Shown: piece by piece, positions 1-48,888 of the stretch | Position numbering within the stretch: the first letter of the stretch is position 1 | Layout: the number at the start of each line of letters is the position of its first letter | Origin: an uncultured Desulfobacterales bacterium | Lineage (GTDB): Bacteria; Desulfobacterota; Desulfobacteria; Desulfobacterales; JAHEIW01 | Reading direction: 5' to 3' | Assembly (NCBI GenBank): GCA_947259495.1 | Contig: CAMYLV010000019.1 | Coordinates: 1-48,888 of the forward strand | Length of the DNA: 48,888 nt | Made by a program: the position numbers and the translations under genes | The notes under the pieces: model-generated | What the model saw: the letters and a program-made list of their open reading frames with translations, nothing else | Databases searched by the model: none | What the model was told of the DNA's origin: nothing

Positions 1-1
1 C

Positions 2-436
2 AAGGATTTTCTGCACCACCTGGTTCTGCCGACCATTACCACCGCCTTCTACTATCTGGCCACGCCGATGCTGATCATGCGGGACTCCATGCTCGAGGTG
101 ACAGGCAGCGACTTCATCGAGCTGGCCCAGGCCAAGGGGTTGTCCCCCAACAGGGTCATGATGAAGCATGCCGCCCGCAATGCACTGTTGCCGGTATTTA
201 CCGTCTCCTCGGTTCTGATCGGGTTTGCGCTGGGCGGACAGGTCATCGTCGAACAGGTCTTCTCCTGGCCCGGCATGGGGCAGTTGATGGTCGAGGCGGC
301 CTCTAACAGCGACTACCCGGTCGCCCAGGCCACCTTTTTGCTGCTGGCAACGCTGGTCATTTTCTTAAACCTGGTATCGGATATTACCTATTGTTATCTC
401 GACCCGCGGATATCTGTGGGTGGCGGAAAGCACTAA
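2..436 (+). CDS. Oligopeptide/dipeptide ABC transporter permease, DppB/OppB family (5' truncated by window)
   Basis: C-terminal part of an inner-membrane permease. The frame is open from base 2, so the gene begins before the window; an internal ATG at 68 is not the start. The EAA loop that docks the ATPase is visible (AQAKGLSPNRVMMKHAARNA), followed by hydrophobic segments and the typical DppB ending with a D-x-R motif (LDPRISV). It is followed after 60 bases by the DppC-type partner and then by two ATPases, the standard order of peptide/nickel (PepT-family) importers. The substrate cannot be read from the permease; opine-dehydrogenase and epimerase genes downstream suggest peptides or amino-acid conjugates (inference). 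The binding protein is not in the window and may lie upstream. Confidence 0.93.
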   Translation, partial: KDFLHHLVLPTITTAFYYLATPMLIMRDSMLEVTGSDFIELAQAKGLSPNRVMMKHAARNALLPVFTVSSVLIGFALGGQVIVEQVFSWPGMGQLMVEAASNSDYPVAQATFLLLATLVIFLNLVSDITYCYLDPRISVGGGKH

Positions 437-496
437 ATATGTAAAAAACACGATCCTAAATTATTCTTATAACCGAATCTTGAGGGAGCCAATGGA

Positions 497-1375
497 ATGA
501 AACTGGAAAGCATAAAGGACTTTTTTGTTACCCAGTATGGAATTATTGCGAGCAACCGTTTTGGCAAATTCGGGGCTTCGATCATCCTATTTTTCGGTGT
601 GGTCGCCCTGCTGGCCCCCTGGATAGCCCCCCACGATCTTTGGGAATCGCTGCGAGATTCAAACGGCAAACTGGCCATGCTCAGACCGCCGTCGTTGGAG
701 TTTCCGCTGGGCACCACCGCAATGGGCCGCGACATCTTGAGCCAGATGATCCTTGCCACCCGGACCACATTTCTGATCGGACTGGTGTCCGGGCTGATCT
801 CGATTGTTATCGGTGCCAACATCGGACTCTTCTCCGCATTTTACGGCGGGAAAATTGACGAAATCCTGATGCGCTTTACCGATATCGTTTACGGCATGCC
901 CTTTTTGCCGTTTCTAATCGTCCTGATTTCCCTCTTTGGCCGCAATATCTGGTTCGTGATTATCGCCATCTGCTGCATCGTATGGCGGACCTCGGCCCGG
1001 GTGGTTCGGTCTCAGGCCCTTTCCATCCGGCAGCGGCAGTTCATCCTGGCAGCCAAGTCCAGAGGCTGCAGCAATTTGCGCATCATTTACGGGCACATCA
1101 TGCCCAATATTCTGCCGCTTTTACTCCTCTATACCTCTTTTAACATCGCCTGGTCGGTGCTGGCCGAGGCCGGGGCCAGCTTTTTAGGGTTTAGCGATCC
1201 GGACAATCTCACCTGGGGCGGCATACTTTACAACCTCTGGATTTCGGGCAAGATCAGAACTGCCTGGTGGTGGTTTGCCTGGCCGTCCATCTGCATCATT
1301 TTGCTGGTCAGCTCCCTGGTGTTCATCTCGCGGGCGTATGAGGAAGTGGCCAATCCACGCCTGAAGCAGCGATAG
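497..1375 (+). CDS. Oligopeptide/dipeptide ABC transporter permease, DppC/OppC family
   Basis: Full-length 292-residue inner-membrane permease, normal for DppC. An N-terminal cytoplasmic stretch and first membrane helix (about residues 25-45) precede the conserved loop with LGTTAMGRD (about 75-83), which matches the OppC_N/BPD_transp_1 arrangement. The EAA motif (AAKSRGCSNLRIIYGHIMPN) lies near residues 180-200. A GAGGGAG-type ribosome binding site sits about 8 bases before the ATG. It is co-directional with the upstream DppB-type gene and ends 15 bases before the first ATPase, so one operon is likely. Its first residues (MKLESIKDFF) resemble the start of the fossil at 7742, suggesting that a second copy of this gene once existed nearby. 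Confidence 0.93.
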   Translation: MKLESIKDFFVTQYGIIASNRFGKFGASIILFFGVVALLAPWIAPHDLWESLRDSNGKLAMLRPPSLEFPLGTTAMGRDILSQMILATRTTFLIGLVSGLISIVIGANIGLFSAFYGGKIDEILMRFTDIVYGMPFLPFLIVLISLFGRNIWFVIIAICCIVWRTSARVVRSQALSIRQRQFILAAKSRGCSNLRIIYGHIMPNILPLLLLYTSFNIAWSVLAEAGASFLGFSDPDNLTWGGILYNLWISGKIRTAWWWFAWPSICIILLVSSLVFISRAYEEVANPRLKQR

Positions 1376-1390
1376 CGGAGAAAACAAGAT

Positions 1391-2416
1391 ATGATCCTGG
1401 AAATAGAGAATCTCAAGACCTATTACCGAATAGAAAAAGGCGTCGTCAAGGCCAATGACGGCATATCCTTGTCCATCAAGGAGAACGAGGTCGTCGGCCT
1501 GGCCGGTGAATCCGGTTGCGGCAAGTCGACCCTGATCCGCACCATCATTCGTCTGGTCCCCCAAAGCGCCCAGGTGACGGCAGACAAAATGACCTTCATG
1601 GACCAGGATATCCTCGCCATGCCGGAGAAGGAGTTCCGGGAAAAGATCCTCTGGCAGGGAATCGCCCTGGTTCCCCAGAGTGCCATGAACGCCCTCAATC
1701 CGGTTTACCGGGTGGGGGATCAGTGCACCGAAGCCATCAAAGCTCACACCGATTATGGTAAGGCTGAATGTGAGCAGATTGTCAAAAGACTCTTTGACGC
1801 GGTGGGCCTCCAGGCCGGGATGATGAAAGCCTATCCCCATGAATTCAGCGGGGGCATGCGCCAGCGAGCCATGATCGCCATGTCTCTGCTTTTGAATCCG
1901 GCCCTGGTCATCATGGATGAACCGACCACCGGCCTGGACGTTCTGGTTCAGGAACGGATATTGAGAAACATTAAAGAAATCCGGCAGAAGTCCAAGTCAG
2001 CCGTATCCATATTGCTCATCACCCATGACATCTCGGTTATCGCCGAAATGAGTGACCGCATCGGAATCATGTATGCTGGCCGTTTGATGGAATCGGCCGA
2101 ATCAATGGCGCTTTTCAACGAGCCCTATCACCCCTATACCCTGGGTCTGAAAAACGCCTTTCCCAGCATCAAGGCCATTGATCGCGAGCTCATCTCAATT
2201 CCAGGCTCCCCGCCGAATTTACTTGAGGACATTCCCGGATGCCTCTTCGCTTTTCGCTGCCCCTTCGTTATCCCGGAATGCGAAAAAACCAGACCCCCGG
2301 ATCTGGAGATAAAACCGGGTCACATGGTGCATTGCATTCGAACCGATCATGTGGAAGAATTTCGAAAATTAGCAGGAGATAAAAAGACATGGCAATCCTC
2401 GAAGTCAGCGACCTAA
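1391..2416 (+). CDS. Oligopeptide/dipeptide ABC transporter ATPase, DppD/OppD family
   Basis: Cytoplasmic ATPase of the importer, 341 residues. Visible motifs: Walker [10 protein letters not shown] (near residues 38-46), Q-loop, ABC signature FSGGMRQR, Walker [10 protein letters not shown] and the H-loop region LLITHDIS. The C-terminal oligopeptide-transporter extension carries a Cys cluster (CLFAFRCPF then PEC) typical of DppD/OppD, which in some family members binds an iron-sulfur cluster. The 3' end overlaps the start of the next ATPase gene by 28 bases, a strong sign of translational coupling. The two different ATPases (this and DppF-like) would form a heterodimer on the permease pair. 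Confidence 0.95.
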
Positions 2417-3366
2417 AACAGTACTTCTATCTGCAACCCACTTTCCTGGGTAAATTGGTGGGTGGCGCAAAGCCAAGAATCATCAAGGCCGTCGATGGGG
2501 TCAGCTTCTCCATGCAGCACGGTGAAATCTTAGGGGTGGCCGGGGAATCCGGTTGCGGCAAGTCCACTTGCTGCCTGGCTATCGCCAAACTCCGGGAACC
2601 GACGGACGGCACCATCCGGTATAAAGAGCAAAATATTTCCGAAATGTCCAAAGGAGAAATCCGGAACTATCGACGTGAGGTCCAGCTCATTTTCCAGGAC
2701 CCCTATGAGTCTCTGAACCCCAGATATACCGTATTTGATCTGGTGGCGGAACCGCTGCGGGCGCTGACCGATAAGAATAAAACTGAAGTCAGGGAACGAG
2801 CCCACGAAACTATTGCCATGGCCGGGCTAACACCTGAGGAATACAAAAACCGCTACCCCCATCAGATGAGCGGCGGGGAAAGACAGCGGGTTGGTATTGC
2901 CCAGGCTTTGGTTCTGGAGCCAAAGCTGGTCATTGCCGATGAGCCCCTATCGATGCTGGATGTTTCCATTCGGGCCGGAATACTAGACCTCATCCGAGAT
3001 CTGTCCGAACGAATGAACTTTTCATGTATCTACGTTTCCCACGACCTCTCCATTCTGTCCAACATCTCGGAGCGCTTAATGATCATGTATCTGGGCAGGA
3101 TTATGGAACTGGGCATCACCAAGGAAGTGATCACCGAGCCCTATCACCCCTATGCACAGGCCCTCATAGCCGCGGTCCCAATCCCCGACCCCGCCTATAA
3201 AAGGCCCATCCCCAAAATCAAAGGTGAGGTCGCACAGCCCATTGACCCACCGCCCGGCTGCCGTTTCCAGACACGTTGCCTGCAGGTCATGGACATCTGC
3301 CGGGGCACTGAGCCACCCCTGAAAGAGGTAAAGCCGGGGCACTCTGTCGCATGCCATCTCTACTGA
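2389..3366 (+). CDS. Oligopeptide/dipeptide ABC transporter ATPase, DppF/OppF family
   Basis: Second ATPase of the importer, 325 residues. Walker A is GESGCGKST, the signature is MSGGERQR, and Walker B is LVIADEP followed by a D-loop (SMLD). The C-terminal extension has the family Cys pattern (CRFQTRC...DIC). The start ATG at 2389 lies inside the preceding ATPase gene and follows an AGGAGAT ribosome binding site, so the overlap is real. This ends the importer operon; the next 228 bases contain copy A of the dispersed repeat, after which the opine-dehydrogenase gene begins. Confidence 0.95.
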   Translation: MAILEVSDLKQYFYLQPTFLGKLVGGAKPRIIKAVDGVSFSMQHGEILGVAGESGCGKSTCCLAIAKLREPTDGTIRYKEQNISEMSKGEIRNYRREVQLIFQDPYESLNPRYTVFDLVAEPLRALTDKNKTEVRERAHETIAMAGLTPEEYKNRYPHQMSGGERQRVGIAQALVLEPKLVIADEPLSMLDVSIRAGILDLIRDLSERMNFSCIYVSHDLSILSNISERLMIMYLGRIMELGITKEVITEPYHPYAQALIAAVPIPDPAYKRPIPKIKGEVAQPIDPPPGCRFQTRCLQVMDICRGTEPPLKEVKPGHSVACHLY

Positions 3367-3444
3367 AACATTACTTTATAAATTCTTTTTTGAGTAAACG
3401 TTCAGCCACTAAGACACAAAGACAAAAAAAAAGCATTTGAAGTT

Positions 3445-3546
3445 TATACCGTTTTCCATAATAATGTTCCGGGATACGGAAGTACGGCATAAAGGGTTGT
3501 AGAAAAAAACGTTTGAATATCGCAGCGTTTTTTAACAGCCCCTATA
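3445..3546 (+). repeat. Dispersed double-hairpin repeat, copy A
   Basis: About 102 bases starting TATACCGTTTTCCATAATAA and ending in CCCTATA. It has two consecutive palindromic parts. The first half contains the inner stem TTCCG/CGGAA between weak TATACCG/CGGCATA outer arms. The second half pairs GGTTGTAGAAAAAAACG with an imperfect complement, CGTTTTTTAACAGCC. It lies between the importer ATPase gene and the first opine-dehydrogenase gene. This copy has diverged more in the right-hand stem than copies B, C and E. Related copies are at 7865, 10775, 14208, 14240, 28185 and 38356. Confidence 0.9.
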
Positions 3547-3594
3547 AACCGTGGCTGAACTATTACCAATAACTTTGAAACGGAAATATTTAAA

Positions 3595-4692
3595 ATGAAA
3601 AAAAAATTGAAATACGCCGTATTAGGAAGTGGACACGGTGGAAGAGCCATCTGCGGACAGATCGCTGAAAAAGGGTATTCTGTCGTTATGTATGAACCTC
3701 TGGAAGAGACAAAAGCTTATCTAAAGATAAAAGCAGAAAAAGAGATGTTTTTAGATGGAGATCTGACGGCCGGCGGTAAACTCGCCGGAGCCACCATGGA
3801 TATTGAAGAAGCTGTAAAAAACACGGATGTTATATTAGTCGTTGTTCCTTCTTTTGCGCACCAACCCATCTTTGAAAAATTGGTTCCGCATCTAAAGGAC
3901 AGCCAGCATGTCATCATTGTTCCCGGAAATTACGGCGGTTTGCGATTAAAGAAGATGATGTCTGATCGCGGGATCAAGCGCAACATAACCATATCTGAAA
4001 CGGTCTCACTCCCATACGCATGTCGGATATTCACTTACAACACCGTAAGGATTTATAAGAAAAAATCCCGCCTGAAAATTGCTTCCTCTCCCAGCCGCAA
4101 CAACCCGGAAGCACTCAGTATTATGAATGATATCTTTGGGGGCTATGTCCATTTCATTCCCGGGAAAAATTTGCTGGAAGTCGATCTTGATAATCTCAAT
4201 CAGACAGTCCATCCCCTTCCGGTACTCTTAAATTACGGAGATATCGAAAAAAATCCGGAAACCTTCCGGCATTATATAGACGGTATTACCCCACTGATCT
4301 CCGAAAAAATGATGCACATGGACGATGAACGGCTTGCCATTGGCAATGCTTTCTCGTTGCAGCTCATGTCAACCTTAGAGCAGCTGAAGATGTATTACGG
4401 AGAAAATGACGCTAAAACCTATTATGAATATGTGAACAGTCCGGAAAGCCCATATAAAGATGTCATCGGTCACAACGTGCGAAGTCGTTATCTTACGGAA
4501 GATGTTCCGGGTCTAAATGTTCCCGCCATGCAACTGGCAGAAAAAACAGCAGTGGAGACGCCGACTATTGAATTGACCGTGCGGTTGACTTCGTGGCTTC
4601 ACAGCGTGGATTATGTTTCAACGGGCACGACTCTTGAAAAGCTTGGAATCGCCAATAAGACGCCAGAAGAGATCGTTTCTCTCACCGCATAG
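3595..4692 (+). CDS. Opine dehydrogenase family protein (NAD/NADP octopine/nopaline dehydrogenase type), copy 1
   Basis: A 365-residue two-domain dehydrogenase. The N-terminal Rossmann fold begins with the dinucleotide motif GSGHGG (residues 11-16). The C-terminal helical opine-dehydrogenase domain holds the expected catalytic pair: His206 in QTVHPLPVLLNYG and Asp243 in MHMDDERL. The family joins an amino acid to a 2-oxo acid by reductive condensation, or runs the reverse oxidation that releases amino acid plus oxo acid. Next to an importer and an epimerase-like enzyme, the catabolic direction seems more likely (inference). It is separated from the ATPase gene by repeat copy A and followed by a USP gene. 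A second, diverged paralogue is at 6605. Ketopantoate-reductase-like enzymes share the fold, but the His/Asp motifs favour the opine family. Confidence 0.85.
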   Translation: MKKKLKYAVLGSGHGGRAICGQIAEKGYSVVMYEPLEETKAYLKIKAEKEMFLDGDLTAGGKLAGATMDIEEAVKNTDVILVVVPSFAHQPIFEKLVPHLKDSQHVIIVPGNYGGLRLKKMMSDRGIKRNITISETVSLPYACRIFTYNTVRIYKKKSRLKIASSPSRNNPEALSIMNDIFGGYVHFIPGKNLLEVDLDNLNQTVHPLPVLLNYGDIEKNPETFRHYIDGITPLISEKMMHMDDERLAIGNAFSLQLMSTLEQLKMYYGENDAKTYYEYVNSPESPYKDVIGHNVRSRYLTEDVPGLNVPAMQLAEKTAVETPTIELTVRLTSWLHSVDYVSTGTTLEKLGIANKTPEEIVSLTA

Positions 4693-4832
4693 CTTGTTGC
4701 AGGCCTTTAGAGGATAGATTATACCCTGCCCGGGATGGGCGTGGCGTGCTTTCTTTTCAGTTTGAAAATGCAGGAAAATACTTCTAAAGCTAGGGATCTT
4801 TTGACATTTTATTGAATAGATAGGAGGTTAAA

Positions 4833-5225
4833 ATGAAGATTATGGTGGGATATGATCAATCCAATGTTGCCAAAGAGGCTTTAAAGCTGGCAAAGAAACA
4901 CGCCAAAGCCTTTGATGCACAAGTATATGTGGTAAGGTCATTGGCCCAAAGTCGTGAAATGAAACTGGAAGATATTCAAAAGGCTGAACAGGAACTTGAA
5001 AATATTAGGAGGTCTTTCAGGGACGAAGGAATTGCATGCAAGGCTGAAGCCATCGTCAGTTCGATATCTCCAGGAGAAGATCTGGTTCAATTTACAAATG
5101 AAAAAGAAATTGATCAAATCATTATAGGGGTCAAAAGAAGATCGAAAGTGGGGAAACTAATATTCGGATCTAATGCGCAATATATCATACTTACGGCACC
5201 ATGCCCAGTCGTTGCGGTCAGGTGA
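4833..5225 (+). CDS. Universal stress protein family (UspA-like)
   Basis: A 130-residue single-domain USP, slightly shorter than the usual 140-150. It starts MKIMVGYDQS after a strong TAGGAGG ribosome binding site. The C-terminal nucleotide-binding loop is present as IIIGVKRRSKVGKLIFGS, then AQYIILTAPCPVVAV. The second glycine of the classical G-2x-G-9x-G(S/T) motif is Arg here, so ATP binding cannot be assumed. USPs of this kind often accompany transporters and may modulate them. The sequence is clearly related to the fossil at 7770-7863. A remnant of a DppB-type gene follows 30 bases downstream, indicating that this USP once preceded another importer operon. Confidence 0.85.
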   Translation: MKIMVGYDQSNVAKEALKLAKKHAKAFDAQVYVVRSLAQSREMKLEDIQKAEQELENIRRSFRDEGIACKAEAIVSSISPGEDLVQFTNEKEIDQIIIGVKRRSKVGKLIFGSNAQYIILTAPCPVVAVR

Positions 5226-5255
5226 ATACCCCCGCTTTGCCCTTTGGTTGACAGG

Positions 5256-5418
5256 ATGAAAGAGTATCTCGTTCGCAAAATACTACACACCCTCCTGACC
5301 TTATTTGCGATCGTCACTTTTTAAACGGGGGAATTCCTTCTGGCCACACTTTTGCTGATCATTGGATTTCTCATACCGCTATTTCAATCCGAGCATTAAA
5401 GTCCACCGGAGATCATAA
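5256..5418 (+). pseudogene. Fossil of a DppB-type permease gene (N- and C-terminal ends only)
   Basis: An ATG at 5256 opens a 22-residue reading frame (MKEYLVRKILHTLLTLFAIV, then TF and stop), which is the usual start of a DppB/OppB permease. Seven bases later the sequence codes for a DppB-like carboxyl end: LLATLLLIIGF at 5337-5369, then, after a frame change, SYRYFNPSIKV from 5371 to 5403. This matches the intact gene's LLATLVIFLNL...LDPRISV ending near 340-420. The roughly 270 residues between are missing. The piece therefore looks like a permease gene reduced by one large internal deletion plus a frameshift. The match is by eye and short, but the two ends occur in the right order and spacing for a deletion. 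Confidence 0.65.
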
Positions 5419-5435
5419 AGCCAAGGAATCCAAAT

Positions 5436-6563
5436 ATGAAAATTACAAAAATAGAATTGTCCCACATATCCATCCCTTTCGCTAAACCCTACAAGCTCTC
5501 CAGGACCTATGGCACCCTGCATGAAGCTCACGCTGTCATCTTCAAGGTCCATACGGATGAAGGAATCGTCGGTCTTGGCGAAGCAGATCCCATGAGCCCC
5601 TTTACTGCGGAGACGCCGGCATCCGTGATGACAGTCACCCGGGATATTATTGCACCCCATCTTATGGGCCAGGACCCAAGACGGATAGCAATGGTGGAGT
5701 CGACTCTCGACGAAATTATAGATGGGAATTTGACAGCCAGCGGTGCTGTCAACATGGCGCTTTATGACATTATCGGCAAAACCAACAATATTCCGGTTCA
5801 TAACCTGTTAGGCGGAATGCGACACGACAAGCTGCCGCTTCTTTTCGGGGTCGGCAGCGGCACGCCCGAGGAGACCATTGCCGTCATCGCAGCGCAAATT
5901 GAAACAGGCTGCCGCTGTTTTATGATCAAGATGGGTGCCCTTCCGATTGCAGATGAGATCAAAAGGCTGGTCGCTGTCAAGGAGCAATTCGGCGACCGCG
6001 TCAGCATCATCATTGATGCCAACCAGGGCTGGGAGGTAACCGAGGCCATTGAGTTCATCGACGGGATCCACGCCCATCGACCCGACTTGATCGAACAGCC
6101 CATCAAACGCTGGGATATCGACGGCCTTAAGCGAATTCGGGACCGGTGCTCATATCCGCTGAGTGCCGATGAAAGCGTAACCGCCGTAAGCGATGCGGCT
6201 ACGCTTATTCGAGAAAAAGCGGTGGATGTTTTTAGCATCAAAATCTCTAAAAACGGCGGCCTGGACAAATCTAGGCAGATTGCCCAGATGGCCGATGGTT
6301 TCGGACTCAAATGCCTAATGAACAGTATGTTGGAATTCGGCATCACCCAGGCAGCGTCGCTGCAACTGGGCTGTACGCTGTCAAATTTAATCGATCTAGG
6401 ACATGCCTATGGCTCCGTGCTCAGAATGTCTGATGATATCACCGACTTTGGCCAGAACATATCTGAAGCCGTCGTGACCGTCCCTCCAGCCAGTGGCCTG
6501 GGCATTACCTTAGACGAAAAAAAGCTCAAAAAGTACACCACCGATTATCTCAATCTTAAATGA
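5436..6563 (+). CDS. Enolase-superfamily enzyme (muconate-lactonizing / dipeptide-epimerase-like)
   Basis: A 375-residue member of the mandelate racemase/muconate lactonizing group. The capping domain is N-terminal and the barrel follows. The expected residues are visible: Lys165 (second Lys of the KxK site; the first is Met163), metal ligands Asp194 (DANQGW), Glu220 (EQP) and Asp245 (ADES), and Lys269 (SIKISKNGG). These positions agree closely with L-Ala-D/L-Glu epimerase. The D-x-D specificity motif of that enzyme is D320-L-G here, so the substrate is probably different. The family removes the alpha proton of a carboxylate for epimerisation or cycloisomerisation. Between two opine-dehydrogenase-like genes, a role on dipeptides, opines or N-acyl amino acids is inferred. 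Confidence 0.85.
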   Translation: MKITKIELSHISIPFAKPYKLSRTYGTLHEAHAVIFKVHTDEGIVGLGEADPMSPFTAETPASVMTVTRDIIAPHLMGQDPRRIAMVESTLDEIIDGNLTASGAVNMALYDIIGKTNNIPVHNLLGGMRHDKLPLLFGVGSGTPEETIAVIAAQIETGCRCFMIKMGALPIADEIKRLVAVKEQFGDRVSIIIDANQGWEVTEAIEFIDGIHAHRPDLIEQPIKRWDIDGLKRIRDRCSYPLSADESVTAVSDAATLIREKAVDVFSIKISKNGGLDKSRQIAQMADGFGLKCLMNSMLEFGITQAASLQLGCTLSNLIDLGHAYGSVLRMSDDITDFGQNISEAVVTVPPASGLGITLDEKKLKKYTTDYLNLK

Positions 6564-6604
6564 ATGGGGAATAGGGCAAAAAATTGGATCAAAGGAGATA
6601 GTGA

Positions 6605-7717
6605 ATGCCAAAAACTTCCAAAGGTCCCCGATTTGCAGTTCTGGGAACCGGCAATTCGGGTCAAACGTTTGCAGCTGATATTACGTTGAAGGGCTACTCG
6701 GTCAATCTGGCCGAGGTGCCGGAGTTTGAGGCCAACCTTCGCGCAATTGAAAAAAAAGGGGGCATTGAGATATCCGGCGATGCCGGCAACGGTTTTGCCA
6801 AACTGAATATGATTACCACCGATTTGAAAGCAGCCATCAAAGGGGTTGATATCATCATCATCGGCGGATCAGCCCATGCCCATGAACCTTTCAGCAAAGC
6901 CCTGGCCCATCACTTCGAGGACGGCCAGTTTATTGTGTTTACCTCCAATTTTGGCGCCCTGCGATTTCATAAATGGATGAAGGAAGCCGGAGTCACCACC
7001 CGGGTAACGCCGGTTGAGACCATTTCCCTGTTATATGCCACCCGGGCGTTAGAGCCAGGAGTGATCGCTTGCATTGGTTTGAAAAGTAAACTTCCGGCTG
7101 CCGCCCTGCCGGCCAGCCGAACAGCCGAGTTTTTGGAAAAAATCAAACCCGTTTTTCCACAATTTATTGCCGCTGAAAATGCGTGGTCCACAAGCCTTAA
7201 CAATTTAAATCCCATTGTGCATCCGCCAATGGTATTGTTTAACGCCGGGCGAATTGAAGCAACCGGCGGTAAAGGCTGGAACCTGTACGCCGATGGTGCC
7301 ACCGAATCGGTCGCCAAAATCATGTTGTCGATGGACGATGAGCGCCTGGCGGTGCTCAAACTTATCAGCACTGATGGACTTCCGATTAAAGACGCCTTTG
7401 AAACACTTTATGCCAATTATTCGTTGGGCAAAAAAACCTTATCTGAAACCCTCAGACAAAGTCCCATTCACGGCAGTCCGGCCTTTCCGGCACCATCCTC
7501 TGTAGATACCCGTTACATCAACGAGGATTTACCCTTTGGCCTGGTGCCCTGGTCAGTAATCGGGCGTATGTGGGGTGTGCCCACACCCACCATAGAAGCC
7601 GTCATCCAGATTGCTTCAACCATGTTGGGTGTGGACTATTTCCAGAATGGACTAGTCGCCGAAGATTTGGGAATCCAGGATATGGAACTTCAGAATGTAA
7701 AAGCAATTCTGGGGTAA
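6605..7717 (+). CDS. Opine dehydrogenase family protein, copy 2
   Basis: A 370-residue paralogue of the protein at 3595, clearly diverged. The Rossmann motif is GTGNSG (near residues 14-19). The helical domain keeps the catalytic pair: His206 in PIVHPPMVLFNAG and Asp244 in LSMDDERL. An AAAGGAGA ribosome binding site precedes the ATG at 6605, and the gene follows the epimerase-like gene by 41 bases, so the two are probably co-transcribed. Two diverged copies in one locus may mean two substrates, or activities on different stereoisomers or successive intermediates (inference). Immediately downstream lies a fossil of importer and USP sequence. Confidence 0.83.
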   Translation: MPKTSKGPRFAVLGTGNSGQTFAADITLKGYSVNLAEVPEFEANLRAIEKKGGIEISGDAGNGFAKLNMITTDLKAAIKGVDIIIIGGSAHAHEPFSKALAHHFEDGQFIVFTSNFGALRFHKWMKEAGVTTRVTPVETISLLYATRALEPGVIACIGLKSKLPAAALPASRTAEFLEKIKPVFPQFIAAENAWSTSLNNLNPIVHPPMVLFNAGRIEATGGKGWNLYADGATESVAKIMLSMDDERLAVLKLISTDGLPIKDAFETLYANYSLGKKTLSETLRQSPIHGSPAFPAPSSVDTRYINEDLPFGLVPWSVIGRMWGVPTPTIEAVIQIASTMLGVDYFQNGLVAEDLGIQDMELQNVKAILG

Positions 7718-7741
7718 ACGAGAATAAAGAGGCTTGTTATG

Positions 7742-7863
7742 ATGAAGCTGGAGACGATTAAAAACTTTTCCTTGGCATAAGAAAGAGATCAAAAGTCGGA
7801 AAACTCATCTTCGGATCCACGGCGCAGTATGTTATTCTTGAAGCCCATGCCCGGTTCTGACGC
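7742..7863 (+). pseudogene. Fossil: permease-like start fused to the 3' end of a universal stress protein
   Basis: The ATG at 7742 gives MKLETIKNFSLA then stop, closest to the start of the DppC protein at 497 (MKLESIKDFF); an origin from the USP internal segment MKLEDIQK is a weaker alternative. Overlapping it in another frame, bases 7770-7859 encode GIRKRSKVGKLIFGSTAQYV followed by ILEA, clearly homologous to the USP at 4833 (GVKRRSKVGKLIFGSNAQYI). A missing base after GAAGCC shifts the frame; restoring it yields a USP ending (APCPVLTL). Repeat copy B begins two bases later. The unit is thus a decayed junction of two genes. Confidence 0.65.
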
Positions 7864-7864
7864 T

Positions 7865-7967
7865 TATACCGCTTTCCATAATAATGTTCCGAAATACGGA
7901 AGTGCGGCATAAGGGATTGTAGAAAAAAACATTCTAATACCGGAACGTTTTTTTGACAATCCCTATA
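7865..7967 (+). repeat. Dispersed double-hairpin repeat, copy B
   Basis: A 103-base copy with the full structure: TATACCGCTTTCC at the left, the inner stem TTCCG/CGGAA, then GGATTGTAGAAAAAAAC paired with GTTTTTTTGACAATCC, ending CCCTATA. The GGATTGT/ACAATCC arms differ from the GGTTGT/ACAACC arms of other copies on both sides, a compensatory change that keeps the stem paired. It abuts the 3' end of the USP fossil, so its arrival may have contributed to loss of that gene's end. Confidence 0.92.
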
Positions 7968-8130
7968 AGTAAAGAATTACCCCCTTAATCCTTCCTATTT
8001 TTTAATAATGCCAAAATTGCTGACATTTATTGCTGTTTTAGATGACAATATTTGTAATTTTCCTTTCCATTGAAACTCCCCGACAGTTTTATGTATCTGT
8101 AATCACATCATAAAATTTGACTTGTTTTTT

Positions 8131-8141
8131 GATGGTATAAT
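8131..8141 (+). promoter_or_regulatory. Probable extended -10 promoter of the small membrane protein gene
   Basis: TGG followed directly by TATAAT at 8136-8141 forms an extended -10 element. A TTGACT at 8117 is only 13 bases upstream, too close to act as a normal -35, so the extended -10 is the better support. The transcript would carry a leader of about 35 bases before the ATG at 8183. Confidence 0.4.
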
Positions 8142-8182
8142 TTTTGCTCTATGTTTAGGTAAGTTTGTCGTCGGGGGGGATT

Positions 8183-8413
8183 ATGAATAAGAACAGATTT
8201 CTGGGGATAGGTCTGACATTTCTGATTATTGCCTTCATTTTTATACAGCCGGCTTATGTCGGGCCGGGCAGCAAAATTGCAAAGGCCGTTCTGTCTTCAT
8301 TCTGGGGCCTGCTATTTTTCATCGGGCTAACCATCACCTGCTTGCCCATGTCCATCTATCAGTTTGTTTGCGGTAAGAGGGAAGAACAGCAACTGCTGAA
8401 AAATCCGCGTTAA
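8183..8413 (+). CDS. Small inner-membrane protein, unknown function
   Basis: A 76-residue protein with two hydrophobic helices (about residues 6-23 and 36-57), joined by a short polar loop (YVGPGSKIAK). It ends in a charged tail (GKREEQQLLKNPR). I chose the ATG at 8183 because a G-rich ribosome binding site (GGGGGGGA) lies 5 bases upstream; an in-frame TTG at 8165 is possible. No family is recognised. It lies upstream of the arsR gene in the same direction but is separated by a strong arsR promoter, so joint regulation is not evident. Confidence 0.6.
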   Translation: MNKNRFLGIGLTFLIIAFIFIQPAYVGPGSKIAKAVLSSFWGLLFFIGLTITCLPMSIYQFVCGKREEQQLLKNPR

Positions 8414-8438
8414 CCTGAACCGAAAAGCGAAAAAAAGC

Positions 8439-8486
8439 TTGACAAAAATTTATTTTGTTCTATTATTCGATATATGTCGAATAATA
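8439..8486 (+). promoter_or_regulatory. arsR promoter with ArsR operator overlapping the start codon
   Basis: A -35 TTGACA (8439-8444) and a -10 TATTAT (8461-8466) are spaced by 16 bases. A perfect inverted repeat TATTATTCGA (8461-8470) and TCGAATAATA (8477-8486), separated by 6 bases, covers the -10 and the arsR ATG at 8474. The core TTCGA-N6-TCGAA recurs before arsM. Transcription should begin within a few bases of the ATG, so the mRNA may be leaderless, and bound repressor would block both polymerase and the start site. Confidence 0.75.
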
Positions 8487-8791
8487 AAAATAAAAAACTT
8501 GAAAAATACGCTGAAATTTTCAAGGCATTGTCCAACCCCAACCGGTTAAAGATATTCTTTGGTCTGGCGACCTGTTGCAAGCCCGGCACCATCGGCATTT
8601 TCCAGCCCGATAATACTGCCTGTGTGGGGGATATCGGCAAAGATCTGGATATCGTGCCATCCACGGTGTCCCACCACATCAAGGAATTGCGCCAGGCGGG
8701 GCTGATTAAAACTCGTCGCAGGGGCCAGAACATTGAATGCTGGGTGGATCCTGAGATTTTGGAAGAATTGAAGATTTTTTTCTCGTTTTAA
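8474..8791 (+). CDS. arsR: ArsR-family transcriptional repressor (arsenic sensor)
   Basis: A 105-residue winged-helix ArsR/SmtB protein. The DNA-recognition helix is clear (DIVPSTVSHHIKELRQAGLI). Likely metalloid ligands are Cys34, Cys35 (ATCCKPG) and Cys50 (ACVGDIG), an arrangement different from the classical ELCVCDL site of E. coli ArsR. It sits directly ahead of arsM and a Cys-rich CMD protein, which fixes arsenite as the probable signal. Autoregulation is indicated by the operator spanning its own promoter and start codon. No Shine-Dalgarno sequence is evident before the ATG, consistent with a leaderless message. Confidence 0.9.
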   Translation: MSNNKNKKLEKYAEIFKALSNPNRLKIFFGLATCCKPGTIGIFQPDNTACVGDIGKDLDIVPSTVSHHIKELRQAGLIKTRRRGQNIECWVDPEILEELKIFFSF

Positions 8792-8821
8792 CGATGGTTG
8801 TAATTTTTTTTGCGCAATCAT

Positions 8822-8837
8822 TTCGATAATTGTCGAA
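8822..8837 (+). promoter_or_regulatory. Second ArsR operator, upstream of arsM
   Basis: Inverted repeat TTCGA (8822-8826), 6-base spacer, TCGAA (8833-8837). This is the same core and spacing as the operator at 8461-8486. It lies 26 bases before the arsM start codon and after the arsR stop codon. This implies a second ArsR-controlled promoter or repression of read-through into arsM. Confidence 0.65.
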
Positions 8838-8863
8838 CTATTAAACAATGGAGGCACAAAAAC

Positions 8864-9667
8864 ATGGAAACGAAAAATTTAGATGAAATTCGTCAGGCGG
8901 TCAGAAGCCGATATGGTGAAATCGCCAAACAGGAAAGTTCTGGATGCGGCTGCAGCGCGCTTTCATCCTGCTGTGGTACGACCCTGGCGCCCATTGAAAA
9001 AATGTCTCAGGCTTTCGGCTACACCAAAGAGCAGCTGGAGAGCGCTCCCGAAGGCGCCAATATGGGACTTGGCTGCGGCAACCCCCAGGCGATTGCTTCC
9101 TTAACGGAAGGCGAGACAGTTTTGGACCTGGGCAGCGGCGGCGGCTTCGATTGTTTTTTGGCTGCCCGTTCGGTGGGGGAATCCGGCCGGATTATTGGCG
9201 TGGACATGACCGCCGACATGGTCAGCAAAGCACGCCAAAATGCCGAGAAGATGGGTGCCAAAAATGTTGAGTTCAGGCTGGGTGAGATCGAGCACCTGCC
9301 GGTGTCCGATGCCAGCGTGGATGTGATTATCTCAAACTGCGTGATCAATCTCTCCCCTGAAAAAATTAACGTCTTTCGGGAAGCGTGGCGGGTGCTCAAA
9401 CCCGGCGGCCGCCTGGCGATTTTAGACGTGGTGGCGCTTCAGACACTGCCCGCTGAAATCAAAAACGATTTATCCCTGATATCCGGTTGTGTCGGGGGCA
9501 CTGAAAAAATTGAAGCTATCGAAACAATGCTCGCGGAGGCCGGCTTTCAGGATATCAACATACAGCCCAAAGATGAAAGCCGTGACAATATTCGCGAGTG
9601 GTTTCCAGGACGGAATCTGGAAGACTATGTAACCTCGGCCACGATAGAGGCGAAAAAACCTTTTTGA
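8864..9667 (+). CDS. arsM: Arsenite S-adenosylmethionine methyltransferase
   Basis: A 267-residue ArsM that methylates As(III) using SAM. The SAM fold motif DLGSGGGFDCFLAARSVG is clear. The three conserved arsenic-binding cysteines are present: Cys71 (GLGCGNP), Cys159 (SNCVINLS) and Cys209 (SGCVGGT). An extra Cys cluster lies near the N terminus (GCGC and CC, residues 28-37). The ATG at 8864 is preferred because GGAGG lies about 11 bases upstream; the frame stays open upstream but lacks support. It is followed 12 bases later by the CMD-like gene with its own ribosome site, so one arsenic operon is likely. Confidence 0.93.
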   Translation: METKNLDEIRQAVRSRYGEIAKQESSGCGCSALSSCCGTTLAPIEKMSQAFGYTKEQLESAPEGANMGLGCGNPQAIASLTEGETVLDLGSGGGFDCFLAARSVGESGRIIGVDMTADMVSKARQNAEKMGAKNVEFRLGEIEHLPVSDASVDVIISNCVINLSPEKINVFREAWRVLKPGGRLAILDVVALQTLPAEIKNDLSLISGCVGGTEKIEAIETMLAEAGFQDINIQPKDESRDNIREWFPGRNLEDYVTSATIEAKKPF

Positions 9668-9679
9668 AAGGAGGATTTT

Positions 9680-10018
9680 ATGAAACCCTTTACCAAAGGC
9701 TTAGACACTGAAACTCAATTACTCGTAGCCATAGGTTCGGCCGTGGCATCCGGCTGCATCCCCTGTCTGGAGAGTATTTCCGGGTTGGCGCGTGCCGAAA
9801 GTATTGATGAGAAAAAGATGCGGGCGGCTGCCATCATCGGCCAGTTTGTCAAGGATCAGCCAGCCAATAACATGAAAGCTACCGCCGACGAGCTTTTAGG
9901 AACCCATCTCCAATCGGCAGCTGTTCAGGTTGGGTGCCCGGTGGAATCGGAGGAGGCTCCGGCGGCAGTGGAAGACGAAAGCAATGAACCCCGAAAGGCG
10001 TGTGGATGTTCATCTTGA
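9680..10018 (+). CDS. Carboxymuconolactone decarboxylase (AhpD-like) family protein with Cys tail
   Basis: A 112-residue protein with the CMD/AhpD signature CxxC (Cys26-IP-Cys29 in ASGCIPCLES). A second Cys cluster lies at the extreme C terminus (KACGCSS, Cys108 and Cys110). AhpD-like proteins use the CxxC pair for thiol redox chemistry. Its position 12 bases after arsM, with a strong AAAGGAGG site, points to a role in arsenic handling: reduction of arsenic species or supply of thiols to ArsM (inference). The acidic linker and Cys tail might deliver or hold arsenite. Confidence 0.8.
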   Translation: MKPFTKGLDTETQLLVAIGSAVASGCIPCLESISGLARAESIDEKKMRAAAIIGQFVKDQPANNMKATADELLGTHLQSAAVQVGCPVESEEAPAAVEDESNEPRKACGCSS

Positions 10019-10136
10019 ATTTTGCATGAAAATAGATGAAAATCTTTTAGTTGTCCGATTAAAGTAGTTTCACATAATAAGATCCTGCAAACTATTTTAC
10101 CTTAAAAATACACTTTCAATGATTGAGGCAAATTGA

Positions 10137-10340
10137 TCATTCGTCTCTTTGCCTTCGCTTTGTGACGCTCTCCCCGGCGATCCCCCAGTTGTCGGTGTTG
10201 ATCTCATCAATGACGACAACCGTGATTTCCGGGTTTTTACCCAGTACATCGACAAGTAACTCGGTGGCACCTTGAATGAGTTGCTCTTTCTGTACGGCAG
10301 TCAAACCTTCCCTGGTGATTTTGATGTTTACATACGGCAC
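10137..10340 (-). CDS. 4-oxalocrotonate tautomerase family enzyme
   Basis: A 67-residue small tautomerase. After removal of Met the N-terminal residue is Pro (MPYVNIKITREG), the catalytic base of the family. The arginine at residue 10 and the IDEINTDNWGIAG segment also fit. These enzymes interconvert enol and keto acids, usually as hexamers. The gene is on the opposite strand to the ars operon and converges with it. The real substrate is unknown. The upstream minus-strand gene for a small membrane protein starts about 130 bases away and may be in the same transcript. Confidence 0.85.
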   Translation of the reverse strand: MPYVNIKITREGLTAVQKEQLIQGATELLVDVLGKNPEITVVVIDEINTDNWGIAGESVTKRRQRDE

Positions 10341-10473
10341 GATCTTATCCTTTATGTCTACCGGTTAAGCTCTCCTGCAGGGGTCAGCACAGGAATATAC
10401 TATGCCTCGCTATCTAAAAGTCTGCACCAGGAGGGCTTCCATTGGTAATTCGCCTTTAAAATTTCAACGTTTT

Positions 10474-10716
10474 TCAACCCACTATGCGCAGGGCCAGATA
10501 TGGCACCAGGTTGAACAGCAATACAGCCGTTTTAAACAGCGCCATGCCGCTATAGTGAATGGCATCGAACTTCTCAACAGATATATTAAACCATTTACTA
10601 TGAAAGCGGTAGATCCAATCATGAGCCATAATGAAAAATAAAAGCCACCATAGAAGTAATATCCAGTTTATGACGGTGCACCAGGCCAATGCATCACGAA
10701 TGATTTCAAGGGTCAT
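10474..10716 (-). CDS. Small inner-membrane protein, DUF6868-like
   Basis: An 80-residue protein with two hydrophobic helices, about residues 10-32 (CTVINWILLLWWLLFFIMAH) and 57-78 (ALFKTAVLLFNLVPYLALRI). A conserved-looking loop AHDWIYRFHSKWFNISVEKF joins them. From memory it matches the DUF6868 group of small bacterial membrane proteins, whose function is unknown. An AAAGGAGGAG ribosome site lies just before the start. Repeat copy C begins 59 bases upstream of the start codon. Confidence 0.75.
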   Translation of the reverse strand: MTLEIIRDALAWCTVINWILLLWWLLFFIMAHDWIYRFHSKWFNISVEKFDAIHYSGMALFKTAVLLFNLVPYLALRIVG

Positions 10717-10774
10717 TATTTCTCCTCCTTTGGTTTGTAAAGTTCAGCTTTATTTCCTCTCCTCAAAATTGTTT

Positions 10775-10877
10775 TATACCTTTTTCCATAATAATGTTCC
10801 GGAATACGGAAGTGCGTCATAAGGGGTTGTAGAAAAAAACGTTGGCATAACGGAACGTTTTTTTGACAACCCCTATA
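10775..10877 (+). repeat. Dispersed double-hairpin repeat, copy C
   Basis: A 103-base copy from TATACCTTTTTCCATAATAA to CCCTATA, with the inner stem TTCCG/CGGAA and the long second stem GGGGTTGTAGAAAAAAACG / CGTTTTTTTGACAACCCC. It occupies most of the gap (10717-11036) between the DUF6868-like gene and the next plus-strand gene. The rest of that gap shows no gene. Confidence 0.93.
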
Positions 10878-11036
10878 AGTCTCTTTAAATATTGAGATAA
10901 TTTAATCTTTTAATTTTTTTGTCGGCGGATCCGTTGCCTGATCCGTCATTTCGGATAGCTGGAATGCGCATCTGAGCATGCGGTTTCTGTTATTCAAAAA
11001 AGGCGCCGTGCATTCGGCCCCGGAGGGAGTTTGAAG

Positions 11037-11519
11037 ATGAATAGCCTAAAGAAGAAAACCCGGGACTGGCATTTTAAAAATCAGGTCCATCAAACCAATC
11101 GGACAGGATGGATTTTGAGGGGTGAAGTTCGAAGTGCCTGCCGATCGCGTGTTAAAATAAAGGAGCTGAAAACCGGAATCATGAGCAATGCTGAAATGCG
11201 TCATCATAGCGCAGATCGCGTCTACGTTGAGGCCGACACGCTCCTGCTGCCGGATACAAAAATTTATCTCGGGATTGAGAACTCCCCGTTTACCCCTTTT
11301 TCGAATATCGTTGATGTTTATCGTGCTGAGGTCATATCATTACGACATCTTAAATGCATGCCCCATGCTTATGGTTATGACATAGAACTTATTATTATAC
11401 CAAAGCGCAAGACCCATAAGCTTAAATCGCTGACCGGCGAAATTGTGCGCTCAGACCCGCGCGGTGTTGGTCTCCGGGTAAAAAGACTGTCCGATACGCA
11501 TGGGGAAAATGCCATCTGA
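11037..11519 (+). CDS. Hypothetical protein, possibly PilZ-like
   Basis: A 160-residue soluble protein. The ATG at 11037 follows GGAGGGA by 8 bases; an in-frame TTG at 11031 is too close to that site. The first 45 residues are basic. The central part (AEMRHHSADRVYVEADTLLL, then YLGIENSPFTPFSNIVDVYRAEV, then GYDIELI) resembles the strand pattern of PilZ domains. The canonical RxxxR and D/NxSxxG c-di-GMP motifs are not evident, so nucleotide binding is doubtful. It converges with the phosphatase gene, with 20 bases between the stop codons. Function is not assigned. Confidence 0.6.
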   Translation: MNSLKKKTRDWHFKNQVHQTNRTGWILRGEVRSACRSRVKIKELKTGIMSNAEMRHHSADRVYVEADTLLLPDTKIYLGIENSPFTPFSNIVDVYRAEVISLRHLKCMPHAYGYDIELIIIPKRKTHKLKSLTGEIVRSDPRGVGLRVKRLSDTHGENAI

Positions 11520-11539
11520 GCGTCGCAGCCGATCTGCCA

Positions 11540-13159
11540 TCAAGGCTTTTTGATCTTAATGATGACCAGGGTGATATCGTCTTCTGTTTTTTGACCTCCG
11601 GCGAATTGATTGATTTCATTATAAACCGCATTGAGGATATCATCGGCCCCCGCCCCGGCATTTTTACGGATAATATCTTTAAAGCGTTTTTTACCGAACA
11701 TTGCGCCCTTTTTATTGAAGGCTTCCCAGATGCCGTCTGTACCGATAGCGATGACCTGCCCGTCTGTGAGTCCTTCGTGGCGGTTTTCAGTGTATTTAAA
11801 GGCATCATTGACCCCCAGCGCCATCCCGGTGCCTTTGAGTTCCACAAAAGCGTCCTGTTGCGGGTCATATAAAATAGCAGGGTCATGGCCGGCCCGGACC
11901 CAGTCGATGCGGTCTTTTTGCGGATCCACGGTTAAATAAAAAAGGGTCATAAATCGTCCGGTCTCCAGCACATCTTGCGTCAGGTGGCTGTTCATGGCAC
12001 TTACGATTTCAGATATGGTGCCGGGCTGAGAGGCGCGCATGCGCAAGAACGCCCGGGCCGAGGTCATCAACAGCGCTGAGTCCACCCCGTGGCCGGTGAT
12101 ATCACCCACCACGACACTGAAGGGGCCATCGGGATTTTCGCGGCGCCACAGAAAATCAAAATAATCACCGCCGATCTCATCGCAGGATACGTTTCTGCCG
12201 GCTACATCCAGGCCGTGCACATCCGGTTTGCTCTGTGGCAGCAGACTTTTTTGAACTTCGCCGGCCAGTGCCAGGGCTTTTTTATGCTCGGTCATATCGG
12301 TGACAAATGCCATGTTGCCGATGACCTCTCCCTGATCACCGCGAAGGGTGTTGCCGTGAATTAAAATCGGCACATGGCGGCCGTCTTTAGCCACCATGGT
12401 TCCTTCAAACTCCCGGTACTCTCTAGCCAGGATTTCCTCTCGATTGGCCAGCATAAATTGCCTGAACTCTTCAGAGGCCAGATCAATGGGGGTTTTGCCC
12501 AGAATTTCTTCACGGGAATAACCGAGCAGCCGACAGTAGGCTTCGTTAACGTCGATGATTTTCAAATCCTCGCCCATGAGGATAAACCCCTCCCCGGCTG
12601 TTTCCACAATACGACGAAACTTTTCTTCGCTTTTGCGCACCTCTTCTTCGGCCAGCTTGCGGCTGGTAATGTCCACCAGCAGGCCTTGATTAAATATTTT
12701 GATGCCTTTATCATCCCGCACTACCGAGGTCTGGTCTTCAACCCAGCGGACCTGGCCGTCTCTGGTCATAATCCGGTAAAACTGGGTGTATTCTTCGACG
12801 TCTTCTTCCGCATAATTCTTGATTTCCTCGGCGATGCGATCCATATCATCGGGATGAACGATATCTCTAAAAGGGATCTTTTCTTCAATAAATTCCCGGG
12901 CCGCATACCCCATCTGACGGATATTGTCGGAAACATAAACCAGACGGGGTTGATCGCCGGCTAAACGCCGAAAAAGAACCACCGGGCTGTTGTCGATGAT
13001 CACCTGGGCCAGACGAAGTTCCTCTTCAGTCCGGCTCCGCTCGCGGCATTCTTTTTCAAAAGAATTCGTGTGCTCTTCGAATTTCTTTTTAAGGGTCTTT
13101 AATTCTCTGATAAGTTCGTCTTTGGTTTTGTTTTTATCAGATTTCATAATTTTTTCCAT
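11540..13159 (-). CDS. PAS-PAS-SpoIIE (PP2C-type) serine phosphatase
   Basis: A 539-residue signalling phosphatase. A charged coiled-coil start (about residues 8-50) leads into two PAS domains (about 50-165 and 175-295; the second contains GEGFILMGEDLKIIDVNEAY). The PP2C_SIG catalytic domain (about 315-535) shows metal-binding motifs GGDYFDF, VGDITGHGVDSALL and GTDGIWEAF. It probably dephosphorylates an anti-sigma-factor antagonist in response to redox or ligand input at the PAS domains; no partner is visible here. Two in-frame ATGs (13159 and 13147) are possible. A TAGACCGGTCTA palindrome 140 bases upstream suggests control by the neighbouring TetR protein. Confidence 0.88.
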   Translation of the reverse strand: MEKIMKSDKNKTKDELIRELKTLKKKFEEHTNSFEKECRERSRTEEELRLAQVIIDNSPVVLFRRLAGDQPRLVYVSDNIRQMGYAAREFIEEKIPFRDIVHPDDMDRIAEEIKNYAEEDVEEYTQFYRIMTRDGQVRWVEDQTSVVRDDKGIKIFNQGLLVDITSRKLAEEEVRKSEEKFRRIVETAGEGFILMGEDLKIIDVNEAYCRLLGYSREEILGKTPIDLASEEFRQFMLANREEILAREYREFEGTMVAKDGRHVPILIHGNTLRGDQGEVIGNMAFVTDMTEHKKALALAGEVQKSLLPQSKPDVHGLDVAGRNVSCDEIGGDYFDFLWRRENPDGPFSVVVGDITGHGVDSALLMTSARAFLRMRASQPGTISEIVSAMNSHLTQDVLETGRFMTLFYLTVDPQKDRIDWVRAGHDPAILYDPQQDAFVELKGTGMALGVNDAFKYTENRHEGLTDGQVIAIGTDGIWEAFNKKGAMFGKKRFKDIIRKNAGAGADDILNAVYNEINQFAGGQKTEDDITLVIIKIKKP

Positions 13160-13300
13160 TTATTTTAAATGTGCGCTTACCTCAATTGGCTGGAAGTACT
13201 TTGCCTAAATTATGACCTCTAAATTAGCGGGTCAACCTGCTGAGGGAAATTATACCGCTTTATTTTTCAGACGGGCCCGGGATTTTTAATAACGCTTTAT

Positions 13301-13363
13301 TAGACCGGTCTATTTATCTAAAAAAGGGCATAACATCAGCAAGCAAAATAGTTAATCGGTCTA
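13301..13363. promoter_or_regulatory. TetR-type operator palindrome and nearby half site
   Basis: The perfect 12-base palindrome TAGACCGGTCTA is at 13301-13312. A related half site, AATCGGTCTA, is at 13354-13363. The palindrome core matches the site inside the tetR promoter at 14008. It lies upstream of the PAS-SpoIIE phosphatase gene, on the side from which that gene would be transcribed, so that gene is a plausible target. Confidence 0.55.
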
Positions 13364-13373
13364 AATTACCAAT

Positions 13374-13955
13374 TCATTTTTTTAAAATATGATCAAAAAT
13401 GAATTTACGATGGTTTTTTATGGGTTTCAGGTTATTGGTGAGCTTCATCTGGATAATGGCACCATGCCAGCCGGCGACAATGAAACTGGCTGTGTCTCTG
13501 ATATCTAAATTTTTCGATATCTTACCGTCCTTCTGAGCTGCCGATAGAAGCCGGCTGTAAGCGTCGACCATCATATCGATGGATTCTTTGAGCTTCGTGC
13601 GAAATGCCGGGCTTAAATTGCCCATTTCCTGGGCCAGGTTACCGATCGGGCAGCCGCCGGCATAATTTTGGGACTCAAAATGGTCCATAAAAGCCGTTAA
13701 AAACCCGTAGATCCGGTTCAACGGTGAAATGGAGGTGTCTTCCAGCGTTTCTTTGGCAATCCGTTTAAAATGGGCCGAAAAATAGTCAATGATTTGAAGT
13801 CCAAAGTCCTCTTTACTTTTGAAATAATTATAAAATGATCCTTTGGGCACGCCGGCGGCGGTCAATATTTCCTGGATACCGGTGTGGTTGAATCCTTTGA
13901 GATGGATAATCTCGGCGCCGGTTTCAATGATCCGGTCTCTGGTATTTAACGGCAT
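13374..13955 (-). CDS. TetR/AcrR-family repressor, NemR/AcuR-like
   Basis: A 193-residue regulator with an N-terminal helix-turn-helix (GIQEILTAAGVPKGSFYNYFKSKEDF, about residues 26-51). The ligand domain carries the motif YAGGCPIGNLAQEM with Cys102, as in NemR/AcuR-like regulators that sense electrophiles, quinones or acrylate by cysteine chemistry. AAGGGAG lies 8 bases before the ATG. An operator sits between the -35 and -10 of its own promoter, so it is probably autoregulated. No reductase of the NemA type is adjacent; the nearest downstream gene is the SpoIIE phosphatase. Confidence 0.88.
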   Translation of the reverse strand: MPLNTRDRIIETGAEIIHLKGFNHTGIQEILTAAGVPKGSFYNYFKSKEDFGLQIIDYFSAHFKRIAKETLEDTSISPLNRIYGFLTAFMDHFESQNYAGGCPIGNLAQEMGNLSPAFRTKLKESIDMMVDAYSRLLSAAQKDGKISKNLDIRDTASFIVAGWHGAIIQMKLTNNLKPIKNHRKFIFDHILKK

Positions 13956-14003
13956 TTAAGCATCTCCCTTGAGCAGGTGGTGAAAGCTGTCATTGCTCAT
14001 ATT

Positions 14004-14032
14004 AAAATAGACCGGTCGTCTTAATTTGTCAA
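14004..14032 (-). promoter_or_regulatory. Promoter and operator of the TetR-family gene
   Basis: Read on the minus strand: -35 TTGACA (14032-14027), a 17-base spacer, -10 TATTTT (14009-14004). The spacer and the start of the -10 contain the palindromic core GACCGGTC shared with the site at 13301. Repressor bound here would occlude polymerase, giving autoregulation. Confidence 0.65.
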
Positions 14033-14207
14033 GACTTTTCCTGCAGTTTAGATGTGTCCTGAGCTATACGTGATTTGATAGATTCGACCGACAAGCCAAA
14101 GTACCGCTGAACATTCAGATGTCACAATTTTTCATCAAGATTAGAAAGCGGATATATGTTTGATATATAAACACTTCTGGAATGGCGGAGTTGAGAATAA
14201 TTGGATG

Positions 14208-14410
14208 TATAGTGGTTGTCAAAAAAACGTTCCGATATTTATAGGAGTTGTCAAAAAACGTTGCGGTATTCAAACGTTTTTTTCTACAATCCCTTATGCC
14301 GCACTTCTGTATTTCGGAACATAATTATGGAAAACGGTGCAAACGTTTTTTTCTACAACCACTTATGCCCCAATTTCATATATCGGAAAACTATTATGGA
14401 AAGCGGTATA
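14208..14410 (-). repeat. Dispersed double-hairpin repeat, copy D outer (interrupted by a second copy)
   Basis: On the minus strand this runs from TATACCGCTTTCC (14410) to CCACTATA (14208). Removing 14240-14341 leaves 101 bases with the normal structure, including AGTGGTTGT and ACAACCACT arms. The first-half arms have drifted (TTTTCCG...GAAATTG). The interruption falls in the loop of the second hairpin. The rest of the 13956-14484 gap shows no gene. Confidence 0.88.
14240..14341 (-). repeat. Dispersed double-hairpin repeat, copy D inner (nested insertion)
   Basis: A 102-base copy lying wholly inside the outer copy and in the same orientation. It starts TGCACCGTTTTCC (14341 downwards; the usual TATACC has changed to TGCACC) and ends CTCCTATA at 14240. 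Flanking outer sequence reads directly across the junction when it is removed. This is direct evidence that the element can insert as a discrete unit. Confidence 0.88.
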
Positions 14411-14484
14411 AAAGAAATGAGACCGATTGTACCGAGGGTGCGGCCTTACCCGCCTGATTTATCTTAGGGGTGATAACTTAACGA

Positions 14485-14892
14485 CTATTTGCCCGTCCAT
14501 CGCAACCAGATGGCGGCGGTCCAACCCCAGATGGCGTTAAAAACCACTACAAACAGGGGCGTAAGCATCCCCAGCTCAAGACCCATCGCCCCTTTTTTAG
14601 CTTTCATCGGAAAAACAACGAAAAGCTGAACCAGGGTGGGGCCCAGACTGTAGATAAACCCCCGCGACCAGATGCGCGATTGCATCATGGGCAGCAGAAA
14701 CAGCATTCCCCAGATCCCGCCCCACACCAGTCGCGGATATAACCATGCTGCCGAAAGCTTGGGCGCTATTTTCACACCCAGGGCCATTGTAATGCCAAGC
14801 TCTCCGAAAATCCAAACTGCCAGACTGTTGAGCAAACCACCCAGAACTCCCGCAGCAAATACCAAACTAATTTTCTTGGCCAGGTTATTCAT
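14485..14892 (-). CDS. Integral membrane protein, unknown function
   Basis: A 135-residue protein with about four hydrophobic helices: residues 8-30, 47-68, 75-95 and 108-130 (LFVVVFNAIWGWTAAIWL). A short positively charged loop (FPMKAKKGAMGLELG) comes before the last helix. A strong AGAGGAGG ribosome site lies 9 bases before the ATG. No family is recognised with confidence; YagU-type membrane proteins have a similar look. It stands alone on the minus strand between the nested repeats and the coiled-coil protein gene. Confidence 0.65.
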   Translation of the reverse strand: MNNLAKKISLVFAAGVLGGLLNSLAVWIFGELGITMALGVKIAPKLSAAWLYPRLVWGGIWGMLFLLPMMQSRIWSRGFIYSLGPTLVQLFVVFPMKAKKGAMGLELGMLTPLFVVVFNAIWGWTAAIWLRWTGK

Positions 14893-15055
14893 TTAGAAGT
14901 CCTCCTCTGAATTTAATAGAGATCCCGAAAAATAATCATTTTTACAGGTAAGTCCAAAAGGGAGGCATAAAATGGCCGTAGCTCAAAATATGATCAACCA
15001 GGGATGAAGTTTATCTGAGTAAGCTTAATTTACCCGTTAATAGGAATGCCCGCTT

Positions 15056-16177
15056 TCAATGCCCGGCGTCTATGATTTGCTCTAATTCGTCCACGTCGAG
15101 ATAACTCGGATTGATGGCTTCGTCTTGCCCGACTACATAAAGATCATATAAACTTTCAAACATTCGTCGGTTGAAAAAATCCAATTCTCCAAACGCGGAT
15201 GATTCTAAAGGGATGGCAGATTGCTGAGCCAGGCTTCCGGAGTAATCCATTAATTTTTTTCCAAAAAGGGTGTAGAAATTATAATTGTATTTGCTTAGAA
15301 TTGGAGATTCTGTGCTATCCAGTTGTTGTTCATAAAGTTGCTGAATAGGTTTGGTAAACTCATCGCCGATACGATCCAGGACCGCCACCGCTTCCTGTTG
15401 ATAGATTCCGGCACTTAATGCGCTCATGGCCTGTTGTAGCGCGTCTACCAGTGCTGAATCTCGCGCAAAAGGGTCATTAATTTTAAACTTTATATCATAA
15501 AGCTCATACGGCTGTTGAGCGTGAAGTTGTTTTTTTTGAAATTTGATTTCATCGTGAAACACGCGAACGTCCCGTATCAGCCTTCTGTGCAGCTTCAAAG
15601 CACTTTCCAATTCAAGAAAAGAGTCTAGATTCTCTTCATTTTCTAAATTCAGCCCGTGACTCTCAACCACTGCAGGTTCGACCGTACTCTCTAAAATATT
15701 CTCGTATTTATTTTGCTGATACTGATCCCAGCGTTTCTTTTCCCTGAGCATTTGACGATATAGATGGCGTATTTCAAAGCGCTCTGTTATCAATCCTGCG
15801 GGAAGATCGACAGGCAGCATGGATTGAATCTGATTACAGTTTCTGGCAGCATCTTTTAGCGCTATAAAATTATTCTCATATGCATCTAAAACCGTCTTTA
15901 GGCTGATATTCTGTTTTTTCAAGCTTTCAAGCCGGCTCATTAACCGTTTGTTCTCATTTTTTAGTTTCGTATTTTCTTCCATTAATTCCGGTTTAACGAG
16001 ATGCCATACGTGATCTTTTGTTCCGCCAACGTTGAAAAGAAACATAAAAAAGGCTATTAGAGCAACGATAAAGGTGAAGATGCCCAAAAATTTATGTTTA
16101 TGTGACATGGCGATACCTATTTGAATCGATTTAAGATTTTTGCGCCAACGGTTGAGGGAAACCCACATCAATTTCAA
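15056..16177 (-). CDS. Membrane-anchored coiled-coil protein, unknown function
   Basis: Up to 373 residues. A single membrane helix (FLGIFTFIVALIAFFMFLF, about residues 30-48) is followed by a strong coiled coil (about 64-108, ELMEENTKLKNENKRLMSRL) and a long mostly helical periplasmic domain. An alternative start is the ATG at 16108 (MSHKHKFLG), which would place the helix near the N terminus as in a normal anchor. An AGGT lies 7 bases before it, so this shorter form is plausible. The gene is lower in GC than its neighbours. No homologue is recognised. Topology suggests a cytoplasmic N terminus and a large periplasmic part. Confidence 0.6.
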   Translation of the reverse strand: MKLMWVSLNRWRKNLKSIQIGIAMSHKHKFLGIFTFIVALIAFFMFLFNVGGTKDHVWHLVKPELMEENTKLKNENKRLMSRLESLKKQNISLKTVLDAYENNFIALKDAARNCNQIQSMLPVDLPAGLITERFEIRHLYRQMLREKKRWDQYQQNKYENILESTVEPAVVESHGLNLENEENLDSFLELESALKLHRRLIRDVRVFHDEIKFQKKQLHAQQPYELYDIKFKINDPFARDSALVDALQQAMSALSAGIYQQEAVAVLDRIGDEFTKPIQQLYEQQLDSTESPILSKYNYNFYTLFGKKLMDYSGSLAQQSAIPLESSAFGELDFFNRRMFESLYDLYVVGQDEAINPSYLDVDELEQIIDAGH

Positions 16178-16698
16178 GGGGAAGACAAATTGAAAATTGA
16201 GAATCGATTCAATGGTCCAAAGGGAAAAGCCGAGCGTATTTTGGGAAAACGAGCTGTGAGTGTGAGATTGAGCTCCGATTGAGCGCGACGCTGTTTCTAT
16301 ATAGCATAAAACACTGTTAAATGTAAAATCAATCCGTAGTCATACATGGATGCTCGCAAACGATTCCGATACCGGTCATTTCCGTTGTCGCCGGCAGGAT
16401 CTTCTTAAATGAACCCCTATCCTTGTTGAAGGCCTCAGGAATTGCAACGGTCCTGCCGGGTCTTTATCTGGTCAATGTGCGTTACAAATAGCCGAAGACC
16501 CAACTAGCGCGCAAATCCGCTTTTTCGTTTGACAGAACCCTTCATTTTCTTTATTTTCGTTAAATCGTGAACTGGATGTTGTTTTTTAATTGATAACGGT
16601 CCAATGACGGTTAGGCTGCCGCACGATAGTTGGGCGCCAATCGCCCGGGTTTGACGGAAAACCGCAGGCAGTTTAGCCCACATCAAAAAGGAGGAAAT
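16178..16698. other. Gene-free gap upstream of the first binding-protein gene
   Basis: No convincing gene. A short plus-strand stretch near 16437-16490 reads GIATVLPGLYLVNVRYK then stop, which could be the tail of a lost gene; this is weak. The last 15 bases hold the strong AAAAAGGAGG site of the next gene. Confidence 0.4.
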
Positions 16699-17490
16699 AT
16701 GAAAAAGCTTTTAGTGTTATTTACCCTGATTGCGCTGGTATGTGCGGCCGGAACCATCCAGGCCAAAGATTGGAAAATCGTGCGCATCGGCGTTGAAGGG
16801 GCTTACCCGCCGTTTAGCTATACGACGGCCGACGGCAAATTGGAGGGATTTGACATTGACATCGCCAGAGCGCTGGGCAAAGCCATGGGCGTGGAAATCA
16901 AGCTGGTGGCCCAGGACTGGGACGGGATCATTCCGGCCTTGATGGCGCGTAAATACGATGCCATCATTGCCTCCATGTCCATTACCGAAGAGCGCAAGAA
17001 AAAAGTGGCTTTCACCAACAAGTACTATAACACGCCCGCAAAGTTCGTCTGCAAAAAAGGCACCATGAAAGAGTTCACGCGTGAACAGGTGGCAGAAGTC
17101 ACGGCGGGCAAGAAAATCGGTGTGCAACGCGCCACCATCCATGACAATTTCATTACCGATAATGGCGGAAACGGTGTGGTGATCAAACGCTATGCCACCC
17201 AGGACGAGGCCTATATGGACCTGAGGGCCGGACGCGTCGACATGTTGCTGGCCGACAGCGTCGCGATTGACGGTGGCTTTCTCAAAAAACCCGAGGGCCA
17301 GGATTACCAGTTCATCGGACCTGATCTGACGGATAAAAAATGGTTCGGTGAAGGCTCCGGGATTGCCTGTCGCAAAAAAGACAAGGACCTGGTGGAACTT
17401 TTTAATAAGGCCATTGTGCAGATCCGGTCGGATGGAACGTATAAGAAGATACAGGATAAATATTTCGATTTCAACGTTTACGGCGAATAA
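16699..17490 (+). CDS. Polar amino-acid ABC transporter substrate-binding protein (HisJ-like), copy 1
   Basis: A 263-residue periplasmic binding protein (SBP_bac_3). A signal peptide (MKKLLVLFTLIALVCAAGTI ending QA at about residue 22) is followed by VRIGVEGAYPPFSY and the family signature GFDIDIARALGKAMGVEIKL. The conserved ASMSITEERKKKVAFT and GVQRATIHDNFI segments indicate lysine/arginine/ornithine/histidine or opine binding. The ATG at 16699 is chosen because AAGGAGG is 4 bases upstream and the signal peptide starts there. It is monocistronic by appearance, closed by a strong terminator. The matching permeases and ATPase are on the other strand at 19143-22326, next to a second binding protein. 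Confidence 0.92.
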   Translation: MKKLLVLFTLIALVCAAGTIQAKDWKIVRIGVEGAYPPFSYTTADGKLEGFDIDIARALGKAMGVEIKLVAQDWDGIIPALMARKYDAIIASMSITEERKKKVAFTNKYYNTPAKFVCKKGTMKEFTREQVAEVTAGKKIGVQRATIHDNFITDNGGNGVVIKRYATQDEAYMDLRAGRVDMLLADSVAIDGGFLKKPEGQDYQFIGPDLTDKKWFGEGSGIACRKKDKDLVELFNKAIVQIRSDGTYKKIQDKYFDFNVYGE

Positions 17491-17520
17491 GCCAACTTGC
17501 TCAAATACTATTTGTTCATG

Positions 17521-17556
17521 ATGGGGGAGAGGACTACTCCCCCATTACTTTTTTAC
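17521..17556 (+). terminator. Rho-independent terminator of binding-protein gene 1
   Basis: A 9-bp hairpin ATGGGGGAG / CTCCCCCAT with a 7-base loop (17521-17545), followed by a T-rich tract (ACTTTTTT). It lies 31 bases after the stop codon. Confidence 0.85.
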
Positions 17557-17570
17557 CTGAATCTTGCATG

Positions 17571-17813
17571 AAAATTAATGAGAAGTCGAGATTATCATAA
17601 ATGGCAGCGCGTCAGGCAAATTAGAGGAGTACAACAAAATACTGATCAGTTAAAATGGATGATAATCATTTTATCTTATTAATTTTCACCCAATGGGCGA
17701 GCTGGAGGGTTCCATCTGCTGCGTTACCTGCCCGCCATCGTCCGCCTGAGGCGGACTCAGGCGAGGCGGGCGGGTTAAGGACGAGGCATAGTTCACTATA
17801 GCCTCGCCCTTAA
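17571..17813. repeat. Cluster of inverted repeats in the gap before the AstE-like gene
   Basis: TGAAAATTAATGAGA near 17571 is matched by the inverted TCTTATTAATTTTCA near 17679. To the right are three hairpins: CCCGCC/GGCGGG (17731-17736 with 17765-17770) enclosing GTCCGCC/GGCGGAC (17740-17756), and TTAAGGACGAGGC with GCCTCGCCCTTAA (17775-17813). No gene is seen in 17491-17960 apart from the terminator. This looks like a worn repetitive or structured element. Confidence 0.55.
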
Positions 17814-17960
17814 ATATCCCGTTCCGTTGGATGACGCATCTGATTTTTTAATATTAAGGTGCGCCTCCTTGCATATGAAAGCCTCCAACTCGTGCAAAAT
17901 TCAGGTAGTCGGTGAATGCTGCGTGTGAAAGAAAATGAGCAGCGCCGGAGCACAAGAAAT

Positions 17961-19103
17961 ATGGGCACCAAAACCATAAAACAGTATACCCTGCCGTCTG
18001 CCAGTTTGGGTAACACCCGCTCGCTGAAAGTTATTCATTACGGCAACCAAATCGCAAAAGGCAAAGCCTATATACAGGCCGGCCTGCACGCCGATGAAGC
18101 CCCCGGCTTCATCGTGATCCATCATCTGATCGACCTGTTTGATCAGGCCGACGCTGAAAATAAGATCGATGGGCGCATTGTGCTGGTTCCGGTGGCCAAT
18201 CCGATTGGTGTGAGCCAGTGGCGCGACGAGCAGCTCCAGGGTCGCTTTAATTTTTTCGACAGCATCAATTTTAATCGCCGGCATCCGGACCTCACGGCCC
18301 AGATCGCAGATCAGGTCAAAAATCGTCTGGGAAGCACCCCGCAGGATAATGTGGCCCTGATCCGCGGGACCGCAAAAAACATACTGGCTTCAATGGCCCC
18401 GCCGGATGAGGCGGCCGCCCTGAAGCATCAGCTGCTGTTGCTGTCAGTTGATGCCGATATCGTGCTGGATCTGCATTGCGACTACCAGGCCCTCATGCAC
18501 GTTTACCTGGGCACACCGCTGTGGCCCGACGCCGCAGATCTATCCGCCCAGCTGGGTGCTGAAGTTACATTGCTGGCGGAAGATTCCGGTGTTACGCCCT
18601 ATGACGAGGCCTGCGGCCGCATCTGGTGGCAGCTGGCGCAAAAATTCCCGGATCACCCTATCCCCCCGGCCTGTCTGGCCGCCACGGTGGAGCTGCGCGG
18701 TATGGCCGATGTCTCTCATGCACAGGCGCAGCAGGATGCGCAAAACATCTTCTGGTTTTTGCAAAGAAGGGGGTTTATCAAAGGAGACGCGCCCGAGGTC
18801 CCGCCATTGCCAAATGAAGCAAGGCCGTTGCGCGGCGTCGAACACCTCAAGGCGCCGGCGCCGGGCGTGGTGGTTTTTTTGAAAGCACCTGGGGCCCGAG
18901 TCAACAAAGGTGAAGTGATTGCCGAGATTGTCAATCCCCTGGCGGACGGGCCGGAAAATCGGATCATCCCTGTTAAAAGCGCTGTCAGCGGCATCGTCTT
19001 TTCGATTAACACCGACCGCTATGCCCGGCCCGGCCGTATACTGGCCAAGATTGCCGGCAGGGTGCCCATTAAGGAAAAGGGGCAGGATTTACTCTCACCC
19101 TAA
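17961..19103 (+). CDS. Succinylglutamate desuccinylase/aspartoacylase (AstE/AspA) family metallo-deacylase
   Basis: A 380-residue zinc-dependent enzyme of the M14-like AstE/AspA family. Zinc ligands are visible: His and Glu in QAGLHADEAPG and the second His in DLHCDYQ. The phosphate/carboxylate-binding motif FNRRHPD is also present. The family cleaves N-acyl groups from amino acids such as N-succinylglutamate or N-acetylaspartate. The C-terminal part (from about residue 280, HLKAPAPGVVVFLKAPGARV) has a small beta-barrel with a biotinyl/lipoyl-like look, as in many AstE relatives. The ATG at 17961 is chosen because the 15 upstream residues are polar and unsupported. Between two binding proteins and converging on the permease genes, it may process the imported compound. 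Confidence 0.82.
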   Translation: MGTKTIKQYTLPSASLGNTRSLKVIHYGNQIAKGKAYIQAGLHADEAPGFIVIHHLIDLFDQADAENKIDGRIVLVPVANPIGVSQWRDEQLQGRFNFFDSINFNRRHPDLTAQIADQVKNRLGSTPQDNVALIRGTAKNILASMAPPDEAAALKHQLLLLSVDADIVLDLHCDYQALMHVYLGTPLWPDAADLSAQLGAEVTLLAEDSGVTPYDEACGRIWWQLAQKFPDHPIPPACLAATVELRGMADVSHAQAQQDAQNIFWFLQRRGFIKGDAPEVPPLPNEARPLRGVEHLKAPAPGVVVFLKAPGARVNKGEVIAEIVNPLADGPENRIIPVKSAVSGIVFSINTDRYARPGRILAKIAGRVPIKEKGQDLLSP

Positions 19104-19142
19104 TTTTTGCATTAAAATTAATGAGATGTGCGGTGGGAAAGC

Positions 19143-19835
19143 TTAGCTTTCGCGCGGGCGCAAATAGGCATGCCAGTGATGTTCGGCTTTTTTGAATCCC
19201 CAGACGATCATAAACGTTATGGCCAGATAAAACAGCCCGGCAGCGATAAAAGATTCAAAGGGCACAAAATTTCGGGCGTTGACAATTTTAGCCGCACCGA
19301 ACAGGTCGACAATGGTGATGAGCCCCGCCAGGGAGCTGCCGTGCAGCATGAAAATGACTTCGTTCCCGTAGGCAGGCAGGGCGCGTCTGAAGGTGCTGGG
19401 CAATATGATGCGCCGGTAAATCTGGGCATTGGACATACCACACGACTTGGCCGCTTCGACTTCGCCATATGGGGTCTGCTCGATGGTACCCCGCAGAATC
19501 TCGCCCGTATAGCCGGCGGTATTGAGGGCAAAGGCCACCAGGGCGCAGGCCCAGGCTTCCTGAAATATGACCCACAAAAAACTCGCGCGCACCGCCTCAA
19601 ACTGTCCCATGCCGTGGTAAATCATAAACATCTGGACCAGCAGCGGCGTGCCCCGGAAAAAATAAATGTAGGCCTTGGGCAATGCACTCGCCCATTTGTT
19701 TTTTGATGCCGCCAGCAGGGCAATGGGTATCGCCAGGCACAGCCCCACCAACAGCGAGGAGATAACCAGAACGATGGTGGTTCGCAGCCCTTGAAGATAC
19801 AACGGCAAATTATCTATGATGACCTGAATATCCAT
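19143..19835 (-). CDS. Polar amino-acid ABC transporter permease (HisM/OccM-like)
   Basis: A 230-residue inner-membrane permease of the His/Glu/Gln/Arg/opine group. About five membrane helices are present. The ATPase-docking EAA motif is EVEAAKSCGMSNAQIYRRIILP (read in parts), and the N-terminal RGTPLLVQMFMIYHGMGQF segment is typical. It is the last gene of a minus-strand operon ATPase, binding protein, permease, permease. It pairs with the permease encoded just upstream (29-base gap) to form the heterodimeric channel. Confidence 0.93.
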   Translation of the reverse strand: MDIQVIIDNLPLYLQGLRTTIVLVISSLLVGLCLAIPIALLAASKNKWASALPKAYIYFFRGTPLLVQMFMIYHGMGQFEAVRASFLWVIFQEAWACALVAFALNTAGYTGEILRGTIEQTPYGEVEAAKSCGMSNAQIYRRIILPSTFRRALPAYGNEVIFMLHGSSLAGLITIVDLFGAAKIVNARNFVPFESFIAAGLFYLAITFMIVWGFKKAEHHWHAYLRPRES

Positions 19836-19864
19836 AAGAAAAAAATATTCATGAAATATGCGGG

Positions 19865-20551
19865 CTAAGCTTTTCGCACCCCCACACTGTAACGTTTATC
19901 CAGCCATCGCATGCCCACATCGGAAAAGCCCGTAATGACCAGAAACAAAAAAGCCACCACGCAATAAAAGGTAAACGGTTTGCGGGTGGACCCGCCGGCC
20001 AGGCCGGCGTTGTAAACCATATCCTGCAAGCCGATCACAGAAACCAGTGCGGTCGTCTTCACCATAACCAGCCAGTTATTGCCGATTCCCGGCAAGGCAT
20101 GCCGCACCATAGCGGGTAAGGTAATTCGGGAAAAAACCTGCAGCGGCGTCATACCAAAGGCATGTCCGGCCTCGATTTCGCCCCGGGCTACGGCCAATAT
20201 CCCGCCCCGAAAAGACTCCGCGAAATAGGCACCGAAAATAAAACCGATGGTGAGGACACCGGCGATAAAAGGATCCACATCAATATAATCTAACCCCATT
20301 TTTTCACCGATATCGTTGACCAGAATCTGGCCGCCAAAAAAGATAAGCGTCATCAGGACCAGATCGGGTATGCCCCTGATGATGGTGGTATAGGTTCCCG
20401 CGATACCCCTGGCAATGCGGGATTTGGAAAGCCTGGCAACCGCGCCGATCAATCCGAGCAAAACCGCAATCAGCAAGGATAATAAGGCCACTTCGACGGT
20501 CAGCAGCATTCCTTTGAGGATCAGCGGAAAATAGGCAACTACCTGAGACAT
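19865..20551 (-). CDS. Polar amino-acid ABC transporter permease (HisQ/OccQ-like)
   Basis: A 228-residue inner-membrane permease. The segment TTIIRGIPDLVLMTLIFFGG and the EAA loop EIEAGHAFGMTPLQVFSRIT (read in parts) match HisQ/OccQ. It forms a pair with the downstream permease. It starts about 60 bases after the binding-protein gene of the same operon. In the octopine (occ) and nopaline (noc) systems the same four parts occur together; sequence alone cannot separate these from histidine or lysine/arginine/ornithine importers. Confidence 0.93.
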   Translation of the reverse strand: MSQVVAYFPLILKGMLLTVEVALLSLLIAVLLGLIGAVARLSKSRIARGIAGTYTTIIRGIPDLVLMTLIFFGGQILVNDIGEKMGLDYIDVDPFIAGVLTIGFIFGAYFAESFRGGILAVARGEIEAGHAFGMTPLQVFSRITLPAMVRHALPGIGNNWLVMVKTTALVSVIGLQDMVYNAGLAGGSTRKPFTFYCVVAFLFLVITGFSDVGMRWLDKRYSVGVRKA

Positions 20552-20612
20552 ACAGGTTTCCTGTAATTAAGCTGAATAAGCGAATTCGGTTAGGGTTCTA
20601 TAATCAAAACCG

Positions 20613-21461
20613 CTATTGCGGTGCTGAAGTGTCGAACGTAAACCACTCGATGGCCAGTTTTTTGATGGTTCCGTCACGAAGCGCTGCGTCAATGGCCGTT
20701 GAAAACATATCGGCCAGATCCTGATTCTTTTTGCGGACGGCCACACCAATACCACTGCCGAAGGGCCCGCCGGTCATCTGGGGGCCGATGATCGTATACT
20801 CCTTGCCCTGCTCAGATTTAATTATCGGCACCCAGTAGGCCATGCCCCCGACCAGCGCATCCAGGCGGCCCTGATATAGCTCGAGGTCAACGGTGTGCTG
20901 AAAGTCATATATCCGAATTTCAGCATGCTCGCCCAGATAGGCATCGGCAAATTTTTGATTGATTGTCGCGACCTGGACCCCGATTACTTTACCTTTTAAT
21001 GCGTTGATGAGGGCGTCCAGGGCGGCCTGTTCTGCGGGACTGATATCATCCAGTGTCAAATGCTCGAGTGGTGATCGGAAGCTAGCGAGGGGATTGTCTT
21101 TGCGCACCACAAATATATTGGGTGTGTCGGCATAACTGCGCGAAAATGTGACCAATTTTTTACGCGGTTCCGTTATCGACATAGCCGCCATGATGGCATC
21201 ATATTGTCCCTGATTCAGCCCCTTAATAATGCCCCGCCATTTTTGGGTAACGATTTCGCACTCTATGTTCATGCGCCCGCACAGATTTTTGGCCAGCTCG
21301 ATATCGAACCCGACCAGCTTGCCGGATTTGTCGTAATAGTTCCAGGGCGGGTAAGCGCCTTCGGTTGCAACTTTAATTTTCTTCCAATCACCGGCGAATG
21401 CCTGGGCAAGGAAAGCGATGCAGATCACCACGGTAATCAACAGAACGCGTGGTGTGCGCAT
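20613..21461 (-). CDS. Polar amino-acid ABC transporter substrate-binding protein (HisJ/OccT-like), copy 2
   Basis: A periplasmic binding protein of 282 residues from the ATG at 21461. That start gives a clean signal peptide (MRTPRVLLITVVICIAFLAQ, then AFA). A longer form from 21512 is possible; no clear ribosome site separates them. Signature segments are KVATEGAYPPWNYYDKSG, GFDIELAKNLCGRMNIECEI and AAMSITEPRKKLVTFSRSYAD. It shares the fold with the protein at 16699 but is clearly diverged. Lying inside the transporter operon, it is the dedicated receptor; the distant copy may serve the same membrane complex with another specificity. Confidence 0.9.
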   Translation of the reverse strand: MRTPRVLLITVVICIAFLAQAFAGDWKKIKVATEGAYPPWNYYDKSGKLVGFDIELAKNLCGRMNIECEIVTQKWRGIIKGLNQGQYDAIMAAMSITEPRKKLVTFSRSYADTPNIFVVRKDNPLASFRSPLEHLTLDDISPAEQAALDALINALKGKVIGVQVATINQKFADAYLGEHAEIRIYDFQHTVDLELYQGRLDALVGGMAYWVPIIKSEQGKEYTIIGPQMTGGPFGSGIGVAVRKKNQDLADMFSTAIDAALRDGTIKKLAIEWFTFDTSAPQ

Positions 21462-21558
21462 CTGTTTTATGGTGTTGCCGTTGCCATATGGGGTCAATTG
21501 TGCAGGTGCCATTTTTCCATAGTAACGATTTAAAAAATCCGGCAAAATTACCGGAACA

Positions 21559-22326
21559 TTAAAAAACGCCGACTAAAAATTCCCGGAAGCGATCCGACTT
21601 GGGATGATTGAAAACCTGATCCGGGGATCCGTTTTCCACAACCAGGCCCGCGTCTAAAAAGATAACCCGGCTGGAAACGTCTCGCGCAAATCCCATTTCA
21701 TGCGTGACCACCAGCATCGTGCGTCCTTCTTCGGCTAAATCCTGCATCACTCTCAGAACTTCGCCCACCAGCTCCGGATCGAGGGCGGAAGTCGGCTCAT
21801 CAAAGAGCAGCATATCCGGTTCCATGGCCAGGGCGCGCGCGATGGCCGCGCGTTGCATCTGGCCGCCCGACAGATGCGCCGGATAATAGTGCCGATGCTC
21901 AAACAAGCCGACCCGCTGCAATAATTTTTCAGCCCGTTCTTTCGCTTCCGCTTTGGAAACTTTCAGCACATTTACGGGCGCTTCCATCACATTCTGCACA
22001 ACCGTCATATGGGCCCATAAATTAAATTGCTGGAATACCATTGCCAATTTAGATCGGATGCGTTCGACCTGTTTACGGTCCGCCGCCTTGCGCTCTCCTG
22101 AACGCAACTCCTGCATTTTAATGAGCTCGCCCTTGACGTAGACTTTCCCCGAGGTGGGTGTTTCTAAAAGATTAATGCAGCGCAGCAGCGTGCTCTTGCC
22201 GGAACCGCTGCTTCCCAGAATGGATATGACGTCTTGCTCGTAGGCCTCAATTGATATACCCCTCAACACTTTAATGGTGCCGAAGCTTTTATGGATGTCT
22301 TCGACTCTGAGCGCGGGTGTCGCCAT
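21559..22326 (-). CDS. Polar amino-acid ABC transporter ATPase (HisP/OccP-like)
   Basis: Cytoplasmic ATPase, 255 residues from the ATG at 22326. Walker A is GSSGSGKST, the Q-loop region [15 protein letters not shown] is typical of this group, the signature is LSGGQMQR and Walker B is [20 protein letters not shown] lies 10 bases before this ATG and only one base before an upstream ATG (22335), which favours the shorter start. It is the first gene of the minus-strand transporter operon. No promoter was recognised in the AT-rich stretch upstream. Confidence 0.93.
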
Positions 22327-22641
22327 TCTGTCCATATCCTTTCCGCCCGTCTCCTGTGCGCTTATGACAGCCGGCAGGCTTCTTTCGGATTTGTTTCTCT
22401 GAATTTAACATCCGCCTTCTCTTGGCGGGGTGGGTAAAAAAAATTTTAGGCAGACTTACTAAAAAGATTACTCGAAGAATTTTCCCGATATTGTAGTGCC
22501 GTTTTATTCTAAAATTCCTTATTAAATATATTGCTTAAATGCAAGCCATATTATGATTTTTATTTATTTTCAGTGGCCGACCGTTCGGATGTAAATCTAT
22601 AACCCGTTTAACAGGGGCCAAAGCGGGGGTTACAAAACAAA
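22327..22641. other. Gene-free gap between the transporter operon and the khpA terminator
   Basis: No gene or RNA is recognised. The part from about 22430 to 22560 is AT-rich and probably contains the promoter of the minus-strand transporter operon, but no clear -35/-10 pair stood out. Confidence 0.4.
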
Positions 22642-22680
22642 ATAAGGGCGCTCCGCCTAATTTTGGCGGAGCGCCCTTAT
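22642..22680 (-). terminator. Strong terminator hairpin downstream of the KH-domain gene
   Basis: A perfect 16-bp stem (ATAAGGGCGCTCCGCC with GGCGGAGCGCCCTTAT) and a 7-base loop. On the minus strand it is followed by TTTGTTTTG, so it best serves the minus-strand KH gene ending at 22786. It may also block read-through from the other side. Confidence 0.8.
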
Positions 22681-22785
22681 CGTTTTGCCAATCGAGAGTC
22701 TTCCCCGGTTGAAATAAACCTAACCGCTTCTCCGTTTAAAGAACCAGAGGTGATGTCTGGCGCTGTAAAGTGGGGTCAGAGAATA

Positions 22786-23016
22786 TCATTCCAGAATTTC
22801 AAGAATGACGCGTTTTTTTGCCTTACCGGATGCGGCGTTTAATACAGTTCGAATCGCCTGGGCTGTTCTGCCATGCTTGCCGATGATCTTGCCCATATCT
22901 TCTTTTGCAACTTTAAGCTCCAAGATCAAAGCGTGCCCACCTTCTACTTCATTGACCTTTACCTGTTCCGGGTTGTCAACAAGTGCGCGTGCAATTTCGC
23001 TGATCAAATCTTTCAT
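22786..23016 (-). CDS. khpA: KH-domain RNA-binding protein KhpA (YlqC family)
   Basis: A 76-residue single KH domain. The RNA-binding GxxG-type loop is visible in GKIIGKHGRTAQAIRTVL. Start MKDLISEIARALVDNPEQV is typical of the YlqC/KhpA family, which acts as a small RNA chaperone with KhpB/Jag and affects cell size and division in Gram-positives. In many genomes it sits after rpsP (ribosomal protein S16), but here it is solitary, with its own terminator. A ribosome site (AAAGGACCTGGAGCC) precedes the ATG. Confidence 0.9.
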   Translation of the reverse strand: MKDLISEIARALVDNPEQVKVNEVEGGHALILELKVAKEDMGKIIGKHGRTAQAIRTVLNAASGKAKKRVILEILE

Positions 23017-23491
23017 GGCTCCAGGTCCTTTGTTAGCGGTTACGTTTTAGCTATCCCGAGCATCGCTGACGTGTCAATTCTTTAGTCTATTAAAAGTCAT
23101 CCCAGCATACCGAAAGTCTGGCAGGAAGTCAAAGAGAGTAATAAAAAAGTGAACTTTCAAAAAAAATTGGTGTGCAGATTCTATCGATAATATGTATAAG
23201 AAAATAAAGCGGGAACCTACGCTCTATGCGTGCCTGAAACAGCAGCTGGTGCGGGGATGCAGGTCAAAAGGGTTTATGCACGGTGCTCGGGTTCAAAATG
23301 GTGTGTCTGTAAATATCAAAAGGGCGGCTCATGCGAGTCGCCCGTTAAGGAGGAGAACAGATGAAGGTCTGTAGGCTGCAGATACGTCATCATTCTCACA
23401 TAAAAAATAAGACCGGACGAATCATATGTCAAATTCAGTCGCACTTATTGGGGCGAATCAAAAACGCAAAAACGCTTTTTGTTTATCGGGA
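23017..23491. other. Gap with a hairpin and strong ribosome site; possible structured leader
   Basis: No established gene. On the plus strand a hairpin GGGCGGCTC-ATGC-GAGTCGCCC (23322-23343) is followed at once by AAGGAGG (23347-23353) and an ATG at 23361. That frame runs 75 codons to 23588 but overlaps the end of the RND pump gene antisense and has unusual composition, so I do not call it as a gene. Confidence 0.35.
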
Positions 23492-26400
23492 TCAGCCGGA
23501 AAGCAATTTATCAGGCCTCCGGTGTTTGCTTGCAACAGCAAGATCCCGCCTGCCGGTTAATCGCTGCAAATCTTCAACAACTGTATAAAAACAGGGCACC
23601 AGAATCAGCGTGATCATCGTCGCGAAGACAATCCCAAAGCCCAGGGAAACGGCCATCGGAATGAGGAACCGGGCCTGTCGTGATGTTTCGAAGATCATGG
23701 GCGTCAGGCCACCGAAAGTGGTCAGGGTTGTCAGCATAATTGGCCGAAATCGATGAATTGCAGCACCATGGACGGCTTCAGGCGCCGTCATTCCCTCTTG
23801 CTGGTTGCGGTTTGAAAAATTGATGAGCACCAGCGAGTCGTTGATCACCACGCCGGAAAGGGCGACAACGCCAAACATGCTCATCACGCTCAGGCTGTAA
23901 CCCATGATCAGATGCCCAATGACCGCCCCCACAATGCCAAAGGGAATGCACAGCATAATGATAATGGGCTGGATAAAGCTGTTGAACGGCAACGCCAGCA
24001 TGGCATAGATGACCGCCAGGGCCATCAACAGACCGATCATCAGGCTGCGCATGCTGTCGCGCCTGTCGGCCTGCCGGCCTTCAAAACTGTATGTCAGACC
24101 GGCATATTTTTTCTGCAGAGCCGGCAGTGCGTCGGTCTTCAACGACTGCAGCACCTGATCGGTTTTGCTGCGGGGTCTGACATCCGCAGCCACGGTCACC
24201 ACGCGCCGGCCGTTTCTGCGATCGATGGTGGTATATGCCCGGCCGCGTTTTACCGTAACTGCTTCTTTCAAGGGCACCTCTGTGCCGGAGGGCGTTCGCA
24301 GGACCATTTGCTCAAGGTTATATTCGGATACGCGCTCTTCTTTGGGCAGCCGCACCATGACCTTGACTTCGTTGCGCCCCCGTTGTTGGCGCAGCACCTC
24401 AGCACCATAAAAGGCGTGGCGAACCTGCCGGGCCACCTCCCGGGAGCGTAAACCCAGGCTACGGCCTTCGGGTTTGATTTGAAAATCGATCTGCTGCTTG
24501 CCCGGTGAGAAGCCATCGTCGATGTCCGTGACGCTGGGAAAAAATCCTAAAGCAGCAGCCACTTCCGCGCTGGCCTTCTCTAAGACATCGATGCGGCGAT
24601 GACTCAATTCGACGGAAATGGCTGCACCGCGGCCCGGCCCGCCGGCATCGGATTCGAATTTGAGAAATTCCAGCCCGGACAGAACACCAACGCGTTTCCG
24701 CCACAACTCGGTCAACCCGGCGGTTGAGATCGGCCGGTCATCCGGCGGTGTCAGATACACACGTACCGTCGCGAGGTTGCCGTTTATAACCGAAAAAATT
24801 CCGCGCACCAGTTGATCACCACCGTTTTCCTGCGCCACCTGCTGGGCCGCTTTGACCAGAATTTGCTGCACGCGTTCGGTTTGCTGAACCGCGGTGCCAA
24901 AGGGCAGTTGGGCCGTTGCCAGGGAATAGTCGGATTCCACCTTGGGAAACAGCTCAAATCCCATCCGGCCGCTTTTAATGTAGGCGACCGTAATCACCAG
25001 CACTGTGACCCCGACGGACAGCGTCAAATACCGGTTGCGCAAGGCCATATCAAGGAAAGGCCCGTAGCGGGTACGAATAAAGCGGCCGAAAAAATCGCTG
25101 AAGCGCGCCTGCTGCGCCATCAACCACCCGAAAAGCCCGCCCGGATTCGCGCGCCAACGATGGCCGACATGCGCCGGCAGTATGAAAAGACTTTCGATGA
25201 GGGACACCGCAAAGACACCGATCACCACAAATGGGATATGAATGAAAATTTTACCCATAAAGCCGGATACAAAAAACATGGGCGCAAAGGCGACCATGTT
25301 GGTCAGCACACTGAAAGTGATGGGCATCGCTATTTCCCGGGTTCCGCGCACTGCCGCGTCAAACCAGGCGAGCCCGCGCTGGCGGTAATGATATATGTTT
25401 TCACCCACCACAATGGCATCATCGACCACGATTCCCAGGGTAACGATAAAGGCAAACATGGAGATAATATTGATGGATGAGCCCACTAGCGGTAAAAATA
25501 GAAAAGATCCCAGAATCGAAATCGGTATGCCCAGGCTGACCCAGAACGCCAAACGGGCTTCTAAAAAAATGGCCAGCAGGACAAACACCAGGCCCAGTCC
25601 CAGAAACCCGTTGCGCAGCATAAGATCCATGCGCTGACGATAAATTTCAGATCTGTCATTGCGGGCCTCCAGCGCCAGGCCGGGGGGTAGAATTTGATTG
25701 ATGGTTACCATTTGCCTGCGAACTGCATCGGAGACCGAAATCGGCGTCTGATCGCCGACGCGATAGACCTGAATCATAACCGCCGACTGGCCGTTATAAG
25801 TGGCAAAATTGTCTGTTTCTTCAAAGCCGTCTTTGATCGTGGCGATGTCTTCAAGCAGAACCCGTGTGCCGTCGTTGGTGGTGATAAGCGGAATTTTACC
25901 GAATTCGCCGCCATAATCCCGCCGTTCCTTCATACGTACCAGGATATCACCGCTCTCGGTTTTGATGGCACCGGCGGGCAATTCCACTGATGCACGCCGG
26001 ATTCTGCCGGCAACCTCTTCAAGGGTCAGGTTCAGGGACCGCAGGGTTTTCTGGGAAATTTCGATGCTTATTTCATAGTTGCGCACCCCTTCCATCTCCA
26101 CCTGGGTAATGTCAGGGTCCTGGATCAGCCGGTCGCGGATATCCTCAGCCACTTCACGCAGAATCCATTCATTTTGATTGCCGTATAGCGCCAGCGAAAC
26201 CACAGAACGTTTGCGCTCGGCGATAACCACCTGGGCTTCTTCGGCTTCCTCGGGAAATGAGGTAATGCGGTCCACCTCGTTTTTAATGTCCTGGGCCAGG
26301 CGTTGAATATTTTCGCCTTCTAAAATTTCCACGCTGACCGTGCCGACGCCTTCGCGGGCAGTCGCGGTGAACTCCTTGATGCCCACAAGGCCCTCAACGG

Positions 26401-26638
26401 CTTCTTCAATCACCAGAATAATGCCGCGCTCGACCTCTTCCGGACTGGCACCGGGGTAAGGCACGCTAATCGTGACGATGTCGAGTTCAAAATCAGGGAA
26501 TACTTCTTTTTTGATCTGAAGGGCCCAGAAGAGACCGCCAACTAAAAATAGGGCCATCAGCAGGTTGGCGGCCACCGAATGACCGGCCATCCAGGCGATG
26601 GGGCCACGAGGAATATTTTTTGCTGGTTTATTTTTCAT
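23492..26638 (-). CDS. RND efflux pump inner-membrane transporter (AcrB/HAE1 family)
   Basis: A 1048-residue proton-driven efflux transporter, normal length. It has the family's 12-helix layout: helix 1 (about residues 12-35), a large periplasmic loop, helices 2-6 (from about 335), a second periplasmic loop and helices 7-12. Helix 4 shows the proton-relay Asp pair (GIVVDDAIVVGENIYHYRQRG). It exports toxic or hydrophobic compounds or lipids from periplasm to outside, with an adaptor and an outer-membrane channel. The adaptor gene lies 45 bases upstream. No TolC-type channel is present in the window, so it probably uses one encoded elsewhere. The divergent BaeSR-like pair may regulate it. Confidence 0.93.
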   Translation of the reverse strand: MKNKPAKNIPRGPIAWMAGHSVAANLLMALFLVGGLFWALQIKKEVFPDFELDIVTISVPYPGASPEEVERGIILVIEEAVEGLVGIKEFTATAREGVGTVSVEILEGENIQRLAQDIKNEVDRITSFPEEAEEAQVVIAERKRSVVSLALYGNQNEWILREVAEDIRDRLIQDPDITQVEMEGVRNYEISIEISQKTLRSLNLTLEEVAGRIRRASVELPAGAIKTESGDILVRMKERRDYGGEFGKIPLITTNDGTRVLLEDIATIKDGFEETDNFATYNGQSAVMIQVYRVGDQTPISVSDAVRRQMVTINQILPPGLALEARNDRSEIYRQRMDLMLRNGFLGLGLVFVLLAIFLEARLAFWVSLGIPISILGSFLFLPLVGSSINIISMFAFIVTLGIVVDDAIVVGENIYHYRQRGLAWFDAAVRGTREIAMPITFSVLTNMVAFAPMFFVSGFMGKIFIHIPFVVIGVFAVSLIESLFILPAHVGHRWRANPGGLFGWLMAQQARFSDFFGRFIRTRYGPFLDMALRNRYLTLSVGVTVLVITVAYIKSGRMGFELFPKVESDYSLATAQLPFGTAVQQTERVQQILVKAAQQVAQENGGDQLVRGIFSVINGNLATVRVYLTPPDDRPISTAGLTELWRKRVGVLSGLEFLKFESDAGGPGRGAAISVELSHRRIDVLEKASAEVAAALGFFPSVTDIDDGFSPGKQQIDFQIKPEGRSLGLRSREVARQVRHAFYGAEVLRQQRGRNEVKVMVRLPKEERVSEYNLEQMVLRTPSGTEVPLKEAVTVKRGRAYTTIDRRNGRRVVTVAADVRPRSKTDQVLQSLKTDALPALQKKYAGLTYSFEGRQADRRDSMRSLMIGLLMALAVIYAMLALPFNSFIQPIIIMLCIPFGIVGAVIGHLIMGYSLSVMSMFGVVALSGVVINDSLVLINFSNRNQQEGMTAPEAVHGAAIHRFRPIMLTTLTTFGGLTPMIFETSRQARFLIPMAVSLGFGIVFATMITLILVPCFYTVVEDLQRLTGRRDLAVASKHRRPDKLLSG

Positions 26639-26683
26639 TTCGGTAAATAAAAATTGTTTTGAAGCCTAAGGAAATAGCGGGGC

Positions 26684-27898
26684 TTATTGAGCGATCTGCA
26701 CTGGCATCCCGTCGACCGGAATTGGCAGCTCTGAAACAATCAAGCGGTCGCCCGACTCGAGACCGTCTCGAAATAATACGGTTTGGGCATCACGCCACAG
26801 GATATCAACGTCGCGGATTTTAAGCATGTTATCGCTTGAAGCGACCCAGATGCGGGTGTTGTCGCGCAGCGCAGCACGTGGGATGCGGTACACACTGTCT
26901 AACTGCCGCCCTTCGATCTCGATACGTACATACTCACCAATTAAAAGCGGTAACTGTGTTTTTCCCCCCGCCTTTAACCCCAGCGGGTCTTTAACTTCAA
27001 TGAGGATGCGTGCCATTCGACCTTCCAGTTCCAGGTCTCCGAGCAATTTAATGACCGTGCCAGAGCGTTCATTTTCGTTTCTGTTAAAGATACGAACTTT
27101 GGAACCGGATTCGGCGGACTGGCGTGGAATGGTGATCCAGTTCAGACGATCCACTGGAATGGACGCCTGAATCCAATAGACATCCGTACCGACCAGTTCG
27201 GCAAGCTGCTCCTGGCCGGACACCTGAGAGCCGATATCAACAAATTTTTTGCGGACGATGGCATTAAACGGTGACCGGATCCGGGTCCTTGCCAGATCGA
27301 GTTGTGCTTTTCGCAGATCGGCCTGCTCACCTGCAAGCTTGGCGCGGGCCGCTTCCAGCTGGGGCTCTTTGGCCACCAATGCCGGTATTTGACTGTCTTT
27401 CGGGTTTTCCTTATATAGCAGGCGCCATTCCTCAACTGCAGCGGCGGCCTCTTCTTCGACGACTTTTAAAACACTTACCGCGTCCTTTACCCTGGCTTGA
27501 GCCAGCGTGACAGCCAATTCATAATCGAGCGGATCGATGCGCAAAACTTCTAACCCTTTTTCTAAAAACCCGCCAACCGTGAACTGAGGGTGAAGGGCCA
27601 CGATTTCGCCGGATACGCGCGATTCAAGAACGATTTCTCTGGCCGGCACCACGGTTCCCATGGCCTGAACGGCAACATTGTGCATGCCGGGCTGTATTTT
27701 GACAACCTCAACCAGGGGGGCTATTTTTGCCGGCGGGCGCCGGCGCGCTTTGGGCGCTGTTTTGGTGATGTAGGCGGCACCGATGACGCCGGCCAGAATG
27801 ACCGCAATTGAAAGCCCGATATTCAATAACAGGCGCCGCCTGCTCCGTGAAACACCGGCTTTAGTTGAATCTTTTGCGGTTCGGCTTATGTCGTCCAT
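26684..27898 (-). CDS. RND efflux periplasmic adaptor (membrane fusion protein)
   Basis: 404 residues from the ATG at 27898. An N-terminal membrane anchor (LLLNIGLSIAVILAGVIGAA, about residues 23-42) is followed by a lipoyl-like half (VSGEIVALHPQFTVGGFLEK), an alpha-helical hairpin (about 130-210), and the second lipoyl half with RSPFNAIVRKKFVDIGSQV. Beta-barrel and membrane-proximal domains follow. It bridges the pump and an outer-membrane channel. A longer form from 27925 (TTG or ATG in MCILKTDNH) is less likely. The gene directly precedes the pump gene and forms an operon with it. Confidence 0.92.
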   Translation of the reverse strand: MDDISRTAKDSTKAGVSRSRRRLLLNIGLSIAVILAGVIGAAYITKTAPKARRRPPAKIAPLVEVVKIQPGMHNVAVQAMGTVVPAREIVLESRVSGEIVALHPQFTVGGFLEKGLEVLRIDPLDYELAVTLAQARVKDAVSVLKVVEEEAAAAVEEWRLLYKENPKDSQIPALVAKEPQLEAARAKLAGEQADLRKAQLDLARTRIRSPFNAIVRKKFVDIGSQVSGQEQLAELVGTDVYWIQASIPVDRLNWITIPRQSAESGSKVRIFNRNENERSGTVIKLLGDLELEGRMARILIEVKDPLGLKAGGKTQLPLLIGEYVRIEIEGRQLDSVYRIPRAALRDNTRIWVASSDNMLKIRDVDILWRDAQTVLFRDGLESGDRLIVSELPIPVDGMPVQIAQ

Positions 27899-28184
27899 AT
27901 GATTATCCGTCTTTAAAATACACAAAAATGGTGGCCTTGTGTTTTATACAATCGGGGAGTCGATTATCCGACACTTTGTTGATACCATAATTTAAGCCCT
28001 AAAGAAAAAATGGCAATCGATTTCCATCGAACTCATTATAAAGTTTGATCCGCTTGAAGTAAAGGAATTCATCCCGCTGGCCTCAATTTTACATACCACC
28101 CAATAACAGTTGACCGTTTATGCTTGCGAATATCCGCGCACCAAACCGGCCACAGGCGCAAGCTGGCAGTTGTCGTTGGGGATC

Positions 28185-28287
28185 TATACCGCTTTTCATA
28201 ATAATGTTCCCAATTACGGAATTGGGGTATAGGTGGTTGTAGAAAAAAACGTTGGAATAACGGAACGTTTTTTTGACAACCACTATA
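28185..28287 (+). repeat. Dispersed double-hairpin repeat, copy E
   Basis: A 103-base copy, TATACCGCTTTTCATAATAA to CCACTATA. The second stem is nearly perfect: GGTGGTTGTAGAAAAAAACG against CGTTTTTTTGACAACCACT. In the first half the central stem has changed but the outer TATACC/GGTATA arms still pair. It fills the gap between the adaptor gene and a tiny membrane peptide gene; otherwise 27899-28304 shows no gene. Confidence 0.93.
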
Positions 28288-28304
28288 AAATATCAGGGAA
28301 AGAA

Positions 28305-28412
28305 TCAGGATAAAACGGTGAACAGCAGCAAACATATCCCGAACCACCACAAAGAATGACGCTGTTTTTGCTTCCACAGATCTTTTCTTTGGTCATTATT
28401 TCGGGTTTTCAT
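28305..28412 (-). CDS. Tiny membrane peptide, unknown function
   Basis: A 35-residue reading frame: polar, basic start (MKTRNNDQRKDLWKQKQRHS) then a single hydrophobic helix (LWWFGICLLLFTVLS). GAGGTG lies 7 bases before the ATG, which supports real translation. Single-helix peptides of this size often modulate membrane transporters. The position between the RND operon and the Spy-like gene on the same strand would fit that, but this is speculation. Repeat copy E starts 18 bases after the stop. Confidence 0.45.
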   Translation of the reverse strand: MKTRNNDQRKDLWKQKQRHSLWWFGICLLLFTVLS

Positions 28413-28514
28413 TGCCGTCACCTCATTTATTCACACATGAAACCCCGTCAGGCGACGGTAGCAAACCGCCCGGGGCCCTTCAGCGAGCTCAGGGCGGAAT
28501 TTTGAGGTGGCCGC

Positions 28515-29015
28515 TTAACGTGGTTTTTGCATTAACATCCGGGCCTGCTCCTGAGTGATGGTCCCGTCGGCTACGCCTTTTTCAACCAACCGGCTCATAA
28601 TTTCACGACGCTGGCTGCGATTTTCCATTTTTTCAAGGATTTCTTTTTCCTGTTCTGCTGTAATGCTTCTGTTGGCAACCGCCGATTTGATGCGCTGGCT
28701 GATTTTGGCGTGCATTGCAGTGCGAAACGCCTCGCGCTCGATGCCCAAATCTTCCAGGACCGTGCGCATTCGCTGTTCTTTGAGTTTGGCCTCAATGGCC
28801 TCGGCCGATTGGTTCGTCATTTCGGAAAGCACCTGAACCATCAGGTTTTTTTGCTGATATTTAGCCAGCAGCATCAGCCCCCCACCAGAATGGTGGCGTT
28901 TGAATCCCAAACCGCGACGCTCGCCCCATGCCTGACTATCGGCCAGCGCCAGTCCGGAAAAAATGATACCCACTACCACTACGCAACTTAAAATGATCGT
29001 GTGTTTTGTTTTCAT
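28515..29015 (-). CDS. Secreted periplasmic helical protein (Spy/CpxP-like in character)
   Basis: A 166-residue protein with a signal peptide (MKTKHTIILSCVVVVGIIFS, then GLALA). The mature part is charged and helical, with repeated motifs (AIEAKLKEQRMRTVLEDLGI; ITAEQEKEILEKMENR; GTITQEQARMLMQ). An AAGGAGGTT ribosome site precedes the start. Its size, location and composition recall Spy/CpxP-type periplasmic chaperones, although the LTxxQ motif is only loosely present. It faces the BaeS-like kinase gene across a 276-base divergent gap. That is the position expected for an envelope-stress effector under that system (inference). Confidence 0.6.
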   Translation of the reverse strand: MKTKHTIILSCVVVVGIIFSGLALADSQAWGERRGLGFKRHHSGGGLMLLAKYQQKNLMVQVLSEMTNQSAEAIEAKLKEQRMRTVLEDLGIEREAFRTAMHAKISQRIKSAVANRSITAEQEKEILEKMENRSQRREIMSRLVEKGVADGTITQEQARMLMQKPR

Positions 29016-29291
29016 GATAACCTCCTTGAGTTAGTATATTCTTGGTCAATGTGTTGTATTTACCCTGTGACCAAATTAACAATTAATTGTGGAGAAAATA
29101 TGAAGAACTGATGTGAAGATGGTGGAGGTTGGTGAATCGGTTTGAAATTATTGTTAAACTATATTAGAAAATATCTTAAAAATGAATATGCCCTGCCAGG
29201 CGGGCAAACGCCATTTGGTTGAGCCTGTTACCCGTTAGCGCCTTGTTCTGTTTGCCGGTTAAAAAAAAATAAGTGGATATTTAGCCAAACA

Positions 29292-30746
29292 ATGAAATTC
29301 AAACTTTCCTATAAAATCTTCGTGGCTTTTACGTTAACGGCGCTGGTGGTTGTGGCCTTGATGGTCGGAATCATGCGCTTTTACGTGGCCCGCAATTTTG
29401 CGGATTACGTCCACAAATCATTGTTGGAGCGCTACGGCGATTTTGGCGCTGCCCTGGCCGCTGAGTATCAAACGCACAAAGGTTGGCAGACGCTCGAGGG
29501 TAACCCGGCGCGCTGGGAGGAGATATTGCGAGCGAGTTTACCGGGAAAAGATTCTGATTTTGGCAGACGCCCTCCACGACCGCCCGAAATTGAAAAAAAG
29601 GGCTCCAACATCAGCGCGCAAGACCTGCCACCGCCAAAAACTCGTAGGCGTGTTGAGCGCTTGGCACGCCGGCTGGTGCTGTTTAATGCCGTCAAACAGC
29701 ATGTTGCCGGGGGACGTGCCCGCACCGAAATAGACAGCTATACCCTGCGCGAAATTTCCATCGATGGCCAAACAATCGGCTGGTTGGGTCTTCATAAACG
29801 AGCGCTTCTGGCAAATCCACTGGCCGTCGGGTTTTTAAAACAGCAGTCCCAAATGTTTTACATTATCGGCGGAGCGATTTTGGTTCTGGCTGCCATCGTG
29901 GCGTTTGTTTTGTCCAGGCACTTGCTGGCGCCCGTGCGCCAACTCACCGCCGGAACCCGGGCCCTGGCATCCCGCAAATTCGATACCCGCATCGCGGTTC
30001 AGTCCCAAGATGAACTGGGTCAGCTGGCCACCGATTTTAATACCATGGCCCAAACCTTAGAAACAAATGAACGCATGCGCCAGCAATGGATTTCTGATAT
30101 CGCGCATGAGTTGAGAACGCCGCTGTCCATTTTACGCGGTGAGATCGAAGCCCTCAAAGACGGCGTGCGGGAAGTCAACCGCGATACCCTTGACTCGCTG
30201 CATTCAGAAGCCCGCCATCTGAGCAAAATCGTAAACGATCTCCACGAACTGTCTTTGGCGGATGCCGAAATGCTCTTCTTTAAAAAGGAGCCGGTGGATC
30301 CGATGACGGTATTAAAAGAAACGCTTGTCCATTTCAAACCGCGTTTAGTGGAAAAGCAGATCCGGATCGAAAACAACCTGGAAAGTGCCCGCCCGATTAT
30401 GGTTATGGGCGATGCAGACCGCCTGCAGCAACTATTTTCCAACCTGCTGGAGAACACCCTGCGATACACAGATGCTCCCGGCACACTGACGATCCGACAG
30501 GAGCGCGCGCCGGATCATTTCCAATTGATCTTCGAAGATTCCGGGCCCGGTGTGCCCGATGAATCTCTGAAGCATCTGTTTGACCGGTTGTATCGGGTGG
30601 ACCGCTCGAGAAGCCGCATGCAGGGCGGCAGCGGTCTGGGTTTAAGTATCTGTAAAAGCATCGTCAACGCCCTCGGCGGAGAAATCCGGGCCGCGCATGC
30701 AGATGCCGGCGGGCTTCGAATTGAGATCGAACTACCGCTGGCCTAA
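29292..30746 (+). CDS. Sensor histidine kinase, BaeS-like
   Basis: A 484-residue inner-membrane kinase. The first membrane helix (about 8-30) and second (about 190-210, IIGGAILVLAAIVAFVLSRH) bracket a periplasmic domain of about 160 residues. HAMP follows (LLAPVRQLTAGTRALASRKF). The phosphorylated His272 lies in DIAHELRTPLSILRGEIEAL. The ATPase domain has the N box (QLFSNLLENTLRYT), G1 (EDSGPGVP) and G2 (GGSGLGLSICKSIV). Similarity to BaeS/CpxA-type kinases suggests sensing of envelope damage. The response regulator follows after 243 bases, a gap that holds short CTGAAAC-type repeats but no gene. Confidence 0.92.
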   Translation: MKFKLSYKIFVAFTLTALVVVALMVGIMRFYVARNFADYVHKSLLERYGDFGAALAAEYQTHKGWQTLEGNPARWEEILRASLPGKDSDFGRRPPRPPEIEKKGSNISAQDLPPPKTRRRVERLARRLVLFNAVKQHVAGGRARTEIDSYTLREISIDGQTIGWLGLHKRALLANPLAVGFLKQQSQMFYIIGGAILVLAAIVAFVLSRHLLAPVRQLTAGTRALASRKFDTRIAVQSQDELGQLATDFNTMAQTLETNERMRQQWISDIAHELRTPLSILRGEIEALKDGVREVNRDTLDSLHSEARHLSKIVNDLHELSLADAEMLFFKKEPVDPMTVLKETLVHFKPRLVEKQIRIENNLESARPIMVMGDADRLQQLFSNLLENTLRYTDAPGTLTIRQERAPDHFQLIFEDSGPGVPDESLKHLFDRLYRVDRSRSRMQGGSGLGLSICKSIVNALGGEIRAAHADAGGLRIEIELPLA

Positions 30747-30989
30747 AATAGGTGTCGGGTGTCAGGTCTATGCTGCACACCGGCTATGGCCACGTATGCA
30801 GGTTTAAAGATCCAAAAAAAATGGGTATCATACACTGATCTTAAAGCTTGCCAGCAAGCAGACAATTTTTTAACACCTGAACACTGAAACCTGAAACCAT
30901 TATTATGGTGTAATTTGTTTTTTTTCAATTTATGAATCCAACTGGGTGAAAATATACCACCCAATTTTTGTCATCTTTTGGTTATACCC

Positions 30990-31679
30990 ATGACCACCAA
31001 ACACATTCTTGTTGTTGAAGATGAAGAGAAAATCAGCCGCCTGCTGTGCGACTACCTGAAGGAAGCCGGCTTTCGGACATCTTCCCAGGCCAATGGTGAC
31101 CGTGTCATGGCCCAGGTCAAAAAAGAATCGCCGGATTTGATTTTACTGGATATCATGCTGCCGGGAAAAGACGGGATGGAACTATGCCGCGAGATACGGC
31201 AATTTTCAAATGTCCCGATCATCATGATCACCGCGCGGGTGGAAGAGATCGACCGGCTGCTGGGCCTGGAACTGGGAGCCGACGATTATATCTGTAAGCC
31301 GTTCAGCCCCCGGGAAGTGGTTGCCCGGGTCAAAGCCATTTTCAGACGGGTGCATGCCGAACCCCGGGCGCAGCATCTGGTGGTCGGTTCGATTTCGCTG
31401 GATGCGGAAATCCATCAGGTGATGATCGACACACAGGTCCTAAACCTGACGCCCAATGAGTTTGGACTTTTAAAAATCATGATGCGCCAGCCCAATCGCG
31501 TGTTTTCCAGAAGTGAACTGATCAACCGGGTGCAGGGGTATGACTTTGAAGGCTATGACCGCACCATCGACACCCATATCAAAAATCTGCGCAAGAAAAT
31601 TGCAGAAATACTGCCCGGCCAGGAAGTCATCAGCACGGTTTACGGTATCGGGTACAGGTTCAGCGCACCGCTCGACTGA
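30990..31679 (+). CDS. Response regulator, OmpR/BaeR-like
   Basis: A 229-residue regulator. The receiver domain has the acidic pocket VVEDEEK and phosphorylated Asp54 in LILLDIMLPGKDG. Lys (KPFSPREVV) ends the domain. The C-terminal winged helix has FGLLKIMMRQPNRVFSRSEL and YDRTIDTHIKNLRKKI. It forms a pair with the kinase upstream. The ATG at 30990 is chosen over a TTG at 30978. Likely targets are the divergent Spy-like gene, the RND pump operon and the outer-membrane protein gene immediately downstream (inference). Confidence 0.93.
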   Translation: MTTKHILVVEDEEKISRLLCDYLKEAGFRTSSQANGDRVMAQVKKESPDLILLDIMLPGKDGMELCREIRQFSNVPIIMITARVEEIDRLLGLELGADDYICKPFSPREVVARVKAIFRRVHAEPRAQHLVVGSISLDAEIHQVMIDTQVLNLTPNEFGLLKIMMRQPNRVFSRSELINRVQGYDFEGYDRTIDTHIKNLRKKIAEILPGQEVISTVYGIGYRFSAPLD

Positions 31680-31724
31680 TCCTGCACGCGCAATAAACAG
31701 ATCATATTCTTGAAAGGATTGCCG

Positions 31725-32696
31725 ATGCGACGTTTGATCCTACTACTGGCACTGTTGAGTGCCCTTTTCTTCAATTGGTCAAGCGCTTTTGCTGTCGACC
31801 CCGCTGTAAAATCCAAGGGCTTCAGCGGCAGGATTTCAGCGGGCGCCGGATACATGACCAGCACAGATCAGCTTAAAACAACCGATGAGAATAAAAGGAT
31901 CGATTCTCTAAGCGGTGATACGGACTGGTATGATAAATTCATGCCGCTGGCACTATTTAACCTGCGCTACACCTTTGCAGAATCCGGCAGACAGATCTAT
32001 TTTGGCACCCCTCCGGAATTCAGCGGCCCGCCGGGGCTGTCACTGGGTTTTGTGCAACCCTTCTCAGATGCCAGCCGGCTGGACATATCTGTTTTTACCC
32101 GCCTATTTTCAGAGGTCTGGCGGGATCCTTACCTGACCGACACCGGCCGTAAGGAAACCCGCGAACACAACTACGGCACCCGGTTCGCCTACGACGGGAT
32201 ACTCGGCACCGGCTTCAAGCTCTCATACGCATTTTCCCGGGTGGATGTTAACGTGGACGATATCGGTGATCGATTCAATGACCTGGAGCGTGACGGCTAT
32301 ATTCACAATGCGGAAATCGAATATGCCTTCCGGCTGGACAAGACCCTTACGCTGGTACCGGGCTTTGAGTTGTCCATCGGTGACATAGACGGTGAGGCCA
32401 ATGCGTACACAGGATATCGGTTTGGACTGGGCTTTCGCAATTTTTCAAAATCACACCAGCTCATGCTGAAGGCGGCGATCGGCCGGGATGACTACGACCA
32501 TCAGAATCCGATTTTTAGCAAAACCCGCAATGACACGAATTATTCTGTGTTTGGGATGTTCACACGCTCTGATCTTTTTGGAAAGGACTACCTTTTCGGC
32601 ACCTTGATGGCAGGGTATCGCTACCGCGACTCCAACATTGGCTTCCTGAATGCGCAAACATTTTTGAGCGGTGCCATGATCGGGGTCGAGTTTTAA
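31725..32696 (+). CDS. Outer-membrane beta-barrel protein, DUF2860-like
   Basis: A 323-residue protein with a signal peptide (MRRLILLLALLSALFFNWSS ending AFA). The mature part has alternating strands with aromatic girdles and a C-terminal Phe (GAMIGVEF), the hallmark of outer-membrane barrels. Segments such as LSLGFVQPF and YGTRFAYDGILGTGFKLSYA recall the DUF2860 family, from memory. AAAGGA lies 7 bases before the ATG at 31725. It follows the response-regulator gene by 45 bases in the same direction, so it may be co-transcribed. Confidence 0.72.
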   Translation: MRRLILLLALLSALFFNWSSAFAVDPAVKSKGFSGRISAGAGYMTSTDQLKTTDENKRIDSLSGDTDWYDKFMPLALFNLRYTFAESGRQIYFGTPPEFSGPPGLSLGFVQPFSDASRLDISVFTRLFSEVWRDPYLTDTGRKETREHNYGTRFAYDGILGTGFKLSYAFSRVDVNVDDIGDRFNDLERDGYIHNAEIEYAFRLDKTLTLVPGFELSIGDIDGEANAYTGYRFGLGFRNFSKSHQLMLKAAIGRDDYDHQNPIFSKTRNDTNYSVFGMFTRSDLFGKDYLFGTLMAGYRYRDSNIGFLNAQTFLSGAMIGVEF

Positions 32697-32810
32697 GGTT
32701 CACTGGGCTCTGATTTTATACCGTTGCCCGATTGCAGCTATCTTCGAAATCTGATAGTTAAATTACCTGATCATAAAATTTTTAAACGATACATTATAGC
32801 GGAGTGAAGC

Positions 32811-33242
32811 ATGAAGGATTCCTTAAAATCGGGCCTGACATACAAATTTCAATATCTGGTTCCAGACGACAAAACCGTCCCTTTTCTTTACCCTGAAGCA
32901 CCGGAATTACAGCGAATGCCTAAGGTTCTGGCCACCGGGTTTATGGTGGGGCTATTTGAGTGGACCTGTATCCAGGCCGTCAACCCTCACATCGACTGGC
33001 CTGACGAGCAAACCGTGGGCATCAGTATAAACCTCAACCATTTGGCAGCCACACCACCGGGTCTAACCGTTACGGTATCCGTGACATTGAAGGAAGTAGA
33101 CGGAAGAAGGCTTGTCTTTACAATTGTAGCCGACGACGGTATCGATAAAATTTCCGAAGGAACCCATGAAAGGTTCATCATCGATGCTGCTAAATTTAAT
33201 CGGAAGGTCGCAGAAAAAGCGAACAAAGGGGCCGCATCTTAG
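32811..33242 (+). CDS. Hot-dog thioesterase, FlK-like
   Basis: A 143-residue hot-dog fold protein. The three catalytic residues of fluoroacetyl-CoA thioesterase FlK are matched: Thr42 (ATGFM), Glu50 (LFEWTC) and His77 (NLNHLAATPPG; His76 in FlK). The C-terminal GTHERFIIDAAKF is also typical. Most FlK relatives act on ordinary short acyl-CoA, and specificity for fluoroacetyl-CoA cannot be claimed. Strong GGAGTG ribosome site. It stands alone, between the outer-membrane protein gene and a converging gene for a secreted protein. Confidence 0.82.
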   Translation: MKDSLKSGLTYKFQYLVPDDKTVPFLYPEAPELQRMPKVLATGFMVGLFEWTCIQAVNPHIDWPDEQTVGISINLNHLAATPPGLTVTVSVTLKEVDGRRLVFTIVADDGIDKISEGTHERFIIDAAKFNRKVAEKANKGAAS

Positions 33243-33314
33243 ATTTCAAATAATTTAAGGATACAGCACTATCAGGAACAACGTATGAAAAGAGTAGGTT
33301 TATGTTAACAGCGG

Positions 33315-33791
33315 TTACCGCCAGGCATCAATCAACTCAAAGTGATAAAAAACAAGTTTCCATTGACCCTCTGTTTTTACCCAGGTGGAGGACCATCGTT
33401 TTTTAGCAGATACCCACGCGTACTCTCTGTGTTTCCTTGAGACCTTGTAATTTCCGCAGGCTATGCCAGTATTGCCAATCACAAATGTTTGCGCGGTCAC
33501 TATCTCGTAATCGTAGTATTCATACTGAGATATCAATTCCTTCAACTCCTTTTTCCAGAGTTCCTTATCCATGATTTTATTCTGAGTGAGGTAACTAAGC
33601 GCATAGGTAAATCCGAAAGCTTCTGCTTCGATATCGGCAATAATGTCGGCATCCCAATGAACCAAAGAATCATTATATCTTTGAACTGCTGCATTAAATT
33701 CCTCTATGTCGTCGGCGCGGGCGATGGAAGTGTTCATGGCCCAAGATAGTATCAACAAAAGGATAAATGGTATAAAAACATTGCGTTTCAT
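33315..33791 (-). CDS. Secreted NTF2-like (SnoaL/DUF4440-type) protein
   Basis: 158 residues from the ATG at 33791, preceded by AAAGGAG 6 bases upstream. A signal peptide (MKRNVFIPFILLLILSWAMN, ending SIARA) is followed by a single NTF2-like domain. The last strand has the common W-x-V/F-x-H motif (GQWKLVFYHFELID). Such domains bind small molecules or act as mild enzymes; no catalytic residues can be assigned. The longer start at 33836 would spoil the signal peptide. Convergent with the thioesterase gene. Confidence 0.72.
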   Translation of the reverse strand: MKRNVFIPFILLLILSWAMNTSIARADDIEEFNAAVQRYNDSLVHWDADIIADIEAEAFGFTYALSYLTQNKIMDKELWKKELKELISQYEYYDYEIVTAQTFVIGNTGIACGNYKVSRKHREYAWVSAKKRWSSTWVKTEGQWKLVFYHFELIDAWR

Positions 33792-34409
33792 AATTTTCTC
33801 CTTTCGTTTTGTTTTTAAATTAATAAGCTCTCGCATGGTTATCTTGCGGTACCCTTTCAGCGCAGAGGGAAAATTATAAATAGTGAGGGTTCAAAACCAA
33901 CTGGCATCGATTAGAAATAGTATGTTTTTAACTAAAACCGACCGACGATAAAAGACCGTCTAATAGGCGCGTGAGATGAGAATGGAAAATTCGTCCGTTT
34001 TGAGAGATGAGCAGGGCCTTGAGCTCAGCTGGCGTATGAAATCAGGGCTGCATGATTGGTCTATACATATCATAAAAAATCAGAGGATCAAGAAAAAATG
34101 TCTCGCCTGAAATGTATCGGGAACAGAAAGCAAAGAAACTGGCCCTAAATTTGAAGCGCTTAGCCGAAAAATTTGCGAAGACTCAAATTATATGAGATAA
34201 TTTCATAAGTTGCCTTAAAAATGCATCTATTGCCCGTTGGCCCGTTAGCCGGTTAACCGCTAACCTTAAAAAACAAAAACCATCTTACCCAACCAACGGG
34301 AAATCGGACCTGCCGGCTAACGGGTTACCCTTGTGCCCTGCTAAATTCAGCAACATAAAATTTCCGAGTACCCAAAAGCATCCAAAGCCCATATATCAGG
34401 AAGTCGACC
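33792..34409. other. Gene-free gap with interleaved inverted repeats
   Basis: No complete gene. A plus-strand frame near 34112-34195 (MYREQKAKKLALNLKRLAEK, then FAKTQII and stop) looks like the helical end of a lost gene. CCCGTTGG (34233) and CCCGTTAGCCGG (34241-34252) recur inverted as CCAACGGG (34293-34300) and CCGGCTAACGGG (34313-34324), with the palindrome GGTTAACC at 34251. Confidence 0.5.
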
Positions 34410-37400
34410 ATGCAAATCACCTGTTCGCAATGCAAAAAAGTCTACAACGTGGATTCAAGCAAAATTCCACCTGAAGTTACCGGCACCCGCTGCAAAGCCT
34501 GCGGGAGATCGATCCCGCTTCGTCCGGTTGCGCCCCGGCCGACGCCGCCTGCTGCCTCGCAAGCACCGCTGACACCGCCATCAGATGTTATGCAAATCAC
34601 CTGTCAGTACTGCAGCCAGCAGTTTAATATCAAAACCAACGCCATCCCCCGGGGCGTCACAAGCACCCGCTGTAAAGGCTGCGGTCATATGATTTCATTA
34701 AAGCCTGCAGCCACAGCGGCTCCGCTAATTTCAGAACCTGTGGAATCTATCGAGCTAAATTCAGAAATCCTAAAAATTGCCTGCCTGTTTTGCGGTAAAA
34801 AATACAGCATCCATGCCGGTAAGATTCCGCCGGGTGTGACAACCACCAAATGCACGGCCTGCGGCCGTCCCATGTCGCTTAAGGCACCTCAAAAAGGCGC
34901 TTTGGCACCTAAAAACGAAAGCGACAACCAGTTGGCTCAAATGCAGCCACAAAAAATGCAAAAGGCTCAAAAAAGCACGCCCCACGACGTGAATACCCCT
35001 GTCAGCGCAGATGCCGGCCAGCCCATGAATTCGATCTGGCAAAACCGTAGGACGCTGGCAGCGGTGGCTGGAATTATTCTGGTGTTGCTGTCCGGCTATT
35101 TCGTGGCGACTCACTGGTCCAAATTAAGCGACAGCCGCTTTGGATTGGACAAAATCATCGCTAAAAAACCGGTCATTCAAAAAAGAAAATCCGCTGCCGA
35201 AACTGTCGCTGCCAAAAACATTGCCGCTGCCGAACCGTTTTTCGCTGTTAAACTAAATGTACCGCTGTTGCTGGAGGCTGTCGATCAAAACATGGTGGAA
35301 GAAAAAAAAGACATTCGCTATAAGATGACCACCACAATTATCAAGTCGTTTGGGTTACAGAATGTTGAGCTTTTCCTCTATCCGCATCCGAAACACACCT
35401 TTTTACCGGTTATTTTTGCCGCCGCTCAAGATGGCAATAGTCTTGAAAAACAACTAAAAGCTCAGAGAAATTATGTGCAGTTGCTGGAGCCGCAACCGGA
35501 TGGATCCTATCGCATCAATAAAGAGGCCATTCCCGCTGAAAAGCAAAATAGTTTTCCGATCGATCAATACCGAATTCAGTTTATCGATAATATGGCGGTT
35601 TTCGCACCTGATAATTTAATAGGGCTATTAAAAGAGGGCCCCGGCCCGTTGCACAAAACCCGGGTGGCGCAAATGATCGCTTCCATCGCTCAACCCCGGG
35701 ATCTGGCCGCACTGTCGGTTCAAATCCCTGAAAATTTCAGCGCGGATTGGCAGAAAAAAATTCATAACAATCCCGCCGTTCAGCAAAACCCTCAGGCCGC
35801 TATGATGATCGCAATGGGGGGTGGTGTTTTGGCCCAATTATCCGAACCCCTGAAAGACGTCGAATCCCTGGCAATCGGTTTTCGTCTGGATAAGACCAAC
35901 GGTCGGATGCTGAGTTATGCCCAGCAATTTCGCGAAGGGGTTGATGCAAGTCGTATTTACCGGCAATTAAAATCAGGAAATCCAGAGGATCTCGACGTCG
36001 ACGGCATGGTTTTAAAGCTGATCGAGCTTTTTAACGATCCCCGCTACCAACACAAAATCGGGCATGAAAACAACCGCTTGATGATCGCGTTCAACTGGGA
36101 ACAAGCGCATGATGAAAAGATCTTAACCGCACTGTCGGAAGCGACTATCGGCCATCTGTTTGCTCAGGGCATGGAATTAACACCCACCGAGGGTCCAATT
36201 GCGGTCCAATATATTGAGACACCGCGCATCTTATCTGTCGTCAACATCGACACCTTGAAAAAAACCATCCCCGCAACCGTTAAACAAAACCTGTTTCCCG
36301 CAAATTACTGGAGTTTCGGTGATGAGCCCCGGATGACGCTGGATTTTGACTCGCTGGCAATTCCCAATGCATCCCTGGCCCAGTTGAAATATGAGGTAAT
36401 CGAAGTCGTATCAACAGATGGTGCCGATATCATGCGGGTCGAAGAAAACGCATTCCAGCACATCATCAACCCGGGCAGTGCTTCACCCGGTTTTATCCAG
36501 ATAAACGTTAAAAAGGGCACGCAGGCAGAAAAACTGGGGACTGCGAAAGTTCAGTTTAATATCGCGCTGCCGGCCCGTTTGAAAATATTCGAATTTGTTT
36601 CCACCAACGATGCACCCGGCGCGGTCCGGGAATCCGATGGGGTTTCAGTAAAGCTGCGCCGGCTGGAAAAGGAGGTGGCCAAAGTCACCTATCGCGGTGG
36701 TGTTTCCGCCCGGCTTTTTGCATTTGACAACACGGGTCGATCACTGGCTTCCAGGGAATCCATGAGCGCGGCTTCATCTGCAGCCGCCCGATTTCAGGGC
36801 GAGATCTATCGGCTGCAGGTTGTCGTTGTGGAAGAAATCTTCGAGCATGCCTTTGATGTGGCGGCCGATCTCAACCGGGGCAAAGAACTGATCCTGTCCC
36901 ATAAGCCGGAAAATCCGGCAAGGTGGCGCTATGATCATCGACCGATGCAAACCTTTGCGAATTACACCGAAAACGAACTCGACGGCCTGGATGTCGTCTG
37001 GAGAGAAGCCGGCGGCATGACATGGACCGACAGTCTGCATGTCACCCTGCCCCGGGGTCCCTTCAGCGGCGATATTCGCTGGGAGGTCCATTTTTTTAGT
37101 GAGCGCGAGCCCATCTATTTATCCGGTAATTCGTTTCATAGCCCTGCCGGTTTCAGTTACGGCCTTGCAAACGGTGAACTCAAAAACGCCCATGCTGCCT
37201 TCGGTAAAGTGCAGATGGAGTTGGCATCGGTCATTCAGCGATTCACTTTTGATAAACTGGCCGACGGTAAAACCAGCGTTCAAAAACTGCTTTCCGATCA
37301 ACTGATCAAGGTTAGTTTCAACCAGAATGAAATCACACTTGATGCCGGCAAGGTCGATGTCATCCAATCGACGGCATTCGACGCCGAGGGACTGCAATTA

Positions 37401-38069
37401 AGAAAGGATGGTTATACCGCTATCAAAGGGAGCCAGAAAAAACTGTATTTCTGGGGACTGCCGGCCCGGGTTGTCATCGATGTGGCCACCGCAAGAATTA
37501 ATAAAACGATTAACTTCGATGTTCGGCAGCGTACGGTGGATGAAACCCGCTACACAAAATTCAAGCAGGACATCGCAACCCACCGCGACATTGTCAAAAC
37601 ACTCAAGCAAATTGCCAGGGCCCGGAGCAAAAATCGAACGAAATACGGTGATGATCTTGCCGGATTGTTTTACCTGCACGACCGCAAAAAGAAAAAGCCC
37701 ATGGCTCTTATCGATCAAAAGGTGGCCCATTCCGATCCGGCCGGACAGAAACGTTTCGGGTACACCCTGAAACCATATAAAGGGTATTATTTCACTGTGT
37801 TATCCGGAATTGAGTCCGGAGGTTCGCAAAATGACTACATGCGCATACCCAAGCAGCGGGCCTTTACCTGGAAGAAGGGATCGATTAAAACCACACCTTT
37901 TCTGCAATCGCCGGATCTGGTGGCTATCCCCAAAGACGGGTCACAGCCGACTTTTTTCATCCAGTTTGACCAGGTCTTCATGAAACAGCTTAACGGCACC
38001 AAGCTGACCTATCTGCCGGAAGACTATTACAGCACCGGCTGGGTGGAAGCCAAGTTTGTCGGAGGATAG
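34410..38069 (+). CDS. Giant membrane-anchored protein with three MJ0042-type zinc ribbons
   Basis: A 1219-residue protein. Three zinc ribbons recur with exact 60-residue spacing: Cys5/8/28/31, Cys65/68/88/91 and Cys125/128/148/151, each with the MJ0042 pattern ITCxxC...IPxxVxxTRCKxCG. A Gln/Lys-rich linker and one membrane helix (about 216-233) follow. About 980 residues then lie outside the cytoplasm. The part around 260-620 is mixed alpha/beta and recalls DUF3352-like sequences. The end (RFGYTLKPYKGYYFTVLSGI) faintly recalls DUF2950. MJ0042 ribbons are usually single and short, so the triple array is unusual. The topology suggests cytoplasmic zinc modules sensing or docking for a large periplasmic domain. 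No function is assigned. Confidence 0.75.
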   Translation: MQITCSQCKKVYNVDSSKIPPEVTGTRCKACGRSIPLRPVAPRPTPPAASQAPLTPPSDVMQITCQYCSQQFNIKTNAIPRGVTSTRCKGCGHMISLKPAATAAPLISEPVESIELNSEILKIACLFCGKKYSIHAGKIPPGVTTTKCTACGRPMSLKAPQKGALAPKNESDNQLAQMQPQKMQKAQKSTPHDVNTPVSADAGQPMNSIWQNRRTLAAVAGIILVLLSGYFVATHWSKLSDSRFGLDKIIAKKPVIQKRKSAAETVAAKNIAAAEPFFAVKLNVPLLLEAVDQNMVEEKKDIRYKMTTTIIKSFGLQNVELFLYPHPKHTFLPVIFAAAQDGNSLEKQLKAQRNYVQLLEPQPDGSYRINKEAIPAEKQNSFPIDQYRIQFIDNMAVFAPDNLIGLLKEGPGPLHKTRVAQMIASIAQPRDLAALSVQIPENFSADWQKKIHNNPAVQQNPQAAMMIAMGGGVLAQLSEPLKDVESLAIGFRLDKTNGRMLSYAQQFREGVDASRIYRQLKSGNPEDLDVDGMVLKLIELFNDPRYQHKIGHENNRLMIAFNWEQAHDEKILTALSEATIGHLFAQGMELTPTEGPIAVQYIETPRILSVVNIDTLKKTIPATVKQNLFPANYWSFGDEPRMTLDFDSLAIPNASLAQLKYEVIEVVSTDGADIMRVEENAFQHIINPGSASPGFIQINVKKGTQAEKLGTAKVQFNIALPARLKIFEFVSTNDAPGAVRESDGVSVKLRRLEKEVAKVTYRGGVSARLFAFDNTGRSLASRESMSAASSAAARFQGEIYRLQVVVVEEIFEHAFDVAADLNRGKELILSHKPENPARWRYDHRPMQTFANYTENELDGLDVVWREAGGMTWTDSLHVTLPRGPFSGDIRWEVHFFSEREPIYLSGNSFHSPAGFSYGLANGELKNAHAAFGKVQMELASVIQRFTFDKLADGKTSVQKLLSDQLIKVSFNQNEITLDAGKVDVIQSTAFDAEGLQLRKDGYTAIKGSQKKLYFWGLPARVVIDVATARINKTINFDVRQRTVDETRYTKFKQDIATHRDIVKTLKQIARARSKNRTKYGDDLAGLFYLHDRKKKKPMALIDQKVAHSDPAGQKRFGYTLKPYKGYYFTVLSGIESGGSQNDYMRIPKQRAFTWKKGSIKTTPFLQSPDLVAIPKDGSQPTFFIQFDQVFMKQLNGTKLTYLPEDYYSTGWVEAKFVGG

Positions 38070-38355
38070 CAGCGCCTTAAGACGATGCTTTTTAGGGTTA
38101 CCTAAAACACTCAGAATATATTTGGCGTGGGACTAAGCATTGAGCCGAATGCATTTATCCGCCCATTTCCAGACATAATCCTGCCGCTTTTTCTATTTTT
38201 TTCCCACTAGTATCAATTGATCACCTAATTTTTAAAGAATTACGCTGACTAACCGATACTAACAATAGAATTTGTGATGATTTAATCAATAGGTTGCCTT
38301 CAATAGTACGGTTTATTCATCCAGGATATATTTAACATAGCTTTTGCAGAGATTT

Positions 38356-38458
38356 TATACCGCTTTTCATGATGATGTTCCGCATGGCGGAATTGCGGTA
38401 TAAGTGACTGTAGAAAAAAACGTTAGAATAAGGGTACGTTTTTTTAACAACCACTATA
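38356..38458 (+). repeat. Dispersed double-hairpin repeat, copy F
   Basis: A 103-base copy with the best-preserved first hairpin: TATACCGC...GCGGTATA enclosing TTCCGCATGGCGGAA. The second half has AGTGACTGTAGAAAAAAACG against CGTTTTTTTAACAACCACT, somewhat degraded. It lies between the zinc-ribbon gene and a hybrid kinase gene; the rest of 38070-38536 shows no gene. Confidence 0.92.
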
Positions 38459-38536
38459 AGACCAGGTCTTCTATCCGTTGAGCTTGAGACCGACCCTTAC
38501 GCTTTGAATTTATAGCAACCGAATAGGACCGACATA

Positions 38537-40687
38537 ATGATTCTGAAATGGATGCAAAAATTGGGCGCGGTAAAAACTGCTCTGGCCATCACGCTGATCT
38601 CAATTTTGGGATCACTGGCGCTTGAATTAGGTATGTCTCTGATTTCAGGCCAGATACATGAGGAAATGATTATCAAATGCATTCTTTTTCCGGGAATTAT
38701 CGCACCCATTGTATCCTATGCGGTTGTCCGGGTGGTGCTCAAGTTAGCCGAGTCCGAAGCAGCACTGGGTGAAAGCAAAGAAAAATACCACTCCATTCTG
38801 GACAATATTGAAGACGGATACTACGAAATTGACCTTAAGGGGAATCTTACCTTTTTCAATGATTCTTTGAGCCGCTTATTGGGGTACTCCCATTCGGCAA
38901 TGGCGGAAATGAACTACCGGGATTACATGGATGAAGACAATGCGAAAAAAGTATATCAAACGTTTAATCAAGTTTACGAGACCGGTAAGCCTGCGAGAGG
39001 ATTTGACTGGGAGTTCATTAAAGTAGATGGTTCTAAAAGGCACCTTGATGCTTCCGTAACGCTGATGAAAGACGCCGGGGGGAACCCAATTGGATTTTGC
39101 GGTATCGCCCGCGATATAACGCAGCGCAAACAATCCGAAATCGCCCTGCGGGAAAGTGAGGCGAAATACCGTCAGCTACTGAATCATGCGCCCAGCGGCA
39201 TCTACGAAATCGATTTAGCGCAGGGGAAGTTTGTCAGTGTCAATGATGTCATGTGTGAGTATAGCGGCTACACTCGACAAGAGCTGCTGTCCATGAACGC
39301 GCTTGATATTTTGACCGAAGAGAGTCGGAAAAAATCAATTGAACGAACGACTAAGTTTCTGAGAGGCCAAAACGTACTGGCAACAGCCGAATATAAAATA
39401 AAAGCGAAAAACGGTCGTGAGATCTGGGCCTTGTTAAACTCAAAATTTATACATGACCCGGAAGGCAGACCAACAGGTGTGCTGGTGGTGGCGCATGACA
39501 TCACCGAGCAAAAACAGGCGGAAGAAGAAAAGAAAAATCTGGAATATCAACTTCAGCAGGCTCAGAAGATGGAAGCCATCGGAACGCTGGCCGGCGGAAT
39601 CGCACACGATTTTAACAATATTCTTTCCGTTATCATCGGTTATACCGAACTGATTCTGATGAACGCCAATGTGGATTCAGAGGTCCAGCAAAATTTAAAA
39701 GAAATTTTCAACGCCAGCAAACACGCCCGGGACATGGTCAAGCAAATCCTGGCTTTCAGCCGCCAGAACAAACAGGAGCGCAAGCCCATTCAGGTTGCCC
39801 ATATTGTAAAAGAGGCCCTCAAAATGCTACGGGCCTCTCTGCCGGCCACTATATCGATTCAGCAAAAAATTGAAACAAATACCGGAATTATCGAAGCGGA
39901 CCCGAGTCAAATCCACCAGGTGTTGATGAACCTGTGTACCAACGCGGCACATGCCATTGACGAAAAAGACGGTGTACTCGAAATCAGCCTTGCCAATGTC
40001 GAACTGGATCAAAATGCAGTCGCCAAAAGTCCGCATATCCGACCGGGATCTTATCTGCAGATCAGCGTCAGAGATACCGGCGGTGGCATTCAGCCAGACG
40101 CGCTGCAGCAGATTTTTAACCCTTATTTTACGACCAAAGAAAAGGGGGAAGGAACCGGCCTGGGATTGGCCGTGGTTCAGGGCATCGTCAAATCTCTGAA
40201 AGGAGCTGTTACCGTTGACAGTGAAGTCGGCAAAGGCTCAACATTTCATGTGTATCTGCCCACTATCAAACGAAAATTGGCAGAGGAAGAAGAAATACCG
40301 AGACCGCTGCCAATGGGATATGAACGCATTCTGCTGATAGATGACGAGCAACCCCTGGTTGAAATCGGAAAACAAATGCTGGAACGCCTTGGATATAAGG
40401 TTCACACCCGAACGAACAGCATCGAAGCACTGAAGCTTTTCAGGGCGGATCCAAATCGATTCGACCTGGTGATCACCGATATCGTGATGCCCAACATGAC
40501 CGGTGACAAACTGGCCAACAAAATGATGGGCATCCGACCCGATATTCCGATCGTTCTCTGCACCGGTTACAGTGAAAAATTTACCCGCCGGCATGCCTCT
40601 GAAAGGGGCATACAAAGCTTTCTGATGAAACCCCTGGTGATGCAAGATTTGGCGAGTGCAGTCAGGCAGGCGCTGTCCGCAAATTAG
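38537..40687 (+). CDS. Hybrid sensor histidine kinase (PAS-PAS-HisKA-HATPase-REC)
   Basis: A 716-residue signalling protein. Two membrane helices (about residues 12-35 and 48-68) form a small anchor. Two PAS domains follow (about 84-205 and 212-335), each ending with DITxxK-type tails. The kinase core has His357 in [20 protein letters not shown], the N box, and G2 (GEGTGLGLAVVQGIV). A C-terminal receiver domain has Asp648 in VITDIVMPNMTG. There is no DNA-binding output, so it must act through other proteins, perhaps via phosphorelay. It converges with a sigma-54 activator gene (23 bases apart), whose own activation domain is GAF, not receiver, so a direct pair is not implied. Confidence 0.92.
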   Translation: MILKWMQKLGAVKTALAITLISILGSLALELGMSLISGQIHEEMIIKCILFPGIIAPIVSYAVVRVVLKLAESEAALGESKEKYHSILDNIEDGYYEIDLKGNLTFFNDSLSRLLGYSHSAMAEMNYRDYMDEDNAKKVYQTFNQVYETGKPARGFDWEFIKVDGSKRHLDASVTLMKDAGGNPIGFCGIARDITQRKQSEIALRESEAKYRQLLNHAPSGIYEIDLAQGKFVSVNDVMCEYSGYTRQELLSMNALDILTEESRKKSIERTTKFLRGQNVLATAEYKIKAKNGREIWALLNSKFIHDPEGRPTGVLVVAHDITEQKQAEEEKKNLEYQLQQAQKMEAIGTLAGGIAHDFNNILSVIIGYTELILMNANVDSEVQQNLKEIFNASKHARDMVKQILAFSRQNKQERKPIQVAHIVKEALKMLRASLPATISIQQKIETNTGIIEADPSQIHQVLMNLCTNAAHAIDEKDGVLEISLANVELDQNAVAKSPHIRPGSYLQISVRDTGGGIQPDALQQIFNPYFTTKEKGEGTGLGLAVVQGIVKSLKGAVTVDSEVGKGSTFHVYLPTIKRKLAEEEEIPRPLPMGYERILLIDDEQPLVEIGKQMLERLGYKVHTRTNSIEALKLFRADPNRFDLVITDIVMPNMTGDKLANKMMGIRPDIPIVLCTGYSEKFTRRHASERGIQSFLMKPLVMQDLASAVRQALSAN

Positions 40688-40710
40688 GTTCCAATAGTTT
40701 CCCGTTTTAT

Positions 40711-42270
40711 CTACAGCTTGATCTCATAGCGCCTGATCTTGTTGAGCAGCCCCTGGCGGGTTAAACCCAGTTCCCGCGCCGCTTGAGATCGGTTGCCGTC
40801 CGTTTTGCGAAGGGCATCCAGAACCATTTGGCGCTCCACCCGCGCGGTGGCCTCTTTTATGGTCGCCCGAGTGGTATCAAACGTGCCACTGTAATCTGCC
40901 GACGCCTTGATTCGCCCTGAGAGATATTCTTCCGTTATTTCGGTGGCGCCTCCGGCAAGGGTTAAAGCGCGCTCGATTTCATTTTCAAGCTCACGCACAT
41001 TTCCCGGCCAATCAAATTGCATCAATGTCTCCAGAGCGCCGGGGGTTAAACGCGCTACCGGCCGGTCAAGCCGGGCAGCGTGCTCTTCTAAAAAATGTGT
41101 GGCCAGCAGCGGAATATCTTCTTTACGCTCTCTTAAAGGTGGAATAACAATGGGAAAAACCTGGATTCGATAAAAAAGATCCTCTCTGAATTTTCTTTCT
41201 TTTACCTGTTCATATAGATCCCGGTTAGAAGATGAAATCAATCGGAAATCCACACGCTGATATCGGCTGCCGCCAACCGGCCGGATTTGATTTTCTTGAA
41301 GCACCCGTAGCAGTTTGGTTTGCATTGCAAAGGGCGTATCGGAAATTTCATCTAGAAATACGGTGCCCCCGTTTGCCATTTCAAACAGTCCCTTCTTGTC
41401 AGCGATCGCGCCGGTAAATGCACCTTTGACATGGCCGAAAATTTCACTTTCCAGAAGGTTCTCAGACAGTGCCCCGCAGTTCTCCGCAACAAACGGTTTA
41501 TTCTTCAAAGGTCCGTTATAATGTATGATCTTTGCCAGCAGTTCTTTGCCGGTTCCGGTCTCACCCTGGATCAGAACAGCCGTGTCGGTGTCGATGACTT
41601 TATCCAGCAGCGCAAACACACGATGCATGGCCGCACTGGATCCAATGATCCCCTGGACATTGAAACGTGTCTGGCATTCGGTTTTAAGCCGATAATTTTC
41701 CTTTTCAAGGGAGCTGGCATATTGCTGAACTTCGCCGTAGAGTCGGGCGTTTTCAATGGAAACCGCAATGATCACCGACAGAATTTCCAATAAGCGTAAA
41801 TCTTTTGGGCTAAATTCAGCAACATGCTTGTTGATGGCATACAGCACCCCCATCATTTTTTTGCGTGTTTTCAAGGGCACACAAATCATGGAACGGGTAT
41901 CAAGCTTTTGCTGGAGGTCGAGTTTTTTGGTAAACCGTTTATCTTTGGAAACATCGGGGATTAATACCGACTGTTGTTCTCTCAACACCCAGCCGGCCAC
42001 ACCATAGTCATCCGGAAACCGCATCTCAGCCAACTTCTGCGGGACGCCCTCTCTAAGCTCTTCGACAGTTTGGATAAAATATAATTCTTTGCGCTTACGA
42101 TCATGCAGGGCAATTGAGGCACCATCTATCCTAAAGACATCCTTGACCTTCGCCAAAACATTGCGAAGCATCTCATCCAGATCATGGATGGAATGAATGG
42201 CGGTTGAAACTTCATACAGCAGATCAAGATCCGCTTTGTTCAGGGAAACTTCGGGATTGATCTCAGCCAT
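40711..42270 (-). CDS. Sigma-54-dependent transcriptional activator (GAF-AAA+-Fis, NorR/FhlA-like)
   Basis: A 519-residue activator from the ATG at 42270; a TTG at 42339 is possible but adds an unlikely hydrophobic start. A GAF sensor domain (about residues 10-170) is followed by the AAA+ domain with Walker A GETGTGKELLAK, the sigma-54-contact loop GAFTGA, Walker B GGTVFLDEISD and an arginine finger region. The C-terminal Fis-type helix-turn-helix reads NRSQAARELGLTRQGLLNKI. All functional elements look intact. The ligand of the GAF domain is unknown. No nearby -24/-12 promoter was recognised, so its targets are not evident here. Confidence 0.93.
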   Translation of the reverse strand: MAEINPEVSLNKADLDLLYEVSTAIHSIHDLDEMLRNVLAKVKDVFRIDGASIALHDRKRKELYFIQTVEELREGVPQKLAEMRFPDDYGVAGWVLREQQSVLIPDVSKDKRFTKKLDLQQKLDTRSMICVPLKTRKKMMGVLYAINKHVAEFSPKDLRLLEILSVIIAVSIENARLYGEVQQYASSLEKENYRLKTECQTRFNVQGIIGSSAAMHRVFALLDKVIDTDTAVLIQGETGTGKELLAKIIHYNGPLKNKPFVAENCGALSENLLESEIFGHVKGAFTGAIADKKGLFEMANGGTVFLDEISDTPFAMQTKLLRVLQENQIRPVGGSRYQRVDFRLISSSNRDLYEQVKERKFREDLFYRIQVFPIVIPPLRERKEDIPLLATHFLEEHAARLDRPVARLTPGALETLMQFDWPGNVRELENEIERALTLAGGATEITEEYLSGRIKASADYSGTFDTTRATIKEATARVERQMVLDALRKTDGNRSQAARELGLTRQGLLNKIRRYEIKL

Positions 42271-42583
42271 CGTATTGTTTCTGCTAGACAAAAATTTAGG
42301 GGTCGAAGCAATGCTTAATAGAAAGCTAAAAATTGTCAATCAACTTTACATCTAAAAGCATAAAATATCAACTTACTTTACAGGCAAAGTTTAAAATTTA
42401 ATTTCAATCTGAAGTTTCAATACGGGTCTAAGTTAATAATATATATAAAATTAAGTATGATAGAGCCATTCTGGCGAAAATATGATTTTCATTGAATGTG
42501 ATGGCATTAAATCTGCAGATTAGCGTATACAGTCACCGCGTACTAAAGATCGCTAACTACCAACCATGAACGAGGAGGGCCTT
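42271..42583. other. AT-rich divergent intergenic region
   Basis: Between the minus-strand sigma-54 activator and the plus-strand secreted-protein gene. Very AT-rich from 42340 to 42470. It presumably holds the two outward promoters, but no clear consensus pair stands out. Confidence 0.4.
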
Positions 42584-42931
42584 ATGAAAATAATAGCAAT
42601 CATAATGTTATCGGTAATGGTCGTGGCCGGAATGATGGTGACAGGTCCGGCACTGGGTGGTGAAACCAACCGCGCTGAATTGGAAGCGATTGTGGATGAC
42701 TATATTTCCGCCTGTGAGGCCAAATCCGCAATGCTGAATTCAAGCAGCGAAAACATCAGGCAGGCCGCCATTCGCTCCTGTCTGCGAGCAACTTTTTGCC
42801 GCAATTCAAAAGCTACGCTCGTCAATGATCTGGTCGCCAACAGGGTTGAACCCAAGCCCTATAAGGTCCATCATTTTCTGAATGCCCGCTTTAAGGAAGT
42901 CGTGGGGTCCGATCAGCTGGCGTTGAAATAA
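42584..42931 (+). CDS. Small secreted protein, unknown function
   Basis: 115 residues from the ATG at 42584, preceded by GAGGAGG 6 bases upstream. A signal peptide (MKIIAIIMLSVMVVAGMMVT, ending near PALGG) precedes a helical mature part. Four cysteines occur in the first half (SACEAK, RSCLRATFC), which could form disulfides in the periplasm. No family is recognised. A structured inverted repeat follows the stop codon by 27 bases. Confidence 0.6.
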   Translation: MKIIAIIMLSVMVVAGMMVTGPALGGETNRAELEAIVDDYISACEAKSAMLNSSSENIRQAAIRSCLRATFCRNSKATLVNDLVANRVEPKPYKVHHFLNARFKEVVGSDQLALK

Positions 42932-42958
42932 TTTCACAGCCTAACCTTCATCTGTCAC

Positions 42959-43062
42959 GTGGGTTTGGCCCGTAACCGGAACAGTTGAGTCCCGTCGGCG
43001 AACTCAACATTGCCCGGAATGAAGTTTCAATCAGGGGGGGACTTCATTCGAGCCAAACCCAC
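42959..43062. repeat. Three-way-junction inverted repeat element
   Basis: Outer arms GTGGGTTTGGC (42959-42969) and GCCAAACCCAC (43052-43062) pair perfectly over 11 bp. Inside are two hairpins: GTTGAGT/ACTCAAC (42984-43008, extended by CCGG/CCGG) and GAATGAAGT/ACTTCATTC (43017-43049). The whole folds into a three-way junction either as RNA or as a cruciform. The gap 42932-43301 holds no other gene. Confidence 0.6.
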
Positions 43063-43301
43063 CTCGATTCGCGCCCAACCGCTTGCTCCCACCTAAAAAC
43101 GAACCAAGAACCGGCCTTTCAAGCTACCCGCCATGTCATACGCACCCGCTAGTTTCATGTCCCACAAATATATTACAAACGTCGTTGCCGTACTGAAATA
43201 TAATTTTGGCATCTGGCCATTTTGAGTGTATAATTAACTATTCCACGATATACCATAACAAATCCCATTTGTTCGCTTCCCGAACACAAGGACTTAAAAA
43301 A

Positions 43302-45872
43302 ATGGCTTCTTTATTGAGCCGGGATGAGGCCCAACTTCCCGATGCCATGGCGGCTAGTTACCAGAAGCACCTGGTTAACGTATGCATGCTGATCGGTATC
43401 CCCGTCCTGGGTTGTTTTATGATCTATGATTTTATCACTGGGCGATACCTTGTCGGCCTTGTCCTTATATTGATGTTTTTGATTCTTCTCAGTCTTTTCA
43501 TGATCACCAAAAAACCCGACTATAATGCAAAAGACGCTCAAATCTTTAAATATTTTATCACCGCTTTTTTCATCCTGTTCGGCTTGTTATTAGTCTACAC
43601 AATCGGCGTTGAAGGCAATATCAGCCGAATGCCGTGGGCGTTTCTTTTCGCGGTATTGATATTCTTTGCCCTGGGAGCAATAAAAGGCATTATTGGGTCT
43701 TCGGTTTTATATCTTAGCCTTTTACTTTTTGAATTGAATCCCACCCCTGAAAATCTGCCATTCCAGGGGCTAAAGATTGGATTTTATATTGCATTTCCGA
43801 TGGTCATCGTGGCTGCTTTCTTTTTCGCACGCCTGAAGAAAAAATATCAGCTGCAGCTCATCGAGAATCAGCAATCGCTGAAAGAATCTGAAAATCTCTA
43901 CCGCCGGGCGTTTAAACAGCTTAACGATCAAAGCAAAGAACGACAGCGGGCGGAAAATGAGTTTCATCAAATTGAAAACCGCTTTCGCGAAATGGCAGAT
44001 AACATCCGGGAGGTTTTCTGGCTGTTTGATTGGCATAAACAAAAAGTGATCTATGTCAGCCCCGCTTATGAGATTATCTGGAGTCGCTCGGTTGAGGATC
44101 TTTACAATCGATATGAAGAGTGGGCCGAAAGCATTTACCCGGATGACGTGGAATATGCCAGTGAAAGCTTCCAGGCAATTGCCCAAACCGGTGGCGGTGA
44201 AACCAGAGAGTACCGCATCGTGCAGCCGGACGGCTCTGTACGCTGGATATCGGACAGAGGGTTTACCATTAAAGATGAGAACGGACAGGTCGTTCGCATT
44301 GCCGGAATCGCTGAAGACATTACCGATCGCAAGCGGGCGGAGATGGCCCTGCGCGAAAGCGAAGAACGATTCAGAGAGCTGGCTGAAATGATGCCGGAAA
44401 CCATTTATGAGATGACTTTAGACGGCATTCTGACCTATGTGAATCGCAACGCCTACAACTATTTCGGATATACCCGCACCGACTTTAAAAATGGCTTGAG
44501 CAGCCTGGACATGTTGATCCCCAAAGACCGCGAACGGGCCGCCCTTAATATTGCCAAGATAGTGGAGGGGGAAAAAACCGGCATCAATGAATATACGGCC
44601 CTGCGCAAAGATGGTTCTACCTTCCCGGTAATGGTCCATTCAGCGCCTATTTATAAAGAAGGCCGGCCTGTTGGTATAAGAGGTTTTATCATCGATATTA
44701 CCGCCCGCAAAAAGGCCGAGGAAGAGCACCGGAAACTGGAGGTTCAGTTTCAGCAGGCCCAGCGCTTTGAGGCTCTGGGTACCCTCGCAGGTGGTATTGC
44801 CCATGATTTTAACAACCTTCTGATGAATATTCAGGGAAATACGTCTTTGATGCTCTGTGAAATCGATAACACCCATCCAAATTTCAAACCACTAAAAAAT
44901 ATTCAAAAGCAGGTAAAAAGCGGTGCCCAGCTCACCCGGCAAATGCTGGGTTACGCCCGCAAAGGAAAATTCAATGTCAAGCCGATTGAATTAAACCAGG
45001 TTCTGGATGAAAGCGCCGAAACCTTCGGACGAACCCGCAAGGAAATAAGCATTCAGCGGGATTTTGAAGACGATCTGTTTCCCATTGAAGCTGATCGGGG
45101 GCAAATTGAACAGGTGCTGCTAAATCTGTATGTTAATGCCGCTGATGCAATGCCCGGCGGCGGCAATCTTTATCTAAAAACAAAAAATGTGAGCTATTTG
45201 AACATCAAAAGCAACCAGTATAATCCCCGGCCGGGCAATTATGTGGAATTAACCATCAGCGACAGCGGTATCGGCATGGATAGACCGACCCTGGAACACA
45301 TTTTTGATCCATTTTTTACCACCAAGGAAATGGGCCGGGGTACCGGCCTGGGATTGGCCTCGGTTTACGGAATTATCAAAAGCCATAATGGCTATATCGA
45401 TGTTGAGTCTGGAAAAGGTCAAGGGACAACTTTCACCATTTTTTTCCCCGCTACCCGAAAAGCGCTTGAAGACCCGGCTGAAGCGGCCGAAGAACTCATT
45501 CGGGGCAGCGGAACGCTGCTGGTCGTTGATGATGAGGATCTGGTGCTGGATGTGGCTGCCAACATGCTTGAAAAACTGGGGTATACCGCGCTGACGGCCC
45601 AAAACGGTACCGCGGCGGTAGACATCTTTGAAGCCCACAAAGATGAGATCAAAATGGTCGTTCTGGATATTATTATGCCGGGCATGGGTGGCGGTGAAGT
45701 CTATGATAAAATCAAAACTATAAATCCGGATGTAAAAGTCCTGCTAGCAAGCGGATACAGCGTGGATGGACAGGCCATTGAATTGTTGGAGCGCGGCTGC
45801 AACGGCTTTATGCAAAAGCCCTTCACAATGGAGGAGTTATCGGGGAAGGTTGAACAAATTCTAAGAAAATAA
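43302..45872 (+). CDS. Hybrid sensor histidine kinase with multi-helix membrane domain
   Basis: 856 residues from the ATG at 43302. About five to six membrane helices in the first 190 residues form an integral sensor domain. A coiled coil (about 190-235) links to two PAS domains (about 230-360 and 365-485). The kinase core has His501 in [20 protein letters not shown], the N box, and G2 ([15 protein letters not shown]). A receiver domain has Asp789 in [12 protein letters not shown]. It resembles the kinase at 38537 in layout but has a different membrane part, so they are likely paralogues with distinct inputs. No output domain and no adjacent response regulator. Confidence 0.92.
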
Positions 45873-45874
45873 AA

Positions 45875-45921
45875 ACGGGTTTCAAAATCTAATATTTTGA
45901 ATCCCGTATTTTATAAATTTT
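45875..45921 (+). terminator. Terminator of the hybrid kinase gene
   Basis: Hairpin ACGGGTTTCAAAAT / ATTTTGAATCCCGT (one T-T mismatch, 5-base loop, 45875-45907), followed by an AT-rich tract with ATTTTATAAATTTTATTT. It begins within 3 bases of the stop codon. Confidence 0.8.
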
Positions 45922-46126
45922 ATTTATCCCTCCTTTGCTTACCTAATAATGACACCTCTAATTTCAGTGTTGGAATCAAGTTTAATGCTATTTAACCGAT
46001 ATTCGATTTGATGCTTAAAAATAATGGCAATTCGTAACTTTTTAACATTTTGGAACGCATTTGCATTAAAATTCAATAATTTTTCCGCTACCCCTCAAAA
46101 TAACATTTAAATTTAAGGTGTAACTA

Positions 46127-46888
46127 TTGGATAATATGAACGCTATCATTGTCAGTGATCTGCACATCGGCTCGCGTTATTTTTTATACGAAAACTTTAC
46201 TCAATTTTTTGAAAATATCCCCCAAGATCATGAATTTATTTTAAACGGAGATATCATTGACAACCCTTATGCGAAAATGAAGTCGGCCGACCGGCAGATA
46301 CTGGACCGCTTTGGAGAAATGTCCCTCCGGCAAAAGGTCGTCTGGGTACGCGGAAATCACGATAACGGGTATGTCCCCGATAATTTAGCAAAAATACAGA
46401 TAAAACAGCACTACGCCTTACAAAAAAGGCTGTTCATTACCCATGGTGATTTTTTTGACGAGGTCATGCCCCGGAGTCGAATTTTTATTAAGACCTTTAA
46501 CATGCTGCATAATTTCAGGATTAAGCTGGGCGCTCGCCCGGTCCATGTTGCCCAATACGCCAAAAAATGGAAGCGATTCTACACCTATCTGCGTAAAAAT
46601 GTGATGTTAAATGCCGTCAATTATGCCAGCAAAAACGGATTCAAAGCCGTGACCTGCGGCCATACCCATTATGCCGAAGAACAATTTATAAACAGTATCA
46701 AATACTTAAACACCGGTTCCTGGACCGAGCAGCCGACATATTGCGTGCAGGTGACCGCTAATGAAATAAGGCTGAAAAAAACATCGGATTTCGCAGAATC
46801 GCTAAAATCATCAGAGACTGCCACCGTCCATGTGTCATCTGCACACCATCAGAACTCCACCCAAGCAGTTTCCATCATCACTAAATAA
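46127..46888 (+). CDS. Calcineurin-like metallophosphoesterase
   Basis: A 253-residue enzyme. All five metal-binding blocks are visible: SDLHIGS, NGDIIDN, RGNHDNG, THGDFFD and GHTHYAE. The layout resembles UDP-2,3-diacylglucosamine hydrolases (LpxH-like), which would place it in lipid A synthesis, but other phosphoesterases share this pattern. The start is probably TTG at 46127, since AAGGTG lies 6 bases before it; the ATG at 46136 would leave 15 bases. The last 40 residues are low-complexity and polar. The amidase gene begins 85 bases after its stop. Confidence 0.82.
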   Translation: MDNMNAIIVSDLHIGSRYFLYENFTQFFENIPQDHEFILNGDIIDNPYAKMKSADRQILDRFGEMSLRQKVVWVRGNHDNGYVPDNLAKIQIKQHYALQKRLFITHGDFFDEVMPRSRIFIKTFNMLHNFRIKLGARPVHVAQYAKKWKRFYTYLRKNVMLNAVNYASKNGFKAVTCGHTHYAEEQFINSIKYLNTGSWTEQPTYCVQVTANEIRLKKTSDFAESLKSSETATVHVSSAHHQNSTQAVSIITK

Positions 46889-46973
46889 TCTTGATTCAGG
46901 TTTTGTCTTGATCCACCAAATAGCATCAGCTAATGATAGACCAAAATCCAGAAGAATTTTGCAGGAGGTAATT

Positions 46974-48470
46974 ATGGGGGGATTTAAAGAGTATGATCAA
47001 TACGACGGCCGCGGGCTGGCGGAGTTGATAAATACAAGAAAAATTTCAGCGGCTGAAATCTGCGAAGAAGCCATCTCCCGAATCGAACGCGTCAACCCCG
47101 ATGTGAATGCCGTCATCACCCCTATGTATGACCTGGCCCGTAAAGCGGTTCAGGAGGCCCTTCCCAAGGGTCCCTTTTGCGGTGTGCCTTTCCTGTTAAA
47201 GGATTTGTTAGGAGAATTTGCCGGCGTTCCCCAGACCATGGGATCCAGAGCATGTAAAAATTACATTCCGGCCCAAGACAGTGAGCTGGTAAAACGCTAC
47301 AAGCGAGCCGGTCTGGTGATTCTGGGAAAGACCAATGTTCCGGAATTCGGATTGGTGGCCTTCACGGAACCTGAATTGCACGGGCCGACCCGCAATCCCT
47401 GGAATCCGGACCATACGCCGGGAGGTTCAAGCGGCGGGTCCGCCGCCGCGGTTGCCGGCGGCATGGTGCCACTGGCCTCGGCCAATGACGGTGCCGGATC
47501 GATTCGTATTCCGGCTTCCTGCTGCGGGCTGTTTGGTTTGAAAGTCTCCCGGGGCCGCACGCCCAACGGCCCGCCCCACGGTCGCAACTGGCAAGGCGCT
47601 ATTGTTGAACATGTTATCAGCCGATCCGTGCGGGACAGCGCCGCCATTCTGGATGCCACCCACGGCGTCGATGCCGGTGCCCCATATGTCATCCCGCCAC
47701 CCCAACGACCTTACATGGAGGAAATCGAACAGCGCTCCGGCCGTCTCAGAATTGCATTTAATACCCGGTCACCCATCGATACAAGCGTTCATCCGGAATG
47801 CATCCGCGCGGTAGAACAAACCGTTGGGCTATTGGAAGAATTGGGCCACGATGTGGAAGAAGCGCGCCCGGACGTTAACGGCCAGGCCCTAGCCAAGGGC
47901 CTGATTGTCCTGTACGCCGGTGAAGTTGCCGCTCTGATGGACGATCTGAAATTAATTCTGGGGAGAAAAGCAAAACGGTCCGACGTGGAAGCCATCACCT
48001 GGACTCTGGCCTTACTGGGTCGCGCCTATGCTGCCGGCCATTTCGTAAAAGCAAAGCGCGAATGGGAACTGGCAGCCAGAATTATGAGCCGCTTTCATGA
48101 GACCTATGATCTTTACCTGACCCCCACAATGGCCTACCCACCGGTTAAAATCGGCGAACTGGCGCCCAAACCCATTGAGCGTGCATTGCTGAAAGTGATC
48201 AATACCCTGGGATCGGGCCGCTTGCTGATCGCCTCGGGCGTGATCGACAAACTGGCCGTGGAAAACCTGGCAAAAACCCCGTTTACCCCGCTGGCCAATT
48301 TCACCGGCCAGCCAGCCATGTCCGTGCCGCTTTACTGGACCTCGGATGGACTGCCCTGCGGCGTGCAATTTATGGGTCGCCATGCAGATGAAGCCTCCCT
48401 GCTGCAGCTGTCCGCGCAGTTGGAGGAAGCGCAACCCTGGTTTGATAAACGCCCTCCGATATGCGCATAA
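46974..48470 (+). CDS. Amidase signature family enzyme
   Basis: A 498-residue amidase. The Ser-cisSer-Lys triad is identifiable: Lys76 (FLLKDL), Ser153 (GGSSGGSAAAVAGG) and nucleophile Ser176 (DGAGSIRIPAS). It cleaves C-N bonds in amides; members include glutamyl-tRNA amidotransferase A, fatty-acid amide hydrolase and 6-aminohexanoate cyclic dimer hydrolase. No GatB or GatC neighbour is present, so a free-standing amidase is likelier than GatA. The ATG at 46974 follows GCAGGAGGT by 6 bases; the long upstream extension overlapping the phosphoesterase gene is spurious. Confidence 0.9.
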   Translation: MGGFKEYDQYDGRGLAELINTRKISAAEICEEAISRIERVNPDVNAVITPMYDLARKAVQEALPKGPFCGVPFLLKDLLGEFAGVPQTMGSRACKNYIPAQDSELVKRYKRAGLVILGKTNVPEFGLVAFTEPELHGPTRNPWNPDHTPGGSSGGSAAAVAGGMVPLASANDGAGSIRIPASCCGLFGLKVSRGRTPNGPPHGRNWQGAIVEHVISRSVRDSAAILDATHGVDAGAPYVIPPPQRPYMEEIEQRSGRLRIAFNTRSPIDTSVHPECIRAVEQTVGLLEELGHDVEEARPDVNGQALAKGLIVLYAGEVAALMDDLKLILGRKAKRSDVEAITWTLALLGRAYAAGHFVKAKREWELAARIMSRFHETYDLYLTPTMAYPPVKIGELAPKPIERALLKVINTLGSGRLLIASGVIDKLAVENLAKTPFTPLANFTGQPAMSVPLYWTSDGLPCGVQFMGRHADEASLLQLSAQLEEAQPWFDKRPPICA

Positions 48471-48499
48471 GATTTGACAGCCGGGCGTATGTTTGCAGC

Positions 48500-48524
48500 A
48501 GGGACTTTATAACGGTCCCTCTTT
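48500..48524. terminator. Weak hairpin between converging genes
   Basis: AGGGAC (48500-48505) pairs with GTCCCT (48515-48520) around a 9-base loop, followed by CTTTC. It lies between the stop codons of the amidase and the DsbA-like gene. The stem is short, so termination is only possible. Confidence 0.3.
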
Positions 48525-48575
48525 CAAAACTTTATACCTCAAATCGTGACTCGGCATGCCCCATTAAGGCTGTAT

Positions 48576-48888
48576 TTATGAAGACGGTTTGGTGGCCGTC
48601 TTGCCAAGCTTTTCAAGCTGTTTGTCGATGACCTCCTGAAATCCTTTGAGGCTGCGATCTCGCAACCGTCTGCCGTTGATAAATACGGTGGGCGTGCCTC
48701 GGACCCCGGCCCGGCGTCCATCTGAAAGATCCTGTCGCACCTTTCCTTGAATGGCAGGATCTTTCTTCATTTTTTCATATTCTTCTTGGTTCAGGCCGAC
48801 GGCCAGGGCAATATCTTGAATTTTCTGGTCATTGATCCGATTATAATTTTCAAATAGCAGGTCGTGAAACTCCCAGAATTTTCCCTGG
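48576..48888 (-). CDS. DsbA-family thiol oxidoreductase (5' end beyond window)
   Basis: C-terminal 103 residues of a DsbA-like protein. The frame is open to the window edge and starts QGKFWEFHDLLFENYNRIND, typical of the helical insert that follows the active site. The cis-proline loop GVRGTPTVFINGRRL is present. The CxxC active site would lie just outside the window and was not seen. Such proteins oxidise or isomerise disulfides in the periplasm or act as thioredoxin-like partners. It converges with the amidase gene. Confidence 0.88.
   Translation of the reverse strand, partial: QGKFWEFHDLLFENYNRINDQKIQDIALAVGLNQEEYEKMKKDPAIQGKVRQDLSDGRRAGVRGTPTVFINGRRLRDRSLKGFQEVIDKQLEKLGKTATKPSS

Follow-up and report, generated by a model that had tools for sequence, protein, structure and literature searches.

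Small mobile elements residing within palindromes are known. For the PATEs of Haloquadratum walsbyi, six insertions of one PATE into another are described (PMC3119063). REP dimers are described as well, some of them inside longer palindromes (PMC3733652), and a review of bacterial MITEs mentions their insertion into one another (PMC10969869). In the open-licence PMC texts we recognised neither a report of the repeat family presented here nor one of bacterial self-nesting at one loop base; the self-nesting of one sublineage at one base was unmatched in the literature that we found.

The locus considered here belongs to a 48,888 bp contig (C19, the whole of which is called the window below) within a 69-contig draft genome (4.44 Mb). 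We think it probable, with moderate confidence, that positions 14208-14408 hold an older copy of a mobile repeat whose larger loop was entered by a younger member of its family, through site-directed insertion without target duplication.

The repeat is ~101 bp long, has no coding capacity and forms two hairpins. Its left half, L (31-32 bp), reads TATAG(G/T)GGTTGTCAAAAAAACGTT...TATT, and its right half, R (69 bp), reads CAAACGTTTTTTTCTACAACC(C/A)C...CGGTA, with TAA as the usual next letters. L pairs with the first part of R in a long hairpin that has a loop of ~10 bases. Upon folding of four copies, this first hairpin appeared in all four, and the second one, made by the rest of R, in two (the 3447 and 7867 copies). 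The element ends, TATAG and CGGTA, have no common repeat beyond TA; terminal inverted repeats of 15-30 bp are absent, and even with flanking letters included the match does not exceed TTATA/TATAA. The TATAGTGG start resembles the ends of Correia elements.

Five uninterrupted copies were found in the window, all on the minus strand; four of them are 77-90% identical to the remaining one, used as reference. The coordinates are given in Table 1. Rfam produced no matches at the gathering score in window positions 3000-39000, and the search of a plasmid collection gave no match.

Table 1. Copies of the repeat in the window, parts of the nested copy and neighbouring genes.
Feature	Position	Strand	Basis or remark
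Uninterrupted copy	3447..3546 (3444-3550 with flanking letters)	-	Repeat finder; orthologous empty site in G001
Uninterrupted copy	7864..7970	-	Borders from repeat finder
Uninterrupted copy	10774..10880	-	Borders from repeat finder
TetR-type regulator gene, neighbour on one side	13374..13955	-	Pfam
L1, left half of outer, older copy	14208..14239	+	Aligned to L consensus, positions 1-32
Inserted inner copy (L2 14240-14270, R2 14271-14339)	14240..14339	+	TATAG...CGGTG
R1, right half of outer copy	14340..14408	+	Half-by-half parsing of compound copy
TAA flank, usual right-hand target letters of the family	14409..14411	+	TAA opens 70/83 right flanks
ORF, neighbour on other side	14485..14892	-	No Pfam match
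Uninterrupted copy, GTGG subfamily	28184..28290	-	Borders from repeat finder
Uninterrupted copy	38355..38461	-	Borders from repeat finder

The sequence-only reading had seen at this locus a complete copy nested within a second copy, and half-by-half parsing agrees: the units follow in the order L L R R (L1 L2 R2 R1), and removal of the insert restores a 101-base element. The borders had to be moved. The insert is not the 102 bp of 14240-14341 but 100 bp, with the CA at 14340-14341 belonging to the outer copy, and the latter ends at 14408 (14411 including the usual TAA) rather than at 14410. The insertion point, ATATT/CAAACG, stands as proposed. It lies in the loop of the larger hairpin, which is left-hand on the plus strand; the earlier "right-hand" suits only the minus orientation, in which the window's five remaining copies lie.

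The inner copy is identical to the outer one at 83 of 100 positions and ends with CGGTG, CGGTA being the end of most other guests. The two abutting right halves have 69 bases each and are 81% identical. Without its insert, the outer copy aligns with each of the window's five uninterrupted copies at 82-88% identity (103-104 positions, 2-6 gap letters). The 203-base stretch folds into nested hairpins with z = -3.5. Arm covariation was considered as proof of nesting and set aside as weak: the pairing of nested versus crossed partners was 158 versus 154 (4 better, 1 worse and 6 ties of 11).

Beyond the reach of the sequence-only reading, the nesting was found to recur at the same base across the genome. 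A whole-genome search gave at least 55 matches, with 40 of 295 first-look candidates scored. Searched genome-wide with up to three substitutions and no gaps, the 25-base double-R junction occurred 10 times and the 25-base double-L junction 20 times, and neither had a control hit; chance is thereby excluded for the double junctions at the window locus.

A census was made from 102 source sequences (the window, 30 best-hit loci and 71 stretches) that contained 117 clusters. The sample is biased, its loci being the 30 best matches and the exact AACGTTTTTTTCTACA places among the matches listed; that list held at least 301 hits at up to three mismatches, and at least 156 for the control pattern. Among the 117 sampled clusters were 78 LR, 10 LLRR, 6 LLR, 2 LRR and one each of LLRRLR, LLLLRR, LLLLR, LRLR and RLR, as well as 9 with R only and 7 with L only. 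The doubled R that nesting leaves was present in 14 of them. Twelve of the 14 have the window's junction, including L005 and L006, in which small changes hid it from the double-R junction search; in the other two, L104 (TATTC^AAACG) and L095 (TATTC^CAACG), the insertion is one base further on. For each of these three junction classes, removal of TATAG...CGGTA leaves a loop known from single copies. The loops among the 78 LR copies included GGTATTCAAACG in 20 cases, GATATTCAAACG in 7 and GTTATTCCAACG in 5, with five loops unread. Guest and host had the same orientation in all 14 cases, although the parsing joined same-strand units only and an inverted nest would be missed. Self-insertion of this kind is thus found at about a dozen further places in the genome, and the repeat seems capable of targeting itself. 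The inserted unit is TATAG...CGGTA in the orientation of its host, and the entry point was the same base in hosts from several lineages.

An assembly artefact would be conceivable in a 69-contig draft with many short repeats; since 12 loci have the identical junction in copies distinguished by private letters, we judge it extremely improbable.

Several other arrangements were seen. In a longer form of ~240 bp, the right hairpin contains a block of additional hairpins, bordered by TTCCGTA and CGGAACATT (L083, L086, L102, L108, L124, L134, L135, L141). Four copies (L204, L205, L210, L223) are left-truncated and have the right end only, each starting within or just before the second hairpin; as pointers to an autonomous parent they were rejected, because, as far as the 260 bases upstream tell, they are truncated copies and not the termini of something larger. 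Some copies stand head to tail with little or nothing between them (e.g. CGGTATATAGG) and look as if one had been inserted at another's right border (L009 and L126 here, L075 and L162 in relatives). A different repeat of ~60-190 bp, 87-92% alike between its occurrences, is located near several copies (flanks of L007, L010, L020 and L101).

The doubled halves also bear on whether L and R were duplicated separately in tandem, by slippage or unequal recombination, with no insertion. LLR, LRR and LLLLR forms do occur (10 of 117 clusters, LLLLRR included), and we retain slippage as one cause of the LLR, LRR and LLLL forms. As the origin of the nests we consider it very improbable: slippage at the shared CGGTA would retain TT in CGGTATTCAAACG, whereas the common right-half junction is CGGTACAAACG, and nested insertion yields both junctions in one step. 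Unequal recombination between tandem copies, which the sequence-only reading had itself named as the alternative, predicts LRLR after crossing-over in tandem LR, while the order observed is LLRR.

The nests also define the target. At the outer cluster borders, mostly those of single copies, the left flank ended with T in 69 of 90 cases and the right flank opened with TAA in 70 of 83. The preferred letters were T at -2 (58%), -1 (77%) and +1 (92%), and A at +2 (99%), +3 (94%) and +4 (60%), i.e., flank letters were conserved on both sides of the copies. Taken alone, the flanks can be read in three ways: as duplication of TA, as a TTATA repeat at the termini, or as insertion at TT^TAAA. An orthologous empty site in the genome G001, corresponding to the 3447-3546 copy, has the length of the joined flanks, with 4 of 26 letters different (2 within the 16 bases around the site), and it cannot separate TA duplication from a TT^TAAA target either; the nests do.

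Nested copies are built-in empty sites, with the host's uninterrupted sequence given by its relatives. Because that sequence is known, the nests define both ends of this very small element exactly and reveal the lack of target duplication, a point on which single copies are ambiguous. Every nest has the left TA, and the letters on the right are those of the host loop (CAA, AAA and CAA in the three classes); therefore, TATA is part of the left end and nothing is duplicated. A TA duplication of the Tc1-like or Correia-like kind suits the single copies and the G001 empty site but does not account for the nested junctions.

The host loop, TATT^CAAACG, differs from the preferred TT^TAAA only at the first right-hand position. 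Since the window alone has 209 TTTAA sites on both strands, loops make up a small share of the possible targets, and under a generic target rule a lineage confined to loops would not be expected. A general preference for hairpin loops was rejected, with no excess at 77 reconstructed sites versus 632 control points (one-sided p = 0.98). By eye, L021, which is outside the 77-site set, sits in a terminator-like hairpin.

Guests and hosts were then compared by sequence diversity. The mean distance was 5.4% among ten guests with the common junction, 12.8% among their ten hosts and 14.8% among 63 single copies. A tree was built from 87 rows and 104 columns, with 12 guests, 12 hosts and those 63 of the 78 LR copies that have complete ends; all other clusters were left out, among them the guests of L014 and L020, while L095 and L104 were in the tree and outside the tested groups. 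Out of 84 inner branches, 46 were open. Nine of the ten guests fell in one branch (97/83), the L008 guest being outside it on the free tree, and a single clade of all ten was not rejected (p-AU 0.571). For the hosts, a single clade was rejected (p-AU 0.00076), with seven changes needed. The ten tested guests are thus compatible with one young clade, and their hosts are nearly as diverse as the single copies. The low diversity of guests in hosts of high diversity bears out the earlier view that the inner copy is the younger one.

This comparison largely refutes a single origin of the whole set from a compound LLRR element that formed once and transposed as a unit, which we hold to be quite improbable: one host clade is rejected, and host diversity is more than twice that of the guests. 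Such a compound may nevertheless have moved whole in the case of the window, L002 and L004, where host and guest are near-identical and the sites unrelated.

A search with the guest signature had 30 hits. All ten hits with 0-1 mismatch continue into a host right half, as do two of the six with two mismatches (L206, L208) and none of the 14 with three mismatches. The other two-mismatch hits are L209, which is the LLR copy L003 ending CAAGCAAC, the truncated L204 and L205, and the single copy L207 (= L012). Since the hits with 0-2 mismatches sort in this way, the 12 common-junction guests are the entire close signature set. All 12 were seen nested only; the single copy nearest to them on the tree is L012.

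That guests of this sublineage were met in nests only, and invariably at a single base, would also follow from gene conversion between copies, the main rival to site-directed insertion, by which an inner copy established by few insertions spread to other family members through homologous recombination between dispersed repeats. Copies evidently recombine (L100 and L005), and immediately to the left of the junction the host sequence varies less than that of single copies (0.106 versus 0.162, nine hosts). To the right of the junction, however, host diversity is on par with that of single copies (0.016 versus 0.014), and L104 and L095 have junctions of their own. On the contig C11, moreover, the nested copy L009 lies beside an uninterrupted sister, with 0 of 71 positions different between the R halves and 4 of 32 between the L halves; rare letters common with the sister stand ~8 bases to the left and ~16 bases to the right of the insert, so that the tract of a donor is squeezed. 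We consider the spread by gene conversion rather unlikely. Without insertion it is difficult to account for the first nesting, and for the later hosts we place fresh insertion ahead of gene conversion.

Unequal recombination does occur in the family, and it looks like decay of nests after their formation. L100 shares 49 identical right-flank bases with L005, and its R combines an inner-type arm with an outer-type tail, as expected if recombination between R2 and R1 deleted one unit. L146 and L119 match the decay pattern by eye, and in L013 and L016 the left half is present in four tandem units. Sharing of one flank only, immediately adjoining the element, was observed in two pairs, L005/L100 (49 bp on the right, 100%) and L016/L020 (98 bp on the left, 98%), as though the flank had travelled along by recombination or co-mobilisation.

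The repeat family was present in 7 of 40 genomes: this genome, three further genomes from its genus and another three from the order. A scan of named genomes with an exact pattern returned 33 stretches, 30 of them from the MAG Desulfobacterales bacterium CSMAG_771 and the remaining three from a further three MAGs (Desulfobacteraceae or Deltaproteobacteria) with a single stretch apiece, in a collection from which records near this genome may be missing. In the six other carriers, the double-L junction had no hits, and the double-R pattern had five hits with three mismatches, all ordinary loops by their letters; no nest junction was found in these six relatives. Among 58 clusters parsed from relatives there was no LLRR.

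It had been suggested to map the exact junctions and to look in close relatives for a single, uninterrupted copy at this locus. The former was achieved, in three variants genome-wide; the latter was not found at 14208-14408, the relatives compared being too distant. The orthologous gap of G002 (~215 versus 442 bases) had no match to the element, that of G001 contained ~2.3 kb of other sequence without an element match, and in G003 the two sides of the locus are on different contigs. The claim of past mobility is upheld by the three exact junction variants, by the uninterrupted C11 sister and by a same-genus genome that has no copy in the orthologous gap.

As to the mechanism, a recombinase acting in trans would insert the element at a short target TT^(T/C/A)AA, which at chromosomal sites would mostly be TT^TAAA. 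This target would be mimicked by the loop of the element itself, TATT^CAAACG, and one sublineage would have taken to the loop. Later recombination between the doubled halves could turn nests into LLR or LRR and multiply the left half. The duplication-free joining and the terminal hairpins suggest a mechanism like that of single-strand IS200/IS605 (Y1) transposases; the chemistry of PATE and IS605-type elements is single-stranded. IS200/IS605 elements are not known to recognise any side but the left, so the two-sided conservation of flanks counts against this likeness.

The genome has three genes with a Y1 domain, of RAYT-like length (262-335 aa). As linked partners of the repeat they were rejected, since none of the three is flanked by copies within ~1.5 kb, and in a non-exhaustive search neither a gene linked to the family nor a gene-bearing copy was seen. 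Y1 genes occur in 7 of 7 carriers and in 29 of 33 non-carriers, which makes their presence uninformative.

More tentatively, we suggest that the loop-only sublineage may have moved its target from the chromosomal TT^TAAA to TT^CAAAC in the hairpin loop of its own family, and may live today inside other copies only, homing to one base, in one orientation and without target duplication, as a parasite of its own kind. If true, this would be natural target switching in a transposase-free repeat, and a family absorbing its own insertions.

Compared with known systems, the repeat is similar to MITEs such as Correia and Chunjie in size, copy number and lack of coding capacity, and differs from them, as from classical MITEs of the DDE-transposase type, in having neither terminal inverted repeats of 15-30 bp nor target duplication (PMC10969869). 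With REP/GTAG repeats and their RAYTs it has in common the hairpins and the RAYT-like Y1 genes of the genome; REPs, however, are 20-40 bp long and end with GTAG, while the present repeat has ~101 bp, two hairpins and the ends TATAG...CGGTA (PMC3733652).

Palindromes near both ends without inverted terminal repeats, and a short target that is not duplicated, are features found both here and in PATE and IS200/IS605 elements. By this analogy, the element probably works like IS200/IS605-type or PATE elements, although we do not file it as a member. PATEs are described as likewise short and gene-free, with palindromes near the ends, no inverted terminal repeats and a short targeting sequence (PMC3119063). 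Unlike for PATEs, a related IS605-type transposon was not found here, and the guests form a single sublineage that occupies one base in the loop of its own family. The SMR-A element of Haloquadratum is similar in its length of ~110 bp, in the absence of target duplication and in its location inside near-terminal palindromes of other elements; SMR-A has inverted terminal repeats and targets a different class of elements, the PATEs, whereas in the present case guest and host are of one family (PMC3119063).
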